A stretch of 64,000 bases of DNA from Geothrix sp. 21YS21S-2. Its GTDB lineage: Bacteria > Acidobacteriota > Holophagae > Holophagales > Holophagaceae. The stretch covers positions 3,196,001 through 3,260,000 of the forward strand of contig NZ_CP132910.1 of the NCBI RefSeq assembly GCF_030846775.1, written 5' to 3'. Made by a program: the position numbers and the translations under genes. Below are positions 1 through 64,000 of this stretch, piece by piece. Position 1 is the first letter of the stretch, and every line of letters starts with the position of its first letter. The notes under the pieces were generated by a model. It worked only from the letters and a program-made list of their open reading frames with translations, was not told the origin of the DNA and searched no databases.

Positions 1-1
1 G

Positions 2-1645
2 TTCGCGGAGCTGGTGAAGTCGCCCGAGCATATCCATACGTACCGCATAACGCCGCTCTCCCTCTGGAACGCCTCGGCCTCGGGCGTCTCCTGCGAGGAG
101 ATGGCCTCCACCCTCAACCGGTGGTCCAAGTACCCGGTGCCCCAGAACCTCCTCCAGGAGATCCAGGACCACGGCACCCGGTACGGCAAGCTGCGCCTGG
201 TGCAGAAGGGTGACCGGCTGGCCCTGGAGATGGACGATCGGGGCCTCTTCTATGAACTGGAAAATCAGCGGAGCCTCCAGGAGCACCTGGCCGAGCCCTA
301 CCCGGATCAGCGAGGGATCTATCTGGCGGATGGCAAGCGCGGCGAGGTGAAGCTCCAGCTCATCCGCCTGGGCCACCCCGTGCAGGACCTGGCGGGCTTC
401 AAGCCCGGCGACCCCCTGGAATTCAGCATGCGCGCCACCCTGGCCGGCACGGGCAAGCCCTTCGGTCTCCGGCCCTACCAGCAGGCGGCGGTGGACGTCT
501 TCCACGCCGGCGGGGGCCCCGAGGGCGGCGCCGGGGTCCTGGTGCTCCCCTGCGGGGCGGGCAAGACCGTCATCGCCATCGGCTGCATGGCCCGGCTCCA
601 GACCCGCACCCTGGTGCTCACCACCAACGTCACCGCCGTCAAGCAGTGGAAGCAGGAGCTGCTGGACAAGACATCCCTTCGGGAGGAGGACATCGGGCTC
701 TACACCGGCGACACCAAGGAGATCCGCCCCGTCACCATCGCCACCTACCAGATCCTCACGTACCGCAAGAGCAAGGGCGCCCCCTTCGAGCACTTCAAGA
801 TCTTCGAGGCCGCCAACTGGGGCCTGGTCATCCACGACGAGGTGCACATGCTCCCCGCGCCGGTGTTCCGCGCGGTGGCCGAGCTCCAGGCCAAGCGCCG
901 CCTGGGCCTCACGGCCACGCTCGTGCGGGAGGACGGCAAGGAGGAGGACGTCTTCTCCCTCATCGGTCCCAAGCGCGTGGACGTGCCCTGGAAGACCCTG
1001 GAGAAGAGCGGCTTCATCGCCACCGCCCACTGCCTCGAGATCCGCGTGCCCCTGCCCTCCGACGAGCGCATGGACTACGCCGTGGCCGACCAGCGCGCGC
1101 GCTTTCGCATCGCCTCGGAGAACAGCCTCAAGCTGGTGGTCATGGACGAGCTCCTGGCGGGGCACCCCGGCGACAGCATCCTGGTCATCGGACAGTACCT
1201 GGAGCAGCTGCGCATCATCGGCGAACGCCTGGATGCGCCCGTCCTCACGGGCCAGACCCCCGAGCGGGAGCGGGAGGAGCTGTACCGCAGGTTCAAGGCC
1301 GGGGAACTGAAGGTCCTGATCGTCAGCAAGGTGGCGAATTTCGCCATCGACCTGCCCGACGCGAGCGTGGCCATCCAGGTGAGCGGCACCTTCGGCTCGC
1401 GGCAGGAGGAGGCCCAGCGCCTGGGGCGGATCTTGCGGCCCAAGGGGGACCGGAACATCAGCTTCTTCTATTCTTTGATTTCAAGGGATACGACCGAGCA
1501 GGAGTTCGCCAGAAACCGGCAGCTGTTCCTGACGGAGCAGGGCTACCGCTACCTGATCGAGAGCAGGCACCTGGATGAGAACGGGTTGAGTGAACCGGCG
1601 GTGTGGCGTCAACTGCTGGAGGACACCGCGCCCCTGCAGCCCTGA
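2..1645 (+). CDS. XPB-like DNA repair helicase (5' end outside window)
   Basis: Superfamily 2 DNA helicase of the bacterial XPB/Rad25 type, expected to unwind DNA with 3'-5' polarity in repair. The visible 547 residues contain the XPB N-terminal fold (FAELVKSPEHIHTYRITPLS near the start), a Walker A motif (CGAGKT, about codon 181), a DEVH box (VIHDEVH), motif III (GLTATLVREDGK), and motif VI (QRLGRILRP). A GTG lies at position 14, but the frame is open back to base 1 and upstream codons still read as family sequence, so the true start is outside the window. Mycobacterial XPB is about 550 aa, so only a few dozen residues are probably missing. It ends just before the convergent pgpA gene. Confidence 0.9.
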   Translation, partial: FAELVKSPEHIHTYRITPLSLWNASASGVSCEEMASTLNRWSKYPVPQNLLQEIQDHGTRYGKLRLVQKGDRLALEMDDRGLFYELENQRSLQEHLAEPYPDQRGIYLADGKRGEVKLQLIRLGHPVQDLAGFKPGDPLEFSMRATLAGTGKPFGLRPYQQAAVDVFHAGGGPEGGAGVLVLPCGAGKTVIAIGCMARLQTRTLVLTTNVTAVKQWKQELLDKTSLREEDIGLYTGDTKEIRPVTIATYQILTYRKSKGAPFEHFKIFEAANWGLVIHDEVHMLPAPVFRAVAELQAKRRLGLTATLVREDGKEEDVFSLIGPKRVDVPWKTLEKSGFIATAHCLEIRVPLPSDERMDYAVADQRARFRIASENSLKLVVMDELLAGHPGDSILVIGQYLEQLRIIGERLDAPVLTGQTPEREREELYRRFKAGELKVLIVSKVANFAIDLPDASVAIQVSGTFGSRQEEAQRLGRILRPKGDRNISFFYSLISRDTTEQEFARNRQLFLTEQGYRYLIESRHLDENGLSEPAVWRQLLEDTAPLQP

Positions 1646-1694
1646 TTCCTTCCTCGCCGAGGTGGCCTAGGGGCTGAGGTTCGCCGGGAAAAGA

Positions 1695-2240
1695 TCAGAA
1701 CGTGGCAAGGAACCGGATCGAAGGCTCGACCAGGAGGAGCACTGCGGGGATGGCAAAAAGGCCCGCCACCACGTCGTCCGCGACGATCCCGGCGCCCCCC
1801 GGCAGCACCTGGATCTGGCGGATGGGCCAGGGCTTCCAGATGTCGAAGAGGCGGAAGGCGAGGAAGGGGATGGCCAGGACGGGCAGCAGGCGCCAGCCGC
1901 CTGTCTGGAGGAGCCGGGGCAGGTCGTAGGCGATGCCCCAGCGCACCGGCCACAGGGCGATCCAGAGCCCCGCCCACTCGTCGGCGACGATGTAGCCGGG
2001 GTCCTTGTCGCCGGTCTCGGCCGCCACGCGGTCGGCGGCGGCCACGGCCAGCCCGGTCATGGCGATGGGCGCGGCCAGGAAGAGGAGTTCGGAGATCCAG
2101 GCTCCGGGCGCCGCCAGGAGCGGGGTGAGCAGGCACCAGACGGCGAGCCCCGCCAGGGAGCCCCACGTGCCGGGCGCGGGGCGCAGGCGGCCCGAGCCCA
2201 GGCCCGTGGCCACCAACCACGCCCAGCGCCCCGCCCGCAT
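1695..2240 (-). CDS. pgpA: Phosphatidylglycerophosphatase A
   Basis: Inner-membrane lipid phosphatase that converts phosphatidylglycerol phosphate to phosphatidylglycerol. The 181-residue product has hydrophobic segments and the family signatures GTWGSLAGL near residue 25, GYIVADEWAGL near 82, FRLFDIWKPWPI near 129 and GGAGIVADDVVAG near 148; the acidic residues are the expected metal and phosphate site. Its ATG overlaps the TGA of the preceding OsmC-family gene by one base (TGATG), so the two are probably translationally coupled at the end of a leftward rimO-osmC-pgpA run. Confidence 0.93.
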   Translation of the reverse strand: MRAGRWAWLVATGLGSGRLRPAPGTWGSLAGLAVWCLLTPLLAAPGAWISELLFLAAPIAMTGLAVAAADRVAAETGDKDPGYIVADEWAGLWIALWPVRWGIAYDLPRLLQTGGWRLLPVLAIPFLAFRLFDIWKPWPIRQIQVLPGGAGIVADDVVAGLFAIPAVLLLVEPSIRFLATF

Positions 2241-2689
2241 CAGGCGTCCACCACGGTGGGCTCCAGGATGACCTCGCCGTTGTAGGAATTGGCGACGACG
2301 CAGTACTTGTGCGCCTTCTCGAACATCTCGCGCACCTTGTCGTGGCTGGTGCCGGGGGCCACGGTGATCGTCGGCTTCAGGGTGATGGTGGCGACCCGGG
2401 TGAGGCGGTCCACGGTCTCCATGACGGCTTCGGACGCGCCCTCGTACGAGGTGACCGTCAGGCGCACCTTGGTGGCCAGGGCCAGGAAGGTGAGCATGTG
2501 GCACTGGGCCATGGCCGCCGCCAGGAGATCCTCGGGGTTCCACCGGGCGGCGTCGCCGCCGGTGGCGGGGCTGCTGGTGGCGGGGATCTGGACGGGCGCA
2601 CCGGGCTTGGCGAGCTGCGAGGAGCGGCTGTAGGCCGTGTCCTGGGTGCTGCCCTTCCAGCTGACGGTGACGGGGAATTTCTCGGACAT
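2240..2689 (-). CDS. OsmC/Ohr-family protein
   Basis: Probable thiol-dependent peroxide reductase of the OsmC/Ohr superfamily. The 149-residue protein has the two family cysteines, C63 (in MAQCHMLTF) and C130 (in AHKYCVVANS), which in studied relatives form the redox pair acting on organic hydroperoxides. The PEDLLAAAMAQCH helix is typical of the OsmC/YhfA branch. The start follows a 41-bp gap after rimO and the stop overlaps the pgpA start. Substrate preference cannot be read from the sequence. Confidence 0.88.
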   Translation of the reverse strand: MSEKFPVTVSWKGSTQDTAYSRSSQLAKPGAPVQIPATSSPATGGDAARWNPEDLLAAAMAQCHMLTFLALATKVRLTVTSYEGASEAVMETVDRLTRVATITLKPTITVAPGTSHDKVREMFEKAHKYCVVANSYNGEVILEPTVVDA

Positions 2690-2730
2690 CACGGGCCTCC
2701 TAGGCGACAGTCTAAACCAGACCGCCCGGG

Positions 2731-4107
2731 TCAGGAACGGGCCCGCCGGGATTCCTCGAAGCGGCGCACGGCCTCCTCGGCGCCGCCCTCCACCACCTCG
2801 CCCACCAGGTCGTAGGCGTGGCCCTTGGTGATCCGCACGGGCTGGATGGTGCCGGGCACCACGTCCCCGCCGACGATGAGCACGCCGCCGTCCACTTCGG
2901 GGGCCTGGCCCATGTGGCGGCCCTTGAAGACCATGTCGGTCTCCTCGTGGGTGCCCTCCACCAGGACGTCCAGCACCCGGCCCTCCAGCCCCCGGTTCCG
3001 CTCCCGGCAGATCTTCTGCTGGAGCTCCATGAGGATGCGCTTGCGGCTGTTCTTGGTGCGGACGGGAACGGGGTCGCCCAGGCCGAAGGCCGGCGTCCCC
3101 TCCTCGAGGGAGTAGGTGAAGACGCCCACGTGCTCGAAGCGGGCCTCCTCCACGAAGGCGCGCAGTTCCCCGAAGGCCGCCTCGTCCTCGGAGGGGAAGC
3201 CCACGATGAAGTTGGACCGGATGAAGACGTCCGGGATGATGCGCCGGGCCTTCTCCAGCAGCTTCAGGAAGGGCTTGCGGCCCCCGCCCCGGGCCATGGC
3301 CTTGAGGACGCCGGCGTCCCCGTGCTGCAGGGGCATATCCAGGTATTTCGCGCAGTTGGGGGTTTCGGCGATGGCGTGCAGGAGGCCGTCGGTGAGGCGG
3401 TTGGGATAGGCGTAGTGGATGCGGAACCACTTCAGGCCCTCCACCGCGCCCAGGGCGCGCACGAGCTTCTCCAGGGCGTCCGGGTCCCCCAGGTCCCGGC
3501 CGAAGTCGGTGGTGTCCTGGCCCACCAGGTTGATCTCCAGGACCCCGCCGGCCACCAGCTGGCGGGCCTCGGCCACCACGGAGGCGACGGTCCGGCTCCG
3601 CTGGGGGCCCCTTATGGCGGGGATGATGCAGAAGGCGCAGCTGTGGTCGCAGCCTTCGCTGATCTTGAGGTAGGCGCTGGCCGCGGGGGTGGTCAGGAGC
3701 CGGGGGCTGGCCTCGCTGTAGAGGTAGCCGGGATCCCGCTCGGGTTCGAAGAGCCGGTCGGAGGCGCCCAGCACCTCGGCGATGTGCTCGATGTCCCGGG
3801 TGCCCAGGCACGCGTCGATCTCGGGCATGTCGGCCAGGAGCTGGTCCCGGTACCGTTCCACCATGCACCCGGCCACCACCAGCTTCCGGCAGGCCCCGTC
3901 CTTCTTGTACGCGGCCGCCTGGAGGATGGCCTCGATGCTTTCCTTCTTGGCCGATTCAATGAAACCACATGTGTTGACCACCAGGATCTCCGCCTGGGCG
4001 GGGTCGGGGGTGATGGTGAAGCCCTTCAACCTGAGGTGGCCGAGCATCACCTCGCTGTCCACGAGGTTCTTGGGGCAGCCCAGGGACATGAATCCGACTT
4101 TGGCCAT
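2731..4107 (-). CDS. rimO: Ribosomal protein S12 methylthiotransferase RimO
   Basis: Radical SAM methylthiotransferase that adds a methylthio group to the conserved aspartate of ribosomal protein S12. The 458-residue product has the N-terminal UPF0004 domain with cluster cysteines C11, C47 and C81, the radical SAM motif CDHSCAFC (C153, C157, C160), and a C-terminal TRAM-like domain after about residue 385. CPKNLVDSE and IPAIRGPQRSR favour RimO over MiaB. The ATG at 4107 follows the rc motif GGAGG. It heads the leftward run into osmC and pgpA and is divergent from the cyclase gene. Confidence 0.95.
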   Translation of the reverse strand: MAKVGFMSLGCPKNLVDSEVMLGHLRLKGFTITPDPAQAEILVVNTCGFIESAKKESIEAILQAAAYKKDGACRKLVVAGCMVERYRDQLLADMPEIDACLGTRDIEHIAEVLGASDRLFEPERDPGYLYSEASPRLLTTPAASAYLKISEGCDHSCAFCIIPAIRGPQRSRTVASVVAEARQLVAGGVLEINLVGQDTTDFGRDLGDPDALEKLVRALGAVEGLKWFRIHYAYPNRLTDGLLHAIAETPNCAKYLDMPLQHGDAGVLKAMARGGGRKPFLKLLEKARRIIPDVFIRSNFIVGFPSEDEAAFGELRAFVEEARFEHVGVFTYSLEEGTPAFGLGDPVPVRTKNSRKRILMELQQKICRERNRGLEGRVLDVLVEGTHEETDMVFKGRHMGQAPEVDGGVLIVGGDVVPGTIQPVRITKGHAYDLVGEVVEGGAEEAVRRFEESRRARS

Positions 4108-4177
4108 CCGGCCTCCTTGACCCTCCAGAATAGCGTTATCGGTGCTATTCTCTGCATTCTGCTGAGAGTAGAAGGCC

Positions 4178-5758
4178 ATGAAGATCATCCTGCTCGTCGA
4201 AGGGGCCCGCCGGACGGTGGAACTCACGGAAGAAGGCGTCACCGTGGGCCGGGGTGACGCGGCGACGGTCAAGATCTCCTCCAATGCGGTCAGCCGGGTG
4301 CACGCCCGGTTCTTCCTCAAGGGCGGCCAGGTTCTCGTGCAGGACATGAAGTCCATGAACGGAACGACCTTCCGGGATCTCCCCGTGGTGGACCCCACCC
4401 CCCTGAAACCCGGGGACACGGTCCTCCTGGGGGAGGTTCCCGTCCAGTGGGTGGACGAGGAGACGAGCGTCCTGGCCCCGCCCGCCCTGGTCCTCTCCAA
4501 GCCGCACACCGAAGCCAAGATCGCCCTGGAGGACCGGGCCTTCGACACCTCCGGCAGCATCATGGTGCCCCATTCCACCCTGGAGGACCTGCTGGCCAAG
4601 CATCAGGCGGGCCAGGCGCCGGCCGAGGTGGAGGCGCTCTTTTCCCGGCTGGCCTCCATGGCAGGCAAGCTCCTGGCGGCCGCGGGCCTGGCCGAGCTCC
4701 TGGAATCCGTCATGAGTCTCATTTCGGGCCAGATCCCTTGCCAGCGGGGGTTCATCCTCCTGGCCGACCCCACCGGGGACCTGGTGCCCGAGTTCGTCTG
4801 GGAGGAGAAGCCGGGCGCCATCACCACCCCCATCAGCCGAACCATCGCCCGAACGGCAATGACGGCCAAGGTCACCATCCTCACCACCGACGCCCGGGTG
4901 GACCCCCGTTTCTCGGCGGGGGAGAGCATCAAGATCCACGGCATTTCCTCGGCCCTGTGCGCCCCGCTCATCGTGGACACCCAGGCCCTGGGCGTGATCT
5001 ACCTGGAATCCAGCCTCAACAAGGGCGGCTTCAAGCGGGAGGACGAGCATCTCCTTTCCGCCATGGCCAATTTCGCCGCCGTGGGCATCCAGCGGGAGCG
5101 GGAGACCCGGTTCCGCCAGCGCCTGGAGCGCTACCACAGCCCCCAGGTGGTCAACGAGATCCTCAAGGCCGCCCAGAACCTGGACGCCCCCATCCTCCAG
5201 GCGCGCCGCTGCGAGATCTCGGTCCTCTTCGCCGACATCTCGGGGTTCACCCGCATGTCCGAGGGCATGGAGCCCCTGCAGCTGGCCACCATCCTCAACC
5301 GCTCCTTCGAGGTCATGACCGACCAGATCTTCATCCGGGGGGGAACCCTGGACAAGTACATCGGCGACGCCATCATGGCCTTCTTCGGGGCCCCGGCGCC
5401 GGACCCCGACCACGCGCTCCACGCCGTGGAGGCCGCCAAGGCCATGCAGCAGGGCCTGAAGTTCATGAACGAGAACCGCCCCGCGGGCTACCCCGAGCTG
5501 CGCATGCGCATCGGGATCAACAGCGGGGAGGCCTTCGCCGGCGACATCGGCTGCGAGAAGCGCATGGACTACACGGTCATGGGCTCCACGGTGAACCTGG
5601 CCTCCCGGCTGGAGAGCAGCGTGGCCGGCCCCGGCCAGATCGCCATCGGCCCGAGGACTGCTGAAATACTGCAGTCAAAAGACTTCGTGCAGCTCAACCC
5701 CGTCTCCCTCAAGAACATCGAGCAGGAGGTGCGGCCCTTCCTGGTGCCCTGGGAATGA
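4178..5758 (+). CDS. FHA-GAF-class III adenylate/guanylate cyclase
   Basis: Soluble signalling cyclase of 526 residues. An FHA phosphothreonine-binding domain spans about 1-95 (VTVGRGDAATVKISSNAVSR, then SMNGTTF), a GAF sensor domain about 150-310, and a class III cyclase domain about 340-526. Metal-binding aspartates D353 (FADISGF) and D397 (YIGDAIMAFFG) are present, as are K393 and T466 at the purine-selecting positions and the transition-state residues N473 and R477. The Lys/Thr pair is the class IIIb pattern, which usually means adenylate cyclase. It is intact and looks active. It heads the rightward signalling cluster that continues with PilZ and chemosensory genes, though a 115-bp gap separates it from the PilZ gene. 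Confidence 0.92.
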   Translation: MKIILLVEGARRTVELTEEGVTVGRGDAATVKISSNAVSRVHARFFLKGGQVLVQDMKSMNGTTFRDLPVVDPTPLKPGDTVLLGEVPVQWVDEETSVLAPPALVLSKPHTEAKIALEDRAFDTSGSIMVPHSTLEDLLAKHQAGQAPAEVEALFSRLASMAGKLLAAAGLAELLESVMSLISGQIPCQRGFILLADPTGDLVPEFVWEEKPGAITTPISRTIARTAMTAKVTILTTDARVDPRFSAGESIKIHGISSALCAPLIVDTQALGVIYLESSLNKGGFKREDEHLLSAMANFAAVGIQRERETRFRQRLERYHSPQVVNEILKAAQNLDAPILQARRCEISVLFADISGFTRMSEGMEPLQLATILNRSFEVMTDQIFIRGGTLDKYIGDAIMAFFGAPAPDPDHALHAVEAAKAMQQGLKFMNENRPAGYPELRMRIGINSGEAFAGDIGCEKRMDYTVMGSTVNLASRLESSVAGPGQIAIGPRTAEILQSKDFVQLNPVSLKNIEQEVRPFLVPWE

Positions 5759-5873
5759 ACCGGGCTGCCTGCGCCTTGGACTTTTCCCCCGCCCGCATGT
5801 TGAAATGACCTGTTCCGACTCAAACTCAAGCCGGGAGCCCGCCCCTCCGATCATCATGCATAGGAAGGTCCCC

Positions 5874-6269
5874 ATGTCCTCCGAACGCCGAAACTACCGA
5901 AGGATCCCAGGTGGCGCCACCGTGGGCTTCCAGGAGCTCTCCTTCGCCCGGGAGCCGGAGCCCGCCACCAGCGTCTACGGCGACATCTCCGGCGGCGGCC
6001 TCCTGCTGAACTCCCCCAGGGAGCTTCCCCTCGAGACCCTCCTGAAGCTGGAGATCCGGGTACCGGGCTGGGGCAGGCACCAGAACCACTTCGGCCCCGC
6101 GGCCGAGGCGGACCTGAGGCCCCTGGTGGCCGTCGGGAAAGTCGTCCGGGTGGAACACCTCGAAAGCGGCGAGTATGAACTTGGGGTAAAATTCCTCAAC
6201 GTATATCCGGATGATCAGGCGGCCCTGATGAAGTTCATCGAGGCCGCCGCAATGGCGGAAGAGAAGTAG
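5874..6269 (+). CDS. PilZ-domain protein
   Basis: Probable c-di-GMP receptor of 131 residues. The N-terminal RRNYRRIP supplies the arginines of the RxxxR motif and DISGGGLLL matches the D/NxSxxG motif that binds c-di-GMP. The ATG at 5874 is chosen because AGGAAGG lies just upstream; an in-frame ATG at 5805 would add 23 residues that do not resemble the family. It stands alone without an enzymatic domain and sits 24 bp before the cheY-like gene, suggesting a link between c-di-GMP and this chemosensory pathway. Confidence 0.88.
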   Translation: MSSERRNYRRIPGGATVGFQELSFAREPEPATSVYGDISGGGLLLNSPRELPLETLLKLEIRVPGWGRHQNHFGPAAEADLRPLVAVGKVVRVEHLESGEYELGVKFLNVYPDDQAALMKFIEAAAMAEEK

Positions 6270-6293
6270 GATATTGACCTAAAAGGAGCTCCC

Positions 6294-6650
6294 TTGAAGA
6301 TCCTAATCGTGGACGACTCTTCGACGATGCGCCGCATCATCATCAACACCCTTTCCCGCATCGGCTATACCGACGTGGTGGAAGGGGAGCACGGCAAGGC
6401 CGGCCTTGAAAAGCTCGCCCAGGGCGGTGTCGAGATGATCATCACCGACTGGAACATGCCGGAGATGGACGGCCTGGAGTTCGTCCAGACGGTGCGCGGC
6501 CAGAACAGCACGATCCCCATCCTCATGGTCACCACCAACGCCGCCAAGGAGGACATCGTCCAGGCCCTCCAGGCCGGCGTGAACAACTACGTGGTCAAGC
6601 CCTTCACGCCCGAGACGCTCAAGGAAAAGATCGAGTCCCTGCTCGGCTAG
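6294..6650 (+). CDS. cheY: CheY-type response regulator
   Basis: Single-domain receiver of 118 residues. The acidic pocket D7/D8, phospho-acceptor D52 (TDWNMPEMDG), switch threonine T80/T81 and K102 (VVKPF) are all present, so it should be phosphorylated by the CheA encoded 2 kb downstream. The start is TTG at 6294, preceded by a strong AAAAGGAG site. The gene ends in a CTAG tetranucleotide and is followed after 32 bp by a CheZ-like gene. Confidence 0.95.
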   Translation: MKILIVDDSSTMRRIIINTLSRIGYTDVVEGEHGKAGLEKLAQGGVEMIITDWNMPEMDGLEFVQTVRGQNSTIPILMVTTNAAKEDIVQALQAGVNNYVVKPFTPETLKEKIESLLG

Positions 6651-6682
6651 ACCTCCCAGACCCACTCCTAAGGGGAGGCACC

Positions 6683-7252
6683 ATGGATCAGTCCGAAATC
6701 GACGCCCTCATGAAGAACGCGCCGGCCAAGCCCGGCAAGGCCAAGAAGGAGGCCGCGCCCGCCAAGGCGCCGGAGGGCACGGCCCCGGACGCCCAGGGCC
6801 ACGTGATCTCCGAACTGGACGCCGTCACGGCCGTCACCGAGCGCGAGACCAACAAGGTCATGGACCAGCTGGACCTCATCAGCACCCTGGTGGGCCAGCA
6901 GCAGTCCCTGATCACGGGCCTCATGGCCCATCCCTCCGCCCAGGACGCCTCGGTCCAGGAGGCCATCCGCCAGGTCATGGCGGCGGGCAAGGACATCCAG
7001 GACAAGGTCTACGAGGCCATGGACCTCATGCAGTTCCAGGACATCACCCGCCAGAAGCTCGAACGCATCGTCCACCACCTGCGCCAGATCCACGACTACA
7101 TCGTCGACCTCCTGGGCACGGGCCTGAAGAGCGAAGGGGAGCGGGCCTCCATCAGCCGCACCATCGCCACCACCGGCACGACTCCGGACGAGAAGAAGAC
7201 CCACGCGGATTCGGTGGTCGAGGAATTCAAACGAAGCCAGACCAAGGGATGA
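6683..7252 (+). CDS. CheZ-like CheY-P phosphatase with FliM-like N-terminal peptide
   Basis: A 189-residue helical protein. Residues 116-128 (MQFQDITRQKLER) match the catalytic helix of CheZ, in which an Asp and a Gln four residues later (here D120 and Q124) dephosphorylate CheY-P. The first ten residues, MDQSEIDALM, resemble the extreme N-terminus of FliM (SQAEIDALL), the peptide that binds CheY-P at the flagellar motor. A Lys/Ala/Pro-rich linker of about 30 residues separates the peptide from the helical bundle. The family assignment rests on motifs; the FliM-like tether is inference. GGGGAGG precedes the ATG and only 3 bp separate it from the next gene. Confidence 0.8.
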   Translation: MDQSEIDALMKNAPAKPGKAKKEAAPAKAPEGTAPDAQGHVISELDAVTAVTERETNKVMDQLDLISTLVGQQQSLITGLMAHPSAQDASVQEAIRQVMAAGKDIQDKVYEAMDLMQFQDITRQKLERIVHHLRQIHDYIVDLLGTGLKSEGERASISRTIATTGTTPDEKKTHADSVVEEFKRSQTKG

Positions 7253-7255
7253 TCC

Positions 7256-8764
7256 ATGGCAACAGCTGAAGTCCAGGCCAGGCAGGCCCATGAGTTCGTC
7301 CCCTCCGGCCAGTTGGTGACCTTCACCCTGGACGGCGTGGAATTCGGTCTGGACATCGACCGGGTCCAGGAGATCACGCCCCGCACCGACATCACGCCCG
7401 TTCCCGGCGCGCCCAGCTTCGTCCTGGGCGTGGTGAACCTGCGCGGGATGATCATCCCGGTGCTGGACAGCCGGCTGCGCTTCCACCTGCCCCCCAAGCC
7501 CCCCACGGACAAGACCCGCATCATCATCCTGGGCCTGGCGGGACAGCCCACGGGGCTCATGGTCGATTCCGTGGCCGAAGTGGTCAAGCTGGACGACTTC
7601 ACCCTGCGCGACACCCCGCCCCTGGTGGCCGGCGTGCGCAGCGAGTACCTGGCCGGCATGGTCACCACCGGCGACCGCCTCATCACCCTCATCAACCTCG
7701 AGAAGATCCTGGATTCCTCGGAATTCGGCCACCGCGAGGTCCTGGCCGACACCTCCGCCGGCACCTCCACCTTCATGTCCCAGGACGCGGCCGCCGAGCT
7801 CGTCGAGGACGAGCTGCCCTACGTCACCTTCACCCTGGGCCGGGAGTCCTTCGGCATCGACCTCAAGCTGGTGGAGGAGATCATCGAGATCCCCACCATC
7901 ACCAAGGTCCCGGACGCGCCTCCCTACGTCCTGGGCGTCATCTGCCTGCGGGACCAGGTGCTCCCGCTCCTGGACTTCATCCAGCTCCTCCAGGTCGAAC
8001 CCGCCGAGAACCCCACCGCCGGCGACATGGTCATCCTCCTCAGCTTCGGCGCGGCCAAGCTGGGCATCGTGGTGGACGGCATCCAGGAGATCATCCGGAT
8101 CCGGGAGGAGGACATCCTCCCGCCCCCCCAGACCCTCAGCGAGCGCGAGAGCCGCGACCTGGAGGGCGTGGTGGTGCGCTCCGACCGCATGGTGAGCCTG
8201 CTCAAGGTGCTGGACATCATCACGGGCGAGGACCAGGCCAAGATCGCCGCCATGAGCACCAGCCTCATCCAGGAGACCAAGGAGGACCACGCCGACAGCT
8301 TCGAGCTGCCGCTGGTCGTCTTCCGCCTGGGCCCCGAGGCCTACTCCCTGCGCCTCCACGAGGTGCGGGAGATCATCATGGTCAGCAACATCACCCCCGT
8401 GCCCCGCGCGCCCTCCTTCATCGAAGGCGTGCTGAACCTCCGGGGCGAGGTCATGCCGGTCATCGACCTGCGCGAGCGCTTCGGACTGGAGCGCCAGGCC
8501 GCCACCAACCTGTCCCGCATCGTCATCACCCCCATCGGCGGGGTCTCCACCGGGCTGGTGGTGGATTCCGTGGACGAGGTGAAGTCCGTCGATCAGCGGC
8601 GCCTGGAGGAGCCCCCCAAGGTGACCGCCGTGGGCGCCAACACCTTCATCGAGAAGGTGGCCCGCACGGACCAGGGCGTCGTGTTCCTGCTCAACGTCCA
8701 ACGCCTCCTCACCGATGTGGAGGGCCAGCAGCTGCAGGTCTTCCAGGGAAAGAAAAAAGGCTGA
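7256..8764 (+). CDS. Triple-CheW scaffold protein
   Basis: A 502-residue cytoplasmic adaptor made of three consecutive CheW domains, about residues 17-160, 180-330 and 345-490. Each carries the CheW signature (VPDAPPYVLGVICLRDQVLP, or close variants APSFVLGVVNLRGMIIP and APSFIEGVLNLRGEVMP). CheW domains bridge receptors and CheA; a three-domain protein could cross-link array units or bind several receptors at once. It lies between the CheZ-like gene and cheA with 3-bp gaps on both sides, so one transcript and near-stoichiometric expression are likely. No enzymatic residues are visible. Confidence 0.93.
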   Translation: MATAEVQARQAHEFVPSGQLVTFTLDGVEFGLDIDRVQEITPRTDITPVPGAPSFVLGVVNLRGMIIPVLDSRLRFHLPPKPPTDKTRIIILGLAGQPTGLMVDSVAEVVKLDDFTLRDTPPLVAGVRSEYLAGMVTTGDRLITLINLEKILDSSEFGHREVLADTSAGTSTFMSQDAAAELVEDELPYVTFTLGRESFGIDLKLVEEIIEIPTITKVPDAPPYVLGVICLRDQVLPLLDFIQLLQVEPAENPTAGDMVILLSFGAAKLGIVVDGIQEIIRIREEDILPPPQTLSERESRDLEGVVVRSDRMVSLLKVLDIITGEDQAKIAAMSTSLIQETKEDHADSFELPLVVFRLGPEAYSLRLHEVREIIMVSNITPVPRAPSFIEGVLNLRGEVMPVIDLRERFGLERQAATNLSRIVITPIGGVSTGLVVDSVDEVKSVDQRRLEEPPKVTAVGANTFIEKVARTDQGVVFLLNVQRLLTDVEGQQLQVFQGKKKG

Positions 8765-8767
8765 ACC

Positions 8768-10894
8768 ATGAGCGAATTCTCCCTGGACGACCCCAGCTTC
8801 TATGAAGACTTCCTCGTCGAGGCCGGCGAGCACTTCGAGCTCATCGAGCAGAACTTCCTGACCCTGGAGGAGGCCCCGGGCGACCTGGAGATCCTCAACG
8901 CCATCTTCCGGTCCGTGCACACCATCAAGGGGGCCTCGGGCTTCCTGGGCCTGGCCAAGGTCCAGGCGCTGGCCCACATCGGCGAGAACATCCTGGACGA
9001 CCTGCGCAAGGGCCGCATGAAGGTGAGCCCCGAGGTGATGGAGGTGCTCTTCGAGACCGAGGACACGCTCAAGGTGCTGGTGAACGACGTGGCCGTGAAC
9101 CTGCGCAAGCAGGGCGCGCCGGCCGATCCCGACACGTCCGGCCTCATCGCCCGCCTCGAGGCCCTCAAGGGCGGCGGGGCCAAGGCCGCGGCCCCGGCCC
9201 CCGTGGCAGCCGTATCCGCGGCGGCCAAGGCCCAGGGCCTCCGGGTGCCCCCGGGCCTCGAGGAGATGGACAGCGAGGCCATCCAGGCCGCGGAGGAGGC
9301 CCTGGCCCAGGGCGTTCCCGTCATGGCCCTGAAGGTCCGCCTCCTGCCCGAACTCCTGGGCACCCCCTTCAACCCCCTGTCCATGATCTCCATGGTCGAC
9401 CTGGTCGGCCGCATGATCCACTCGTCCAAGATCATGAAGGACATGGACCTGGACGAGTTCCGTCCCGAGGAGCTGCCTTTCGGCCTCCTCCTTCTGCTCA
9501 CGCCCGCCGAGACCCCCGAATCCGTGCGCAAGCTCTTCGACGGCGTCAAGTACGTGTCCATCGAGTACTTCGACCTGACCCTGGGCGAGGCGCCCGTGGC
9601 CGAGGCGCCCGAGGCCCCCGCCGCCGGCCCCGTGGCCGAGGCCCGCAAGGTCCAGGACAAGCCCCAGGACACCAGCAAGGCCGTGAACGACACCATCCGC
9701 GTGAGCCAGGCCAAGCTGGACAACTTCATGAACACCGTGGCCGAGCTGATCATCAGCAAGACCATGATCGCCCATATCGTGGAGCGCCTGGAGGGCGAGG
9801 CCCTCACCCCCGGCGCCGACGCGCTGGTCAAGGAGCTGCGCCGCTCCTCGGTCTACCTGGACCAGGTGAGCAAGGAGATCCAGGCCTCGGTGCTGGGCAT
9901 CCGCATGGTGCCCGTGAAGACCATCTTCACCAAGTTCCCCCGCATGCTCCGCGACCTGGCCAAGGCCTCCGGCAAGAAGATCGAGCTGCAGATGGTGGGC
10001 GAGGACACGGAAATCGACAAGAGCCTCATCGAGGAGCTCAGCGATCCCCTCATCCACCTCATCCGCAACAGCGCCGACCACGGCATCGAGATGCCCGACG
10101 TGCGCGCGGGTTCGGGCAAGTCCGAGACCGGCACGGTCGTGCTCAGGGCCCGCCACGAAGGCGATTCCGTCCTGGTGGAGATCGAGGACGACGGCAAGGG
10201 CATCAACCCCGCCGTGATCCGCTCCAAGGCCGTGGAGAAGGGCATCCTCACGCCCGAGAAGGCCGAGAGCATCACCGACGACGAGGCCATCAACCTCATC
10301 TTCCTGCCGGGCTTCTCCACCGCCAAGCAGGTCACCGACATCAGCGGCCGCGGCGTGGGCATGGACGTGGTCAAGTCCAATGTCCGCAAGCTCAACGGCA
10401 GCGTCTCCGTCACCAGCTCCGTGGGCCGCGGCTCCATCTTCACCATCAAGCTGCCCCTGACGCTCGCGATCATCGACGCGCTCCTCATGCGCAGCGGCGG
10501 CCAGGTCTTCGCGCTCCCGGGCACGGCCGTGGAGGAGACCCTCCTGGTGCCCAAGGAGACCCTCAGCCACCTCACCCGCCGCAAGGCCATCAACCTCCGG
10601 GGCGAGGTGCTGGGCGTCACCCGCCTCAGCGACCTGCTGCACTTCAAGCAGAGCTCCGTCGAGCTGCTGGAGGACGAGGAGCTGCCCGTGGTGGTGGTCT
10701 CCACCGGCGGCCGGCGCATGGGCGTGATCGTGGACGCCTTCCTCCGCCGCCAGGAGATGGTGATCAAGCCCCTGGCCCCCTACCTCGCCAGCCTCCCGGG
10801 CATTTCCGGCGCCAGCATCATGGGCGACGGCGGGGTCGTGCTGATCCTCGACCCGGCCGAGCTCCTCATGCTCGCCGTCCAGGAGGGCCTGTGA
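8768..10894 (+). CDS. cheA: Chemotaxis histidine kinase CheA
   Basis: Sensor kinase of a chemosensory array, 708 residues. It has an N-terminal HPt domain with phospho-accepting H51 (SVHTIKGASGFLGL), an Ala/Pro linker near 138-155, a divergent P2-like segment about 165-285, the dimerisation helices about 315-385, a GHKL ATPase domain (LIRNSADHGIE; EDDGKGINP; SGRGVGMDVV) and a C-terminal CheW-like domain from about 575. All catalytic boxes are intact. The last codons overlap the next start as GTGA, coupling it to the CheW-CheZ-like fusion. No receptor or adaptation enzyme is encoded nearby, so receptors must lie elsewhere. Confidence 0.96.
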   Translation: MSEFSLDDPSFYEDFLVEAGEHFELIEQNFLTLEEAPGDLEILNAIFRSVHTIKGASGFLGLAKVQALAHIGENILDDLRKGRMKVSPEVMEVLFETEDTLKVLVNDVAVNLRKQGAPADPDTSGLIARLEALKGGGAKAAAPAPVAAVSAAAKAQGLRVPPGLEEMDSEAIQAAEEALAQGVPVMALKVRLLPELLGTPFNPLSMISMVDLVGRMIHSSKIMKDMDLDEFRPEELPFGLLLLLTPAETPESVRKLFDGVKYVSIEYFDLTLGEAPVAEAPEAPAAGPVAEARKVQDKPQDTSKAVNDTIRVSQAKLDNFMNTVAELIISKTMIAHIVERLEGEALTPGADALVKELRRSSVYLDQVSKEIQASVLGIRMVPVKTIFTKFPRMLRDLAKASGKKIELQMVGEDTEIDKSLIEELSDPLIHLIRNSADHGIEMPDVRAGSGKSETGTVVLRARHEGDSVLVEIEDDGKGINPAVIRSKAVEKGILTPEKAESITDDEAINLIFLPGFSTAKQVTDISGRGVGMDVVKSNVRKLNGSVSVTSSVGRGSIFTIKLPLTLAIIDALLMRSGGQVFALPGTAVEETLLVPKETLSHLTRRKAINLRGEVLGVTRLSDLLHFKQSSVELLEDEELPVVVVSTGGRRMGVIVDAFLRRQEMVIKPLAPYLASLPGISGASIMGDGGVVLILDPAELLMLAVQEGL

Positions 10895-11826
10895 GCCTTG
10901 CCGCGGCGACCGGGGTCCCCCACGAACCGGCGGCTGGAGCCGTCCGGGAGGGGCAGTACCTCAGTTTCGAGCTGGCCGGCCACACCTACGCCGTGCCCCT
11001 GGCCCAGGTGGCGGAGATCACCCCCCACCGGGACCTGAACCAGATCCCCCACATGCCCCGGAGCGTCGAGGGACTGCTGGACCTGCGCGGCCAGTCCATC
11101 CCCGTCATCAACCTGCGCCTGCGCATGGGCATGGAGCCGCTGGCTTCCGAGCTCTCGCTCAACATCATCGTCCTGGACATGGGGTCCTCCAGCAACGTGG
11201 GCCTCCTGGTGGACCGGGTCGCCTCGGTCGTGGAGGCCACGCGCGAGCAGATGGTGCCCGCCAGCGCCCTCCTGGCCGGGCCCGACGGGGCCTGGGTGCA
11301 GGGCTTCATCGTGCAGGAGGAGCGCATCACGGCGCTCCTGGACAGCCGCCTCATCACCACCTTCCACACCTCCCGGTCCCACGGCCTGGGCCTCCACCAG
11401 GGCCACGACGTGGAGCAGGCCCTGGACGCCGGCCTGCAGGAGCTCATCGCCGCCGCCCCCTTCCGGGTCGAGTCCGACGCCAGCCGGATCATCCCCCAGA
11501 TGGAGGAGGCCATCTCCCACACCGAGCAGGAGATGGAGAAGGTGCTGGAGAAGGTCGAGACCATGCTGGCCGACACCGACAAGTGCTTCCAGGGCCTGGT
11601 GCGGCTCAAGCAGGAGGCCGGCCTGGGCCACATGAAGGGCCTGGAGGCCGTGCTGGCCCAGGTTGAGGCCCTGGGCACCCGGATGCAGGACGAGGTGTTC
11701 GAGCTCATCCAGAAACTGCAGTACCAGGACATCGCCCGCCAGAAGCTGGAGCGCGTCCTGAACCACATCCGCGGCCTCCAGATGATCGTGGGCTCCAAGT
11801 TCCGGGACACCGGCCTGAAGGCCTGA
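10891..11826 (+). CDS. CheW-CheZ-like fusion protein
   Basis: A 311-residue protein joining two chemotaxis activities. Residues about 20-165 form a CheW domain (SVEGLLDLRGQSIPVINL). Residues about 195-300 are predicted helical and contain LQYQDIARQKLERV, the same motif as in the CheZ-like protein at 6683, with D280 and Q284 in the catalytic DxxxQ spacing. This would place a CheY-P phosphatase directly in the receptor array next to CheA. The GTG start at 10891 overlaps the cheA stop by four bases. CheW is clear; phosphatase activity is inference from the motif. I do not know this architecture as a named family. Confidence 0.82.
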   Translation: MSLAAATGVPHEPAAGAVREGQYLSFELAGHTYAVPLAQVAEITPHRDLNQIPHMPRSVEGLLDLRGQSIPVINLRLRMGMEPLASELSLNIIVLDMGSSSNVGLLVDRVASVVEATREQMVPASALLAGPDGAWVQGFIVQEERITALLDSRLITTFHTSRSHGLGLHQGHDVEQALDAGLQELIAAAPFRVESDASRIIPQMEEAISHTEQEMEKVLEKVETMLADTDKCFQGLVRLKQEAGLGHMKGLEAVLAQVEALGTRMQDEVFELIQKLQYQDIARQKLERVLNHIRGLQMIVGSKFRDTGLKA

Positions 11827-11835
11827 CTTGGGCGA

Positions 11836-13179
11836 ATGGCCAATCCGCGCCATGATGGAGGGGTATCGCTGGAGCCTGACGTGGACCATCCCCTTACCGA
11901 AATCCGCCACCTGAAGCAGCACATCGGCCAGACCGTGACCCTCCGCGGGTGGGTGCGCAACGCCCGGACCAGCAAGACGCGGTTCATCGACCTGCGGGAC
12001 GGCTCGGGCTTCGTGCAGTGCGTCGTGGGCGCCGCCGAAGCCGATCCGGAGAGCTACGAACTGGCCGGCAGGCTCACCCAGGAGGCCGCCATCGTCCTGG
12101 AGGGCCGGGTCCAGCAGCACCCGAAGACCGGCGAGCCCGAGATCCTGGCCACCAAGGTGACGCTCATCGGCGACAGCGTGGACTACCCCATCACCCCCAA
12201 GGAGCACGGCACCGCCTTCCTCATGGAGAACCGGCACCTCTGGCTGCGCAGCAAGCGGCAGTGGGCCATCCTCCGCGTGCGCCACACCATCGCCAAGGCC
12301 ATCCGGGACTTCTTCGACGGCGACGGCTTCACCCTCCTGGACGCCCCCATCCTCACGCCCAGCGCCTGCGAGGGCACCTCGAGCCTGTTCGGCACCCAGT
12401 ACTTCGACGAGGGCATGGCCTTCCTCTCCCAGTCCGGCCAGCTCTACCAGGAGCCCGGACTCGCCGCCTTCGGCAAGACCTACTGCTTCGGCCCCACCTT
12501 CCGCGCCGAGAAGAGCAAGACCCGCCGGCACCTCACCGAGTTCTGGATGGTCGAGCCCGAAGTGGCCTTCGCCCACCTGGAGGACGTGATGGTCCTGGGC
12601 GAGCGCATGACCAAGTTCATCCTCCAGCGGGTCCTGGAGGGCCGCCGCGAGGAGCTGGCCATCCTGGAGCGCGACCTGGCCCCCCTGGAGACCGCCCTGT
12701 CCACCACCTTCGACCGCATGACCTACACCGACGCCGTGGCCCGGCTCAAGGAGCTGGGCTCGGACATCAACTGGGGCGAGGACTTCGGCAACGACGACGA
12801 GACCATCCTCATGAACGCCACGGACCGCCCCCTCTGGGTCCACCGTTTCCCCAAGTCCTTCAAGGCGTTCTACATGGAACCCGATCCCCTGGACCCCAAG
12901 CTGGCCCTCGGCGCCGACCTCCTGGCCCCCGAAGGCTACGGCGAGGTCATCGGCGGCGGCGAGCGGGCCTCGAGCCTGCAGTACCTCCTGGACCAGATCG
13001 CCCACGAGGGCCTGGACCGCTCGGACTACGAGTGGTACCTGGACGTGCGCAAGTACGGCAGCGTCCCCCACGCCGGCTTCGGCCTGGGCCTGGAGCGGGC
13101 CGTGGCGTGGATCTGCAAGCTCCCCCACGTGCGCGAGACGGCGCCCTACCCCCGGATGATGGGCACGATCAGGCCCTGA
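11836..13179 (+). CDS. asnS: Asparaginyl-tRNA synthetase
   Basis: Class IIb aminoacyl-tRNA synthetase of up to 447 residues that charges tRNA-Asn. An N-terminal OB-fold anticodon-binding domain (TLRGWVRNARTSKTRFIDLR) is followed by the catalytic core with motif 2 (FRAEKSKTRRHLTEF) and motif 3 (GFGLGLERAVAW). ENRHLWLRSKRQW is typical of AsnRS rather than AspRS. Start choice is uncertain: the ATG at 11836 has little ribosome-binding signal, and an in-frame GTG at 11881 would give a more usual N-terminus. It is convergent with the DinB-like gene, 10 bp apart. Confidence 0.94.
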   Translation: MANPRHDGGVSLEPDVDHPLTEIRHLKQHIGQTVTLRGWVRNARTSKTRFIDLRDGSGFVQCVVGAAEADPESYELAGRLTQEAAIVLEGRVQQHPKTGEPEILATKVTLIGDSVDYPITPKEHGTAFLMENRHLWLRSKRQWAILRVRHTIAKAIRDFFDGDGFTLLDAPILTPSACEGTSSLFGTQYFDEGMAFLSQSGQLYQEPGLAAFGKTYCFGPTFRAEKSKTRRHLTEFWMVEPEVAFAHLEDVMVLGERMTKFILQRVLEGRREELAILERDLAPLETALSTTFDRMTYTDAVARLKELGSDINWGEDFGNDDETILMNATDRPLWVHRFPKSFKAFYMEPDPLDPKLALGADLLAPEGYGEVIGGGERASSLQYLLDQIAHEGLDRSDYEWYLDVRKYGSVPHAGFGLGLERAVAWICKLPHVRETAPYPRMMGTIRP

Positions 13180-13189
13180 CCCGCGCGCT

Positions 13190-13687
13190 TCAGCGCCGGT
13201 CGCCCTTGAACCGGGTCTCGGTGAGGAACCGCTCGATCTGCCGGCGGTGGCGCAGCACATGCACGATGGCGTGCTCGATGAGCTGCTCCATGTCGTAGAT
13301 CCGGCCCGAGCGCGCCGTGATGCGGGCGTTCTTCACCACGTCCCCGGAAAGGTCCCACCGGCCCTCGAAGGTCTCGGCCATGGTGAAGGCCATGGTCTGC
13401 AGCTCGTGGAGGGCGTCCAGGGGAGTCGCCACCACGTAGTCCGGCAGCACGAAGGGCACGTCCAGGGCTCCCCGGATCCGCTCCGTGTACCCGTAGCCGG
13501 ACCGCACCACGTGCTCGACCACGGTGCGGATGGAGCGGCAGTCCTCGTCGGCGGTCTCCCGGTCCCGCACCACGTCGTAGTTCACCTGGGTGAGGGGGCC
13601 GACGAGCTGGACCAGGTCGCGAACGGCCCGGTCCAGTTCATCCATCATGGCGCCCAAAGGGCCCGGCCTACGGACGATCGGTTTCAC
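13190..13687 (-). CDS. DinB-like putative metal-dependent protein
   Basis: A 165-residue four-helix protein of the DinB/YfiT superfamily. Candidate metal ligands are H59 (VVEHVV) and the HxxxH set H139/H143/H147 (IEHAIVHVLRHRRQIERF), the usual arrangement of this fold. Members include thiol transferases and many proteins of unknown substrate, so no reaction can be assigned. It is followed upstream by the DUF493 gene at a 23-bp gap, same strand. Confidence 0.8.
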   Translation of the reverse strand: MKPIVRRPGPLGAMMDELDRAVRDLVQLVGPLTQVNYDVVRDRETADEDCRSIRTVVEHVVRSGYGYTERIRGALDVPFVLPDYVVATPLDALHELQTMAFTMAETFEGRWDLSGDVVKNARITARSGRIYDMEQLIEHAIVHVLRHRRQIERFLTETRFKGDRR

Positions 13688-13710
13688 GGGAGCCTCCGGA
13701 TGTCTGGATA

Positions 13711-13980
13711 TCAGAGTTGCATCACCACGCCGGGCAATCCCTGCAAGGCCGCCCTCAGGGGCGCCTCGGCCCGCTCGTGGGGCAGGGTCACCCAGAAGGT
13801 GAAGCTGGTATAGGCGCCCTTCCGGTTGGCGGAATGGGCCTGGTCCACGGCGGGCTGGGGGCCCAGGTGCTCCAGGATCAGGGCCGCCATGCGCAGGGGA
13901 TCCATCTCGGCGCCGCGGCCGATGATCTTCAGGGGCACCCTCTGGGGGAAGTCCTGGGCGGGGCGGGGGCAGCTGTCCAT
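13711..13980 (-). CDS. DUF493 (YbeD-like) protein
   Basis: An 89-residue protein matching the DUF493/YbeD family: FPQRVPLKIIGRG near residue 11 and KGAYTSFTFWVTL near 53. E. coli YbeD is encoded beside lipoate genes and has an ACT-like fold; its role is unsettled. In this window lipA is 46 kb away, so there is no local lipoate context. It lies between the DinB-like and YceI genes on the same strand. Confidence 0.8.
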   Translation of the reverse strand: MDSCPRPAQDFPQRVPLKIIGRGAEMDPLRMAALILEHLGPQPAVDQAHSANRKGAYTSFTFWVTLPHERAEAPLRAALQGLPGVVMQL

Positions 13981-13995
13981 TCCCGGATTATAGCC

Positions 13996-14583
13996 TCACT
14001 TCGCCGCGGGCTTCGGGGCCTCGAAGAAGCCCACCAGCAGGAGGTTGAGTTCCACCTGCTGCTTCAGGCTGATCTTCGCGGCGATGCTGTCGGCCCCCAC
14101 CCCGAAGGCCAGGCGGTCCAGGGGCACCGTGGCCCGGTACGACCAGGTCTGCTTGCCCGCCCCGTTCATGCCTTCGGAAGCCGTGAAGGGAATGTCCAGC
14201 TCCTGGCTCTTGCCGTGCATGGTGAGGGTGCCGCGCACCGTCACCTTGTCCCCTTCCCGGGTCACCTTGCTGGAGGTGAAGGTGATGGCCGGGTACTTCG
14301 CCGCGTCGAAGAAGTCCGCTGAGCGCAGGTGGTTGTCCCGGCTGGTGTTGGCCGTATCGACGGAGGCCGTCTCGATGTCCAGCTGGACCTGGGCGTCGGC
14401 GGGGCTGGCCGGGGTGCCCTTGATCTGCAGCTTGTACCGGTCGAACCGGCCGGGCACGTCGAACAGGACGGTCTGGGCCTTGAAGCCCAGGACGGTGTGG
14501 GTGGTGTCCACCCGGAAGACCTGGGGTTCGGCCGCAAGGAGGCCGGAGGCGAGGGCGAGACCCAGGAGGATGCGGGATGGCAT
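13996..14583 (-). CDS. YceI-family periplasmic protein
   Basis: Exported lipocalin-like beta-barrel protein of 195 residues. A signal peptide is visible (MPSRILLGLALASGLLA), followed by the YceI pattern: DTTHTVLGFKAQT, DIETASVDTAN, RDNHLRSADFFDAAKYPAITF, and a C-terminal barrel strand. Family members bind polyprenoids or amphiphiles; the ligand here is unknown. ATG 14583 is chosen over the in-frame TTG at 14595 because GGAG lies 8 bp before it. Confidence 0.88.
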   Translation of the reverse strand: MPSRILLGLALASGLLAAEPQVFRVDTTHTVLGFKAQTVLFDVPGRFDRYKLQIKGTPASPADAQVQLDIETASVDTANTSRDNHLRSADFFDAAKYPAITFTSSKVTREGDKVTVRGTLTMHGKSQELDIPFTASEGMNGAGKQTWSYRATVPLDRLAFGVGADSIAAKISLKQQVELNLLLVGFFEAPKPAAK

Positions 14584-14767
14584 GGTCGACTCCAAGTGGT
14601 GGGAGCCCCCCGAATGGGGATGAGCCCCTGTTGATAGTCCTTGGGTGCGGCGGCCTCCGGGGACGTGACCGGAAATATGTGGAAACCTCAGATTCCAAGG
14701 GAACGGATCTTGGAAACAAGGCAGAATATATACAAAACTTCCTATTCACTCCCCGGATGCCCGCCCC

Positions 14768-15784
14768 ATGAACTGGACTGCCTGGATCGCCAGCAAGCAT
14801 GCACTCCTGGTGCACCTGCCCATCGCGGCGGCGCTCATGATCCCCCTGCCCATCATCGCAGCCCAGCGGGGCGGCCGGGGGATCCGCCCCTGGTGGACCA
14901 CCTGCCGCTACCTGGCCTGGATCGGCACCGTGGGCTCCATCCTGGCCCTGGCCAGCGGCTTCTACCTGGCCCGCGCCCACGGGAACCTCGCCGCCGGGGC
15001 CTTCTGGGGCCCCGCCACCGCCGGGATGCCCTACCTGTTCCGGGTCCACGAGATCGGGGGCGCCGCCTCCGTGGTCCTGGGCGCCCTGTGCCTCAAGTCC
15101 CTCTACCGCCGCCGGCAGGAACACCAGGGCATCGGGTTTCCGGCCCTGCTCGCGGGCCTGGCCTGGTGCTTCGCGGCCTACCTCTCCTCGTATTCCGGCG
15201 CGGTCATGGTGGGCCAGCATCCGGCCCCCCAGCTCCTGGTGGCCCCCCCCAGGCTTCCCGAAGCCAAGCCCGCGCCCGCCCCGGCACCCCCGCCCGTGGC
15301 GGCGGAGGCCCCCCGGGATCCCGAGGCCCAGGCCCCCCTGCGGGCCCTGGACTACCTGGCCCTTCGGGGTCTCCACAGCGAGCCGGTGAAGTCCGGGCCC
15401 CACGGCAACCGCTGGATCCGCGTGTGGGTGAATCCGGAAGCCGAGCAGGCCTACCGGGCCGGCGAGAAGCTTCCCCCCGGCTCCCTGGTGGTCATGAGCA
15501 CCCTGGAGGACCGCTGGGGCCGCCCCGGCTTCGACCAGGGCCCCCTTTACGCCCTCGAGACGGACAAGGACGGCACCCCCCGGCTCACCTTCTACTGGCC
15601 CCAGGTGCCCGAGGCCCGCAGGGCCGAGACGCAGGGAGCCGCCAGCGCCTACTGGCGCGGGAACGACCCGGGACTGGCCTCCTGCCGGTCCTGCCACGCC
15701 GGCGGCGCGGCCCCGAAGAAGGACCGCAGCGTCTGGGTGGTCCCCCGCAAGCCCAAGGTCGAGGCCCCGGCGGTCCAGCCCTAG
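14768..15784 (+). CDS. Membrane-anchored c-type cytochrome, P460-like C-terminus
   Basis: A 338-residue protein with four predicted transmembrane segments (about 12-34, 46-67, 97-115, 123-147) whose first helix, SKHALLVHLPIAA, resembles DUF2231 membrane domains. An Ala/Pro-rich linker (about 155-190) leads to an extracytoplasmic domain with a cytochrome P460-like pattern (GSLVVMSTLEDRWG, later FYWPQVPE) and a single heme c site CRSCH at 306-310. It likely transfers electrons outside the inner membrane; substrate unknown. Its TAG stop lies inside the CTAG that was duplicated by the IS701-type insertion immediately downstream, so the coding region is intact. Confidence 0.75.
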   Translation: MNWTAWIASKHALLVHLPIAAALMIPLPIIAAQRGGRGIRPWWTTCRYLAWIGTVGSILALASGFYLARAHGNLAAGAFWGPATAGMPYLFRVHEIGGAASVVLGALCLKSLYRRRQEHQGIGFPALLAGLAWCFAAYLSSYSGAVMVGQHPAPQLLVAPPRLPEAKPAPAPAPPPVAAEAPRDPEAQAPLRALDYLALRGLHSEPVKSGPHGNRWIRVWVNPEAEQAYRAGEKLPPGSLVVMSTLEDRWGRPGFDQGPLYALETDKDGTPRLTFYWPQVPEARRAETQGAASAYWRGNDPGLASCRSCHAGGAAPKKDRSVWVVPRKPKVEAPAVQP

Positions 15785-15803
15785 CACTACTGTGTCATAA
15801 GTA

Positions 15804-15831
15804 TTGACAGCCTCCCCGCCCTGCCTATCCT
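15804..15831 (+). promoter_or_regulatory. Probable transposase promoter
   Basis: A perfect -35 hexamer TTGACA (15804-15809), 16-bp spacer and TATCCT (15826-15831) lie inside the left end of the IS701-type element, 17 bp before the transposase ATG. It overlaps the region next to the terminal repeat, where transposase binding could repress it. Confidence 0.5.
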
Positions 15832-15848
15832 ATAGGCTAGGGCTACCT

Positions 15849-17150
15849 ATGGTTGAGACTGCCGAAAGCCGTGCGCGTTTCGATGCCTACGCCGGATTAC
15901 TGGCGAAGGCGGCCGGCCATGCCGATCGCCGTGAGCCAATGGCGCTCTATTGCCAGGGTTTGATCCTGCCCGGGGATCGAAAAAGCGTTGAGCCGATGGC
16001 AGCGCGGTTGGACCCGGTGCACGTCCAGGCCCGGCACCAATCCTTGCACCACCTGGTGGCTCAAGCGGGTTGGAGTGATGACGCGGTTCTCCGGGTGGCC
16101 CGGGACTATGCTCGCGAAGCCATGGAGATCCAGGGGCCGATTGAAGCCTGGATTGTCGATGACACAGGTTTCCCCAAAAAGGGGACGCACTCGGTTGGCG
16201 TGGCCCATCAGTATTGCGGGCCATTCGGAAAGACCTCCAATTGCCAATGCGCCGTGAGCTTGTCCATGGCCTCCCGCTGGAGCAGCGTGCCCGTGGCGTT
16301 CCGGTTGTATCTTCCGGAGGCCTGGGCCAAGGACATGGAACGCCGTGCCGAGGCCGGTGTTCCCGAGGCGGTTGTCTTTCAGCCCAAATGGCAAATTGCG
16401 CTCGCCCTCATTGATGGTCAGCGCACGGACAAGGAACCTGACCTGCCCGTGCTGGCTGATGCGGGCTACGGCGACATTTTCGGTTTCAGGGAAGGGTTGA
16501 CGGAACGGCACCTCGTCTACGCAGTGGGGGTCAGCAAAACCACGACCGTCTGGGCGAACGGCAATGGGCCGCTGCCCCCCAGAAAACCCGGCGGAAAGGG
16601 ACATCCGGCCAAGAGACTGAGGAGGGATGATGAGCATCAGCCCGAGACGGTCAAAGCCCTGGCGGAGGCCCTGCCCAAGGCCGCCTGGGCGAAGGTGCCG
16701 TGGGGAGAGGGAACCCGGGGCATCATGGAATCCCGGTTCGCGGCGCTGCGCGTTCGTCCCGCTCATCGAGACAACACTCGAGCGGAAATGCACCCGGAGG
16801 AGTGGTTGTTGATTGAGTGGCCCGAATCCGAGCAGGAGCCCACCAAGTATTGGTTTTCGACCCTGCCAGAGGCCACGCCACTCCGGCAATTGGTCCGGGT
16901 CACGAAACTGCGCTGGCGGATCGAGCGGGACTACCAGGAGATGAAAGACGAACTCGGCCTGGACCACTATGAGGGCCGTGGATGGCGGGGATTCCACCAT
17001 CACTTGAGTCTATGCGCCGCCACGTATGCCTTCATTGTGGCGGAACGAAGCCGCCTTTCCCCCCCTACGATCCAATCCATCTTTGGCTTCATTCACGCAC
17101 CACCCCAGCCCGCCCCCCTTCCCAGAGGACACCGCGCCCTTCCGCCCTGA
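15849..17150 (+). CDS. IS701-family DDE transposase, C-terminus shifted out of frame
   Basis: A 433-residue transposase. Catalytic-core signatures include IVDDTGFPKKGTHSVGVA, LADAGYGD and the C-terminal IERDYQEMKDELGLDHYEGR segment with the last acidic residue. After about 17110 the reading frame ends in PLPRGHRALPP, whereas the typical family ending (FRPERHSPYSITTLRRRLER, then CPTCGK) continues in the +1 frame up to the TAG at 17275-17277. One extra base, for example in the C6 run at 17113-17118, would explain this. The catalytic residues lie before the break, but the family C-terminus is lost, so activity is doubtful unless it is a sequencing error or programmed frameshift. Confidence 0.85.
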   Translation: MVETAESRARFDAYAGLLAKAAGHADRREPMALYCQGLILPGDRKSVEPMAARLDPVHVQARHQSLHHLVAQAGWSDDAVLRVARDYAREAMEIQGPIEAWIVDDTGFPKKGTHSVGVAHQYCGPFGKTSNCQCAVSLSMASRWSSVPVAFRLYLPEAWAKDMERRAEAGVPEAVVFQPKWQIALALIDGQRTDKEPDLPVLADAGYGDIFGFREGLTERHLVYAVGVSKTTTVWANGNGPLPPRKPGGKGHPAKRLRRDDEHQPETVKALAEALPKAAWAKVPWGEGTRGIMESRFAALRVRPAHRDNTRAEMHPEEWLLIEWPESEQEPTKYWFSTLPEATPLRQLVRVTKLRWRIERDYQEMKDELGLDHYEGRGWRGFHHHLSLCAATYAFIVAERSRLSPPTIQSIFGFIHAPPQPAPLPRGHRALPP

Positions 17151-17336
17151 GCGGCATTCGCCCTATTCCATAACGACGCTACGTCGAAGGCTGGAGCGGA
17201 TTCTCGTGGGTTCTCTCGCCTACTGTCCGACATGTGGGAAAAACCAAGGCGCCAATGTTATGACACAGTTGTGCTAGTGTAGGCCGCCAGAAGAACAGGT
17301 AACACCTTGTCCCCCCCCCTTCGCCTCGGGTCCAGT

Positions 17337-17756
17337 TCAGGGCTTGGTGTTGACGAGTCGCTTGATGCCCCCATCCTTGAGGGGCCAGTTATGAAAATTG
17401 ATCAGCAGGCCCACTTCGAAATTTGCAAAGTGGAGGCAGCTATTCAGTTGGGCGAAGTCGGCATCCGAAAACTTCGCAATGGCCTTCGCCTCGACGACCA
17501 CCTTGTGGTCCACCACGATATCCATGATGTAGGCATTCTCGACGCACAATTCCTTGTAGGTGATGTCGAGGTGAACCTCGCGTAGGGCCTCGTGTCCGGC
17601 CAACCTGAGTTCATGGGCGAGGCAAGCCTTGTAGGCATTTTCCAGGAGTCCAGGCCCCAGAACTATCTGCACCCTGATGGCAGCGAGGATGATGGCTTCG
17701 GTGATATCTCGATGGGGATAGTTGTCGCCCCAATCTTCGCCCCAATGCCGACCCAT
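17337..17756 (-). CDS. GxxExxY protein (PD-(D/E)XK nuclease-like), passenger in IS630-like element
   Basis: A 140-residue protein with the defining GxxExxY motif in GPGLLENAYKACLAHEL (about residues 34-50) and a nuclease-like DIVVDHKVVVEAKA segment in which the Asp, Glu and Lys match a PD-(D/E)XK core. No function has been established for the family to my knowledge. ATG 17756 is chosen because AAGGAGGA precedes it; an in-frame ATG at 17792 adds 12 atypical residues. It lies downstream of the transposase on the same strand, separated by a 41-bp inverted repeat, and within the element's terminal repeats. Confidence 0.83.
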   Translation of the reverse strand: MGRHWGEDWGDNYPHRDITEAIILAAIRVQIVLGPGLLENAYKACLAHELRLAGHEALREVHLDITYKELCVENAYIMDIVVDHKVVVEAKAIAKFSDADFAQLNSCLHFANFEVGLLINFHNWPLKDGGIKRLVNTKP

Positions 17757-17816
17757 GACTTCCTCCTTCGGGTCAGGAGTGCGCTCAATCACGCCGGGAC
17801 GTTCAGGCCAGAATTC

Positions 17817-17956
17817 TTTCCTCGGTATCCTCGGCCTCCTCGGCGCCTCGGCGATGGGCTTTTCGACGGGTGCTTCGGCGCATGTAATCTTTGCGCCGAC
17901 TGATACTTGAGAAAGCCATCGCCGAGGCGCCGAGGAGGCCGAGGATACCGAGGAAA
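17817..17956. repeat. 41-bp perfect inverted repeat with CCGAGG iterations
   Basis: Arms 17817-17857 and 17916-17956 are exact reverse complements over 41 bp with a 58-bp loop. Within each arm CCGAGG recurs at short intervals with small spacers (as CCGAGGCGCCGAGGAGGCCG). It lies between the transposase stop and the GxxExxY start. Expressed as RNA it would form a very stable hairpin that could terminate or attenuate transcription between the two genes, or protect a 3' end. Confidence 0.9.
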
Positions 17957-17976
17957 AGAAAAAGGCAGGTTCGCCG

Positions 17977-19083
17977 TCAACCCTTGGCAGAGGCCGTCCG
18001 AATGGCCGCGAGGGCCTGCCGTGCTCGTGTCACCTTGGCGAGGATATCGTTCGCGGACGCGGTCCAAACAAATGGTTTCGGAGCGGCATTGTGTCTCGCG
18101 ATATAGGTGTGGATCGCTGCTTCGAGTTCCGGGACGGATCTGAAAATACCCCTTCGGATGCGGTTCTCCGTGATGTCTCGGAAAAATCGCTCCACCATGT
18201 TCAACCACGATGAACTGGTGGGGGTGAAGTGAACGTGGACCCTCGAATGGCCTTTCAACCAGCTTTTGACCGCCGGATGTTTGTGGGTGGCGTAGTTGTC
18301 GCAAATGATGTGCAGAGCGAGTCGCTTCGACGTACCCCGCTCAAGCCGCTTGAGGAACTTCAGCCACTCCTCATGGCGATGACGTGGCATCGTGGCCGAG
18401 ATCACCGTACCATCCAGCGTGTTCATGGCCGCAAAGAGGGTGGTCGTTCCATTGCGCTTGTAGTCGTGCGTCATGGTGCCGCAGCGACCCTTCTTCATCG
18501 GTAGGCCAGGCTGAGTCCGGTCCAGGGCCTGAATCTGGCTCTTCTCATCTACGCTCAGCACGATGGCATGCTCCGGAGGGTCCAGATACAGGGCCACGAT
18601 GTCCACCAACTTCTCTTCGAAATGAGGATCGTTGCTTAACTTGAAACCAACGGTGCGGTGCGGCTTGAGGCCATTCTGACGCCAAATGCGTCCCACCGTG
18701 CTCTCGCTCACCCCGGTGGCCTGCGCCATGGAGGCCCGGCTCCAGTGCGTGGCATTGACGGGCTGTTCCTGCGTCGTCTTATGGAGCACCTCTTGCCCCT
18801 TCAAAGCAATCACCCAAGACTTCCGGCCTCGACCTGGGCGTTCCCTCTCGAGGCCATCGAAGCCCGCTTCCTCCCATCGCTTGAGGCATTGCCAAGCAGT
18901 CCGATGATCACAGCCCAAAGCCTGGCCGATGTCACGAAAGGACTCGCCAGAAGCTCGATGAAGAACAATCTTGGCCCGCAGGACGCTGCGCGCAGGCAAG
19001 GTCCGGCTCCGCGCCATTTCCTCAAGGCGTCTGAATTGCTCCACAGTTAGATCAACTCGCCCCACTTGCGCCAAAGTTCTCAC
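17977..19083 (-). CDS. IS630-family transposase
   Basis: An intact 368-residue transposase. An N-terminal helix-turn-helix region (LRAKIVLHRASGESFRDIGQ; WSRASMAQATGVSESTVGRI) precedes the DDE core: VLSVDEKSQIQALDRTQPG supplies the first Asp, HIICDNYATHK the second, and PTSSSWLNMVERFF the Glu. All three catalytic residues are present, so the element may be active. The start is GTG at 19083, 58 bp from the right terminus of the element. It transposes to TA in cut-and-paste fashion in characterised relatives. Confidence 0.93.
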   Translation of the reverse strand: MRTLAQVGRVDLTVEQFRRLEEMARSRTLPARSVLRAKIVLHRASGESFRDIGQALGCDHRTAWQCLKRWEEAGFDGLERERPGRGRKSWVIALKGQEVLHKTTQEQPVNATHWSRASMAQATGVSESTVGRIWRQNGLKPHRTVGFKLSNDPHFEEKLVDIVALYLDPPEHAIVLSVDEKSQIQALDRTQPGLPMKKGRCGTMTHDYKRNGTTTLFAAMNTLDGTVISATMPRHRHEEWLKFLKRLERGTSKRLALHIICDNYATHKHPAVKSWLKGHSRVHVHFTPTSSSWLNMVERFFRDITENRIRRGIFRSVPELEAAIHTYIARHNAAPKPFVWTASANDILAKVTRARQALAAIRTASAKG

Positions 19084-19144
19084 CTGCCGCTTGGATGCGA
19101 CGAGCTGTATTGGCGTTACAGGTATTTCTGGCGGCCTACACTAG

Positions 19145-19412
19145 GAGTCTGTCTACGTAATAGGAGGCCCCGCGATGATGGCACCGGGGCTAGCAAATCA
19201 AGGAAGGCGAGGAAAGCCGCAGCGGGACTGCGGTTGACGAGCCTGACGCAGAGTTGCTGGCCCCGCTGCCATCACCCGAAGGGCGGCGCCCAGAAGCGCG
19301 CTTATCGTGTGCAAGTCCCTTGAAGGATTGACCTAATCCTCCTGCGGGCCTTGCGCTCGATAATCACGCTTCTGGGCGCCGTCGCGGGGCCTCCTATTAC
19401 GTAGACAGGCTC
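19145..19412. mobile_element. MITE-like folded non-coding element, 268 bp
   Basis: Bounded by CTAG at 19141-19144 and 19413-19416. Terminal inverted repeats are 31 bp (19145-19175 and 19382-19412) with one mismatch. Inside are two further long hairpins: 19177-19196 with 19254-19273 (18/20), enclosing a perfect CCGCAG/CTGCGG stem at 19217-19233, and 19285-19315 with 19350-19380 (27/31), tipped by AGGATT/AATCCT at 19324-19340. No convincing coding region is present. The termini differ from both neighbouring elements, so it is not a deleted copy of either. Confidence 0.8.
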
Positions 19413-20798
19413 CTAGCGCGTCTCGCCGGCCTTGAACTCCACCCAGGGCTGGGTGGGGCGGCTGGGCATGATACCCGTCAGCCATTCGAACTGCGGGTGG
19501 TCCGCCAGGAATTTCGGCGCGTCGAAGGGCATGCCGCAGGCGCTGCCGAAGCGCCCGGCGAAGGCCATCCGCCGGGCCATGGCCGCGTCCAGGACCTTGC
19601 CGTCGGTGGTGCCCGAGGGATCGAAGGGCGCATCCCCCGGGGACTCGGCTTCCAGCTCGAAGTGGCCGCAGAGGGTGCGGCCCCCGGGGTGCTCCTCCCG
19701 GCGCGAGACGTCCCAGTGGTCCGCCTCGAAGGCCTTGGCGAGGGTAACGTCGATCTTCCCCCGGTGCTGGGCCATGAGCTGGCGCCACCGAAGGCGCCGG
19801 GCCACCTTGGACGCGTTGATGTCGGTCTCCCGGGTGGTGGTCTCGAAGCGCAGGATCCGCGGATCCTCGGCGATGTTGGAGCCGGTGAAGAAGCCGTCCG
19901 TCTTCCGCTCGAAGCCCACGTAGCGCAGGCCCAGCTCCAGGCGCGCGATCTCCTTGCGGTTGATGTCGCCCAGCAGCCACGCGTTGGCGTAGCCGCCGTT
20001 GTTGCCGGTCTTCATGACCGCGCACCAGCTGTCGATGCCGTCGGCGTACTGCGTGGCGCGGCGCATGCGGGCGAATTCCGGGATCCCGCCGGCCTCGTAG
20101 GGCTGGAAGTCGCCGATGGTGGTCTCCGTGCCCACGAGCCCCGCGTCCGTGACGAAGAAGTCGGTGCCGCTGTGGATCCAGCCCGGGACGCCCTGCATGA
20201 GGATGCGGTGGCCCTTGTCGGGCACGATGTCCAGCACCAGGTTGGTCTGGGGGTCCTGGTACCCGCTCATGTTGTTGTGGCCCATGACGAGCCCGCCGCC
20301 GGCGGTGTAGGAACCTATGGCGATGAAGGCGCTGCAGGATTCCTTAACGTGCGGCTCGGGCTTCGCGTCGCGGATGCGGGCCAGCTCCTGGGGCCACCAG
20401 TAGCCGGAGAGTTCCGTGGAGCCGTTGTAGACGGCGAGCTCGTCCCGGGTGGTGGCGACGCCCGCCGCCCCGAGCCCCTCGGCCATGCCGGCGAGCTCCT
20501 CGAGGTTCTCGGGGTCGATGCCGGGCACGAAGAACGCCCTGGCCTTCTCCACCAGGCCCGCCCAGGGGGTGGCGGTCTGGCGCTCCCAGCCCTTCCGGAT
20601 GGAGTTGATGCCCCCCTCGATCTCGCGCGCCAGCAGGTACCCGTGCTGGAAGCCCCGGGCCCGGGGCCCGCCCTCCAGGTGCAGGTAGATCCAGCCGGCC
20701 CGCTCGAAGCGGCTCCCCTTGGCGCAGAGCGCCTTCTGGGCGTCGGTGAGCGGCGCCGCCAGGAGCGGGACGCAGGCGAAAGCCAGCAGCATGCGCAT
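19413..20798 (-). CDS. C45-family autoproteolytic hydrolase/acyltransferase-like protein
   Basis: Exported N-terminal-nucleophile hydrolase of about 461 residues. A signal peptide (MRMLLAFACVPLLAAP) precedes RARGFQHGYLLAREI, and the likely nucleophile is the Cys of ESCSAFIAIGSYT (about residue 155), followed by GGGLVMGHNN. This layout matches peptidase family C45 and phospholipase B-like proteins, which self-cleave before the nucleophile; substrate unknown. ATG 20798 is preferred because GGGGAGG is 7 bp away; ATG 20804 is too close. It overlaps or abuts the ftsK stop and ends in the CTAG that received the insertion stack. Confidence 0.82.
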   Translation of the reverse strand: MRMLLAFACVPLLAAPLTDAQKALCAKGSRFERAGWIYLHLEGGPRARGFQHGYLLAREIEGGINSIRKGWERQTATPWAGLVEKARAFFVPGIDPENLEELAGMAEGLGAAGVATTRDELAVYNGSTELSGYWWPQELARIRDAKPEPHVKESCSAFIAIGSYTAGGGLVMGHNNMSGYQDPQTNLVLDIVPDKGHRILMQGVPGWIHSGTDFFVTDAGLVGTETTIGDFQPYEAGGIPEFARMRRATQYADGIDSWCAVMKTGNNGGYANAWLLGDINRKEIARLELGLRYVGFERKTDGFFTGSNIAEDPRILRFETTTRETDINASKVARRLRWRQLMAQHRGKIDVTLAKAFEADHWDVSRREEHPGGRTLCGHFELEAESPGDAPFDPSGTTDGKVLDAAMARRMAFAGRFGSACGMPFDAPKFLADHPQFEWLTGIMPSRPTQPWVEFKAGETR

Positions 20799-20800
20799 TC

Positions 20801-23419
20801 TCATTCCTCCCCTGCGAGCACTTCCCTGGGCTTGCCGGCGCCGCGGTCACCGCCGATGATGCCCTCGTCCTCCATGCGGTCGATGATGCGGGCCGCGCGG
20901 CCGTAGCCGATGTTCAGCTTGCGCTGGAGCAGGCTCGTGGAGGCCTTGCGCTCGCGCTTGACCACCGCCACCGCCCGGTCGTAGATGTCGTCGCCGGCGG
21001 ACGCCACCTCCTCCGTGCCGCCCAGGGCCAGTTCGTCCTCGGTCTCCATGGCGCAGAGCAGGGCCCGGTTGTAGTCGGGGCGCCCCCGCTCCTTGAGCCA
21101 CTCCACCAGGCGCAGCGTCTCCTCCTCGGTGAGCAGCGGCGCGTGGATGCGCTTGGGGCGCGCGTTGCCGGGGGCCAGGAAGAGGGCGTCGCCCTTGCCC
21201 AGCAGCTGCTCGCCGCCGCCCGAATCCAGGATGGTGCGGCTGTCGATCTTCGTGTTCACGCGGTAGCTCAGGCGGCTGGGGAGGTTGGCCTTGATCACGC
21301 CGGTGACGATGTCCACGGAGGGGCGCTGGGTGGCGAGGATGAGGTGGATGCCCACGGCCCGGGCCTTCTGGGCGATGCGGGCGATGCTCTCCTCCACTTC
21401 GGCGCGGCAGACCATCATGAGGTCGGCCAGCTCGTCGATGACCACCACCACGTACGGCAGGTGCTCCAGCACCGGGGGCCGCTCGGGCCAGCGCGGGTTC
21501 GGGGTGCGGTCGCTGATGTCGATCTGGCCTCCGGCCTCCACGACCTTGGCGTTGAAGCCCTCGAGATTGCGCACCGACAGCAGGGCCAGGCGCTTGTAGC
21601 GGTCCTCCATCTGGGACACCACCCACTTCAGGACGCGGCCGGCCTCCTTCATGTCGGTGACCACCGGGGCCCACAGGTGCGGGATGTCCTCGTAGATGCC
21701 CAGCTCCACCATCTTGGGGTCCACCAGGATGAGCTTGACCTCGCTGGGCATGGCCCGGAGCAGGAGGGAGCAGATCATGGCGTTGACGCCCACGCTCTTG
21801 CCGCTGCCGGTGGAGCCGCCGATGAGCAGGTGGGGCATCTTGGCGAGGTCGGCCACCACGGGGTGGCCCGCCATGTCCTTGCCCAGGGCCAGCGTCAGCA
21901 GGCTGCGGGCGTCCTTCTGGGAGGGGTCGCGGAAGGCCGGGCTGTCCACCACCTCCCGAAAGCTGATGACCTCCCGGTGGCGGTTGGGCACTTCGATGCC
22001 CACCAGGTTGCGGCCCGGGATGCGGTCGATGCGGACCTTCTCGGCCTGGAGGCCCAGGGCCAGGTCCTCCTCCATGCTCAGCACCTTGGCCACGGGAACG
22101 CCGGGATCCGGCTGGAACTCGTAGACCGTCACCACCGGACCCGGCTGGAGGCCGGTGACCGTGCCCTTGACCTTGAACTCGGTGAACTTGGCCTGCACCA
22201 GGGCCCGCGTCGCCTCCAGCAGGGCCATGTCCTGGCGGTGCTCGGCCTGGGGCGGGTCGAAGAGGCGCCTGGGCGGGAGTTCCAGGCGGTCCACGATTCC
22301 GGGCCCCGCATCCTCCTCGGGCGCGGGCTTTTGCGCGGCCGGCTTGGACGGGGCGGGCTTGGGCTTGGGCCTGGGCGCGGGCAGGGACGGCAGGGGGTGC
22401 ACCGGGGTGGGCTCGGTGAGGCCCAGGGGCTGCTGCTCCATCACGCGGCCGTAGGCGTCCTTCTCCACCTTGGGGGCCACCAGGGGGGCCTTGGGCGGGG
22501 GCGGGGGGGGCAGGTTGCGCAGGAGCAGGGGGGGCGGAAGGGGTTCGGCCGGGGTTCCGTACCGCTCGGCGATGAGGATCGCCGGATCCTCGGGGATGTC
22601 CTCGGGGCCCACGTCCAGGTGCAGCGAATGGATGACGGGGAGGTCCAGGTCCCCGCCGCGGTTGTTCTTGCGGTAGGAGGCCGAAGCCTCCACGGCGCGG
22701 GCCATGGCGTCGATGCCCTCCTGCTCCTGCCGGTGGCGTTCCGATTCCCGGGCCATGTCGAGCGCGTCCTGGGCGTCCAGGTCCGGCACGTCGCGCTGGG
22801 CCGACACGCGCAGGAAGGGGCGCCTGATCATCTCGATGAACTTGCGCGCGCCCTTCGCGGGCAGCGGCTTGAACCAGGGCAGGGCGCTCTTCCCGAGCCA
22901 GCCCGCGACCACGTTCCCGGCGCTCCGCGCCAGCACCGGCGCCAGGAGCATCACGGCCAGCGCGATGAGCAGCGCCAGCACCAGCGGGAGCCCCACGGGC
23001 CCCAGCAGCCTGCGGCAGGGGGGCCAAAGGGTCTGCCCCAGCCAGCCTCCCCAGCGCAGCGCGATGACCTGCGAGGCGTCCCCGTGCCAGAGGCGGGGCC
23101 CCAGACCCCCGAGGAGCGTCCACACGGAGAGCGCCAGGGCGGCCCAGGCGATGCGCCGGGGCCAGAGCGTGGCGCCCGAGGGGAAGCATTCCCAGAGGAT
23201 GTACGCCGGCACGAGCCAGGAGCCCGCGCCCACCAGGGTCTGCAGCGTCCCGGCGAGAAGGGCCCCGAAGGTGCCGCACAGGTTGTTGATGGGCATGCCG
23301 ACGCCGCCCTGGGAGAAGGGGTGGGGATCCAGCGGATGGTAGCTCAGGAGGGACAGACCCATCACCAGGGCGAAGGCCCCTGCCAGAACTCTGAGCAGGA
23401 TCCTGCCCATACCTTTCAC
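20801..23419 (-). CDS. ftsK: DNA translocase FtsK
   Basis: Septal DNA translocase of about 872 residues. Four N-terminal membrane segments lie within roughly residues 1-175, followed by a Pro-rich linker (about 300-400), the FtsK alpha/beta motor with Walker A GSTGSGKSVGVNA and Walker B LILVDPKM, and the gamma winged helix (LNIGYGRAARIIDRMEDEGI) that reads orienting DNA motifs. The GTG at 23419 is preferred because GGAGG lies 4 bp upstream; ATG 23434 and ATG 23410 are alternatives. The stop overlaps the C45 gene start region. Confidence 0.94.
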   Translation of the reverse strand: MKGMGRILLRVLAGAFALVMGLSLLSYHPLDPHPFSQGGVGMPINNLCGTFGALLAGTLQTLVGAGSWLVPAYILWECFPSGATLWPRRIAWAALALSVWTLLGGLGPRLWHGDASQVIALRWGGWLGQTLWPPCRRLLGPVGLPLVLALLIALAVMLLAPVLARSAGNVVAGWLGKSALPWFKPLPAKGARKFIEMIRRPFLRVSAQRDVPDLDAQDALDMARESERHRQEQEGIDAMARAVEASASYRKNNRGGDLDLPVIHSLHLDVGPEDIPEDPAILIAERYGTPAEPLPPPLLLRNLPPPPPPKAPLVAPKVEKDAYGRVMEQQPLGLTEPTPVHPLPSLPAPRPKPKPAPSKPAAQKPAPEEDAGPGIVDRLELPPRRLFDPPQAEHRQDMALLEATRALVQAKFTEFKVKGTVTGLQPGPVVTVYEFQPDPGVPVAKVLSMEEDLALGLQAEKVRIDRIPGRNLVGIEVPNRHREVISFREVVDSPAFRDPSQKDARSLLTLALGKDMAGHPVVADLAKMPHLLIGGSTGSGKSVGVNAMICSLLLRAMPSEVKLILVDPKMVELGIYEDIPHLWAPVVTDMKEAGRVLKWVVSQMEDRYKRLALLSVRNLEGFNAKVVEAGGQIDISDRTPNPRWPERPPVLEHLPYVVVVIDELADLMMVCRAEVEESIARIAQKARAVGIHLILATQRPSVDIVTGVIKANLPSRLSYRVNTKIDSRTILDSGGGEQLLGKGDALFLAPGNARPKRIHAPLLTEEETLRLVEWLKERGRPDYNRALLCAMETEDELALGGTEEVASAGDDIYDRAVAVVKRERKASTSLLQRKLNIGYGRAARIIDRMEDEGIIGGDRGAGKPREVLAGEE

Positions 23420-23445
23420 GCTTCCTCCGGTCATGGATACTGAGT

Positions 23446-25188
23446 CTAGCGCAGGAGGGCCACGCGCCGGACGGGTTCCCACCTGGGTTTGCCGAGGCCC
23501 TTCACGTAGTCGCCGATGGGGACGAAGTGCCAGCCGTCCTGGAGGGCCCGGTCCAGGAAGGGCCCCAGCACCTGGCCCGGGCGGTCGCCGCTGGGCCTGC
23601 CGGAACCCAGGTGCATGAGCACGATGAGCCCGTCCCCGTCCTGCTTCTCCATGCGCGCCCGCAGCTTGTCCAGGATGGCGTTGCCGGTGCGGTAGAGCCT
23701 GCGTTCCTTGACCGTGGCCCAGTCCAGCGTGTCGGCGCCCTCGCTCCAGCCCACGTGGCGGTAGCCCAGCTCCTCGGCCCACTTCCGGATCTCGGCCGTG
23801 TGCTCCCCGTAGGGCGCGCGCCAGACGGGGTCCATGGGCCGCCCCAGCAGGCGGAACAGGGCCCGGTCCGCGTCCAGCAGCTCCTGCTGGACGCGCTCGC
23901 GGGTCCACCTTGGATCGCGGCGCATGCCGGGGGCCATGTGCGGGTGGGTGAGGGTGTGGTTGCCGATCTCGTGGCCGTCCCGGTCGATGCGCCGCACCAG
24001 GTCCGGGTATTTGCGGATGAAGTCGCCCGTGAGGAAGATCGTCGTGCGGATGTTGCGGGCCTTGAGGGCGTCCAGCACGTCCAGCGCCACTTCGGAGGTG
24101 GAGCCCCCGTCGAAGGTCATGCAGATGCGGCGGTCCCCCTTGGGACCTCGGAGGACGTTGGCGCCTTCGCCCGCCCCGGGCCAGGCGGAGGCTTCAGGGA
24201 GCTTCACCGGGGGAGGCACCGCGGGCCTGGCCGAGGGGGAGGGCGTGGCGGGCACGTTGGAGGTGGAACGGGCGACGATCACCGGGGCCGGGGCCACGCG
24301 GGGCGGCACCTTGGGGTTCGGCGGCGGCTCCAGGCGGGGCCTGGGCGGCGGGGGCTGCGCGGGCGGGGCCTGGGTGGGCGCGGCGGGCCTGGGTGCGGGC
24401 GCGGGAGCCGGGGGCGCCTGCTGGGTCGGCATGGGCCGGGCAGGAAGGGTTCCCGTGGAGCGGACGGGGGAGGGCTTCTCCTGGGGCGGAGCCACCGGCA
24501 CGGCCTGGGGGCGGGGCGGCGGCGGGACCTGGGAACGTTGGGCGCCGCCTCCGGACACGGAAAGGGGAGGCTGGACGGGGAAGGGGGTCGGACGGGCGGG
24601 TTCCGGGCGTACAGGCGGCCTGGCCGAGGCCGCACCGGGCGTGGACGCGGGCGGCTGCGCCGGGGTGGGAACCGGACGGGCAGGTTCCTGCCGGGCCGCG
24701 GGCCGGGCAGGGGTTGGAAGGGCCTCGGGGGGCGGAGCCACGGGGGCCGCGGCGGGGCGGCCCGGAGCCGGGGGCGGGCCGGACCGCTGGGGCGCGGCCT
24801 CGGGGATGGGCACCGGCGCGGCCGCCCGGGTCCGGGGCGGAGGCGTCTTGTCGAACTCGAATTTCATCAGCAGCTTGCCGCCTGCCCGCAGCTCGGCGAC
24901 CTCGCCCGGGGGCGGCCGGAGCAGCTCCCAGCGCACGGGGCCGAAGGGCAGGGACCGGGTCTCGTTCAGGGTGGTGCCCTTGAGGGTCACCTCCACGGGA
25001 TCCTCCACCTCGCCGGTGATCACCACCAGGCCACCCACGAAGTGCCAGCTCCAGGGGTCCAGCACCAGGGCCATGGACGGGGCCGGAGGGGGCGGCGGCG
25101 GAGGCGGCTCCCGGCGGCAATGGAGCAGGGCCAGCCCCGCAAGGACCGGCGCGAGGCGCAGGCAGCCGGAGGCCGGCCCGCCCCTCAC
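23446..25188 (-). CDS. Polysaccharide deacetylase with long Pro-rich tether
   Basis: A 580-residue exported carbohydrate esterase 4 protein. The N-terminus looks like a lipoprotein or signal sequence (LAPVLAGLALLHCRRE, imperfect lipobox). Residues about 45-110 form a small domain, about 115-375 are extremely Pro/Ala-rich, and the NodB domain occupies about 395-565. Its motifs are MTFDGGS, in which the usual second Asp of TFDDG is Gly, then NHTLTHPHM with the zinc histidines, RAPYGEHT and LIVLMHLGSG. It probably deacetylates cell-wall glycan; the Gly variant may change metal binding. The GTG start overlaps the preceding stop as GTGA. Confidence 0.87.
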   Translation of the reverse strand: MRGGPASGCLRLAPVLAGLALLHCRREPPPPPPPPAPSMALVLDPWSWHFVGGLVVITGEVEDPVEVTLKGTTLNETRSLPFGPVRWELLRPPPGEVAELRAGGKLLMKFEFDKTPPPRTRAAAPVPIPEAAPQRSGPPPAPGRPAAAPVAPPPEALPTPARPAARQEPARPVPTPAQPPASTPGAASARPPVRPEPARPTPFPVQPPLSVSGGGAQRSQVPPPPRPQAVPVAPPQEKPSPVRSTGTLPARPMPTQQAPPAPAPAPRPAAPTQAPPAQPPPPRPRLEPPPNPKVPPRVAPAPVIVARSTSNVPATPSPSARPAVPPPVKLPEASAWPGAGEGANVLRGPKGDRRICMTFDGGSTSEVALDVLDALKARNIRTTIFLTGDFIRKYPDLVRRIDRDGHEIGNHTLTHPHMAPGMRRDPRWTRERVQQELLDADRALFRLLGRPMDPVWRAPYGEHTAEIRKWAEELGYRHVGWSEGADTLDWATVKERRLYRTGNAILDKLRARMEKQDGDGLIVLMHLGSGRPSGDRPGQVLGPFLDRALQDGWHFVPIGDYVKGLGKPRWEPVRRVALLR

Positions 25189-25520
25189 CGGGCTTCCCGG
25201 GAGCAGGAGGCCCAGTAGTTGGCCTTTTCCCGCACCTTGACCCGCGCCACGCCGAGGCCCGCGGCCTCCAGGCAGCGGAAGAGGTCCTGCGCCAGGAGCT
25301 CGGCGGTGGGATTCCGGCCGGCCAGGGTCTCCTGCTGGTTCAGGAGCGAATAGTCCATGCGGGCCACCCAGGCGTCCAGGGCCGGGCCCGGGTCCTCGCC
25401 GGCGGCGCAGGCCACCTCCGCCTCCCAGTTGTGGCCGTGGCGGGCCTCCACGAACCCGGGGAGGTCGTGGAAGTGGTCGGCCACGAAGGGCCGGCGGACG
25501 GATTGGAGGAAGGTCCCCAT
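25185..25520 (-). CDS. PTPS/QueD-family protein, PTPS-III-like
   Basis: A 111-residue tetrahydropterin synthase fold. Zinc ligands H16, H28 and H30 are present (ADHFHDLPG; RHGHNW), as are NPTAELLAQDL and KVREKANYW. The catalytic cysteine that precedes HGH in QueD and PTPS is missing; instead the stretch is PGFVEARHGHNW with E25 three residues before the first His. That resembles PTPS-III, where Glu replaces Cys and the enzyme yields 6-hydroxymethyl-dihydropterin for folate synthesis in place of FolB. No queuosine or folate genes adjoin it, so the role is inference. Confidence 0.78.
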   Translation of the reverse strand: MGTFLQSVRRPFVADHFHDLPGFVEARHGHNWEAEVACAAGEDPGPALDAWVARMDYSLLNQQETLAGRNPTAELLAQDLFRCLEAAGLGVARVKVREKANYWASCSREAR

Positions 25521-25624
25521 GTCCCATTCTATCCAGGTTCCCGCCCCTTGAAATCCTCGCGATGGCCGGGCCCGCCCGCCGCTGGCATCATGGAGGGTGG
25601 GCCTGCCGGCCCGTTGGAGGATGG

Positions 25625-27352
25625 ATGCGCGGGTTGCCAGCATTCCTGACCGCACTGCTGCTCATGGCCTGCAGCGCAGTCCAGGCACAGTCCCTGAAGG
25701 GGTTCGATCCCGAGCGGGACGTCCAGGTGGTCCTGCGCAAGGGCGCCGTGGTGGTCACCGTGCCCCAGGGCGCGCACCTCAAGGCCTCCTTCATGTCCGT
25801 GGCCCTCAAGGAGGGCGCCAAGGGCACCCTCAAGGCCGGCCCCATGCCTCCGACGAGGGAAAAGGACGAACTGGGCGACGGCATCTGGCACGACCGGGTC
25901 GTCATCCCCGTGGCCGGCGAGGGCCTCAAGGGCGACGTGGAGCTGGTGGTGGAGTACCAGCCCTGCACCGAGGGCCAGGGCGGGGTATGCTTCCCGCCCA
26001 CCGACAAGGTGCTGAAGGTGAAGGCCACGGAGATCCCGGCCCTGGCGGGCAAGGCCCCCGCGGCCGCCGATCCCGCTCCGGTCCCGCCGGCCGAAGCGAA
26101 GGCCCCGGCCCCGCCCGCTCCGGCTCCGGCCCCCGCCGCCTCCCCCGCCCCCGCCTCCCGGGAGAACCTCTTCCTGATCTTCCTCGGCGTGTTCGCCGCG
26201 GGGCTCCTGGCCTCCCTCACCCCCTGCGTGTTCCCCATGATCCCCATCACCATGGCCGTCATCGGGGCCAAGGGGGGCGGCAAGGCCAGGGGCTTCGCCC
26301 TGTCCATCGCCCTCGTCCTGGGCATGGCGGTCACCTACACGACCCTGGGCGTGGTGGCGGCCCGCACCGGCGCGGCCTTCGGCGCCTTCGCCCAGAGGCC
26401 GGCCTTCCTCGTCCCGGTGGCCGTCATCTTCGGCCTGTTCGCCCTGAGCCTGTTCGGCGCCTTCGAGATCCGCCTCCCCGACGCCCTCCAGCAGAGGCTC
26501 CAGGGCAGCGGCTCCCGCAAGGGCTTCCTGGGCGCGTTCCTGGTCGGACTGGTGCTGGGGCCCCTGTCGGCGCCCTGCGTGGGCCCGGTCATCGGCACCG
26601 TGCTCCTGGCCATCGCCCTCAAGGGGGATGTCCTGCTGGGCGCCGCCGAGCTGTTCACGTTCTCGCTGGGCATGGGCGTGCTGTTCGTGATCACGGGCAC
26701 CTTCACCGCCGCCCTGCCCCGGTCCGGCGACTGGCTGGAGAAGCTCAAGCAGTTCATGGGCCTCCTGGTCCTGGGCTTCGCGGTGTGGGTGGTGCGCCTG
26801 ATCCTGCCGCTGTGGATCGACTTCGCCCTCTGGAGCCTCGTGCTGCTCATCGCCGCCTCCTTCCTGGGGGCGTTCCAGCCCGCCGCGACCCTCGCCGCCG
26901 GGGTGCGCAAGGGCCTGGGCATCCTGGCCCTGGCCATCGGCGTCCTCCTGGGCGTGCTCGCCACGGCCGCGGGCTTGGACCTGAAGCTCCCCGCCGCGGC
27001 CGCGCCGGCCGCCGGGGCCGCCCAGACCTGGCTCGAACAGGACCTGGAAGGCGCCCTGGCCAAGGCCAAGGCAGGCAACAAGGTGGTCCTGGTGGACATC
27101 TACGCCGACTGGTGCGCCCAGTGCAAGGAACTGGACGAGAACACCTGGCCCGATCCCGCCGTGGCCTCCTGGATCCGGGAGAACGCCGTGGCCATCCGCA
27201 TCGACACGGACCGGGTCCGCAAGGACCTGGCCGGCAAACTGCAGATCCGCAGCTACCCGACCGTGATCCTGCTCGATGCCGAAGGGCGCGAGCTCCGGCG
27301 CTCCATGGGCTTCCAGAAGCCCGGCGAGATGCTGAAGTTCCTCAAGGGCTAG
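25625..27352 (+). CDS. dsbD: Thiol:disulfide interchange protein DsbD
   Basis: Inner-membrane reductase of 575 residues that passes electrons from cytoplasmic thioredoxin to periplasmic thiols, including cytochrome c maturation. After a signal peptide (LTALLLMACSAVQA) the periplasmic alpha domain has Cys114 and Cys122, the membrane domain carries TPCVFPM and APCVGPV, and the C-terminal thioredoxin domain has DWCAQCK. All three cysteine pairs are present. An Ala/Pro-rich linker separates alpha and membrane domains. ATG 25625 follows GGAGG by 4 bp. It is divergent from the PTPS-like gene. Confidence 0.95.
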   Translation: MRGLPAFLTALLLMACSAVQAQSLKGFDPERDVQVVLRKGAVVVTVPQGAHLKASFMSVALKEGAKGTLKAGPMPPTREKDELGDGIWHDRVVIPVAGEGLKGDVELVVEYQPCTEGQGGVCFPPTDKVLKVKATEIPALAGKAPAAADPAPVPPAEAKAPAPPAPAPAPAASPAPASRENLFLIFLGVFAAGLLASLTPCVFPMIPITMAVIGAKGGGKARGFALSIALVLGMAVTYTTLGVVAARTGAAFGAFAQRPAFLVPVAVIFGLFALSLFGAFEIRLPDALQQRLQGSGSRKGFLGAFLVGLVLGPLSAPCVGPVIGTVLLAIALKGDVLLGAAELFTFSLGMGVLFVITGTFTAALPRSGDWLEKLKQFMGLLVLGFAVWVVRLILPLWIDFALWSLVLLIAASFLGAFQPAATLAAGVRKGLGILALAIGVLLGVLATAAGLDLKLPAAAAPAAGAAQTWLEQDLEGALAKAKAGNKVVLVDIYADWCAQCKELDENTWPDPAVASWIRENAVAIRIDTDRVRKDLAGKLQIRSYPTVILLDAEGRELRRSMGFQKPGEMLKFLKG

Positions 27353-27376
27353 GAGCTCCACGCAATTGGAAACAGG

Positions 27377-27820
27377 CTAGATGCCGAACTGCCGGAAGTG
27401 GTGGTCCAGGTGCTTGAACAGCAGCCTTCCCCACTGGTCCTGGCTGAGGGTCCCGAAGAAGGGGTGCTTGACGTCCCCGATGGCGGAAGGCCCCGCGGAG
27501 AAGGTGTGGAACTGCGTAAGGAAGCGCGCCTTCTCCACCTGGAATTCCTTCGGTTCCACGATCCGGAACTCCGTGGCGGTGGGGGCGCCGGGCCTGAAGG
27601 GCGTGTCGTTGTAAGCCAGGCGCTTGAAGATCCAGCCGAAGAGGGCGGGAAGGCCGGATTTCACGGGCAGTTCCCCGGTGGCCATGCGCATGGCCCCGGT
27701 GCAGTGGGCCAGCATCTGCGCGGCGTCCATGCGGCCCCACAGGGCGGGGGCGGAGGGCTGCAGGGCCTGGAGCCGGTTCAGCAGGCCGGCCTGGACACTG
27801 TGCTCGAAGAAGTTCTTCAT
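27377..27820 (-). CDS. DUF1569 / DinB-like protein
   Basis: A 147-residue helical protein. WGRMDAAQMLAHCTGAMRMA near residue 28 and the C-terminal LFKHLDHHFRQFGI match DUF1569, a branch of the DinB-like superfamily; H40, H139 and H140 are candidate metal ligands. The ATG overlaps the stop of the nth-BtuF fusion by four bases (ATGA), so it is translated from the same message. It is convergent with dsbD and ends in CTAG. No substrate can be assigned. Confidence 0.8.
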   Translation of the reverse strand: MKNFFEHSVQAGLLNRLQALQPSAPALWGRMDAAQMLAHCTGAMRMATGELPVKSGLPALFGWIFKRLAYNDTPFRPGAPTATEFRIVEPKEFQVEKARFLTQFHTFSAGPSAIGDVKHPFFGTLSQDQWGRLLFKHLDHHFRQFGI

Positions 27821-29268
27821 GGCGTGGCCTCCAGGAGATCGTGAAGCTGCCTGAGTGCGTCTTCCGTCCGGCTGAGGTACCAGGTGAAGGCCCTGCCGTC
27901 CACCAGGCGCACCTCGGCGCCGCCCAGGCGCCGGGCCAGCTCGTCGCGGTGGCGGCGGGTGAAGCGGTAGGGTTCGCTGGGCAGCAGCACCACCTGCGGC
28001 GCCAGGGCCTCCAGGTCGGCGTCGGCCAGCACGGGGTAGCGGTCCGGGCCCACGGGGAGGAGCCCCGCCTGGCGTGCCAGGTCCGATACGTAGGTGTCGG
28101 GGCCGGCGCTCATCCAGGGGTCCTTCCAGATGAGGGTGAGGGTCCGGCGCCCCTTCTTCCGCACGGGGCGCAGCAAGGCCTTCAGGGAGGCCTCCCGGGC
28201 CCGGCCGGCCTCGGGCGCGCCCACGGCATCGCCCAGGAGGCGGAAGGCCCGGAGGCAGTCCTTCAGGGACCGGATCTCCAGCACCAGGAGGGGCACGCCG
28301 GCCGCCTCCAGGGCCCGGGCGGCCTCCAGCGTGTTCTCGTCCCGCTCCAGGATCACCAGGTCCGGGCGCTGGGACAGGATGCGGGGGAGGTCGGGGTTCT
28401 TGGTGCCGCCCATGGGGGGCACGGTGTTGCGGATCCAGGGCGGCTCCACGCAGAAGGTGGTGCGCCCGGCCAGGCGCGATGCCAGGCCCCACTGGGTCAG
28501 CAGCTCCGTGACGCTGGGCACCAGGGAGATGATGCGCATGGGGCCCGCGCCCAGGGCCGCTGGCGCGTCGGCGGGCGCGGCCTTGCCGGTGGAGGCGGCC
28601 GAACCCAGCGTCCGCCCCGTGTGGGGGTCGGCCATGCGTCCCATGCCGGTGGGGCAGAGGTCCCGCACGACGCAGCCGGCGCAGTCCGGCTTGCGCGCGT
28701 CGCACACCCGCCGGCCGTGGAGGATGAGCTGGTGGTGCACGTCGATCCACTCCTCCCGGGGGAACCGGCGGCACAGGTCGGCCTCCACCTTCTCGGGGGT
28801 GCTGCCCTCGGAGAGGCCCAGGCGGCGCGCCACCCGGAAGATGTGGGTGTCCACGGGCAGGGCCGGGATGCCGAAGGCGTTCGACAGCACCACGTTGGCG
28901 GTCTTCTGCCCCACGCCGGGCAGCGCCGAGAGCGCCTCCAGGGTGTCGGGCACCACGCCGCCGTGCCGTTCCAGCAGCGCCATGGCCATGGCCTTGAGGT
29001 TCCGGGCCTTGTTGTGGAAGAACCCGGTGGAGCGGATGAGCCCCTCCAGCTCCTCCAGGTCCGCCGCGGCCATGGCCGCGGCGTCCGGGAACCGCAGGAA
29101 GAGCGCCGGGGTGGTGATGTTCACCCGGGCGTCCGTGCACTGGGCGCTGAGCACGGTGGCCACCACCAGCTGGAAGGGGTCCAGGTGGTCCAGGGCGCAG
29201 CGGGCGTCGGGGTAGGCCGCCTTCAGCCGGTCCGAAAGGGGGGAGTTGGAGGGGGCCTTCCTTGCCAT
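27817..29268 (-). CDS. nth: Endonuclease III fused to a BtuF-like metal/cobalamin-binding domain
   Basis: One uninterrupted frame of 483 residues. Residues 1-210 are a complete endonuclease III: helix-hairpin-helix LPGVGQKTANVVLSNAFG, the Lys/Asp active site (K in GQKTAN, D in VDTHIFR) and the 4Fe-4S motif C-X6-C-X2-C-X5-C. An Ala/Gly/Pro linker of about 35 residues leads to a 240-residue domain (MRIISLVPSVTELLTQWGL; PDLVILERDENTLEAA) like helical-backbone periplasmic binding proteins such as BtuF, but without a signal peptide. A separate gene starting at ATG 28539 is possible, yet no good ribosome-binding site precedes it and no stop separates the parts. Confidence 0.82.
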   Translation of the reverse strand: MARKAPSNSPLSDRLKAAYPDARCALDHLDPFQLVVATVLSAQCTDARVNITTPALFLRFPDAAAMAAADLEELEGLIRSTGFFHNKARNLKAMAMALLERHGGVVPDTLEALSALPGVGQKTANVVLSNAFGIPALPVDTHIFRVARRLGLSEGSTPEKVEADLCRRFPREEWIDVHHQLILHGRRVCDARKPDCAGCVVRDLCPTGMGRMADPHTGRTLGSAASTGKAAPADAPAALGAGPMRIISLVPSVTELLTQWGLASRLAGRTTFCVEPPWIRNTVPPMGGTKNPDLPRILSQRPDLVILERDENTLEAARALEAAGVPLLVLEIRSLKDCLRAFRLLGDAVGAPEAGRAREASLKALLRPVRKKGRRTLTLIWKDPWMSAGPDTYVSDLARQAGLLPVGPDRYPVLADADLEALAPQVVLLPSEPYRFTRRHRDELARRLGGAEVRLVDGRAFTWYLSRTEDALRQLHDLLEATP

Positions 29269-29308
29269 GCCACCAGCTTAACCCGTTAGAATCAGGGCGA
29301 GGTGCCGA

Positions 29309-30166
29309 ATGACCTTCCAGCCCACTGGCAAGCTCGATTGCGTGGAGACCGCCCAGCACTACCGGGACCGGGTGAAATCCAACATCCACAAGCTCGGCTC
29401 CGCGCCCGGACTGGGCGTGATCCTGGGGAGCAACGACCCCGGCAGCGTCCTCTACCGGGACCTGCTGGTAAGGGACTGCGAGGAGCTGGGGATCCGCCCC
29501 TCCATCCACGAGGTGGGCAGCGGCATCCAGGTGGTCAAGCTCATCGCCCACCTCAACCAGGACCCCGGCACCAACGGCATCTTCATCTTCTACCCCCTGC
29601 GCTACGACGAGCTCCGGGACGACGAGATCATGGACCTGGTGGCCCCCGGCAAGGACATCGAGGGGCTGCACTCCATCAACATCGGCTACCTCAACAAGTT
29701 CCGCAAGCGCATGTCCGAGGGCATCGACCGGGTGTGCATGGTGCCCTGCACCGGCCGCGCCGTCATCAAGGTCATCAAGCGCGGCTTCGGCGGCGACTAC
29801 TTCGACGGCAAGACCGTGCTCTGCATCAACGACAGCCTGCGCATCGGCCGCCCCATCACCGCCATGGTGGCCAACCTCAAGGCCACCCCCATCCTCTGCC
29901 ACCACCACACCAACCCGGCCCACCTCGAGGGTTTCATCAAGATGGCCGACGTCATCGTGAGCGCCGTGCCCGCCGACGGCTACTCCATCCCCACCGCCTG
30001 GATCAAGCCCGAGGCCCTCTGCGTGGACCTCAGCCACCAGGGCAACTTCGACTACGACGCCCTGGACGCCAAGGGCATCCAGTACACCAACACCAGGCGC
30101 AACAGCGTGGGCAAGGTCACCCGCGCCATGGCCCTGCTGAACCTCACGTACGCCGCCGGAGTCTAG
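29309..30166 (+). CDS. FolD-like methylenetetrahydrofolate dehydrogenase, probably monofunctional
   Basis: A 285-residue FolD-superfamily protein. It keeps Y49, KDIEGLH (115-121), PCT (146-148) and a nucleotide-binding loop DSLRIGRPI, but the catalytic cyclohydrolase lysine of FolD (four residues after the Tyr) is L53, and the usual PLP motif reads FYPLRYDE. The same changes recall yeast MTD1, an NAD-dependent dehydrogenase without cyclohydrolase activity. It should oxidise methylene-THF; cofactor choice is inferred. It shares a CTAG stop tetranucleotide with the convergent kdsA gene. Confidence 0.82.
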   Translation: MTFQPTGKLDCVETAQHYRDRVKSNIHKLGSAPGLGVILGSNDPGSVLYRDLLVRDCEELGIRPSIHEVGSGIQVVKLIAHLNQDPGTNGIFIFYPLRYDELRDDEIMDLVAPGKDIEGLHSINIGYLNKFRKRMSEGIDRVCMVPCTGRAVIKVIKRGFGGDYFDGKTVLCINDSLRIGRPITAMVANLKATPILCHHHTNPAHLEGFIKMADVIVSAVPADGYSIPTAWIKPEALCVDLSHQGNFDYDALDAKGIQYTNTRRNSVGKVTRAMALLNLTYAAGV

Positions 30167-30996
30167 CTCCTTCCTGCCGGATCCGCCAGCAGCGAGGCCC
30201 TGGACGCGCGCCACACCTCCAGCACCTGGTCCAATAGCGCCCCGAAATCATCCAGCCGGATGGCGTTGGGGCCGTCGCTGAGGGCCTTGGCCGGGTCCTC
30301 GTGGACCTCGAAGAAGAAGCCGTCCACGGCGGTGGCCGCGGCCCGGGCGAGGGTGGGGATCATCTCCCTGGCGCCGCCGGTGGTCTTGCCCAGGGCGCCG
30401 GGCTTCTGGACGCTGTGGGTGGCGTCGAAGATGACCGGGCAGCCCGTGCGGCGCAGGTGGGGGAAGCCCTGGAAGTCCACCACCAGGTTGCCGTACCCGA
30501 AGCTGGAACCCCGCTCGGTGGCCCACACCGGGCCGTGGCCGGCCACGCCGCGCACCTTCTCCACGGCGTGGGACAGGTCCCAGGGCGCCAGGAACTGGCC
30601 CTTCTTGATGTTCACGGCGCGGCCCGTGGCGCCGGCGGCCAGGAGGAGGTCCGTCTGCCGGCACAGGAAGGCCGGGATCTGGAGCACGTCCACGGCGGAG
30701 GCCACCAGGGGGCACTGGGCGGACTCGTGCACGTCCGTGAGCACGGGCACGCCGTGGCGGGTGCGGATCTCCGAGAGGATGTCCAGGCCCTCCTCCATGG
30801 AGGTGCCCCGGTAGCTGTCCTGGGACGTGCGGTTGGCCTTGTCGAAGCTGGCCTTGAACAGGAAGGGGATGCCCCGGGAATCGGCCAGGTCCTGCAGCCG
30901 GGAGGCCAGGAAGTGGGCGTGGTCCCGGGATTCGATGACGCAGGGCCCCGCGATGAGGAAGAAGCTGCGGTCGGTGTGGGGGTGGTTGAAATCCAT
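30163..30996 (-). CDS. kdsA: 3-deoxy-8-phosphooctulonate synthase (metal-dependent type)
   Basis: Condenses arabinose 5-phosphate with PEP to make KDO-8-phosphate, the committed step to the lipopolysaccharide inner core, so the organism has a Gram-negative envelope. The 277-residue barrel starts with FFLIAGPCVIES; C19 in place of the E. coli Asn marks the metal-dependent class. FKASFDKANRTS, NIKKGQFLAPWD and FDATHSVQ are conserved substrate segments. The stop overlaps that of the convergent FolD-like gene in CTAG 30163-30166. No other KDO gene is in the window. Confidence 0.94.
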   Translation of the reverse strand: MDFNHPHTDRSFFLIAGPCVIESRDHAHFLASRLQDLADSRGIPFLFKASFDKANRTSQDSYRGTSMEEGLDILSEIRTRHGVPVLTDVHESAQCPLVASAVDVLQIPAFLCRQTDLLLAAGATGRAVNIKKGQFLAPWDLSHAVEKVRGVAGHGPVWATERGSSFGYGNLVVDFQGFPHLRRTGCPVIFDATHSVQKPGALGKTTGGAREMIPTLARAAATAVDGFFFEVHEDPAKALSDGPNAIRLDDFGALLDQVLEVWRASRASLLADPAGRS

Positions 30997-31040
30997 GGTC
31001 GCCTCGATCCCGCTGGCTGGGACCCTTCGGACCCCAGGTA

Positions 31041-31058
31041 TGAGAACCTATTGTCTCA
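31041..31058. promoter_or_regulatory. Candidate Lrp operator palindrome
   Basis: TGAGAACCTATTGTCTCA has 5-bp inverted ends TGAGA/TCTCA around an A/T-containing centre and lies 12 bp before the Lrp-family ATG, overlapping its AGGAG ribosome-binding site. Lrp-type regulators often autoregulate through such sites. Evidence is a single copy. Confidence 0.35.
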
Positions 31059-31069
31059 GGAGCGGGGCC

Positions 31070-31558
31070 ATGTCCAAGAGTTTGATCACGGATGATCTGA
31101 ATCGCCGCCTGGTGGCAGCCCTCCAGAAGGAGGGCCGCATCAGCCACGCCGAACTGGCCGAGCGCCTCGGGGTCAGCCGGCCCACGGTCATCGACCGCAT
31201 CAAGCGCCTGGAGGCCGAGGGCGTCATCGCCGGCTACAGCGCCAACGTCACCCCCGAGGCCGTGAACAAGCCCTGCGTGGCCTTCGTGGCGGTGCGCTTC
31301 CACTCCGGCGGCGACGAGGGCGCCGAGGACCGCTTCCTGCACGCCCTGGAGGCCGAGCCCGACGTGCTGGCCGCCTACAGCACCGCGGGCGCCGACTGGC
31401 TCCTGCTCAAGGTGGTGGCCGAGACCCCCCTGGACCTCCACGGGCGCCTGCGGCGCATCAAGACCCTGGGCCCCCAGGTGACCACCCGCACCACCATGGT
31501 CCTCAAGACCTACTTCGAGAAGATCGGCCCCTCCCCCTTCACCTCGGAGATCGTGTGA
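31070..31558 (+). CDS. Lrp/AsnC-family transcriptional regulator
   Basis: A 162-residue regulator with an N-terminal winged helix-turn-helix (RISHAELAERLGVSRPTVIDR) and a C-terminal RAM ligand-binding domain (AAYSTAGADWLLLKV). Such proteins respond to amino acids or related small molecules. ATG 31070 is preceded by AGGAG at 7 bp. Its stop overlaps the next start as GTGA, so it is cotranscribed with a transporter it probably controls. A palindrome lies directly upstream. Confidence 0.92.
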   Translation: MSKSLITDDLNRRLVAALQKEGRISHAELAERLGVSRPTVIDRIKRLEAEGVIAGYSANVTPEAVNKPCVAFVAVRFHSGGDEGAEDRFLHALEAEPDVLAAYSTAGADWLLLKVVAETPLDLHGRLRRIKTLGPQVTTRTTMVLKTYFEKIGPSPFTSEIV

Positions 31559-32415
31559 AGGCCTGGATCGCCTATGCGGTCTGCGCGGTGGTGTGGGGTT
31601 CCACCTACTTCGCCATCGCCCTGGGGATAACGTCCTTCACGCCCTTCGGCATGGTGGCCACCCGCTACCTGCTGGGCGGCGCCGTGGCCTTCGGCCTCTC
31701 CCGGCTCCTGGGCGAGGACCTGCCCCTGCTCCGGGACCTGCCCCACCTGGCCTTCGTGGGCGTGCTCCTCCTGGGCTGCTCCAACGCCCTGGTCACCTGG
31801 GCGGAGGGCTTCGTGGCCAGCGGCGTGACGGCGATCCTCTGCTCCATGACCCCCCTGCTCTACGGCCTCATGGGCCGCGAGGCCCTGGGCCTGCGGCGGT
31901 GGTGCGGCCTGGGCCTGGGCCTCCTGGGGGTGGTCATCCTGTCCCGGCCGGGGCAGGCGTCCTTCCACGCCGGGGGCATCGCCGCCATCCTCCTGGCCAC
32001 GGTGACCTGGGCCTACGGCACCCTGCACGGCAAGCGCCACGTGAAGGGGCGCGGCCTCCTGGGCCAGGTGGCGGTGCAGATGGGCGCGGGCGGGCTCCTG
32101 GCCCTGCTCCTGGTCCCCTTCACCGGGGGCTTCCTCCACGCGCCCGTCACCCTCAAGGCGGCCCTTGCGGTCGGCTACCTCACGGTCTTCGGGTCGGTGG
32201 TGGCCTTCAGCGCCTTCGCCTACCTGGCCAAGGTGTGGTCCCCCACCCGCATGGGCACCTACGCCTACCTGAACCCCCTGGTGGCGGTGCTCCTGGGCTC
32301 GGCCTTCCTGGGCGAGCCCTTCGGCCCGCGCCTGGTGGCGGGCATGGCCGTCATCCTCGCCAGCGTCGCGATCGTGCAGTTCCAGGCCCGCCCCGTGCCC
32401 GCGGAAAACGCGTGA
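31555..32415 (+). CDS. EamA/DMT-family exporter
   Basis: A 286-residue inner-membrane protein with ten predicted hydrophobic segments in two EamA repeats (first about 1-135, second about 140-280), the drug/metabolite transporter fold. VWGSTYFAIALGI at the N-terminus is typical. Coupling to an Lrp regulator suggests export of an amino acid or related metabolite, as for RhtA or YdeD-like carriers. The GTG start overlaps the lrp stop by four bases. Confidence 0.88.
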   Translation: MKAWIAYAVCAVVWGSTYFAIALGITSFTPFGMVATRYLLGGAVAFGLSRLLGEDLPLLRDLPHLAFVGVLLLGCSNALVTWAEGFVASGVTAILCSMTPLLYGLMGREALGLRRWCGLGLGLLGVVILSRPGQASFHAGGIAAILLATVTWAYGTLHGKRHVKGRGLLGQVAVQMGAGGLLALLLVPFTGGFLHAPVTLKAALAVGYLTVFGSVVAFSAFAYLAKVWSPTRMGTYAYLNPLVAVLLGSAFLGEPFGPRLVAGMAVILASVAIVQFQARPVPAENA

Positions 32416-32435
32416 AATGGGAGTAGGATAGGCCC

Positions 32436-32990
32436 ATGTTGCCCAAGAGCACCGCCCTCCTCCTCATCGACGTCCAGCTGGCCTTCGATGACCCCTACTG
32501 GGGCCAGCGCAACAACCCCCAGGCCGAAGCCAACCAGGTGGCGCTCGCGACCGCCTTCCGGGCCCAGGGGATGCCGGTGGTGCACGTCCGCCACGACAGC
32601 CGGGACCCCAATTCCCCGCTCTTCCCCGGAGAGCCCGGCAACGGGTTCAAGCCCGGCACCGCCCCGCTGCCCGGAGAGGCGGAGTTCCGCAAGAACGCCC
32701 ATTGCGCCTTCGTGGGCACGGACCTCGAGGCGCACCTGCGCGAGCGCGGCATCGACCGCCTCGTCATCGCAGGGTTCACCACCAACCATTGCGTGTCCAC
32801 CACCGCCCGCCTCAGCTGCGACCTGGGCTTCAAGACCGTCGTGGTGCGGGACGCCTGCGCCACCTTCGACCTCGAGGACATGGACGGGAACACCATCCCC
32901 GCCCAGGTGCTGCACGATACCGGCCTCACGGAACTCCACGGCGAGTTCGCCATGGTCCTGCCCACCGAGGCCATCCTGCAGCTGCTCTGA
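32436..32990 (+). CDS. Isochorismatase-family cysteine hydrolase
   Basis: A 184-residue alpha/beta hydrolase with the Asp-Lys-Cys triad D12 (LLLIDVQLAF), K86 and C119 (FTTNHCVSTTARL). Family members cleave amides such as nicotinamide, N-carbamoyl compounds or isochorismate; the cis-peptide region GFTTNHCV fits the amidohydrolase group. The ATG lies 21 bp after the exporter gene and the TGA overlaps the next ATG by one base, so it may share its transcript. Confidence 0.9.
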   Translation: MLPKSTALLLIDVQLAFDDPYWGQRNNPQAEANQVALATAFRAQGMPVVHVRHDSRDPNSPLFPGEPGNGFKPGTAPLPGEAEFRKNAHCAFVGTDLEAHLRERGIDRLVIAGFTTNHCVSTTARLSCDLGFKTVVVRDACATFDLEDMDGNTIPAQVLHDTGLTELHGEFAMVLPTEAILQLL

Positions 32991-34408
32991 TGGACGCCCC
33001 CCTCCTCCTCGCCCTGGCCTGCGCGCGCCTCCAGGCCGGTGAAAGCGCCGTGCAGAACGCCTGGTGCTCCCCCCGGGCCCTGGCCCTGCAGTGGGCTCCG
33101 GACCGCAGGGCCGGGCTGGAGCCGGGCCTGGCCTGGATCTTCCTCCTCAACCCCTCGCCCGAGCTCTGGCTCCTCCACGACAAGGACGAGGCCTACGCCC
33201 ACCTCAAGGCCGAGGCCAAGGGGGACCTCTCCCGGCGCTGGAGCCAGGAGCTCAAGGGCGCCCGCCTCACCGAGGTGGAAGGCGACCCCCGGGAGCGCTG
33301 GGTGGGCCTCATCTTCCGCCGGAGGGCCGTCACCGGCCGCATCGAGGCCGCGCGAATGGCCTTCCAGGCGTTCCCGGGCCGGGCCGGGCTGCGCCTGGAC
33401 GGCCTCGACCTCAACCCGGCCCGCATGGGGCTGGGCCAGGCCATCGCGCCGACGGCTCCGGAGCCGCGCCTGGAGCCCCCCGCCTTCCTGCGCTGGAAGG
33501 AGCTGTACGGCGACGGCCTCCAGGCCGCCCTGGACGGCACGGTCCCCGGAATCCTCCCCGGCGAGGGCACGCTCCTGGCAAGGCACCTGGCCTGGTCCCG
33601 GGAGCGCGCCGCCCGCATCGTCCTGGCCCCCCGCCAGGCCCGCACGGACCGCAAGCTCGTCGCCGAACGCAAGCGGCTGGAGCGGTATCGCGCCGCGCTG
33701 GCCTCGGACAGGGAGAAGCACCGCGCCGGCCTGGAGCACCGGGCCAAGGCCACCGCCCTCTCGGCCGAACTCTACCGCCTGAAGGGCACCACCCTCAAGG
33801 CGACGCTCCTGGACGGCACCGAGGTGCCCCTTCCGGAGGGGCGGCGCGCCGAGGACGCCGTGCAGATCTGGTTCGCGGCCGTCAAGCGCGCCGAGCGCGG
33901 CGTCGCCCGGGTGGAGGAACTGGAGCGGGAAGTGCGAAGGCAGTTCCTGGAACTTGAACAGAAGGAGGCCGCCCCGCCCCCGGCGGAAAAGCCCCCCCAG
34001 CGCGCGAGGAAGCCCATGGAGAAGAAAGAGACGGCCAGGAACGACGGCAAGGGCCGGGCCTTCCGCTCCGTCATGGTGGACGGTTTCGAGGTGCTCATCG
34101 GCAAAGGCGATGCCGACAACGACCAGCTCACCTTCAAGGTGGCCGCGCCCCTGGACCTCTGGCTCCACGTGGCCAGTACGCCCGGCAGCCACGTGGTGGT
34201 GCGCAACCCCGACCGCATCTCGGAGTTTCCCAGGGCCGTGGTGGAGCGCGCCGCCGAACTGGCCGCCTTCTTCAGCAAGGCGCGGGACGGCGGGAAGGTG
34301 GAGGTCCACTACTGCAGGGCCGCGGACGTTTCCAAGCCCCGCGGGTTCCCCCCCGGCAAGGTGCTGCTCAAGCAGTGGAAGAGCGTGAGGGTGTATCCGA
34401 AGGAATAG
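32990..34408 (+). CDS. NFACT/RqcH-family protein
   Basis: A 472-residue protein of the Rqc2/RqcH (fibronectin-binding A) family. An N-terminal NFACT-N-like region, a central coiled-coil (about 220-340, Lys/Arg/Glu rich) and a C-terminal NFACT-R domain (VDGFEVLIGKGDADNDQLTFKV; DLWLHVASTPGSHVVVRN) are visible. RqcH binds stalled 50S-peptidyl-tRNA complexes and recruits alanyl-tRNA for C-terminal tailing. At 472 residues it is shorter than Bacillus RqcH (about 570). The ATG overlaps the preceding stop (TGATG). Confidence 0.87.
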   Translation: MDAPLLLALACARLQAGESAVQNAWCSPRALALQWAPDRRAGLEPGLAWIFLLNPSPELWLLHDKDEAYAHLKAEAKGDLSRRWSQELKGARLTEVEGDPRERWVGLIFRRRAVTGRIEAARMAFQAFPGRAGLRLDGLDLNPARMGLGQAIAPTAPEPRLEPPAFLRWKELYGDGLQAALDGTVPGILPGEGTLLARHLAWSRERAARIVLAPRQARTDRKLVAERKRLERYRAALASDREKHRAGLEHRAKATALSAELYRLKGTTLKATLLDGTEVPLPEGRRAEDAVQIWFAAVKRAERGVARVEELEREVRRQFLELEQKEAAPPPAEKPPQRARKPMEKKETARNDGKGRAFRSVMVDGFEVLIGKGDADNDQLTFKVAAPLDLWLHVASTPGSHVVVRNPDRISEFPRAVVERAAELAAFFSKARDGGKVEVHYCRAADVSKPRGFPPGKVLLKQWKSVRVYPKE

Positions 34409-34456
34409 GGATGGGGCTCCGCCCGGCCCTCGACCCGCCGGCCATCCCGGTGCGCC

Positions 34457-34732
34457 TCAGCCCACTTCGATGTCGCGCAGATCCTTGCCCGGCTTGAAGC
34501 GGATGCTCCTGCCCTTGGGGATGTCGACGCTGGCGCCGGTCTTGATGTTGCGGCCCATCCCGCGCTTGCGCGGCCGGGGCTCGAACACGCCGAAGCCGCG
34601 GATCTCGATCCGGTGTCCGTCGAGGAGGGCCTTCTTCATCCGGTCGGTGAGGAGGTCCACCACCTGCAGCGCGGTGGCTTTCGACACGGGAAGTGTCTGC
34701 ATCAAGGTTCCGGCGATGTCGATTTTGATCAT
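34457..34732 (-). CDS. HU/IHF-family DNA-binding protein
   Basis: A 91-residue nucleoid-associated protein. LTDRMKKALLDGHRIEIRGFGVFEPRPRKR, split at IEIRGFGVF, and GRNIKTGASVDIPKGRSIRFKPG give the HU/IHF body and DNA-bending arm, although the usual arm tip RNPxTG is RNIKTG. ATG 34732 is preferred to an upstream in-frame start. It lies downstream of the GGDEF-EAL gene, separated by 116 bp of comparatively A/T-rich sequence that may hold its own promoter. Confidence 0.92.
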   Translation of the reverse strand: MIKIDIAGTLMQTLPVSKATALQVVDLLTDRMKKALLDGHRIEIRGFGVFEPRPRKRGMGRNIKTGASVDIPKGRSIRFKPGKDLRDIEVG

Positions 34733-34847
34733 GAACGCCTCAGTCTTTGGAAGGAATGAAGATAGCTTAGACCTGTAGAGCACGGGGAGTGCAACATTAA
34801 TATCAGGTGACAGATACCAAGGGAAGGTTCATTCCAAAAAAGATGCG

Positions 34848-36698
34848 TCACCAGCGGGGGTCCCGCGCCAGCAGTTCCTCTGCCTTGTCCTGGGCCAGGG
34901 GCCTCGAGAAGTGGTAGCCCTGGCCCTGGTCGCATGACAATTGCTGCAAATGCATCATTTGCTCAACCGTCTCGATGCCTTCCGCCGTCACCCGCATGCC
35001 CAGGGACCGGGCCAGGGAGATGATGGCGGCCACGATCGCCGTGCTTTCGGGGTCCTTGCCCAGCCCGTCCACGAAGGACTTGTCCACCTTCAGGGTGTCC
35101 ACCGGAAACCGTTTCAGATAGCTGAGGGACGAGTACCCCGTGCCGAAATCGTCGATGACCAGGTGGATGTCCAGGCTCTTGAAGGTCTTCATCGCCTCCA
35201 GGGACGCCAGGGGATCCCGCATCATGATGCTTTCGGTGATTTCCAGCTTGAGGGTTCCGGGCGCCATGTCCGCGGCCCGGAGGGCCTCCAGCACCGTCGG
35301 GATGAGGTCCTTGTGCTGGAACTGGCGGGCGGAGATATTGACGTTCATGAGGCGGGGCGGATCCGCCGGGAAGGCCCGGCTCCACGCCCCGGCCTGGCGG
35401 CAGGCCTCCTCCAGCACCCATTTGCCCAGGGGGACGATGAGCCCGGTCTCCTCGGCCAGCGATATGAATTCCAGCGGCGGGACCAGGCCCCGTTCCGGAT
35501 GGATCCACCGCACCAGGGCCTCGAAGCCCTCGATCCGGCCGGTGCCCAGCCCCACCACCGGCTGGTAGTGGAGGATGAACTCGCCGCGTTCCAGGGCGCG
35601 CCGCAGCTCGCCCTCCATCTGGAAGCGGGCCAGGGCCTTCGCGTTCATGCTGGGGTCGAAGATCTCGATGGAGCCCTCGCCCTTGGCCTTGGCGCGGTAC
35701 ATGGCCACTTCAGCGTCCCGGAGCAGCTCGGCGGGGAGCGTCTCGGAGCTGGAGCTGATGGCGATGCCCATGCTGCAGGTGGTGAACACCTCCTGGCCGA
35801 AGATGTTGAACGGGGCGTTCAGGCCGTGGCTGATGCGGTCGGCCACCGTGAGGCCGTCGTTGATGCTGGTGATGTCCTCGAACAACACCACGAACTCGTC
35901 GCCGCCCAGGCGGGCCACGGTGTCTTCGGGCCTGAGGCAGCCGCGGAGCCGGCTGGCCACCTGGATGAGGAGCTTGTCGCCGGCCTCGTGGCTCAGGCTG
36001 TCGTTGACCACCTTGAAGCGGTCCAGGTCCAGGAAGAGAACCGCCGAGAAGAACTTCCTGCGGTCCGAGCGGATGATGGCCCGGGACAGCCGCTCCATGA
36101 ACAGGGCCCGGTTGGGCAGGCTGGTGAGGCTGTCCCGCAGGTGCTGCAGGGTCAGTTCGACCTCGGTGGTCTTCTGCTGGGTCACGTCCTCCAGGGTGCA
36201 GATCACCTCCACCAGGACCCCGTCGGCGTTGCAGCGCGGCTGGGCCGTCACGGAGAGCCAGGCCCAGTCGCCGGTATCCGCCCGCTCGATGCCCACCACC
36301 TCGCCCGGCACCCGGCGCCCGTCGGCCAGGGCCTTGTTCCAGGGGAGTTCCTCCGCTTCCAGGCCGTCCCCGCTCGCGTCGATGATGGCGAACTCCGGGT
36401 TGCGCCAGGCCACGGCCTGGAGAGCCTCCCTGCTGATCCCCAGCAGGTTCGGCGCCGTGAGGTTGCAGAGCACCAGGACGCCCCGGGTGTCGATGGTGAG
36501 CACGCCGATGGGCAGCAGGTCCACGTAGGCCTCGAGCTCCTCCTCGGCGACCCGTGCCTGGCGGGCGTTTTCCCGCTCGTGGCGGCGCGCCCGGAGGAGC
36601 ATGGCCCAGCCCGCCGCGCAGAGCGCCGCCCCCGCTAGGAGCCCGGCGGACGCGATCCCCCAGGGCCGAATGCCCAGCAGCGGCTCAGGAGCGAGCAT
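34848..36698 (-). CDS. Membrane-anchored PAS-GGDEF-EAL protein
   Basis: A 616-residue c-di-GMP enzyme. One N-terminal membrane helix (about 14-35) precedes a PAS domain (about 55-170), a GGDEF domain (about 180-345) with intact RLGGDEF, and an EAL domain (about 355-605) with EALVRW, the DDFGTGYSSL segment and metal/catalytic acids (ITESIMM, KVDKSFV). Both cyclase and phosphodiesterase sites look competent, so net activity is unclear. ATG 36698 is spaced 9 bp from GAGGG; a TTG at 36704 is possible. It may feed the PilZ receptors at 5.9 and 45.6 kb. Confidence 0.92.
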   Translation of the reverse strand: MLAPEPLLGIRPWGIASAGLLAGAALCAAGWAMLLRARRHERENARQARVAEEELEAYVDLLPIGVLTIDTRGVLVLCNLTAPNLLGISREALQAVAWRNPEFAIIDASGDGLEAEELPWNKALADGRRVPGEVVGIERADTGDWAWLSVTAQPRCNADGVLVEVICTLEDVTQQKTTEVELTLQHLRDSLTSLPNRALFMERLSRAIIRSDRRKFFSAVLFLDLDRFKVVNDSLSHEAGDKLLIQVASRLRGCLRPEDTVARLGGDEFVVLFEDITSINDGLTVADRISHGLNAPFNIFGQEVFTTCSMGIAISSSSETLPAELLRDAEVAMYRAKAKGEGSIEIFDPSMNAKALARFQMEGELRRALERGEFILHYQPVVGLGTGRIEGFEALVRWIHPERGLVPPLEFISLAEETGLIVPLGKWVLEEACRQAGAWSRAFPADPPRLMNVNISARQFQHKDLIPTVLEALRAADMAPGTLKLEITESIMMRDPLASLEAMKTFKSLDIHLVIDDFGTGYSSLSYLKRFPVDTLKVDKSFVDGLGKDPESTAIVAAIISLARSLGMRVTAEGIETVEQMMHLQQLSCDQGQGYHFSRPLAQDKAEELLARDPRW

Positions 36699-36835
36699 GC
36701 CCAAATTCCCTCAAGGTCCTACGCCCTCCGGCAGAAATGGGTGGGGAATGCCCGCCTCGGGTCGATTCCCCTTCCAGGGTGGATTCTTTCCAGCATAATT
36801 TACGACAGCATCGGTGCCGCAGGGGAGCGTAGATC

Positions 36836-37276
36836 TTGGAAGACATCAATTTCTTTTTCAGCAAGGCCCAGGGTGCCCTCAAGCACCCCTCCGAACGCAA
36901 GCGCGCCGAAGCCATCCTCCTGCGCTGGACGGCGCTGTGGACCGGGCCCCGGCGGAGCCTGACCACCACCAATTCCAATCACGGCGCCTTCCTCCACTTC
37001 AACCAGCTCATCGGCGCCACCTGGTCCTCCGTCTTCACCTTCCACGCCTCGCCCCGCCACGGGCTTTCCCTGAAGGGCCCGGACCCGGACCGGATCCGGA
37101 AGTCCCACCGGGACCGCGACAAGGCCCTCGACCGCAGCGGCCTGGATGCCCTGTTCGACGACTGGTCGGCCCACGCGGAGGCCCGCCCGGCAGGCAATGC
37201 CGTGGAGTTCTACCTGGAAGAGGCTTCGGACGAGGTGTGGGAGGCCTGCCTGCAGGAGGCGCTCACTCGTCTTTGA
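36836..37276 (+). CDS. Hypothetical protein
   Basis: A 146-residue soluble protein I do not recognise. It begins MEDINFFFSKAQGALKHPSE, has a central NSNHGAFLHFNQLIGATWSSV segment and an acidic C-terminus (EEASDEVWEACLQEALTRL). No membrane segment or signal peptide is seen. The start is TTG at 36836, preceded by AGGGGAG. Codon use matches neighbours, and a coding function is supported by the RBS and consistent third-position GC. It overlaps the convergent RpiR gene by 14 bp. Confidence 0.68.
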   Translation: MEDINFFFSKAQGALKHPSERKRAEAILLRWTALWTGPRRSLTTTNSNHGAFLHFNQLIGATWSSVFTFHASPRHGLSLKGPDPDRIRKSHRDRDKALDRSGLDALFDDWSAHAEARPAGNAVEFYLEEASDEVWEACLQEALTRL

Positions 37277-38108
37277 CGAACTGGGGGCGGGCCACCCGGT
37301 CCGCCTCGCGCACGCGCTTGATGGCCTGGTCCCGGTCGCTGGCCGCCAGGGCCGTGGCGATGCCGTGGGCGAGCACCGAGAAGGCAGCCATGCTGTGCGA
37401 ATAGAGCAGGTTCTCCCCCGCGACCGGGATGGTGTTGTCCGCCAGCCGGGTGACCGGTGACCCCAGCTTGTCGGTGAAGGCCAGGATCCGCAGGCCCCGC
37501 TTGCGGGCATAGCCGGCCGCGTCCAGGGTCTCGGTGGAGTAGGGGTGGAAACTGAAGGCCACCAGGAGGTCCTCGGGTCCCAGGTTGGAGGCCTGGGCCG
37601 CGAAGTCGGCCGGGCTGCCCTCCACGGTGGGCAGGCCCGCCTGGGTGAGGAGGTAGGCCAGCTGGCTGGCCATGAGCTGGGACACGCCGCGGCCGATCAC
37701 GACCCGGTGGCGGGCCTCCCGCAGGCTGCGCACCACGTCCTGCAGCAGCTGCTCGTTCACGCCGTGGACCATCTGCTCGATATTCTGCACGTCCCGCCGC
37801 GCCACCTCCAGGAGGGTGGCCGCGGCCTCCTCCGGCGCCTGGAGGAGCCGCTCCCCCCCATAGGAGCGCTTCTTGGCTTGGGCGACCAGGGCCTGGCGCA
37901 GTTCCATGAAGCCGGAGTAGCCCAGCTTCTGGGCGAAGCGAACCACCGTGGCCACGCTCGACTGGCTGCGTTCGGCCATCTCCTCCACACCCCAGAAGGC
38001 CGCCTCGCCCATGCGCCCCAGCACGCAGTCCGCGATCCGGCGTTGGCTCGAAGACAGCCCCCTCGCACCGTGGATCCTCGCTACCAGGGAGTTCTTGGGG
38101 GTGATCAT
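37263..38108 (-). CDS. RpiR/MurR-family transcriptional regulator
   Basis: A 281-residue regulator. The N-terminal HTH_6 domain (SSSQRRIADCVLGRMGEAAFWG; SVATVVRFAQKLGYSGFMELR) is followed by a SIS sugar-phosphate-binding domain (about 125-265; VVIGRGVSQLMASQLAYLL, HPYSTETLDAAGYA). Such regulators respond to phosphosugars, for example N-acetylmuramate 6-phosphate. No sugar gene adjoins it, so the target is unknown. Its start is 30 bp from the moaA stop on the same strand. Confidence 0.9.
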   Translation of the reverse strand: MITPKNSLVARIHGARGLSSSQRRIADCVLGRMGEAAFWGVEEMAERSQSSVATVVRFAQKLGYSGFMELRQALVAQAKKRSYGGERLLQAPEEAAATLLEVARRDVQNIEQMVHGVNEQLLQDVVRSLREARHRVVIGRGVSQLMASQLAYLLTQAGLPTVEGSPADFAAQASNLGPEDLLVAFSFHPYSTETLDAAGYARKRGLRILAFTDKLGSPVTRLADNTIPVAGENLLYSHSMAAFSVLAHGIATALAASDRDQAIKRVREADRVARPQFVKDE

Positions 38109-38138
38109 GCACCTAGACTATCAGGCGGAAAAAATTTT

Positions 38139-39146
38139 TCACCCGCCGATATGGAACATTTCCACCCGGGTCCGCGGAACGGTGCCCTGGGTCCTCAGCT
38201 CGGAATAGCGGTCGTCCCGCACCCGCCACCGCTCCAGGATCAGGCCCAGCAGCTGCGAGTCGTCCGCGCCGGCCCGCAGGGCCGTCTTCAGATCCAGGCC
38301 CTTGGACGCGAAGAGGCAGGTGTAGAGCGACCCCTCGGCAGAGAGCCGGGCCCGGTCGCAGCCCGCGCAGAACGGCTCCGTCACGGAGGAGACGAGGCCC
38401 AGCCAGCCCTTCCCGTCCAGATACCGGTAGTGCCGGGCCACGCAACCGGCGTCCAGGGCGTGCACCCGCTCCATGGGCCAGCGCGCGCCGATGAGGGCGG
38501 CGACCTCGGCGGAGGGGACTACGCTGTCCATTTGCCAGCCGTTCCCGGTTCCGACATCCATAAATTCGATAAACCTCAAATTGTGCCCCTGCTCCCGCGC
38601 GAAGTCCGCCAGGGGCAGGATGTCCTCCTCGTTCACGCCCCGCTTGAGCACGCAGTTGAGCTTGATGTTCCCGAAGCCCGCGTCGCGTGCGCTGCGGAGA
38701 CCCTCCAGCACCTGCCCCAGAGGCACGGTCGCGTCGGACAGCCTGTGGAACTTGTCCGCATCCAGCGTATCCAGGCTCATCGTGATGCGGTGGAGGCCCG
38801 CCTTGCGCAGCGGCTCGGACTGGGCCGAAAGCAATGAACCATTTGTCGTAAGAGTGACTTCCCGGAGACCCTCGATCGCGGTCAGCCCTTCGACCAGGAG
38901 CGGCAGGTCCTGCCGGAGCAGGGGCTCCCCCCCCGTGAGCCGGACCTTCTCGACCCCCGCAGAGACAAAGAGCCGCGCCAGGCGTATAATTTCCTCAAAG
39001 GTGAGGATTTCCCTCCGTTCCAGGAACTGGAAGTCCGAGCCGAACTTGTCCCTTGGCATGCAATACGGGCACCGGAAGTTGCACCGGTCTGTCACCGATA
39101 TACGCAGGGCCCTCATCGGCCGGTCCAGGGAGTCCAAGGCCTTCAT
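38139..39146 (-). CDS. moaA: GTP 3',8-cyclase MoaA
   Basis: Radical SAM enzyme starting molybdenum cofactor synthesis from GTP. The 335-residue protein has the N-terminal cluster CNFRCPYC (C22, C26, C29), SAM-binding LTGGEPLLR, and the C-terminal second 4Fe-4S site in CAGCDRARLSAEGSLYTC. It ends in Gly-Gly (FHIGG), as functional MoaA proteins do; that tail matters for activity. No other moa genes are adjacent. Confidence 0.96.
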   Translation of the reverse strand: MKALDSLDRPMRALRISVTDRCNFRCPYCMPRDKFGSDFQFLERREILTFEEIIRLARLFVSAGVEKVRLTGGEPLLRQDLPLLVEGLTAIEGLREVTLTTNGSLLSAQSEPLRKAGLHRITMSLDTLDADKFHRLSDATVPLGQVLEGLRSARDAGFGNIKLNCVLKRGVNEEDILPLADFAREQGHNLRFIEFMDVGTGNGWQMDSVVPSAEVAALIGARWPMERVHALDAGCVARHYRYLDGKGWLGLVSSVTEPFCAGCDRARLSAEGSLYTCLFASKGLDLKTALRAGADDSQLLGLILERWRVRDDRYSELRTQGTVPRTRVEMFHIGG

Positions 39147-39212
39147 GGATCCAGATTACGGCAAAGCGGCATGCCAACTTGGTCAAAATGGAACTTCAAC
39201 CCCGGGAAACAC

Positions 39213-40460
39213 ATGGCATTTTTTTCACGGTTCTTCTCCTCCCCTGATCGCACGCCCCTTCCCTCTCTCGACGAAGTGCTTGCCTCACGTGGCATTCCTG
39301 CGGATACGCCCGGCCTTGAGCCCTTCAAGGGCGAGTTCCTGCACCTGAAAGGCGAGGAACGCAGCCACTGGGCAGACGCCCTGGCGGCCAACCTCGCCGG
39401 CGGGTGGCCGCTTCCGCCGGATTGGCTGGACGCCCAGTACGACCTTCAACCGGAGATCGTGCCCCTCTGGATGGCGGAACGGGATGGCTTCTACTACCGA
39501 CCGCACATCGAAGGTCTGGCCTTGCGCATCCGGGTGTGCGGTCAGGTCATGCCCGCCCCCTGGCTCGTCATTTGGGGCATGAGCGCCGAGGATGTGACCG
39601 AGCGCGCCATGGACCAGCTTCGCGAGAAATCCAAGGGCAAGCCGTTCAAGCGCCTCCCCTCCGGCATCTACAAGGGTGAGTTCGACGACGGCCAGGCAGC
39701 CGCCCGTATCCTCCTGCCCGAGCTGTGGGCGGGCCTCTTCACGGGGCAGAACACGTTCGTGGCCGTGCCCAACGAGGACTGCCTCCTCCTGGCCCCCCAG
39801 GTGATCCTGCCCAAGCTGCTGGAAGGCATCGCGGCCGGCCTGGCAGGTCCCGGCCGCCGCATCGCCGGCACCATCTACCAGCAGGTCGAGCACCACCTCC
39901 TCCCCGCCAACCTGCAGGACCCCCACCCCATCGCCCAGCCCCAGCGGGAGCTCCGCCAGGGCGACCTCGCGGAGGCCTACCGCGCCCAGGAGCCCCACCT
40001 ACCGGCCAGCCTGGGCGTGCCCGCGCCCATGGGCCTCCTGCGCACCCAGCAGGGCCGCTCCGTGAGCCTGGCCACCTGGCAGGAGGGCGCCCCCGCCCTG
40101 CTGCCCGAGACCGATCTCATCGCCTTCATCGCAGCCAACGGAAAGCCCCTTGGCATCTACTTCCGGCAGACCCTGCCGCGCATCAGTTCCCTCCATGGCA
40201 CCGCCGTGGACATCTGGGGACCGCGCCGCCTGCGGTACGAAGGCTTCCCCACGGCCCTTGAGCTCGAGCGCCTGGAGTGTTTCGCCACCGGGGAGCAGAT
40301 GGCCTCCCTCATCAAGGGCGCCAATCCGGCCCCCGCCCCCCGGCAGAGCACGGCCGCCCTGGCGAGCCAGGCCAACCCCGGCGCCCTTTCGGCCCAGGCG
40401 TCCAGTCCCGTGCCCGCCCACCTCCGGGGCCTCAGTCTGGGCGTCCAGAACGACGACTGA
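39213..40460 (+). CDS. Conserved hypothetical protein (DUF1444-like?)
   Basis: A 415-residue soluble protein without a recognised catalytic motif. FVAVPNEDCLLLAPQVILPKLLEGI near residue 185 and the preceding LPSGIYKGEFDDGQAAARILLPELW recall DUF1444 (YtpQ-like) proteins, but the match is from memory and weak. The last 50 residues are Ala/Ser/Pro rich. ATG 39213 is the more natural N-terminus; ATG 39171 would add 14 residues. Its TGA overlaps the next ATG by one base, suggesting co-translation with the protease-TPR gene. Confidence 0.6.
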   Translation: MAFFSRFFSSPDRTPLPSLDEVLASRGIPADTPGLEPFKGEFLHLKGEERSHWADALAANLAGGWPLPPDWLDAQYDLQPEIVPLWMAERDGFYYRPHIEGLALRIRVCGQVMPAPWLVIWGMSAEDVTERAMDQLREKSKGKPFKRLPSGIYKGEFDDGQAAARILLPELWAGLFTGQNTFVAVPNEDCLLLAPQVILPKLLEGIAAGLAGPGRRIAGTIYQQVEHHLLPANLQDPHPIAQPQRELRQGDLAEAYRAQEPHLPASLGVPAPMGLLRTQQGRSVSLATWQEGAPALLPETDLIAFIAANGKPLGIYFRQTLPRISSLHGTAVDIWGPRRLRYEGFPTALELERLECFATGEQMASLIKGANPAPAPRQSTAALASQANPGALSAQASSPVPAHLRGLSLGVQNDD

Positions 40461-41758
40461 TGCTCCGCACGGCGCTGGCATTCCTCGTCCTGGCCATCCG
40501 CCTGGGCGCCCAGACGGGAAGTCCGGCCCTGGACCAGGCGGCCAAGAGCGTCGTCCTCGTCCAGGCCGAGACGGCCCCCGGCCAGTTCCAGCAGGGCAGC
40601 GGGGTCGTCCTCGACCAGGGCTTCGTGGCCACCAACGCCCACGTCGTGAAGAACGCCTACCGGATCCGGGTCCTGAAAGGCGAGCATTCCTGGCAGGCGG
40701 AGGCTTTGTGCCTCGCAGCCGACCGGGACCTCGTCCTCCTCAGCCTTCCGGGCCTGCCGCTCCCCCCAGCGGTTCCCATCGCCCCGGGCGCCCTGCGCAC
40801 CGGCCTTTCCGTCCAGGCGTTGGGCTATCCTGGCGGCCTGGGCGTTCGCACGGAACCGGGCCGGATCACCGCCCTCTGGACCTTCCGCGGTGACCGCCTC
40901 ATCCAGACCGACACCCACAACCGACCCGGTTCCAGTGGGGGCGGATTGTTCACGGAGGATGGCCGGCTCGCCGGGATCACCACCTTCTCCCTGTTCCGGG
41001 ACGCAGGCGTCGACTTCGCGGTGCCCGTGGACTGGGTGCTCGCCCTCATCCAGGACCGCTCCGGGGCGCCGGGCCTGGCCTGCCCCCTGGTGGTGGTGGA
41101 CCGGCTGCTGGTGGATTTCGGGGACTTGATGCAGCAGGACCCGGGCAATGAGGCCAACTGGAGCAACCTCACCCGGTGGTGGGTGCGGGAATCCCCGGAC
41201 AGCCCCGATGCGTGGTTCGGCCGGGGCACGGCCCTGGACCAGAGCCTGCGCCGGGAACCGGAGGACGCGGCCCTGCGCGAGTCCGCCCTGGCCGCCTACC
41301 GCCGCGCCGTGACCCTGGCCCCCGGCCACGCCAGGGCCTGGAACAACCTCGGCGCCGAACTGGACACCCTCAACCGCTTTCCGGAAGCCCATGCCGCCTT
41401 CCGCAGGGCCGTGGAGGCCGACCCCGGCTACGGCCTCGCCTGGCTCAACCTGGGGTCCAGCCTGGTCAACACCCGCGCCTATGAAGAGGCCGCGCAGGCG
41501 CTCGAGCACGGCCTCCAGCTGGTGGGTGACCAGGCCATCGCCTGGGCGCGGCTGGGCTACTGCGAGCTGAGCCTGGGCCGGCTGCCCGCGGCCATGGCCC
41601 ACTACCGTCTGGCCCTCCGTTACGAGCCGTTCCGCGCGGAGTGGTGGGGCGAGCTCTACAGGGTCGCCATCCGCGCGAGGCAGCCTGAGGAGGCCGAGAG
41701 GGCCCTGGCCCGCATCAGGGACCTGGCGCCGGAAATGGAGCAGGACCTGAATCCCTGA
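40460..41758 (+). CDS. Exported trypsin-like serine protease with TPR repeats
   Basis: A 432-residue exported protein: signal peptide (LRTALAFLVLAIRLGAQ), a trypsin-like domain about 20-195 with the triad H61 (TNAHVV), D90 (DRDLVLL) and S159 (PGSSGGGL), then TPR repeats from about 245 to the end (ARAWNNLGAELDTLNRFPEAH; YGLAWLNLGSSLVNTRAYEEA). It lacks a PDZ domain, unlike DegP. TPRs may present or recruit protein substrates in the periplasm. It starts in overlap with the hypothetical gene upstream. Confidence 0.88.
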   Translation: MLRTALAFLVLAIRLGAQTGSPALDQAAKSVVLVQAETAPGQFQQGSGVVLDQGFVATNAHVVKNAYRIRVLKGEHSWQAEALCLAADRDLVLLSLPGLPLPPAVPIAPGALRTGLSVQALGYPGGLGVRTEPGRITALWTFRGDRLIQTDTHNRPGSSGGGLFTEDGRLAGITTFSLFRDAGVDFAVPVDWVLALIQDRSGAPGLACPLVVVDRLLVDFGDLMQQDPGNEANWSNLTRWWVRESPDSPDAWFGRGTALDQSLRREPEDAALRESALAAYRRAVTLAPGHARAWNNLGAELDTLNRFPEAHAAFRRAVEADPGYGLAWLNLGSSLVNTRAYEEAAQALEHGLQLVGDQAIAWARLGYCELSLGRLPAAMAHYRLALRYEPFRAEWWGELYRVAIRARQPEEAERALARIRDLAPEMEQDLNP

Positions 41759-41868
41759 AGGTGCCGCCTCCCCCAAAGGCAGCCAACCAGATTCCGACAG
41801 GCGGAGGTTCCCCACCCGATGCCCCCCGCACCGGATAGGAACCCGCCCGCCGGAATCCCGGCTGGCTG

Positions 41869-42918
41869 CTAGCTGGGCCTCAATCCGATCTTCGCCCGGA
41901 TCAGAGCCTCGATTTCATCGGCCAGCTCGGGGTTGTCCGCGAGCAGCTTCTTGACGTTGTCGGCGCCCTGGCCCAGGCGCGAGTCCTTGTAGCTGTACCA
42001 GGAGCCGCTCTTCTGGATGATCTCCAGCTGGGTCCCCAGTTCCACCAGTTCGGACATGCGGCTGATGCCTTCGCCATACATGATGTCGAACGTCGCGATC
42101 TTCAGGGGCGGGGCGACCTTGTTCTTCACGACCTTGACCTTGGTCTTCTTGCCCACCACCGAGGAATCCTCGTCCTTGGCCGCCACCAGGGGATCCCCGG
42201 TGTTGCCCTTGATGCTCTGGATGCTGCGCACGTCCAGCCGGACCGAGGCGTAGAACTTCAGGGCGTTGCCGCCGCTGGTGGTCTCGGGGTTGCCGAACAT
42301 CACACCGATCTTCATGCGGATCTGGTTGATGAAGACGACGCAGGTGTTGGTGCGGCTGATGGAGGCGGTCATCTTCCGCAGGGCCTGGCTCATGAGCCGG
42401 GCCTGGAGGCCCACCTGCATCTCGCCCATCTCCCCGTCGATCTCGGCCTTGGGCACCAGGGCCGCCACCGAGTCGATGACGATGATGTCCAGGGCGCCGC
42501 TGCGCACCAGCTGATCGCAGATCTCCAGGGCCTGCTCGCCGCTGTCGGGCTGGCTGATGAACAGGTTGTCGATGTCCACGCCGAGCTTGCGGGCGTAGTC
42601 CGGGTCCAGGGCGTGCTCGGCGTCGATGTAGGCGGCCAGGCCGCCCTTCTTCTGGGCCTGCGCCACCATGTGCAGGGCCAGGGTCGTCTTGCCGCTGGCT
42701 TCAGGGCCGTACACCTCCACCACGCGCCCCTTGGGCACGCCGCCCACGCCCAGCGCGGAATCCAGGGAGATGGACCCGGTGGAGATCACGTCGATCCCGT
42801 CGATGTTGAGCTGCTCGCCGAGCTTCATGATCGAGCCCTTGCCGAAGGCCCGCTCGATGTCCGCGAGGGTGCGGTTCAAGACCTTGAGGCGGTCGTCCTG
42901 ATCATTGGCAGTGGCCAT
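41869..42918 (-). CDS. recA: Recombinase RecA
   Basis: Strand-exchange ATPase of 349 residues for homologous recombination and SOS induction. Walker [10 protein letters not shown] (71-79), the MAW region, the L1/L2 DNA loops ([20 protein letters not shown] split; [17 protein letters not shown]) and the C-terminal domain are present. Compared with E. coli RecA there is an insertion of about 12 residues near 238-252 ([17 protein letters not shown]) before [11 protein letters not shown]. No clear LexA box was seen upstream. It ends in CTAG. Confidence 0.97.
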
Positions 42919-43107
42919 GGAAGCTCCGGGGAACGGAAGGGGGGGATTCACGAAGGGGGACGGTCCGGGACCGGCTACCCAAGAATGGGGGCGAAAAGCG
43001 AAAAAAACAAGAATTTTTTTCCGGGCCGGCACGCCCGTCCTGGTTTTCAGCGGCCCAACCGATAGTATGGATGGATTCCCTTCCACCCGCCGGAATCGAT
43101 CCCCGCC

Positions 43108-45609
43108 ATGGAAATGCACCCCCTGCTCGCCCAGCACATGGCGAATCTGGTAGCCTCGGGCGCCCCGCTCCCGGAGGGCCCGGCGTGGACGGCGTTCCTG
43201 GAATCGGTGAACGTGGGGCTCACGGCGGGTCCCGCCGCCGCCGAACTGGCGCGGTACCGGTCCCTTGTGGACCACCTCCGGGAGGTGCTCTTCCAGATCG
43301 ACCGGGACGGCAACTGGTCCTTCCTCAACCCGGCCTGGCGCGCCATCACGGGCTTCTCCGTGGACGAGAGCCTCGGGCAGCCGTTCCTGGGCAACATGCA
43401 CCCCCTGGACAAGGGCCGGTACCTGAACATGCTCACCTACGCCCTGGAGACCGGCGAGGACACGGTGCGGGGCGAGTTCCAGTTCCGCAAGCGGGAGGGC
43501 GCCTACTTCTGGGTGGAGATGTACACCCGCATCACCACCGACGCCGAAGGCGTCGTCATCGGCGTCTCCGGCACCATGAACGACATCACGGAGCGCAAGC
43601 TGGCCCAGGCCGCCCTCAACACGCTCACGTCCCGCCTGCGCGCCCTCATCGAGAACATGCAGGGAGCCATCCTCGTGGAGACCGAGCACCGGGGCATCGC
43701 GCTCATCAACGAGCCCTTCTGCCGGATGTTCGACATCCCGGTCCCGCCGCACCTCCTTGCCGGCAGCGAGGCCACCGAACTCATGGATCTGGCCCTGGGG
43801 GCCTTCCTCTACCCTGAGGACTTCCTGGAGCTGCAGTCCTCCCTCCTGGCCGAACGCAAGGTGACCAGCGGCCTCGAGGTCCCCCTCGCGGACGGCCGGG
43901 TGCTTTCCATGGACTTCGTGCCCATCGACGCGGGAGAGGATCTCTTCGGCCACTTCTGGCTCTTCCACGACATCACGGGCCGCAAGCGCTCCGAGGCCCA
44001 GCTGGCCCAGGCCGCGCTGGACATGGAGATGAAGAACTGGGAGCTGAGCCAGGCCCGTGACGAGGCGGTGCAGCTGGCCGGGCTCAAGTCGGAATTCCTG
44101 GCCAACATGAGCCACGAGATCCGGACGCCGATGAACGGCATCATCGGGATGACGGAACTCATCCTCAACACCGCGCTCTCCGTCGAGCAGATGGACTACG
44201 CGACCACCATCCGCACCAGTGCCGCGACCCTCCTGCGCCTGATCAACGACATCCTCGACTTCTCCAAGATCGAGGCCGGGAAGATGGAGCTCGAGCGCAT
44301 CGGCTTCGATCTCCAGGGCCTGCTGGACGACCTCCTTGCCATCCTGGGCTTCAAGGCCCACGGCAAGGGCGTCGAGCTGGCCACGTGGATCCAGGGGGCG
44401 GCGCCCACCAAGCTCCTGGGCGACCCCACGCGGCTCCGGCAGGTGCTCTCCAACCTCACCGACAACGCGCTCAAGTTCACCGCGGACGGCTCGGTCACCA
44501 TCCACGTCCTCGTCGCCGAGCGCACCGCGTCCTCCGTGCTCCTGCGGTTCGAGGTCCGGGACACCGGCATCGGCATGTCGCCCGAGGTCGCGGGCAAGCT
44601 TTTCCAGTCCTTCTACCAGGGAGATTCCAGCACCACGCGCAAGTACGGCGGCACCGGGCTGGGGCTGGCCATCTGCAAGCGCATCGCCGAGCTCATGGAG
44701 GGCGCCATCGGCGTCGACAGCGTCCCGGGCGAGGGAAGCGTATTCTGGTTCACCGCGCGGTTCCAGCCCCAGGACGCCCCCCAGGAGACGGGCCTGCCCG
44801 ACGCCCCCTTCCGGTTCTTCCTGGCCGGGCTCCCTCCCGCCACGGCAGGCGTCCTGGACGCCCAGCTGAAGGCGTGGGGCTACGAGGCCACCGTGGTGGA
44901 GCCCAGCCTTGACGGCCTGGCCGTCCTGCGGGAGCGCTGCGCGGCCCTGGACGACAAGACGCTCCTGGTCTTCGGGTCCCAGGGCGGGATCCAGGCCGGC
45001 ATGATGGAGTTCCTGCAGGCGGTGCATGCGGCCCCGGGCCTGGGCGGGCTCCGGCTCATCATGGCCCATTCGCTCTACGAGCAGGACGAGGCCCGCAAGC
45101 CCACCTCGCTGCCCATCACCGAATTCCTGCCCCTGCCCATGCGCAAGTCCCACCTCAAGGCCCTCCTGGAGCGCAGCAAGGACGCCGTGCCCCTGCCGGC
45201 GGTCGCCGAGGCCGCGCCCCGGGAGGGGATCCAATCCCAGGCCCGCCTCCTGGTGACCGAGGACAACGCCGTGAACCAGAAGGTGGCCATGGCCATCCTC
45301 CGCAAGTTGGGCTATTCGGCGGACCTGGCCAACAATGGGCTGGAGGCCGTGGAGATGGTCCTGGCCCGGGAGTACGACCTGGTCTTCATGGACTGCCAGA
45401 TGCCGGAGATGGACGGCTTCCAGGCCACCCGAGCCATCCGGGCAAGGGAGGGGGGGGAGCGGCGCACCCCCATCCTCGCCATGACCGCGAACGCCATGCA
45501 GGGGGACCGCGAACGGTGCCTGGAAGCCGGCATGGACGACTACATCCCCAAGCCCATCACCATCGTGGACCTCAAGAGCGCGCTCCACCGATGGCTTCCT
45601 CCGGCCTGA
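43108..45609 (+). CDS. Hybrid sensor histidine kinase (PAS-PAS-HisKA-HATPase-REC)
   Basis: An 833-residue cytoplasmic hybrid kinase. PAS domains occupy about 48-165 and 172-300, followed by a coiled helix and HisKA with phospho-His in [16 protein letters not shown] (about 334), HATPase_c ([36 protein letters not shown]), a degenerate receiver-like segment about 560-685, and a C-terminal receiver (715-830) with Asp in [11 protein letters not shown] and Lys in PKPI. It has no membrane helix, so the signal is probably intracellular. Three base pairs separate it from the PilZ/receiver-like gene, a likely partner. Confidence 0.92.
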
Positions 45610-45612
45610 CCC

Positions 45613-46761
45613 ATGACCAATTCCGACCGCACCATCGACAACGCCTACGCCATCCGCATGATGCTGCAGCGCCTCTGCGTGGCCAGCATGAAGGTCTCCC
45701 TGGGCTGCCGCGACAAGCGGGGACTGTTCCAGATCCTTTTCCAGGAACCCGGCCGCATCGGCATCCGGCTGGGCCCCAAGGAACTCGAGGAATGGGCCCT
45801 GGCGCCCGAGGAGAGCGTCTCCATGACCTTCGACGACCGCGGGTTCCGGTACGAGACCGTGCTCGCGTTCGTCGGCCCATCCGAGCTCGAGGGCGTCCCC
45901 TGCGCCGCCTTCACCCTGCCCCGGACCCTGCGCCGGGCCGACGACAACCGGCTGGCCCACTTCGCCCCGGACGTGGCCCCCCTGGTCACCTTCAGCAACA
46001 GCAAGAACGCGGTCCTCGACGGCGAGATCCGCGGCTTCGGCAACGACGGCTTCGAACTCGCGCTTAAGGACTCCTCCCAGAAGATCGAGGACGTCCTGAG
46101 GATGGGCGAGGAGTCCACCCTGGACCTGGCCCTGGAGGACGGCCTCCTGCTCACCGCCTCCGCCCGGGTCGCCTACTTCGGGGCGAACTTCGTGGGCATG
46201 AAGTTCACCGAGCGCGTGGACAAGACCCTCCTGGGCCAGTACCGCACCTGGCTGGACACCCAGCAGCGGATCCAGGCCCAGCGGGACCGGGAGAGCTTCG
46301 AGTCGGGCCGGGCCCCGGCCAAGGGCAGCAACCTCCCCCAGGCGCGGCTATGGGTGGACCGCCAGCCCACGATCCTCATCCTCACCGAGCGGGAGGAGTT
46401 CGCCCGGCACATGGCCGAGGCCCTGGGCCGCAAGTTCGGCGTGATCAGCCTCGACTACATCACGGGGCCGGTGCGCCCCTTCCTCAAGCCCTTCGGCGGG
46501 GACGAGGCCGACTGGGGCCGGGTGAAGCTGATTCTCATCCACAACCATCTCCGGCTTGCCAGTCCCCTGGAACTTTCCAGGCAGGTGGTCGAACAGGAAA
46601 AATGCACCCTCCCCATCATCCTCGCCGGGACCGACGAGGACGAGGATCTCAAGCGGAACCGAGCACTGGCCGCGGGCGCCGTGGATTTCCTGCCGGTCGA
46701 GCCCTTCAGGATCCTGTCCGTTCTCCGCAAGCTGGACGAAACGCTCAAGTTGTTCGCCTAG
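45613..46761 (+). CDS. PilZ-like protein with degenerate receiver domain
   Basis: A 382-residue protein. Residues about 1-110 resemble the YcgR-type N-terminal domain, about 115-210 a PilZ-like barrel ([32 protein letters not shown]), and 245-382 a receiver fold ([48 protein letters not shown]). The PilZ c-di-GMP motif is poor: the D/NxSxxG element reads EIRGFG. The receiver ends like CheY but lacks a clear phospho-Asp. It may be a non-phosphorylated output module for the adjacent kinase. Assignments are by pattern. Confidence 0.68.
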
Positions 46762-46806
46762 GACAACTTGGCAGGGAGTATCCTGGTCCCATCACCAGGA
46801 GGACAT

Positions 46807-48264
46807 ATGAACTCGAAATTTGTGAAGGCCCTCGGCCCGATCATTCTCTGGCTCGTGCTGCGACTTCTGCCCGTACCGGCGGGCCTGACTCCGGCCGCGT
46901 GGCACTTCTTCGCCGTCTTCGCCGCGACGATCCTGGGCCTGATCCTCGAGCCCCTGCCGCCCGCGGCCGTCGGGTTCATCGGCGTCTCCTTCGCCGCCAT
47001 CATGTGCTACGTCTCGCCGACCCCCGCGGGCTCGGTGGCGTGGGCCCTGGCGGGCTTCTCCGACAAGACGGTCTGGCTCATCTTCGGCGCCTTCATCTTC
47101 TCCATCGGGTATGCCAAGAGCGGCCTGGGACGACGCATCGCGCTCCTCCTGGTCAAGCTCCTCGGGCGCCGGACCCTGGGCCTGGGCTACGCCATCATGC
47201 TGGCGGACCTGGCGCTCGCACCCGGAACCCCCTCCAACACCGCCCGCAGCGGCGGAACCATCTTCCCCGTCATCAGCAACATCCCCGCCCTGTACGGCTC
47301 CGAGCCCGGCCCCACGGCCCGCAAGATCGGCTCCTACATCATGTGGACCGCTTTCGCCTCCACCTGCGTGACCAGTTCCCTGTTCCTCACGTCCCTGGCG
47401 CCCAACGTGGCCGCCCTTTCCATTCTGCGTTCCGTGGGCAAGATCGACGTCACCTGGATGAACTGGTTCATGGGCTTCCTCCCCATGGGCGTCCTGCTCC
47501 TGATCCTGGTTCCCGTGCTCACCTATTTCATCTACCCCCCCGAAGTGAAGGTGTCCGAGGAGACCCCGGCGTGGGCCGCCGGTGAGCTCAAGAAGATGGG
47601 CGCGTTCAAGTTCTCCGAGGGCGCCATGGCCTTCCTGGTGGTCCTCGCGGTCTTCCTGTGGATCGTCGGCTCCAACAAGGACATCCGCCTGCCGCTGCTG
47701 GGCTCCAATTTCATCGACGCCACCGCGGTCGTGTTCTTCGTCATCTCGGCCATGATCGTGCTGGCGATCGTTTCCTGGGACGACATCCTGGCCAACAAGG
47801 CCGCCTGGAACGTCCTGGTGTGGTTCGCGACCCTCGTGACCATGGCCGACGGCCTGAACAAGGTGGGCTTCGTCACCTGGGTGGCCAAGGCCGTCGCCGC
47901 GCACCTGGCGGGCTTCTCCCCGATCCTGGTGATGGGCGCCCTGGTGGCCTTCTTCTTCTTCGTGCACTACCTCTTCGCCAGCCTCACGGCCCACACCGCC
48001 GCGGTGCTGCCCGTGGTCCTGGCCTCCGGCCTGGCCATCCCCGGCATGCACGCCAAGGCCTTCGCGCTCCTGCTCTGCTTCTCCCTGGGCATCATGGGCG
48101 TGATCACCCCCTACGCCACGGGCCCCGGCCCCGTGTACTACGCCAGCGGCTACATCTCCACCAAGGCCTTCTGGGGCCTGGGACTGTTCTTCGGCCTGCT
48201 CTTCATCGCGGTCACCCTCGGCCTGGGCATCCCCTGGCTGACGGTCATCCGCCCCGTGGGTTAA
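46807..48264 (+). CDS. DASS (SLC13) anion:sodium symporter / dicarboxylate carrier
   Basis: A 485-residue inner-membrane transporter with about 12 hydrophobic segments. APGTPSNTARSGGTIFPV near residue 137 and the C-terminal FASLTAHTAAVLPV match the paired SNT-type substrate loops of the divalent anion:Na+ symporter family, close to 2-oxoglutarate/malate and citrate/succinate carriers. AGGAGGACAT precedes ATG 46807; upstream in-frame codons are not preceded by an RBS. Substrate probably a C4 or C6 dicarboxylate or tricarboxylate; no metabolic gene adjoins to settle it. Confidence 0.9.
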   Translation: MNSKFVKALGPIILWLVLRLLPVPAGLTPAAWHFFAVFAATILGLILEPLPPAAVGFIGVSFAAIMCYVSPTPAGSVAWALAGFSDKTVWLIFGAFIFSIGYAKSGLGRRIALLLVKLLGRRTLGLGYAIMLADLALAPGTPSNTARSGGTIFPVISNIPALYGSEPGPTARKIGSYIMWTAFASTCVTSSLFLTSLAPNVAALSILRSVGKIDVTWMNWFMGFLPMGVLLLILVPVLTYFIYPPEVKVSEETPAWAAGELKKMGAFKFSEGAMAFLVVLAVFLWIVGSNKDIRLPLLGSNFIDATAVVFFVISAMIVLAIVSWDDILANKAAWNVLVWFATLVTMADGLNKVGFVTWVAKAVAAHLAGFSPILVMGALVAFFFFVHYLFASLTAHTAAVLPVVLASGLAIPGMHAKAFALLLCFSLGIMGVITPYATGPGPVYYASGYISTKAFWGLGLFFGLLFIAVTLGLGIPWLTVIRPVG

Positions 48265-48308
48265 ACCCGGCCCGGTTCCCTCCGTATCCTCACCGAACGG
48301 AGGGAACC

Positions 48309-49034
48309 ATGCTTCGCCTTGCCCCTGTCGCAGCCTTCATCCTCATCGCCCCGCTGGCGGCCCAGACCGTGATCGTCCAGCCCGCCCCCGGCGTCAAGGC
48401 CACGGAGACGCGCACCGTCCCCCTGGCCCCGGGCGCGCCCCTGAAGGTCCGCAACGTCAACGGCCACATCCGGGTCGCCGTCTGGGACCGCGCCGAGGTG
48501 GAATTCACCGGCGCGTTCACCCCGGCCAGCGGGAAGGAGCAGGTCAAGGTCGTCCTTGAGCCCAAGGGCGGCGGCCTGGAGATCCGGGGCGAGCACCCGA
48601 AGGAGTCCCGCAACGGCCCGGTCTGCGACATGGACCTCAAGGTGCCCCGTTCCGCCCTCGCCTCCCTGGAGACGGTCAACGGCCTGGTGGAACTCAAGGA
48701 CGTCACCGGCGCGGCCGAGTGCCGGACCGTGAACGGCGAGATCAGCCTCGAGGGCCTCAAGGGCTCCCTCAAGGCGGAGACCGTCAACGGCGGCATCCGG
48801 GGCCGGGGCCTTTCCGGCCCGGTCAGCGCCAAGACCGTCAACGGCGGCATCAGGCTTTCCGCCCAGGGCCTCACGGGCCGCCTCAAGGCCACCACCGTCA
48901 ACGGCGACCTGCGGATCAGGAGCGAGGGCGCCAAGGACGTGCACGTGTCCCGGCGCAGCTTCGAAGCCTCCTTCGGAGACGGGGCCCAGGTCCTCCAGCT
49001 CAAGACCGTGAACGGGGACATCACCCTGGATTGA
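48309..49034 (+). CDS. Exported DUF4097-like beta-repeat protein
   Basis: A 241-residue exported protein: signal peptide (LAPVAAFILIAPLAAQ) followed by a repetitive beta domain in which TVNG or NVNG recurs about every 20 residues (RNVNGHIRVA; ETVNGLVEL; RTVNGEISL; ETVNGGIRG; KTVNGGIRL; TTVNGDLRI; KTVNGDITL). The pattern fits DUF4097/adhesin-like proteins forming a right-handed beta-helix. Function unknown. GGAGGGAACC precedes the ATG. It lies 44 bp after the transporter gene. Confidence 0.82.
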   Translation: MLRLAPVAAFILIAPLAAQTVIVQPAPGVKATETRTVPLAPGAPLKVRNVNGHIRVAVWDRAEVEFTGAFTPASGKEQVKVVLEPKGGGLEIRGEHPKESRNGPVCDMDLKVPRSALASLETVNGLVELKDVTGAAECRTVNGEISLEGLKGSLKAETVNGGIRGRGLSGPVSAKTVNGGIRLSAQGLTGRLKATTVNGDLRIRSEGAKDVHVSRRSFEASFGDGAQVLQLKTVNGDITLD

Positions 49035-49070
49035 TCTACACTGGCCTGAGCTGCTGAGGACAGCCCGACC

Positions 49071-49703
49071 ATGCCGGCATTCCCCCCCCACTTCCAGTTC
49101 CAGCTCCAGGAGCTGTTCCGCCTGCGGCGGGACGTGCGCCGCTTCCGCCCGGACCCCGTGCCCGAGGACCTCTTCACCGAGCTGCTGGAGGCCGCCCACC
49201 ACGCGCCTTCCGTAGGCCTCTCCCAGCCCTGGCGCTTCGTGCGTGTGGACGACCCCGCCCGGCGCGAGGCCGTCATCGCCGAGTTCCAGCGCGCCAACGA
49301 CGCGGCCTCGGCCCTCTACGACTCCGAACGGGCCCGCCTCTACCGCAGCCTCAAGCTGGCCGGCCTCAAGGAGGCCCCCATCCACCTCCTGGTGTGCGTG
49401 GAGACGGACCCCGACTCCGGCCACGGCCTGGGCCGCCAGACCCAGCCCGAGACCCTGCGGGACTCCGCCGTCTGCGCCATCCAGAACCTCTGGCTCACCG
49501 CCCGGGCCAAGGGCGTGGGCGTGGGCTGGGTGAGCATCCTGGAACCGGACCGCCTGCGGACGGTCATGGACCTGCCCGCCACCTGGGGCTGGGTCGGCTA
49601 CCTCTGCATCGGCTGGCCCCTCGAGGAGCCCGAGATCCCCGTGCTGGAGATCGCCGGATGGGACCACCGCAACCCGCTGGCGAAGCACCTTCTGCAGCGG
49701 TAG
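49071..49703 (+). CDS. bluB: 5,6-dimethylbenzimidazole synthase BluB
   Basis: Flavin-destroying enzyme that converts FMNH2 and O2 into 5,6-dimethylbenzimidazole, the lower ligand of cobalamin; it therefore needs oxygen. The 210-residue nitroreductase-fold protein has RRDVRRFRPDPVPED, AAHHAPSVGLSQPWRFV and VGVGWVSILEP, all typical. It converges on the cob/btu operon, whose CobT, CobU, CobC and CobS use the product, and their stops are only 7 bp apart. Confidence 0.93.
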   Translation: MPAFPPHFQFQLQELFRLRRDVRRFRPDPVPEDLFTELLEAAHHAPSVGLSQPWRFVRVDDPARREAVIAEFQRANDAASALYDSERARLYRSLKLAGLKEAPIHLLVCVETDPDSGHGLGRQTQPETLRDSAVCAIQNLWLTARAKGVGVGWVSILEPDRLRTVMDLPATWGWVGYLCIGWPLEEPEIPVLEIAGWDHRNPLAKHLLQR

Positions 49704-49710
49704 GCCCCGT

Positions 49711-50226
49711 TCATTTGAGCCGCACCGGGCACCCCGCCACGAAGAGCCAGGCCTCGTCCGCCGCCTTCGCCGTGGCCTGCCCCAGCCAACCGGCCAGGTC
49801 CCGGAAGCGCCGCAGCGCGGGATCGGCGGGTACGGGACACCACCCCACCTCGTTGCCCACGACGATGACGGGCCAGGGCAGGCGCGCGAAGGCCTCCAGC
49901 TCCCCGTTCCAGGCCTGGAGGATCGCCTCGTCGGAGGCCTCCATGCGGTCCCCCAGCCAGAGCGTGAGGCAGTCCAGCACCACGCCCGAAGGCGGAGGAT
50001 CGAGGCTCTCCAGGGCGGCGGCGACGTTCCGAGGCGCCTCCAGGGTGCGCCAGCCGGGGCGCTCAGCGCGGTGGCGCGCCACCCGCGCAGCCATCTCCCC
50101 GTCGCCGGGTTCGGGGCGGTAGGTGGCCACGAAGACGGTGTCCCCGCCCCAGGCCGCGGCCCGCTCCACCGCCCAGGAACTCTTCCCGCTGCGCACGGGC
50201 CCGGTGAGGAAGAGGATCCGTCCCAT
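49711..50226 (-). CDS. cobU: Adenosylcobinamide kinase / guanylyltransferase
   Basis: Phosphorylates adenosylcobinamide and transfers GMP to it, giving adenosylcobinamide-GDP. The 171-residue protein starts with Walker A FLTGPVRSGKSSWA and contains HRAERPGWRTLE, where H52 is the expected guanylylated histidine. DCLTLWL is the Walker B region. It is the last gene of the leftward cobalamin operon, 2 bp after cobC. Confidence 0.95.
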   Translation of the reverse strand: MGRILFLTGPVRSGKSSWAVERAAAWGGDTVFVATYRPEPGDGEMAARVARHRAERPGWRTLEAPRNVAAALESLDPPPSGVVLDCLTLWLGDRMEASDEAILQAWNGELEAFARLPWPVIVVGNEVGWCPVPADPALRRFRDLAGWLGQATAKAADEAWLFVAGCPVRLK

Positions 50227-50228
50227 GG

Positions 50229-50798
50229 TCAGCCCGCGGGCCGGTTGTGGAAACGCAGCACCCCGCGGCCGGCGGCATACGCGTCCACCCGCGTGAGGCC
50301 GTAGGGCTGCCACGACAGGTCCAGGGCGCGGGTCGCGGGCAGGCCGATGTAGTGGGCCAGGATGGCCCGCAAGGGGCCCCCGTGGGCCAGCACCAGGGTC
50401 GCCCCGTCCCCGTCCAGGGCCCCCTGGAGCGCCAGGAGGGCCCGGCCCGAGCAGGCCAGGAAACTCTCGCCGCCCGGGGGCACGCCCCGCACCGGGTCCT
50501 GGAAGAAGGCCTCCGCTTCGGGTACCTGGTCCCACGGAAGGCCCTCCCAGGCTCCGAAGGACTGCTCCGAGAGGCCCGGCAGCACGAGGCTGGGCAGGCC
50601 CAGGTCCAGGGCGTGGTCCCGGGCCCGGCCCAGGTCCGAGGTGAGGACGCGCTGGATGCCCAGGCCGAGCAGTTCCTCCTTCACCCGGGGCCACTGGGCC
50701 CGCCCCTCCGGGGTCACGGGCAGGTCCAGGCGCCCCAGGGGCGCCCCCTTCGCCGCGGCCTCCGTGGGCCCATGGCGGAGCAGGTAGAGGGGCATCAT
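50229..50798 (-). CDS. cobC: Alpha-ribazole phosphatase (histidine phosphatase family)
   Basis: A 189-residue phosphoglycerate-mutase-like phosphatase with LLRHGPTEA (R8, H9 nucleophile) and a second LAHGGPLRA. In this position it should remove the 5'-phosphate from alpha-ribazole phosphate or adenosylcobalamin phosphate in nucleotide-loop assembly. The ATG at 50798 overlaps the cobS TGA (ATGA). Family members are promiscuous, so the assignment leans on the operon. Confidence 0.88.
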   Translation of the reverse strand: MMPLYLLRHGPTEAAAKGAPLGRLDLPVTPEGRAQWPRVKEELLGLGIQRVLTSDLGRARDHALDLGLPSLVLPGLSEQSFGAWEGLPWDQVPEAEAFFQDPVRGVPPGGESFLACSGRALLALQGALDGDGATLVLAHGGPLRAILAHYIGLPATRALDLSWQPYGLTRVDAYAAGRGVLRFHNRPAG

Positions 50799-51523
50799 CT
50801 CGCCACCAGCGCCAGCAGCACCGCCCCCTCCACCAGCTGGTTGCCGGCGCCCAGCAGGTCCCCGCTCTGGCCCCCCAGACGGCGCTTGAGGTAGAGGGCC
50901 CAGAGCCCCAGGGCGCCCAGGGCGGCCAGGGCCGCCTTGCCCAGGCCCGGGCAGTTCCGGCAGAGGCCGTTGGCCAGGAGCAGGAGCGCCGTGGCGCCCA
51001 GGAAGGGCCCCCACCTCCCTTCGCCCCCCACCTCCTTCGCGAGCCCCGGCGCCACCGGCGGCAGGAGCCCCATGAGCACGCTGATCGACCACCGCCCCCA
51101 CGCCATGGCGAGGGGAAGGGCCCAGAGGGCCCGCCGGTCCAGGGCCACCAGCGCGCTCCAGCGCACCGCCAGCAGCACCCACAGGGCCATCGCGCCGTAG
51201 GCCCCGATGCGGCTGTCCTTCATGATCTCCAGCACGCGCTCCCGGGTCCACCCTCCGCCCAGGCCGTCCATGGCGTCCGTCGCCCCGTCCTCGTGGAACC
51301 CCCCGGTGAGCATCAGCCCGAAGCCCACCGCCACGGCAGCCGCGAGCGGAGCCGGCCAGACCCGCAGTCCCAGCACGAACACGCCGGCCGTCGCGGCCCC
51401 CACCAGCGCCCCCACGAGGGGAAACCAGCCTACGCCGCGCGCGATGTCCTCGACCCGGGTGGCCCGGCCGGGCACCGGGACCCGGGTCAGGAAGCGGATC
51501 GCCGCCACCAGGCTCGCGGTCAT
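50795..51523 (-). CDS. cobS: Adenosylcobinamide-GDP ribazoletransferase
   Basis: Inner-membrane cobalamin synthase joining adenosylcobinamide-GDP with alpha-ribazole. The 242-residue product has several hydrophobic helices, FLTRVPVPGR near the N-terminus and the GGFHEDGATDAMDGLGGG signature (about 75-92) carrying the metal-binding acids. The start overlaps the cobT stop and the stop overlaps cobC start, each by four bases. Confidence 0.95.
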   Translation of the reverse strand: MTASLVAAIRFLTRVPVPGRATRVEDIARGVGWFPLVGALVGAATAGVFVLGLRVWPAPLAAAVAVGFGLMLTGGFHEDGATDAMDGLGGGWTRERVLEIMKDSRIGAYGAMALWVLLAVRWSALVALDRRALWALPLAMAWGRWSISVLMGLLPPVAPGLAKEVGGEGRWGPFLGATALLLLANGLCRNCPGLGKAALAALGALGLWALYLKRRLGGQSGDLLGAGNQLVEGAVLLALVAR

Positions 51524-52554
51524 GCGCGGCTCACGCCCGCGCTGCCGAAGGTGGCCATCTCGCGCAGCACCGCGCAGGCCGAGCGCAGGATGGGCACGGC
51601 CAGCGCGGCTCCGGTGCCTTCGCCCAGGCGCAGGTCCAGGTCCAGCACGGGCTCCTTGCCCAGGTGCTCCAGCAGGTGCCGGGACCCGGGTTCGGCGCTG
51701 CGGTGGCTCCACACCAGGAAGTTCCCCAGGCGCGGTTCCAGGGCGAGCGCCACCAGGGCCGCGGCGCCGGCGATGTAGCCGTCCACGATCACCGCCCAGC
51801 CCCGCGCGGCCGCGCCGAGCATCGCCCCCGCCATGGCGCCGAACTCGGCGCCGCCCACGTCCGCGAGCACGCCCAGCGGGTCCGAGGGGTCCGGGCGGTG
51901 CCGCGCCAGGACGCCGCGGATCACCTCCAGCTTCCTCCCCAGGGCCGCGCCGGCGACGCCGGTGCCGGGCCCCACCGCCTCGGCCGGATCCAGGCCCGTG
52001 AAGGCGCACACCAGGAGCGCGGCCACCGAGCTGTTGGCGATGCCCATCTCGCCCACGCCCAGGAGGGCGAAGGGGTGGTCAGGCAGGAGCGCCACCTCGT
52101 CCAGGCCGGCCCGGAGCGCGGCCTCCGCCTCGGCCCGCGTCATGGCCGGCCCCGCCAGGGGGTCCCGGGTGCCCCTCAGGATGTTCCGCTGGGCCACGCC
52201 GGGAAAAGGGCAGGGGGAGGCAACCCCCGCGTCGATGACCCGGTGGTGGATGCGGTTGGCCCGGCAGAGCGCCGAGATGGCCGCGCCCCCTCCGGCGATG
52301 TTGGCCATCATCTGGACCGTCACTTCCTGCGGATAGGCCGAGACCTGGTGGCGCGCGATGCCGTGGTCGCCGCCGAAGGTGAGGATGTAGGCCTCGGGAT
52401 CGGCCGGGCGCAGCGTCCCCGCGATCCACGCCAGCTGCGTGCCCAGCCCCTCGAGGCGGCCCAGGGCCCCGAGGGGCTTGGTGAGGTCGTCCACGTGGCG
52501 CCCGACGGCCTCGCGAAAGGCCGGGTCGAGGGCGGGCAGGGTCGGGAGGCGCAT
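51520..52554 (-). CDS. cobT: Nicotinate-nucleotide:DMB phosphoribosyltransferase
   Basis: Activates dimethylbenzimidazole to alpha-ribazole phosphate using nicotinate mononucleotide. The 344-residue protein contains LTKPLGALGRLE, TFGGDHGIARHQVSAYPQE (split by the active-site lip), GEMGIANSS and the C-terminal RLGEGTGAALA, with the Glu that acts as general base. ATG 52554 lies 11 bp after btuD. Together with bluB it supplies the lower ligand. Confidence 0.95.
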   Translation of the reverse strand: MRLPTLPALDPAFREAVGRHVDDLTKPLGALGRLEGLGTQLAWIAGTLRPADPEAYILTFGGDHGIARHQVSAYPQEVTVQMMANIAGGGAAISALCRANRIHHRVIDAGVASPCPFPGVAQRNILRGTRDPLAGPAMTRAEAEAALRAGLDEVALLPDHPFALLGVGEMGIANSSVAALLVCAFTGLDPAEAVGPGTGVAGAALGRKLEVIRGVLARHRPDPSDPLGVLADVGGAEFGAMAGAMLGAAARGWAVIVDGYIAGAAALVALALEPRLGNFLVWSHRSAEPGSRHLLEHLGKEPVLDLDLRLGEGTGAALAVPILRSACAVLREMATFGSAGVSRA

Positions 52555-52565
52555 GGGGATCCTTG

Positions 52566-53285
52566 TCAGGGCAGTTCCAGGGCCAGCCCCTGGGCGGGCG
52601 ACGCCTTCACGCGGAAGACGGAGCCGATGAGTTCCGGGGTGAGGATGGCCTCGGGGGGCCCGAAGCCCACCATCCGGCCCTGGTCCAGCACCATCACGTC
52701 GTCGAAGCGGAAGGCGGTGCGCAGGTCGTGGAGGCTCACCAGGAGGGTCGATCCGGCGTCGGCCAGGTCCCGGCCGAGCCGGAGCACCTCCAGCGCGTGG
52801 CGCACGTCCAGGTTCGCCGCGGGTTCGTCCCACAGCTGCAGAGGTGCGCCCGTGGCCATGGCGCGGGCCAGGAAGACCCGCCGCCTCTCCCCCCCGCTCA
52901 GCTCGGTGATGGGGCGCGTCTCCAGGTGCCGGATGTCCAGGGCGTCCAGGGCCGCCTCCACCCCGTGGCCGTCGTCACCCCACGCGTGGCGCCCCTGGGC
53001 CACCACCTCCCGCACGGGGAACGCGAAGTCCGCGTGGCTCTCCTGGCCCAGCCAGCTCAGCGTCCGCCCCCGTTCCAGGAAGGGGATGCGGGCCAGGTCC
53101 CGCCCCTGCCACCGGATCCGCCCGCGGGCCTGGAGGAGGCCCGCCAGCACCTGGAGCAGGGTGGACTTGCCCGCGCCGTTGGGCCCCACAACAGCCACCA
53201 TGCGGCCCGGAGCCAGGCCCACGGACAGGTCTCTCAGCCGCGTCCCCAGGGTGAGGCCTTCGGCCTCCAGCACGGGCTTCAGCAC
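52566..53285 (-). CDS. btuD: Cobalamin ABC transporter ATP-binding protein
   Basis: A 239-residue ABC ATPase with Walker A VVGPNGAGKST, Q-loop near GQESHADF, signature LSGGERRR, Walker B LQLWDEPAANLD and switch His in SLHDLR. It belongs to the FecE/BtuD group. The GTG start at 53285 has GGAGG 5 bp upstream and overlaps the permease gene by 7 bp. Vitamin B12 specificity is inferred from the riboswitch and neighbours. Confidence 0.93.
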   Translation of the reverse strand: MLKPVLEAEGLTLGTRLRDLSVGLAPGRMVAVVGPNGAGKSTLLQVLAGLLQARGRIRWQGRDLARIPFLERGRTLSWLGQESHADFAFPVREVVAQGRHAWGDDGHGVEAALDALDIRHLETRPITELSGGERRRVFLARAMATGAPLQLWDEPAANLDVRHALEVLRLGRDLADAGSTLLVSLHDLRTAFRFDDVMVLDQGRMVGFGPPEAILTPELIGSVFRVKASPAQGLALELP

Positions 53286-54250
53286 GGGTTCCTCCGGAGC
53301 ATCCAGAGGAGGAAGGGCCCGCCGATGAGGGCCGTCATGGCGCCCAGGCGCAGGCCCCCCGGCACGAAGCGGGTGGGCAGGTCGCACAGGAGCACCAGGG
53401 CGGCGCCGCCCAGCATGGACAGGGGCAGGAGCCTCCGGTGGTCGGGCCCGAAGGCCAGGCGCAGGAGGTGGGGCACCAGCAGGCCCACGAAGCCCACCAC
53501 GCCCCCCACGGCGGTGGCCAGGGCCGTGAGGACGGTGGAAAGCGCGATGAGCTGCCAGCGCAGGCGCCGCACGTCCACGCCCAGGCTCTGGGCCGAGGGC
53601 TCGCCCAGGCTCAGGAGGTTCATGGGCCGGCCCAGCGGCAGCAGAAGGGCGCAGCACAGCAGGACTCCCGGCAGCCCGATGGCCACGTGCTCCCAGGTGC
53701 GGTTCTCGATGCCGCCCATGAGCCAGAAGAGGATCTGCCCGCTCACCTCGAACTTGCCGGCCGACAGCGCCAGGAGGAAGCTGGTGCCCGCCCCGAAGAA
53801 GGCGTTGAGGGCCACGCCCGAAAGCAGCAGGTGCTCGGGGCTCGCGCCGCGGCGGGCCAGCACCAGGACCGCGCCGGTGGCCAGGAAGGCCCCGGCGATG
53901 GCCGCCAGGGGCACGGTGAGGAAGCTGGCCTGCCAGCCCAGGGCCAGCACCGCCACGGCCCCCAGGGCGCCGCCCGCGCTCACGCCCAGGAGGCCCGGCG
54001 AGGCCAGGGGGTTCCGGAAGAAGGCCTGCATGGTCACGCCCGAGGCCGCGAGCCCGGCCCCCACGGCGACGCCCACGAGGGTCCGCGGGAGCCGCAGGTC
54101 CCAGAGGATGGTCCGGTCGAGGGCGTCCCCCCGGCCCGCCAGGGCACGCAGGAGCGCCATGGGCCCGAGATTGGAGTCGCCCAGTCCCAGCGACGCCACC
54201 ACCGCCAGCAGCAGGACCAGCGCGAGGATGGTGCCGGCCCGGCGCCTCAC
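53279..54250 (-). CDS. btuC: Cobalamin ABC transporter permease
   Basis: A 323-residue FecCD/BtuC-family permease with about ten membrane helices. RLPRTLVGVAVGAGLAASGV, FRNPLASPGLLGVSAG and VGFVGLLVPHLLRL are the family landmarks, the last being the coupling region to the ATPase. Start is GTG at 54250, overlapping the btuF stop (GTGA). It should form BtuC2D2 with the preceding and following gene products. Confidence 0.94.
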   Translation of the reverse strand: MRRRAGTILALVLLLAVVASLGLGDSNLGPMALLRALAGRGDALDRTILWDLRLPRTLVGVAVGAGLAASGVTMQAFFRNPLASPGLLGVSAGGALGAVAVLALGWQASFLTVPLAAIAGAFLATGAVLVLARRGASPEHLLLSGVALNAFFGAGTSFLLALSAGKFEVSGQILFWLMGGIENRTWEHVAIGLPGVLLCCALLLPLGRPMNLLSLGEPSAQSLGVDVRRLRWQLIALSTVLTALATAVGGVVGFVGLLVPHLLRLAFGPDHRRLLPLSMLGGAALVLLCDLPTRFVPGGLRLGAMTALIGGPFLLWMLRRNPC

Positions 54251-55068
54251 CGGAAACGCTCCGGGTGCAGGGCCCGCGCCAGGAACTCGTAGGCGTCGAT
54301 GCGGGCCTGGCTGGTGGCCGACATGAGGGGCCCCGGCACCTCGACCAGGTTCCCGCGGCGCAGCGCATCAAGGTATTTGTAAGGGGCCGTCGCCTTGAGA
54401 CGCTCGGCCATGCGCTCGCCCTTGTCGGTGACCAGGACGTCCACCTTCCACCTCAGCACCTTCTCGCCCGGGGTGGGCTGGTGGCCACGGAGGCCCTGTT
54501 CCGCCGCGACGTTCAGAGCCCCCGCGTGGTCGCACAGGTCCTGAAAGGTGGTGCCCGCGCCGGCCGTGAACGGGTAGAGGCCCACGGACAGGACCCGCAC
54601 CGGCTTGACGCCCTTCAGCCTGCGGTCCAGGTCCGCCACCCGGGCCCTCCACTGCCCGATGAGCTCCTCGGCGCGTTCGCGCCGGTCCAGGGCGGCCCCG
54701 ATCTTCCGCGCGGAGTCGTAGAGATCCTCCAGCGTCTCGAAGCGGTCCACGACCACCAGGTCCACCTTGGCCCGGCGCAGGATGGTCAGGGTCTCGGGCG
54801 CCGTCCACGCGGCCGCCAGCACCAGGCCGGGGCGGAAGTGGAGCACGTCCTCGGCGGTGCCGGTGCGCAGGCAGGGGTACTTCGCGTTGGCGCGCACATC
54901 CGGGGTGAAGTCCGGGTCCCGGGCCAGGTGGCTCAGGGCCGCGATCTGGCCCGGCGCCGCCAGGGCCACCAGGAGTTCGTCGGTGCCCACGGTCTGGCTC
55001 ACGACCCGCACGGGCCCCCCCGCCCAGAGGAGGGCGGGGAGGAGGAGGGCGGACAGGAAGCGGCGCAT
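54247..55068 (-). CDS. btuF: Periplasmic cobalamin-binding protein
   Basis: A 273-residue exported binding protein: signal peptide (RFLSALLLPALLWAGG), then two lobes joined by a long helix (SVGLYPFTAGAGTTFQDLC marks the second lobe; helical linker about 110-150). It delivers corrinoid from BtuB to BtuCD. It is 33 bp downstream of btuB. The fold also binds siderophores, so specificity rests on context and the riboswitch. Confidence 0.9.
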   Translation of the reverse strand: MRRFLSALLLPALLWAGGPVRVVSQTVGTDELLVALAAPGQIAALSHLARDPDFTPDVRANAKYPCLRTGTAEDVLHFRPGLVLAAAWTAPETLTILRRAKVDLVVVDRFETLEDLYDSARKIGAALDRRERAEELIGQWRARVADLDRRLKGVKPVRVLSVGLYPFTAGAGTTFQDLCDHAGALNVAAEQGLRGHQPTPGEKVLRWKVDVLVTDKGERMAERLKATAPYKYLDALRRGNLVEVPGPLMSATSQARIDAYEFLARALHPERFR

Positions 55069-55101
55069 GTGCAGGAGTGTGTCCAGTAAAGGGGAAGGTT
55101 T

Positions 55102-57084
55102 CTAGAAACGGTAGCGCATCTCGAGGGTCACCGTCGGGGGCTGGGCCGGGAATCCGAAGATCTGCGAGGCGTCGTTCTGGAAGTCCCGCTCCCGGGCCAG
55201 CCACTGCGCCACGGTGGTGCGGGGCTGCAGGAGGTGGTCGGCCCGCAGGGAGAGGACCACCCCCGGCCCCAGGGGCAGGGCCGCCTTGAGGCCCAGGTCG
55301 TTGAAGTGCTCCTTGAAGGCCGTGGGCAGGCCGTAATCGTAGCGGGGACCGATCCAGGACCACCATCCCTCCAGCCTCAGGTCCCCGAAGGTGCGGTGGC
55401 CGTTGAGTCCCAGGGACTGGAACGGCTTCCGGATCACCGCGCCCGAGGAGAAGCGCATGGCGGGGTCGGCGCGCTCGTCCCGGAACTCCTGGTTCCGGTA
55501 GAAGCCCTGGAGGCTCCACGCCGCGGTGCGGTAGCCCGCCGTCGCCTGGGCCGACTGGAGCCGCAGGTCTGAACCGTTGCGGTAGATGCCCGAGTAGTAG
55601 CCGCCCCAGGACGCGGGAATGAACTGCCCCCCGTTGGCGTCGAAGTAGACCAGGTTCCCGTAGAGGGTGCGGGAGAGCTCCAGCCCCGCCGTCCAGGGGC
55701 CCTTCTCGTACGTGAGGCCGGCCTGGGAGGTGAAGCTGCGCTCGTTGTCCAGGGCCTGGCCCTGGTACTGGGCGTTGTAGATGGCCTGGAAGAGCAGGGG
55801 ATTGGCGAAGGCGGTGCCCGCCGAGGCGTAGGCCCGCAGTCCGCCGCCCAGGAGCCAGTTGACCCCGAGCTTCCAGGTGGCCCGGGAAACCCGGGTTTCC
55901 GCCGCGCCGGGGAAGGTCAGCCGGTCGCTCTGGCCGCGGACCGTGGCCACCACCCGCAGGGCGTCGGCGAACTCCGTCTGGTCCTCGAGGAAGACCGCCA
56001 GATGCCTGCCCGTGGCCGGGTCCAGGGTGCCCGCGAACCGGGCCGTCTCCTGGTAGGCGTCGAAGCCCGCCTGGAGGGTGGAGGTCCGGGCCACGCGCCA
56101 GGTGAGGGCCCCGTTGGCCTGGTCGCGCCGGCTCGTGTACCGCTCCGTGGCCGCGCCGTCCGTGTAGTTGGGCTCCAGCCGGGTCTGCAGCGCCTGCCCC
56201 AGGGTCAGCTCCCCCAGGATCGCCGGGGACAGGGTGGAGCGCAGCGTCGCGCTGAGCACCTCGGTGCGGCTGAAGTCCTGCCGGGAGGGGACGTATTGGG
56301 ACGCGTCCCGGTTGCCGGAACCATAGTCCGCGTAGGAGATGGGAATGGGCACGCCCGCGAAGGCGTTCCGGTAGCTCGCGGTGAGCAGGGTGTCGGCCCC
56401 CAGCTGCTGGCCCCCGCCGAAAAACACGCCCGAGGAGCGGAAGGGGTTGTCCGCCGGGGTGGCCCCGTCCTCCTGCTGCGCGCTGACCGAGGCCCGCACC
56501 CAGCCCGAGGTCCACCCGTAGGCTGGCGCGAAGAGGCCCTGGCGGATGGCCTGGCTCCCGGCCCCGGCCCGCAGCTGGCCGCTGAAGCCCTCCCGCGCGT
56601 GGCCCGCCGAGTACAGCGCCACCACCCCGGCCTGGGCGTCCGAGCCGAAGCGGGTGGAGCAGGGCCCCTGCTGCACTTCGATGCGCTCGATGCCCGCCAG
56701 GGAGACCATCGAGAGGTTCACCCCCCCGAAGCCCGTGGCGTCCGAAAGGCGGATGCCGTCCAGCATCACCACCGTGTCCTGGGCCCGGCCCCCGCCCAGG
56801 TTCAGGGTGGCCGCGGTGCCCACCCCGCCCGAGGAGAACACCTGGCCCGGCAGGAGCAGCCTCAGCAGGTCGCCCAGATTGTCCGCGCCCCGCGCCTCGA
56901 TGGCGGCCCTGTCGACCACCAGGACGGGGTTGGGGGTCCGCACCAGCTCCACCGGCGTGGCCTCCGCGGTGACCGTGACCGTGGCCGAGGCCTCGGACCG
57001 GGGCGGCGGCGGTTCCACCACCGGGCCTCCGGCCCACAGGCTGGCCCCCACGACCAGCGGGAAAAGGATTCTTGAATTGCCCAT
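55102..57084 (-). CDS. btuB: TonB-dependent cobalamin receptor
   Basis: A 660-residue outer-membrane receptor. A signal sequence (LFPLVVGASLWAGGPV) precedes a TonB-box-like segment SATVTVTAEATPVELV, the plug domain (DNLGDLLRLLLPG; VVMLDGIRLSD; IERIEVQQGPCSTRFGSDA) and a beta-barrel ending in LEMRYRF, with the terminal Phe needed for insertion. It is the first gene after the cobalamin riboswitch. GGAG is 6 bp before ATG 57084. It ends in CTAG. Confidence 0.92.
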   Translation of the reverse strand: MGNSRILFPLVVGASLWAGGPVVEPPPPRSEASATVTVTAEATPVELVRTPNPVLVVDRAAIEARGADNLGDLLRLLLPGQVFSSGGVGTAATLNLGGGRAQDTVVMLDGIRLSDATGFGGVNLSMVSLAGIERIEVQQGPCSTRFGSDAQAGVVALYSAGHAREGFSGQLRAGAGSQAIRQGLFAPAYGWTSGWVRASVSAQQEDGATPADNPFRSSGVFFGGGQQLGADTLLTASYRNAFAGVPIPISYADYGSGNRDASQYVPSRQDFSRTEVLSATLRSTLSPAILGELTLGQALQTRLEPNYTDGAATERYTSRRDQANGALTWRVARTSTLQAGFDAYQETARFAGTLDPATGRHLAVFLEDQTEFADALRVVATVRGQSDRLTFPGAAETRVSRATWKLGVNWLLGGGLRAYASAGTAFANPLLFQAIYNAQYQGQALDNERSFTSQAGLTYEKGPWTAGLELSRTLYGNLVYFDANGGQFIPASWGGYYSGIYRNGSDLRLQSAQATAGYRTAAWSLQGFYRNQEFRDERADPAMRFSSGAVIRKPFQSLGLNGHRTFGDLRLEGWWSWIGPRYDYGLPTAFKEHFNDLGLKAALPLGPGVVLSLRADHLLQPRTTVAQWLARERDFQNDASQIFGFPAQPPTVTLEMRYRF

Positions 57085-57169
57085 TGCATGCTCCGCGCAT
57101 GAGGCCGGGGAACGATGAAGGCCTCGCCGGATGGGCAAAGTCCCTCCCCGTCCCCACGACGGTTGGGTT

Positions 57170-57352
57170 AATGCAGGACCGGTCTCCGGGCTCGCACGCG
57201 ACAGGCATCTTGCGATGCCCCTGGATCCTTCCCGGGGATACGCCCCAGTGGCTCCAGCAGGGTCTCCCGGTCCATGGCGCTCGGCCCGGGGTGCATACCG
57301 TTGCGGGGCAGCGCAGGATTCAAACCTGCTTCCCGAACATCCAGCACACGCT
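57170..57352 (-). promoter_or_regulatory. Cobalamin riboswitch
   Basis: On the minus strand the 323-bp gap upstream of btuB contains the standard cobalamin aptamer: GAAGCAGGTTTGAATCCTGC (P3 region), CTGCCCCGCAACGG, GCCACTGGGG, and the B12 box AGCCCGGAGACCGG near 57177-57191. About 85 nt separate the aptamer from the btuB ATG, enough for an expression platform. When adenosylcobalamin binds, expression of the btu-cob operon should fall. The promoter is probably between 57353 and 57407. Confidence 0.93.
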
Positions 57353-57407
57353 GTAGGGGACAAGGTTCGCAGGAGGCCGGGACGAATTCAAGGTGCATAA
57401 TGGGTGC

Positions 57408-57851
57408 ATGGCCACCAAACCCCTCCCCCAGGCGAGTCCCAAGCTCCTGGCGATCCAGAAGGACCTCCAGCAGCTGGCTTCCATGGCGGGCTACCTCAAC
57501 AGCGCCATCGACCTGCCGCAGCTGCGCCTGTCCTTCACCCTCTATGGCCGCGTCCTGGTGGCCGGCGTGGAGGAGGGCCTGGCCATCACCCCGCGGCTCC
57601 AGGCCTGGTCCGATCGGTTGGCCGTTCGGCTCCGGGAGGACAGCTCCTCGGCGGTGCTCCCCCCCCAGATCCAGATCTCGGCCCCGCAGCCCCTGCCCAA
57701 CGGCGAGGGCTACTACGTCATCTCCACCATGACCTTCAATTCCAAGGTCACCGAGCAGGGCTACCAGCGCGTGCGCAACGCCATCCTGGCCGCCTATCAG
57801 GCCGCCGTGAACCTGCGGGAAAAGAAGATCTGGGGCGACGAGGAAGCCTAA
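57408..57851 (+). CDS. Hypothetical protein
   Basis: A 147-residue soluble protein that I do not recognise. It contains LAIQKDLQQLASMAGYLNSAIDL split at QQLASM, a beta-rich centre (LRLSFTLYGRVLVAGV; GEGYYVISTMTFNSKV) and a helical end (YQRVRNAILAAYQAAVNLREKK). No signal peptide or membrane segment is visible. The ATG at 57408 lacks a strong RBS, but codon use is like neighbours. It overlaps the convergent rdgB gene by 4 bp. Confidence 0.65.
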   Translation: MATKPLPQASPKLLAIQKDLQQLASMAGYLNSAIDLPQLRLSFTLYGRVLVAGVEEGLAITPRLQAWSDRLAVRLREDSSSAVLPPQIQISAPQPLPNGEGYYVISTMTFNSKVTEQGYQRVRNAILAAYQAAVNLREKKIWGDEEA

Positions 57852-58429
57852 CGCACGGCCTCAAGGAAGGCCCGGCTCGCCCGGGAACGGTGGCTGAGCG
57901 TCTGCTTGACGGCGGAGCTGAGCTCCCCGAAGGTCTGGCCGTACCCCTCCGGAACGAAGAGCGGATCGTAGCCGAAGCCCTGGCTACCCCGGGGTTCGGG
58001 GGCGAGATGCCCTTCCACGGAACCGCCGAATGTGACGGGGTCGCCGTCCATGGGCGCCCAAGCCAGCACGCAGACGAACCGGGCCGACCGCGCCGCGCCG
58101 GGGGGCATGAGCGCCAGGAGGCGCCGGTTCTTGGCGTCCTGCGCCAGCCCGGGGGCGAACCGGGCGCTCAGCACGCCGGGGCCACCCCACAGGGCGTCCA
58201 CGCAGAGGCCCGAATCGTCCGAAAGCACGCCATCGACCGGGCTTGTGCCGTGGCGCCGCCACCAGTCCCTGGCGAAGGTGGCCTTCTGCAGGGCGTTGTC
58301 CTGGAAGAACGCCCCTTCCTCGGGAATGTCCGGCGCATCCGCGGGCCACGCCAGGAACTCGACGCCCTGGAGGAGTTCCCCGAATTCGCGGAGCTTTCCC
58401 GCATTGCGGGAGGCGAGGAGGATCTTCAT
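57848..58429 (-). CDS. rdgB: XTP/dITP pyrophosphatase (RdgB/HAM1)
   Basis: House-cleaning nucleotidase that removes dITP and XTP. The 193-residue protein begins KILLASRNAGKLREFGELL and has SDDSGLCVDAL with the catalytic/metal acids, FGYDPLFVPEG and SHRSRASRAF for base recognition, all as in the family. Its ATG follows directly on the TAG of a 43-codon ORF (TAG-ATG). Confidence 0.95.
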   Translation of the reverse strand: MKILLASRNAGKLREFGELLQGVEFLAWPADAPDIPEEGAFFQDNALQKATFARDWWRRHGTSPVDGVLSDDSGLCVDALWGGPGVLSARFAPGLAQDAKNRRLLALMPPGAARSARFVCVLAWAPMDGDPVTFGGSVEGHLAPEPRGSQGFGYDPLFVPEGYGQTFGELSSAVKQTLSHRSRASRAFLEAVR

Positions 58430-58561
58430 CTACATCTTGGTATAGGGGTCGGGATTATAAGGGTCTTCATAATACGGATCCACCGTGGGTGGCTGCCCCT
58501 GCGGCGCCCAGGTTTCCGCAGGGGGAACCCAGTTTTGTGAAACATCATCCGGCTGATTCAT
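58430..58561 (-). CDS. Small Pro/Tyr-rich ORF upstream of rdgB
   Basis: A 43-codon ORF beginning MNQPDDVSQNWVPP and ending in EDPYNPDPYTKM. It has GAGG 6 bp before the ATG and its TAG is immediately followed by the rdgB ATG, so re-initiation is plausible. The composition is acidic, with seven Tyr/Trp and eleven Pro and no hydrophobic segment. It may be a real micro-protein or a leader peptide coupling rdgB translation. No homology is recognised. Confidence 0.5.
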   Translation of the reverse strand: MNQPDDVSQNWVPPAETWAPQGQPPTVDPYYEDPYNPDPYTKM

Positions 58562-58676
58562 TCGGGACCTCAAGGGAGAACGAGATGAACGCTATCACGA
58601 TTGATTCAGTTCTCCAATGGACAGCGGTCACACTCCGTTATTAATATTTAATCATTTCGAACCTGGGGACAAAACC

Positions 58677-59741
58677 TTATTTGAGGAGCTGGCCGCAGGC
58701 ACCCTGCACGTCCCTGCCCCGGCTCTTCCGCACCGTCACGAAGCATCCCCGGGCCTTCAACCGGTCCAGAAAGGCCTGGAGGCGTTCCTCCTCCGGCTGC
58801 CGGAACGTGGAAGCCGCATGCTCGTTCATGCGGATCAGGTTGATGTTGTGCCCATGACGCAGCTCACCCAGCCAGTCCGCGAGCCGGTCCGCGTCCTCCA
58901 CGGTGTCGTTCTCCCCGGCCAGCAGGACGTATTCCAGGAGGAACTTCTCGCCGGGGGCCAGCCCCCAGGCGCCCAGGGCCTCCCGCAGGCGCTCCAGGCC
59001 CCACACGCGGTTGACGGGCATGACCCGGCTCCGCGCCTCGTCCGTGGTGGCGTTGAGGCTCAGGGCCAGCCACGGGCGGGGGCGCAGGCCGGAAAGCCGC
59101 TCGATGGCGGGCACGAGCCCGGACGTGGACACCGTGATGCGCCGGGTGGAGATGTTCAGGCCCCAGGGATGGTTGAGGATCCGGATGGCCCGGTGGACGT
59201 TGTCCAGGTTGTGCAGGGGCTCGCCCATGCCCATGAACACCAGCGTGATGGCGTGGGGCTGGGCGGGCCCCAGGGTGCGGATGAGGCTCAGCACCTGCCC
59301 CACGATCTCGCCCGCGGAGAGGTTGCGCCGGATCCCCATGGCGCCGGTGGCGCAGAAGGTGCAGCCCATGGCGCACCCCACCTGGCTGCTGATGCAGAGC
59401 GTCACCCGGGGGTTGCGCACGTCCCGGGGCATGTGGACCGCCTCGATGCGCTCCCCGTCCCTCAGGCGGAGGACGACCTTGGTGGCGCCGTCCTCGCTCG
59501 GGTGGCGTTCCACGATCTCGGGCAGCGACGTGTCAAACGAGGCCGCGATCCACTCCCGCGCCTCCCGGTTGAGGAAGAGGCCCTCGGGCCGGTAGGTCCA
59601 GGGCCGCTGCAGCCGGTTGAAGACGTGCTCGGCGCGCCCGGGGGCCCCTTCCAGGTCCTCCGGCAGCAGCCCGAAGGCGGAGGGCCGTCCCGCGGCCTCG
59701 GGGGCCGGGGCGTCCCAGGGATGGGCGGCGTCCGTGGTCAT
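58677..59741 (-). CDS. rlmN: 23S rRNA/tRNA adenine C2-methyltransferase RlmN
   Basis: Radical SAM methyltransferase that methylates A2503 of 23S rRNA and A37 of some tRNAs. The 354-residue protein has the cluster motif CAMGCTFC (C123, C127, C130), the methyl-carrying cysteine pair C116 and C349, MGMGEPLHN and STSGLVPAI. Arg/His residues typical of Cfr substitutions are absent, so it is RlmN rather than the resistance enzyme. Its ATG overlaps the lipA stop (ATGA). Confidence 0.95.
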   Translation of the reverse strand: MTTDAAHPWDAPAPEAAGRPSAFGLLPEDLEGAPGRAEHVFNRLQRPWTYRPEGLFLNREAREWIAASFDTSLPEIVERHPSEDGATKVVLRLRDGERIEAVHMPRDVRNPRVTLCISSQVGCAMGCTFCATGAMGIRRNLSAGEIVGQVLSLIRTLGPAQPHAITLVFMGMGEPLHNLDNVHRAIRILNHPWGLNISTRRITVSTSGLVPAIERLSGLRPRPWLALSLNATTDEARSRVMPVNRVWGLERLREALGAWGLAPGEKFLLEYVLLAGENDTVEDADRLADWLGELRHGHNINLIRMNEHAASTFRQPEEERLQAFLDRLKARGCFVTVRKSRGRDVQGACGQLLK

Positions 59742-60664
59742 GCGATGGAGATCCCTTCCAGGCCGCTCACCTCGTGGGCGTTGAAGCTGGACCGCACCAG
59801 CGGCCCCGCGTAGACCGTGCGGAACCCCAGCGCCTTGGCCTTGCGTCCCAGCTCGGCGAAAGCGTCCGGATGCACGTAGCTCCTCACCGGCAGCTGGTGG
59901 CGCGTGGGCCGCAGGTACTGCCCGAGGGTGAGGATGTCCACGCCCGCCTCCACGAGCTTTCCGAAGACCTCCAGCAGCTCTTCCTCGGTCTCCCCCAGCC
60001 CCAGCATCAGCCCCGACTTGGTGCGGAACTCGTCCCCGAAGAGCGCCGTGCCCAGGCGCTTGGCATGGGCCAGGACGTCCAGGGAGCGCTGGAAGCGCCC
60101 CGCGGGCCGAACCTCGGCATAGAGGCTGGGCACCGTCTCAGTGTTGTGGTTGAACACGGCCGGGCCCGCGGCCACCACCTCGGCCACGGCGTCCAGATCC
60201 CCCAGGAAGTCCGGGGTGAGCACCTCCACCCCCACGCCCGGGTTCAGGCGCCGGATGGCGCGGATGGTGCTCGCGAAGTGGGCGGCGCCCCCGTCGGGAA
60301 GGTCATCCCGGTTCACCGACGTGAGCACGGCGAACTTCAGGCCCAGGGAGGCCACGCGGAGGGCCGTCTCCTCCGGCTCCCGCGGGTCCAGGGGCAGGGG
60401 CTTGCCGCTCTGGATGGAGCAGAAGCCGCAGGCCCGGGTGCAGGTGTCGCCCATGAGCAGGAAGGTGGCGGTGCCGTGCGTGAAGCAGTGGTTCCGGTTG
60501 GGGCAGCGGGCCTCCTCGCACACCGTGTGCAGGGCGGATTCCCGCATCCCGGCCTTCATGGCGTGGAGATCCGAGAGCTTGACCTTCTCCTGGACGATCC
60601 AGTCCGGGAGGCGCGGGTGGCCCTCCAGGACTTCGCGGCCGGATCGTCTTGAGAATCGAGGCAT
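59738..60664 (-). CDS. lipA: Lipoyl synthase
   Basis: Radical SAM enzyme inserting two sulfurs into octanoyl groups on lipoyl domains. The 308-residue protein has the auxiliary cluster motif C49-X4-C54-X5-C60, the SAM cluster C75-X3-C79-X2-C82 (CTRACGFC), SVNRDDLPDGGA and the C-terminal RSSFNA serine that ligates the auxiliary cluster. ATG 60664 is preceded by GGGAG. It sits between thiG and rlmN in a leftward set with small gaps. Confidence 0.96.
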   Translation of the reverse strand: MPRFSRRSGREVLEGHPRLPDWIVQEKVKLSDLHAMKAGMRESALHTVCEEARCPNRNHCFTHGTATFLLMGDTCTRACGFCSIQSGKPLPLDPREPEETALRVASLGLKFAVLTSVNRDDLPDGGAAHFASTIRAIRRLNPGVGVEVLTPDFLGDLDAVAEVVAAGPAVFNHNTETVPSLYAEVRPAGRFQRSLDVLAHAKRLGTALFGDEFRTKSGLMLGLGETEEELLEVFGKLVEAGVDILTLGQYLRPTRHQLPVRSYVHPDAFAELGRKAKALGFRTVYAGPLVRSSFNAHEVSGLEGISIA

Positions 60665-60702
60665 GTACGGGCTCCCTTGCCCTCCCAGGATAACCCGGCG
60701 CC

Positions 60703-61479
60703 TCAGCTTTTCCCCACCACCCCCCCAACGGGGCTGGAGGCGCTGGCGTACAAGCGACGAGGCATACGGCCGGCCTCGAAGGCCAGGCGCCCCGCCTTCA
60801 CGGCGTAGTCCATGGCCCGGGCCATCTTCACGGGGTCCGCGGCCTCGGCCACGGCGGTGTTCATGAGCACCGCGTCCGCCCCCAGCTCCATGGCCACCGC
60901 CGCGTCGCTGGCCGTGCCCACCCCCGCGTCCACGACGAGCGGCAGGCCGAACCCCCCCACCACGTCCCGGAGGATCTGGAGCACGTAGGGATTCTGCACC
61001 CCAAGCCCCGAGCCGATGGCCGATCCCAGGGGCATCACCGCCGCGCAGCCGGCCTCGCATAGCTTTTTCGCCAGGATGGGGTCCGCGTTGATGTAGGGCA
61101 GCACCACGAACCCCTCCTTCACGAGGATCTCGGCGGCGCGCAGCGTCTCCTCCCCGTCGGGGTAGAGGCTGAGGGGGTCCCCGATGACCTCGAGCTTGAC
61201 CCAGTCCGTCTCCAGGGCCTCCCGGGCCAGGCGGCACACCCGCAGGGCGTCCTCCCGGGTGTAGCAGCCCGCGGTGTTGGGCAGGAGGGCCATGCCCTTG
61301 GGGATCCAGTTCAGGATGTTGTCGTCCCCCTTGGCGGACAGGTCGAAGCGCCGCACCGCCAGGGTCACCATCTCCACCGCTCCGGCCTCGTAGCAGGCCT
61401 TCATGGTGGCGAAATCCTTGTACTTGCCGGTCCCCAGGATGAGGCGGTTCTGGAAGGTGCGGCCGGCGATGGTGAGCAT
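60703..61479 (-). CDS. thiG: Thiazole synthase
   Basis: Makes the thiazole phosphate of thiamine from deoxyxylulose 5-phosphate, dehydroglycine or iminoglycine and ThiS-thiocarboxylate. The 258-residue TIM barrel has [16 protein letters not shown], the imine-forming K95 (WVKLEVIGD), NTAGCYT and [12 protein letters not shown]. No thiS, thiF or thiH is adjacent. It is 38 bp upstream of lipA and divergent from a YjbQ-family gene also linked to thiamine. Confidence 0.95.
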
Positions 61480-61532
61480 GGGGCGACTCCAAAAAAGGAA
61501 GGTACCAGTCTACTGTAGGGAGGAGGCGCCCC

Positions 61533-61967
61533 ATGAAATCCCATCGCGTGACCCTGACCCTCCACCAGCCCGAGCGCATGGGCTTCGTGAACATCACCCC
61601 CGACGTGGAGGAGGCCGTGGACGACAGCGGCGTCCAGGAGGGCTTCTGCCTGGTCAACGCCATGCACATCACCGCCAGCGTCTTCATCAACGACGACGAG
61701 CCGGGCCTGCACGAGGACTACAAGCGCTGGCTGGAGAAGCTCGCCCCCTTCAACGAAGGCAGCGACCCCGCCCGGGGCGGCTACCTGCACAACCGCTCGG
61801 GCGAGGACAACGGCGACGCCCACCACAAGCGCCAGATCATGGGCCGCGAGGTGGTCGTCGCCATAACGAAGGGCCGCCTGGATTTCGGGCCGTGGGAGCA
61901 GATCTTCTACGGGGAGTTCGACGGCCGCAGGGACAAGCGGGTGTTGATCAAGATCATCGGTGAATGA
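61533..61967 (+). CDS. YjbQ/UPF0047-family protein (secondary thiamine-phosphate synthase)
   Basis: A 144-residue protein with the UPF0047 signature: [22 protein letters not shown] and the C-terminal [21 protein letters not shown]. His/Glu/Asp residues form a putative metal-binding pocket. E. coli YjbQ has weak thiamine-phosphate synthase activity, and the neighbouring thiG gives some support, but the physiological role is unsettled. GGGAGGAGG precedes the ATG. Confidence 0.88.
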
Positions 61968-61985
61968 CGGGGGCGCCTTCCCTTT

Positions 61986-62747
61986 CTAGGCGATCGACAC
62001 CTTCACGCCGGCTTCCCGCAGGTTCTGGAGTTCGGCCGGATCGGCGCTGGCATCGGTGATCAGCTCGCTGACCTGGGCCACCGGGCAGATCCGCGCGAAG
62101 GCCATGCGTCCCACCTTCGAACCGTCCGCCACCACCAGGGTGCGCCGGGCATGTTCGATGAGGGCGCGGTTGGTGTGGGCCTCCACGTCGTGGTGGGTGG
62201 TGAGCCCGCCCCGGACGCTGATGCCGTCGACGCCCACGATGGCCAGGTCGAGATGGATGCCCTCCAGGCTGGCTTCGGCCAGGGGTCCCACCAGTTCGTA
62301 GGACTCGCTCCGGGCCGTGCCCCCCGTGACGATGAGCTTGATGTTGGGGCGCAGGGCCAGGTCGGAAGCGATGTTGAGGGCGTTGGTGACGATGGTCAGG
62401 CCCGTGCGGGTGGCCAGGACCCGGGCCACCTCCGTGGTGGTGGTGCCGCCGGTGAGCCCGATGGAGAGGGTGCCTTCCCCGAGCATGCCCAGGGTCGCGG
62501 CGGCGATGCGGCGCTTCTCCTCCTTCTGCCGGCCGCCCCGGTACCGCAGGGGCAGTTCGTAGACCAGGCTGTTGGCCACCGCGCCACCGTGGGTCCGGGA
62601 AAGCAGATGCTGCTCTTCCAGCATTTCCAGATCCCGGCGCACCGAGGCGGTGGACACGCCCAGTTCCTGGGCCAGGTCCGTGACCCCCAGGGTGCCGTGC
62701 TTGGCAAGCCGGTCCAGAATCAGGCCGAGGCGTTCTTCCTGTCGCAT
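61986..62747 (-). CDS. DeoR-family transcriptional regulator
   Basis: A 253-residue repressor. The N-terminal DeoR helix-turn-helix (VTDLAQELGVSTASVRRDLEML, split at STASV) is followed by the SHTHGGAV-like segment SRTHGGAVANS and the DeoRC sensor domain (LTGGTTTTEVARVL; VGVDGISVRGGLTTH; VVADGSKVGR) that binds phosphorylated sugars. It is divergent from an outer-membrane barrel gene, the likely target. It ends in CTAG. Confidence 0.93.
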   Translation of the reverse strand: MRQEERLGLILDRLAKHGTLGVTDLAQELGVSTASVRRDLEMLEEQHLLSRTHGGAVANSLVYELPLRYRGGRQKEEKRRIAAATLGMLGEGTLSIGLTGGTTTTEVARVLATRTGLTIVTNALNIASDLALRPNIKLIVTGGTARSESYELVGPLAEASLEGIHLDLAIVGVDGISVRGGLTTHHDVEAHTNRALIEHARRTLVVADGSKVGRMAFARICPVAQVSELITDASADPAELQNLREAGVKVSIA

Positions 62748-62760
62748 CCTTCAAAATAGC

Positions 62761-62833
62761 ATGAAACGAAAAACTTTGTTGTTGCATTTTGATCGTTTTT
62801 GCTTAAATTCAATCAAGACCAATCAAATTCAAT
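62761..62833. promoter_or_regulatory. A/T-rich divergent control region with direct repeat
   Basis: This strip is far richer in A/T than the surrounding genes. AAATTCAAT occurs at 62805-62813 and 62825-62833, a 20-bp period (two helical turns), with AATCAA also repeated in phase. Such repeats on one DNA face suit a DeoR-type oligomer. It probably holds both divergent promoters. Confidence 0.4.
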
Positions 62834-62898
62834 GCAGCATTGAGACACGAAACCACGTGACCAGCCACCATCTGCCGCACCACCCCGGAGGGCCCACC

Positions 62899-63699
62899 AT
62901 GCTGTCCAACCATCTCGTCCCCAGGGCATTCGCCGCTTTGGCCTGCGGGACTCTCCTGCCCCTGCTGGCCGCGGATCCCGCCCCGGCCTTCGACTTCAAG
63001 GTGCGCGCCGGCCTCACGGCCGGGGACTTCCGGCGGGACCACGCCGACAACAAGGCCATCGGGTTCGCCGTTGCCGGGCGCTTTCCCCTGGGGGCCACCC
63101 GGGCCCTCACCGTGGAACTCGGGTTCGACGTCCTGCCCGGCCAGCCCAGGGACGCCATGCCCGGCAGCGGCCCCGTCTACTACGACCCCCAGAACCCCAC
63201 CACCTCGTACAACGGCAGCCCGCTGGCGCTGAGCGCGGGCAATTCCATCGATTTCCGCAAGGAGCGCGCACAGGGGTTCAGCCTTCGCGCCTCGTACACC
63301 GACCAGCTCGGGGCGGGCTCCATGTACTGGTTCGCCGGCGCCAGCCTGGACTTCTACAAGGTCTCCGCCGAACTGACCGGCACCCTCATCCCCGTGGACG
63401 CCCAGGGCGCCTCCGTGCCCGGAAACGTGCCGGTGGATCCCGCCGACCCCGCGGGCCCGGTGAGGGACTACTACGAGGGCTGGGCCATGGTCCGGGAGAA
63501 GACCCGGGCGGCCCTGGGCCTGCACGCGGGCGTCGGCGCGGCCCTGACCCGGGATGCCCGGCTCGAACTGGCCATCCGGAACATCGGCATGAACCACTTC
63601 GACTACAAGCCTTTCACCTATACCGGCAAGGCCCCCGTCCTCGAAGAGAGCACCCGCCGCGGGTTCGTCTTCGAACTGTCCCTCGCCTTCAGGATCTGA
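62899..63699 (+). CDS. Putative outer-membrane beta-barrel protein
   Basis: A 266-residue exported protein. A signal peptide (LVPRAFAALACGTLLPLLA) precedes alternating hydrophobic strands (FDFKVRAGLTAGD; ALTVELGFDVLPG; FSLRASYTDQLG; RLELAIRNIGMNHFDY) and the C-terminus FVFELSLAFRI resembles a closing barrel strand. No specific family is recognised. GGAGGG is 7 bp before the ATG. It is followed after 24 bp by a TonB-type receptor gene and may form an uptake operon under the divergent DeoR regulator. Confidence 0.75.
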   Translation: MLSNHLVPRAFAALACGTLLPLLAADPAPAFDFKVRAGLTAGDFRRDHADNKAIGFAVAGRFPLGATRALTVELGFDVLPGQPRDAMPGSGPVYYDPQNPTTSYNGSPLALSAGNSIDFRKERAQGFSLRASYTDQLGAGSMYWFAGASLDFYKVSAELTGTLIPVDAQGASVPGNVPVDPADPAGPVRDYYEGWAMVREKTRAALGLHAGVGAALTRDARLELAIRNIGMNHFDYKPFTYTGKAPVLEESTRRGFVFELSLAFRI

Positions 63700-63723
63700 C
63701 GCCCGCGAATAGGAGATCCATCC

Positions 63724-64000
63724 ATGCTGCAGCGAAGATTGTTCACGCCGATCGCCATGATCCTGGCCGCGAGCCAGCTGTTCGGCCAGGAGACCACCGG
63801 CATCGCGTCCGGACAGATCATGACCCGGGCCGGCAAGCCCATCCCCGGCGCCCTGGTGCGCCTGAGCTCCCCGAGCCTCCTGGGCGACCGCACTGTCACG
63901 TCCAGCGAGACCGGCCAGTACCGCGTCGGCCTCCTGCCCAACGGCAAGTACGCCATCACCGTCACCGCCTCCGGCTACATCACCATCAAGGGCCAGTTCC
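63724..64000 (+). CDS. TonB-type outer-membrane protein with carboxypeptidase-like N-terminal domain (3' end outside window)
   Basis: The first 92 codons of a longer gene. A signal peptide (LFTPIAMILAASQLFGQ) is followed by a carboxypeptidase regulatory-like beta-sandwich: ASGQIMTRAGKPIPGALVRL and GQYRVGLLPNGKYAITVTAS. In Acidobacteriota this domain commonly begins large TonB-dependent receptors of the Oar type, but the diagnostic plug and barrel lie beyond the window. AGGAG precedes the ATG. Confidence 0.72.
   Translation, partial: MLQRRLFTPIAMILAASQLFGQETTGIASGQIMTRAGKPIPGALVRLSSPSLLGDRTVTSSETGQYRVGLLPNGKYAITVTASGYITIKGQF

Follow-up and report, generated by a model that had tools for sequence, protein, structure and literature searches.

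A protein in which a CheW domain is fused to a CheZ-type domain, here termed CheWZ, is encoded directly behind cheA in the window (the whole stretch of 64 kb that was analyzed), and the fusion is real and conserved. CheWZ is probably an off-switch built into the sensory array of Holophagaceae. Judging from homology and gene context, we consider it reasonably likely that the protein is a coupling-protein paralogue that places a CheZ-type CheY-P phosphatase in the flagellar chemoreceptor–CheA array of this family.

Domain composition of CheWZ

The cheWZ gene (10891–11826, plus strand) starts with GTG and codes for 311 amino acids, as supported by the open reading frame, Pfam, NCBIfam, and the homologues from the family. 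A sequence-only reading of the DNA had proposed a CheW domain followed by a CheZ-like helical domain, and both were recovered. The CheW domain comprises residues 22–152 (10954–11346, plus strand) and was recognized by PF01584 with an E value of 1.7e-28, covering positions 1–130 of the 138 profile positions. In a fold search, its predicted fold matched CheW structures with Z scores of 18–20. According to the alignment, E42 and R66 of CheWZ are the counterparts of E38 and R62 of E. coli CheW, which form a salt bridge connecting the receptor and kinase sites (PMC3828127), and both residues were invariant across 31 homologues. Pfam and NCBIfam scans found no CheR match in CheWZ.

The second half of the protein was matched by the NCBIfam CheZ model NF041271 over residues 245–304 (E = 1.4e-4), with a score of 21.5 bits that lies below the curated full-length cut-off of 350, and 29 of the 31 CheWZ homologues matched the same model individually. 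The Pfam CheZ model PF04344 gave no direct match in CheWZ. The standalone CheZ encoded in the same operon likewise stayed below the cut-offs of NF041271 and PF04344. A profile of the fused domain aligned to this standalone CheZ with an E value of 6.6e-15 (hhalign, 98.4%), and profile comparison in turn linked the standalone CheZ to its classical counterparts (E = 3e-4). The direct alignment of the fused domain to a classical CheZ profile built from six sequences was not significant (hhalign, probability 0.6%, E = 0.096), but it still placed D280 and Q284 on D143 and Q147. No CheZ chain was found when PDB sequences were searched with the fused-domain profile. Because the direct match to classical CheZ is weak and the Pfam CheZ model remains silent, the link to CheZ runs via the standalone CheZ and NF041271. 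This chain through a closer relative appears to be a sound, if informal, basis for assigning the fused domain to CheZ.

D280 and Q284 had been singled out as the DxxxQ pair, and the positions proved exact. The predicted catalytic Asp (codon 11728–11730, plus strand; CheZ D143) and Gln (codon 11740–11742, plus strand; CheZ Q147) were invariant in the 31-sequence alignment, and the QDxxxQ core containing both residues was kept in 35 of 35 fusions read. Conservation in the fused domain peaks at residues 277–287, where 9 of 11 positions were invariant among the 31 homologues versus 27 of 138 across the domain (p = 5e-6). The CheZ signature consists of F/Y-Q followed by the DxxxQ catalytic pair (PMC7750401). 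The CheWZ motif, YQD280IARQ284, fits this signature minus the preceding alanine. A plain DxxxQ occurs four times in CheWZ. By contrast, a six-frame search of the 64 kb gave just three instances of [FY]QDxxxQ, one in cheWZ and one in the standalone cheZ among them. Among the fusions of the family, a QxQDIxRQKLE block including the Asp and the Gln was invariant down to approximately 40% overall identity.

Predicted structure

In the AlphaFold2 model, the CheW domain is followed by a low-confidence linker (residues 158–196; 11362–11478, plus strand) with a short helix at residues 174–188. Two long antiparallel helices (residues 197–244 and 252–310; 11479–11820, plus strand) complete the protein and correspond to the CheZ-like hairpin, as also indicated by NF041271 and hhalign. 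When the C-terminal domain was modeled alone, the same hairpin was obtained with a mean pLDDT of 79 and values near 90 over most of the length of each long helix. In the structural check that had been suggested for CheWZ, a long helical hairpin was predicted, and the fold searches with both models returned many unrelated hairpins, as is generic for such a shape, including PI3K iSH2, Vipp1/PspA, EmrA, and SMC. The CheZ structure 1KMI was absent among the fold matches listed, which is uninformative for a simple hairpin. Hairpins of long helices resemble a wide range of unrelated folds, so fold comparison did not confirm a CheZ-specific bundle. The prediction covered the CheWZ monomer.

Genomic context of cheWZ

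The gene order PilZ–CheY–CheZ–CheW3–CheA–CheWZ was kept in all 19 related loci from 19 genomes. All genes of the block lie on the plus strand. The first encodes a PilZ-domain protein (5805–6269; PF07238, E = 7.9e-8; synteny) and the second CheY, the presumed substrate (6294–6650; PF00072, E = 3.2e-31), for which the best NCBIfam model was the E. coli-type CheY (E = 5.9e-39). They are followed by the standalone cheZ, coding for 189 amino acids (6683–7252; NF041271, E = 1.8e-13; PF04344, E = 1.4e-4), and by cheW3, whose 502-residue product carries three CheW domains in one protein (7256–8764; three stretches of PF01584, E = 4.8e-102). The cheA gene (8768–10894) encodes Hpt, dimerization, ATPase, and CheW-like domains according to Pfam. 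The tandem CheW domains of CheW3 are kept in the family beside cheA, and the middle one carries LRD, not LRG.

The proposed translational coupling of cheWZ to cheA was borne out. The segment 10881–10894 (plus strand) contains a Shine-Dalgarno-like AGGAGG within cheA (10881–10886) and a 4-base GTGA overlap formed by the GTG start of cheWZ (10891–10893) and the TGA stop of cheA (10892–10894). The overlap was present in 19 of 20 loci, and in the lone exception the script had chosen another start codon. An in-frame ATG occurs in cheA at position 9017, 3' of the codon for the phospho-acceptor His51 and preceded by a weak AAGGG, from which a CheA-short might conceivably be made. The sequence-only reading had placed CheWZ in a role instead of CheA-short anchoring. 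This part of the proposal could not be established, as the standalone CheZ had been overlooked and cheA contains the internal ATG. CheA-short replacement as the only role of CheWZ was rejected, given the standalone CheZ in the operon. Since that CheZ is already present, the fusion is an extra phosphatase-like protein and no substitute.

The window has further features. Directly upstream of the operon lies a gene for an FHA–GAF–adenylate/guanylate cyclase fusion (4178–5758), whose position is kept in the closer relatives. Downstream, two open reading frames on opposite strands (15804–17150 and 17977–19083) resemble insertion-sequence transposases by eye. A cobalamin riboswitch (RF00174, 66.6 bits) was found at 57160–57359 on the minus strand.

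Further CheZ-related proteins

The genome has four CheZ-related loci, encoding the standalone protein, the fusion, a 322-residue protein, and a protein of approximately 180 residues. The standalone CheZ carries D120/Q124 at the catalytic positions of the alignment and begins with the FliM-like peptide MDQSEIDALM, which resembles the start of FliM from the same genome, MAKILSQEEVDALLK. The 322-residue protein (L065, 1909–2877; G000:C1 about 1439908–1440876) shows a HAMP match below threshold and, after it, a CheZ domain scoring above the Pfam cut-off. It ends with VDDIIAQFKKAKG and occurs in several genomes of the family. The approximately 180-residue protein (L068; G000:C1 about 2509128–2509511, minus strand) contains QYQDIVRQKLE, has the tail ADAIIAEFF, and is kept across the family.

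Acidic C-terminal peptides resembling the tail with which E. coli CheZ binds CheY are present in the standalone CheZ and the two further paralogues, and these and the FliM-like end peptide are predicted to bind CheY here. A pattern for such end peptides, devised for this comparison, was positive on six controls, among them the three paralogues, FliM, and E. coli CheZ. The pattern search detected a CheY-binding-type peptide at either end in 0 of 35 fusions. The fused CheZ is the sole one of the four CheZ-related proteins without a recognizable CheY-binding end peptide. A CheZ from an out-of-family member of the Acidobacteriota (L097) has MDQSEIDALL at its start and VDDIIAQF at its end, so the phylum may well have many CheZ proteins that carry putative CheY-binding peptides at either terminus, as the standalone CheZ does.

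Phylogenetic distribution

A survey of the CheW–CheZ domain pair, as the earlier reading had recommended, was carried out across the Acidobacteriota. The fusion occurred in 51 of 93 genomes of the class, all 51 belonging to the 77 sampled genomes of Holophagaceae. A scan of genome contigs revealed a single relative, 92% identical, from Holophagaceae bacterium UBA692. Outside the family, no fusion was found when 396 genomes sampled evenly across the phylum were searched, and the matches listed there comprised the CheW part only. A profile of the CheZ domain gave three weaker out-of-family matches in the 396-genome sample, none of them established as a CheW–CheZ fusion. None of 207 plasmid records covered 80% of the CheWZ query, and again only the CheW part was represented among the matches listed. 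An assembly or annotation artefact as the source of the fusion was rejected, as dozens of genomes contain it in intact form.

Within the family, flhA, the standalone cheZ, and cheWZ were all present in 48 of 77 genomes and all absent in 20; most of the 9 genomes with mixed presence have assemblies that are incomplete or fragmented. A tree of CheZ-type domains grouped the fusions in one clade (93/89), which would fit one fusion event that preceded the diversification of the family, and the standalone proteins in another (92/95); the deeper order of this tree is not resolved and is affected by long branches.

A different arrangement was encountered in another genome of the phylum (L098, minus strand, genome G372). 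The encoded protein carries an MCP-signal domain (PF00015, E = 3.8e-29) and, in its C-terminal part, a CheZ match (PF04344, E = 1.2e-4) that includes the motif QFQDITRQK; it is possibly a receptor-type protein with a phosphatase domain. The joining of CheZ-type domains to parts of the array may recur, with L098 as an example. A full-text search, with subscription journals mostly outside its reach, found no paper describing a CheW–CheZ fusion. We judge CheW–CheZ to be a new combination of known domains that is clade-restricted and conserved; databases may list the architecture uncommented.

A possible role for CheWZ

Of the idea that CheWZ fixes a phosphatase at the array without CheA-short, one part was supported, the physical link between a CheZ-type domain and an array coupling domain, by homology, the invariant catalytic residues, the conserved operon, and the co-occurrence with flagella. 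An array phosphatase is the direction in which the CheW match and fold, E42/R66, the CheZ homology, the invariant D280/Q284, the predicted hairpin, the operon, the co-occurrence with flagella and the standalone CheZ, and the absence of a tether point. In such an arrangement, the CheW half would occupy positions in the CheA-P5/CheW rings or in CheW-only rings, and the flexible linker of approximately 35 residues would present the hairpin. The hairpins of two CheWZ copies would pair to form the CheZ four-helix bundle, from which D280 and Q284 would enter the active site of CheY-P. Because CheWZ has no CheY-binding end peptide, it probably acts where the local CheY-P concentration is high, that is, beside CheA, and this fixed position could stand in for the CheY-binding tail. 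A general role would fall to the operon's standalone CheZ, which is tethered. CheWZ is predicted to bind the array, to form dimers, to be catalytically active, and to divide the labor with the standalone CheZ; loss of the tether could also mean weak or no activity. More tentatively, and with considerable reserve, the operon may encode two physically separate CheY-P phosphatases in Holophagaceae. CheWZ would be bound covalently to the array, lack a tether, and act solely where CheY is phosphorylated, and the other would be a diffusible CheZ whose FliM-like start binds CheY.

As the main alternative, the hairpin might be chiefly structural, dimerizing two CheW domains and so shaping or stabilizing the array, and its phosphatase activity would then be negligible; we regard this as unlikely but worth weighing. 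There is precedent in CheW-CheRlike of Treponema denticola. Its gene neighbors cheA, and the protein binds CheA, is needed critically for an ordered array, and is presumed inactive (PMC7666581). The missing CheY-binding peptide of the fused domain and the separate CheZ already encoded in the cheWZ operon would suit this explanation as well. However, CheW-CheRlike has two receptor-methylation residues changed (PMC7666581), whereas in CheWZ the Asp, the Gln, and the QxQDIxRQKLE block are invariant family-wide, even at the lowest identities. We prefer catalysis over a structural role because CheWZ, unlike CheW-CheRlike, keeps its catalytic residues.

An active CheZ domain need not serve CheY turnover at the array. 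It could work on another receiver-domain protein, or CheWZ could provide a regulated docking site or sink for CheY-P at the array. Partner specialization is plausible in a genome with four CheZ-related proteins, several chemosensory gene sets, and six CheR matches, and the tether for recognizing CheY/FliM-type partners is missing from the fusion. We nevertheless find such roles improbable, as cheWZ and cheA overlap in an operon that encodes an E. coli-type CheY, cheWZ is retained only alongside flagella and the standalone CheZ, and its phosphatase-like domain is joined to a CheW domain. Least probable by far is a generic coiled coil carrying DxxxQ by chance. The four plain DxxxQ occurrences in CheWZ and the many unrelated helical hairpins from the fold searches would be compatible with it, but the profile homology to the standalone CheZ, the CheZ model matched by nearly all members, and the invariance of the longer CheZ signature argue strongly against it.

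Comparison with related chemotaxis proteins

CheWZ as a putative array phosphatase has several points of comparison. With E. coli CheZ (1KMI; PF04344; NF041271) it has in common a helical hairpin, the [FY]Q + DxxxQ signature, and a place in an operon with cheY and cheA. It differs in being fused to CheW, in having neither the N-terminal CheZ helix region nor the C-terminal CheY-binding helix, and in a very low overall identity. In E. coli, Phe97/Trp98 at the hairpin tip of CheZ bind CheA-short (PMC7750401); the tip of the CheWZ hairpin has no such aromatics. The standalone CheZ of the operon is 27% identical to the fused domain in the alignment, and both contain the core QFQDIxRQKLERxxxH. The standalone protein has the FliM-like start and the acidic C-terminal tail; the fusion has a CheW domain instead of both.

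Similar in architecture is the spirochaete CheW-CheRlike, in which a CheW domain likewise precedes another chemotaxis enzyme domain; its gene accompanies cheA, and it is conserved in a clade (PMC7666581). This protein organizes the array and is thought to be inactive since its key residues are altered (PMC7666581). In CheW-CheRlike the second domain is CheR-like with key residues changed, whereas in CheWZ it is CheZ-like with key residues kept. A further signalling fusion at the array is found in CheV (discussed in PMC4742279), which consists of CheW and a receiver domain. The receiver of CheV takes the phosphate, whereas the partner domain in CheWZ is phosphatase-like. In R. sphaeroides, phosphatase activity belongs to the kinase, not to the coupling protein, and is not of the CheZ type. 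This bifunctional kinase–phosphatase (PMC2924250) resembles the predicted arrangement in CheWZ in that phosphatase function resides inside a core chemosensory protein. The anchoring of CheZ by CheA-short in E. coli has the same predicted outcome as CheWZ, a phosphatase held at the receptor cluster (PMC1447658). There, however, CheZ is bound non-covalently to a translational variant of CheA and regulated by CheY-P (PMC1447658), whereas the attachment in CheWZ is covalent and obligatory.

The location of the phosphatase shapes CheY-P gradients and adaptation. In E. coli, the case for such location effects has been made with models and with mutants in CheA-short (PMC1447658). With a natural covalent fusion and a diffusible paralogue, the array-bound and the diffuse phosphatase would be removable singly in the same cell. 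With CheWZ, the small set of known CheW fusions would gain a member of the CheZ type, and the protein suggests that the CheY-binding tether may be dispensable once the enzyme adjoins the kinase.
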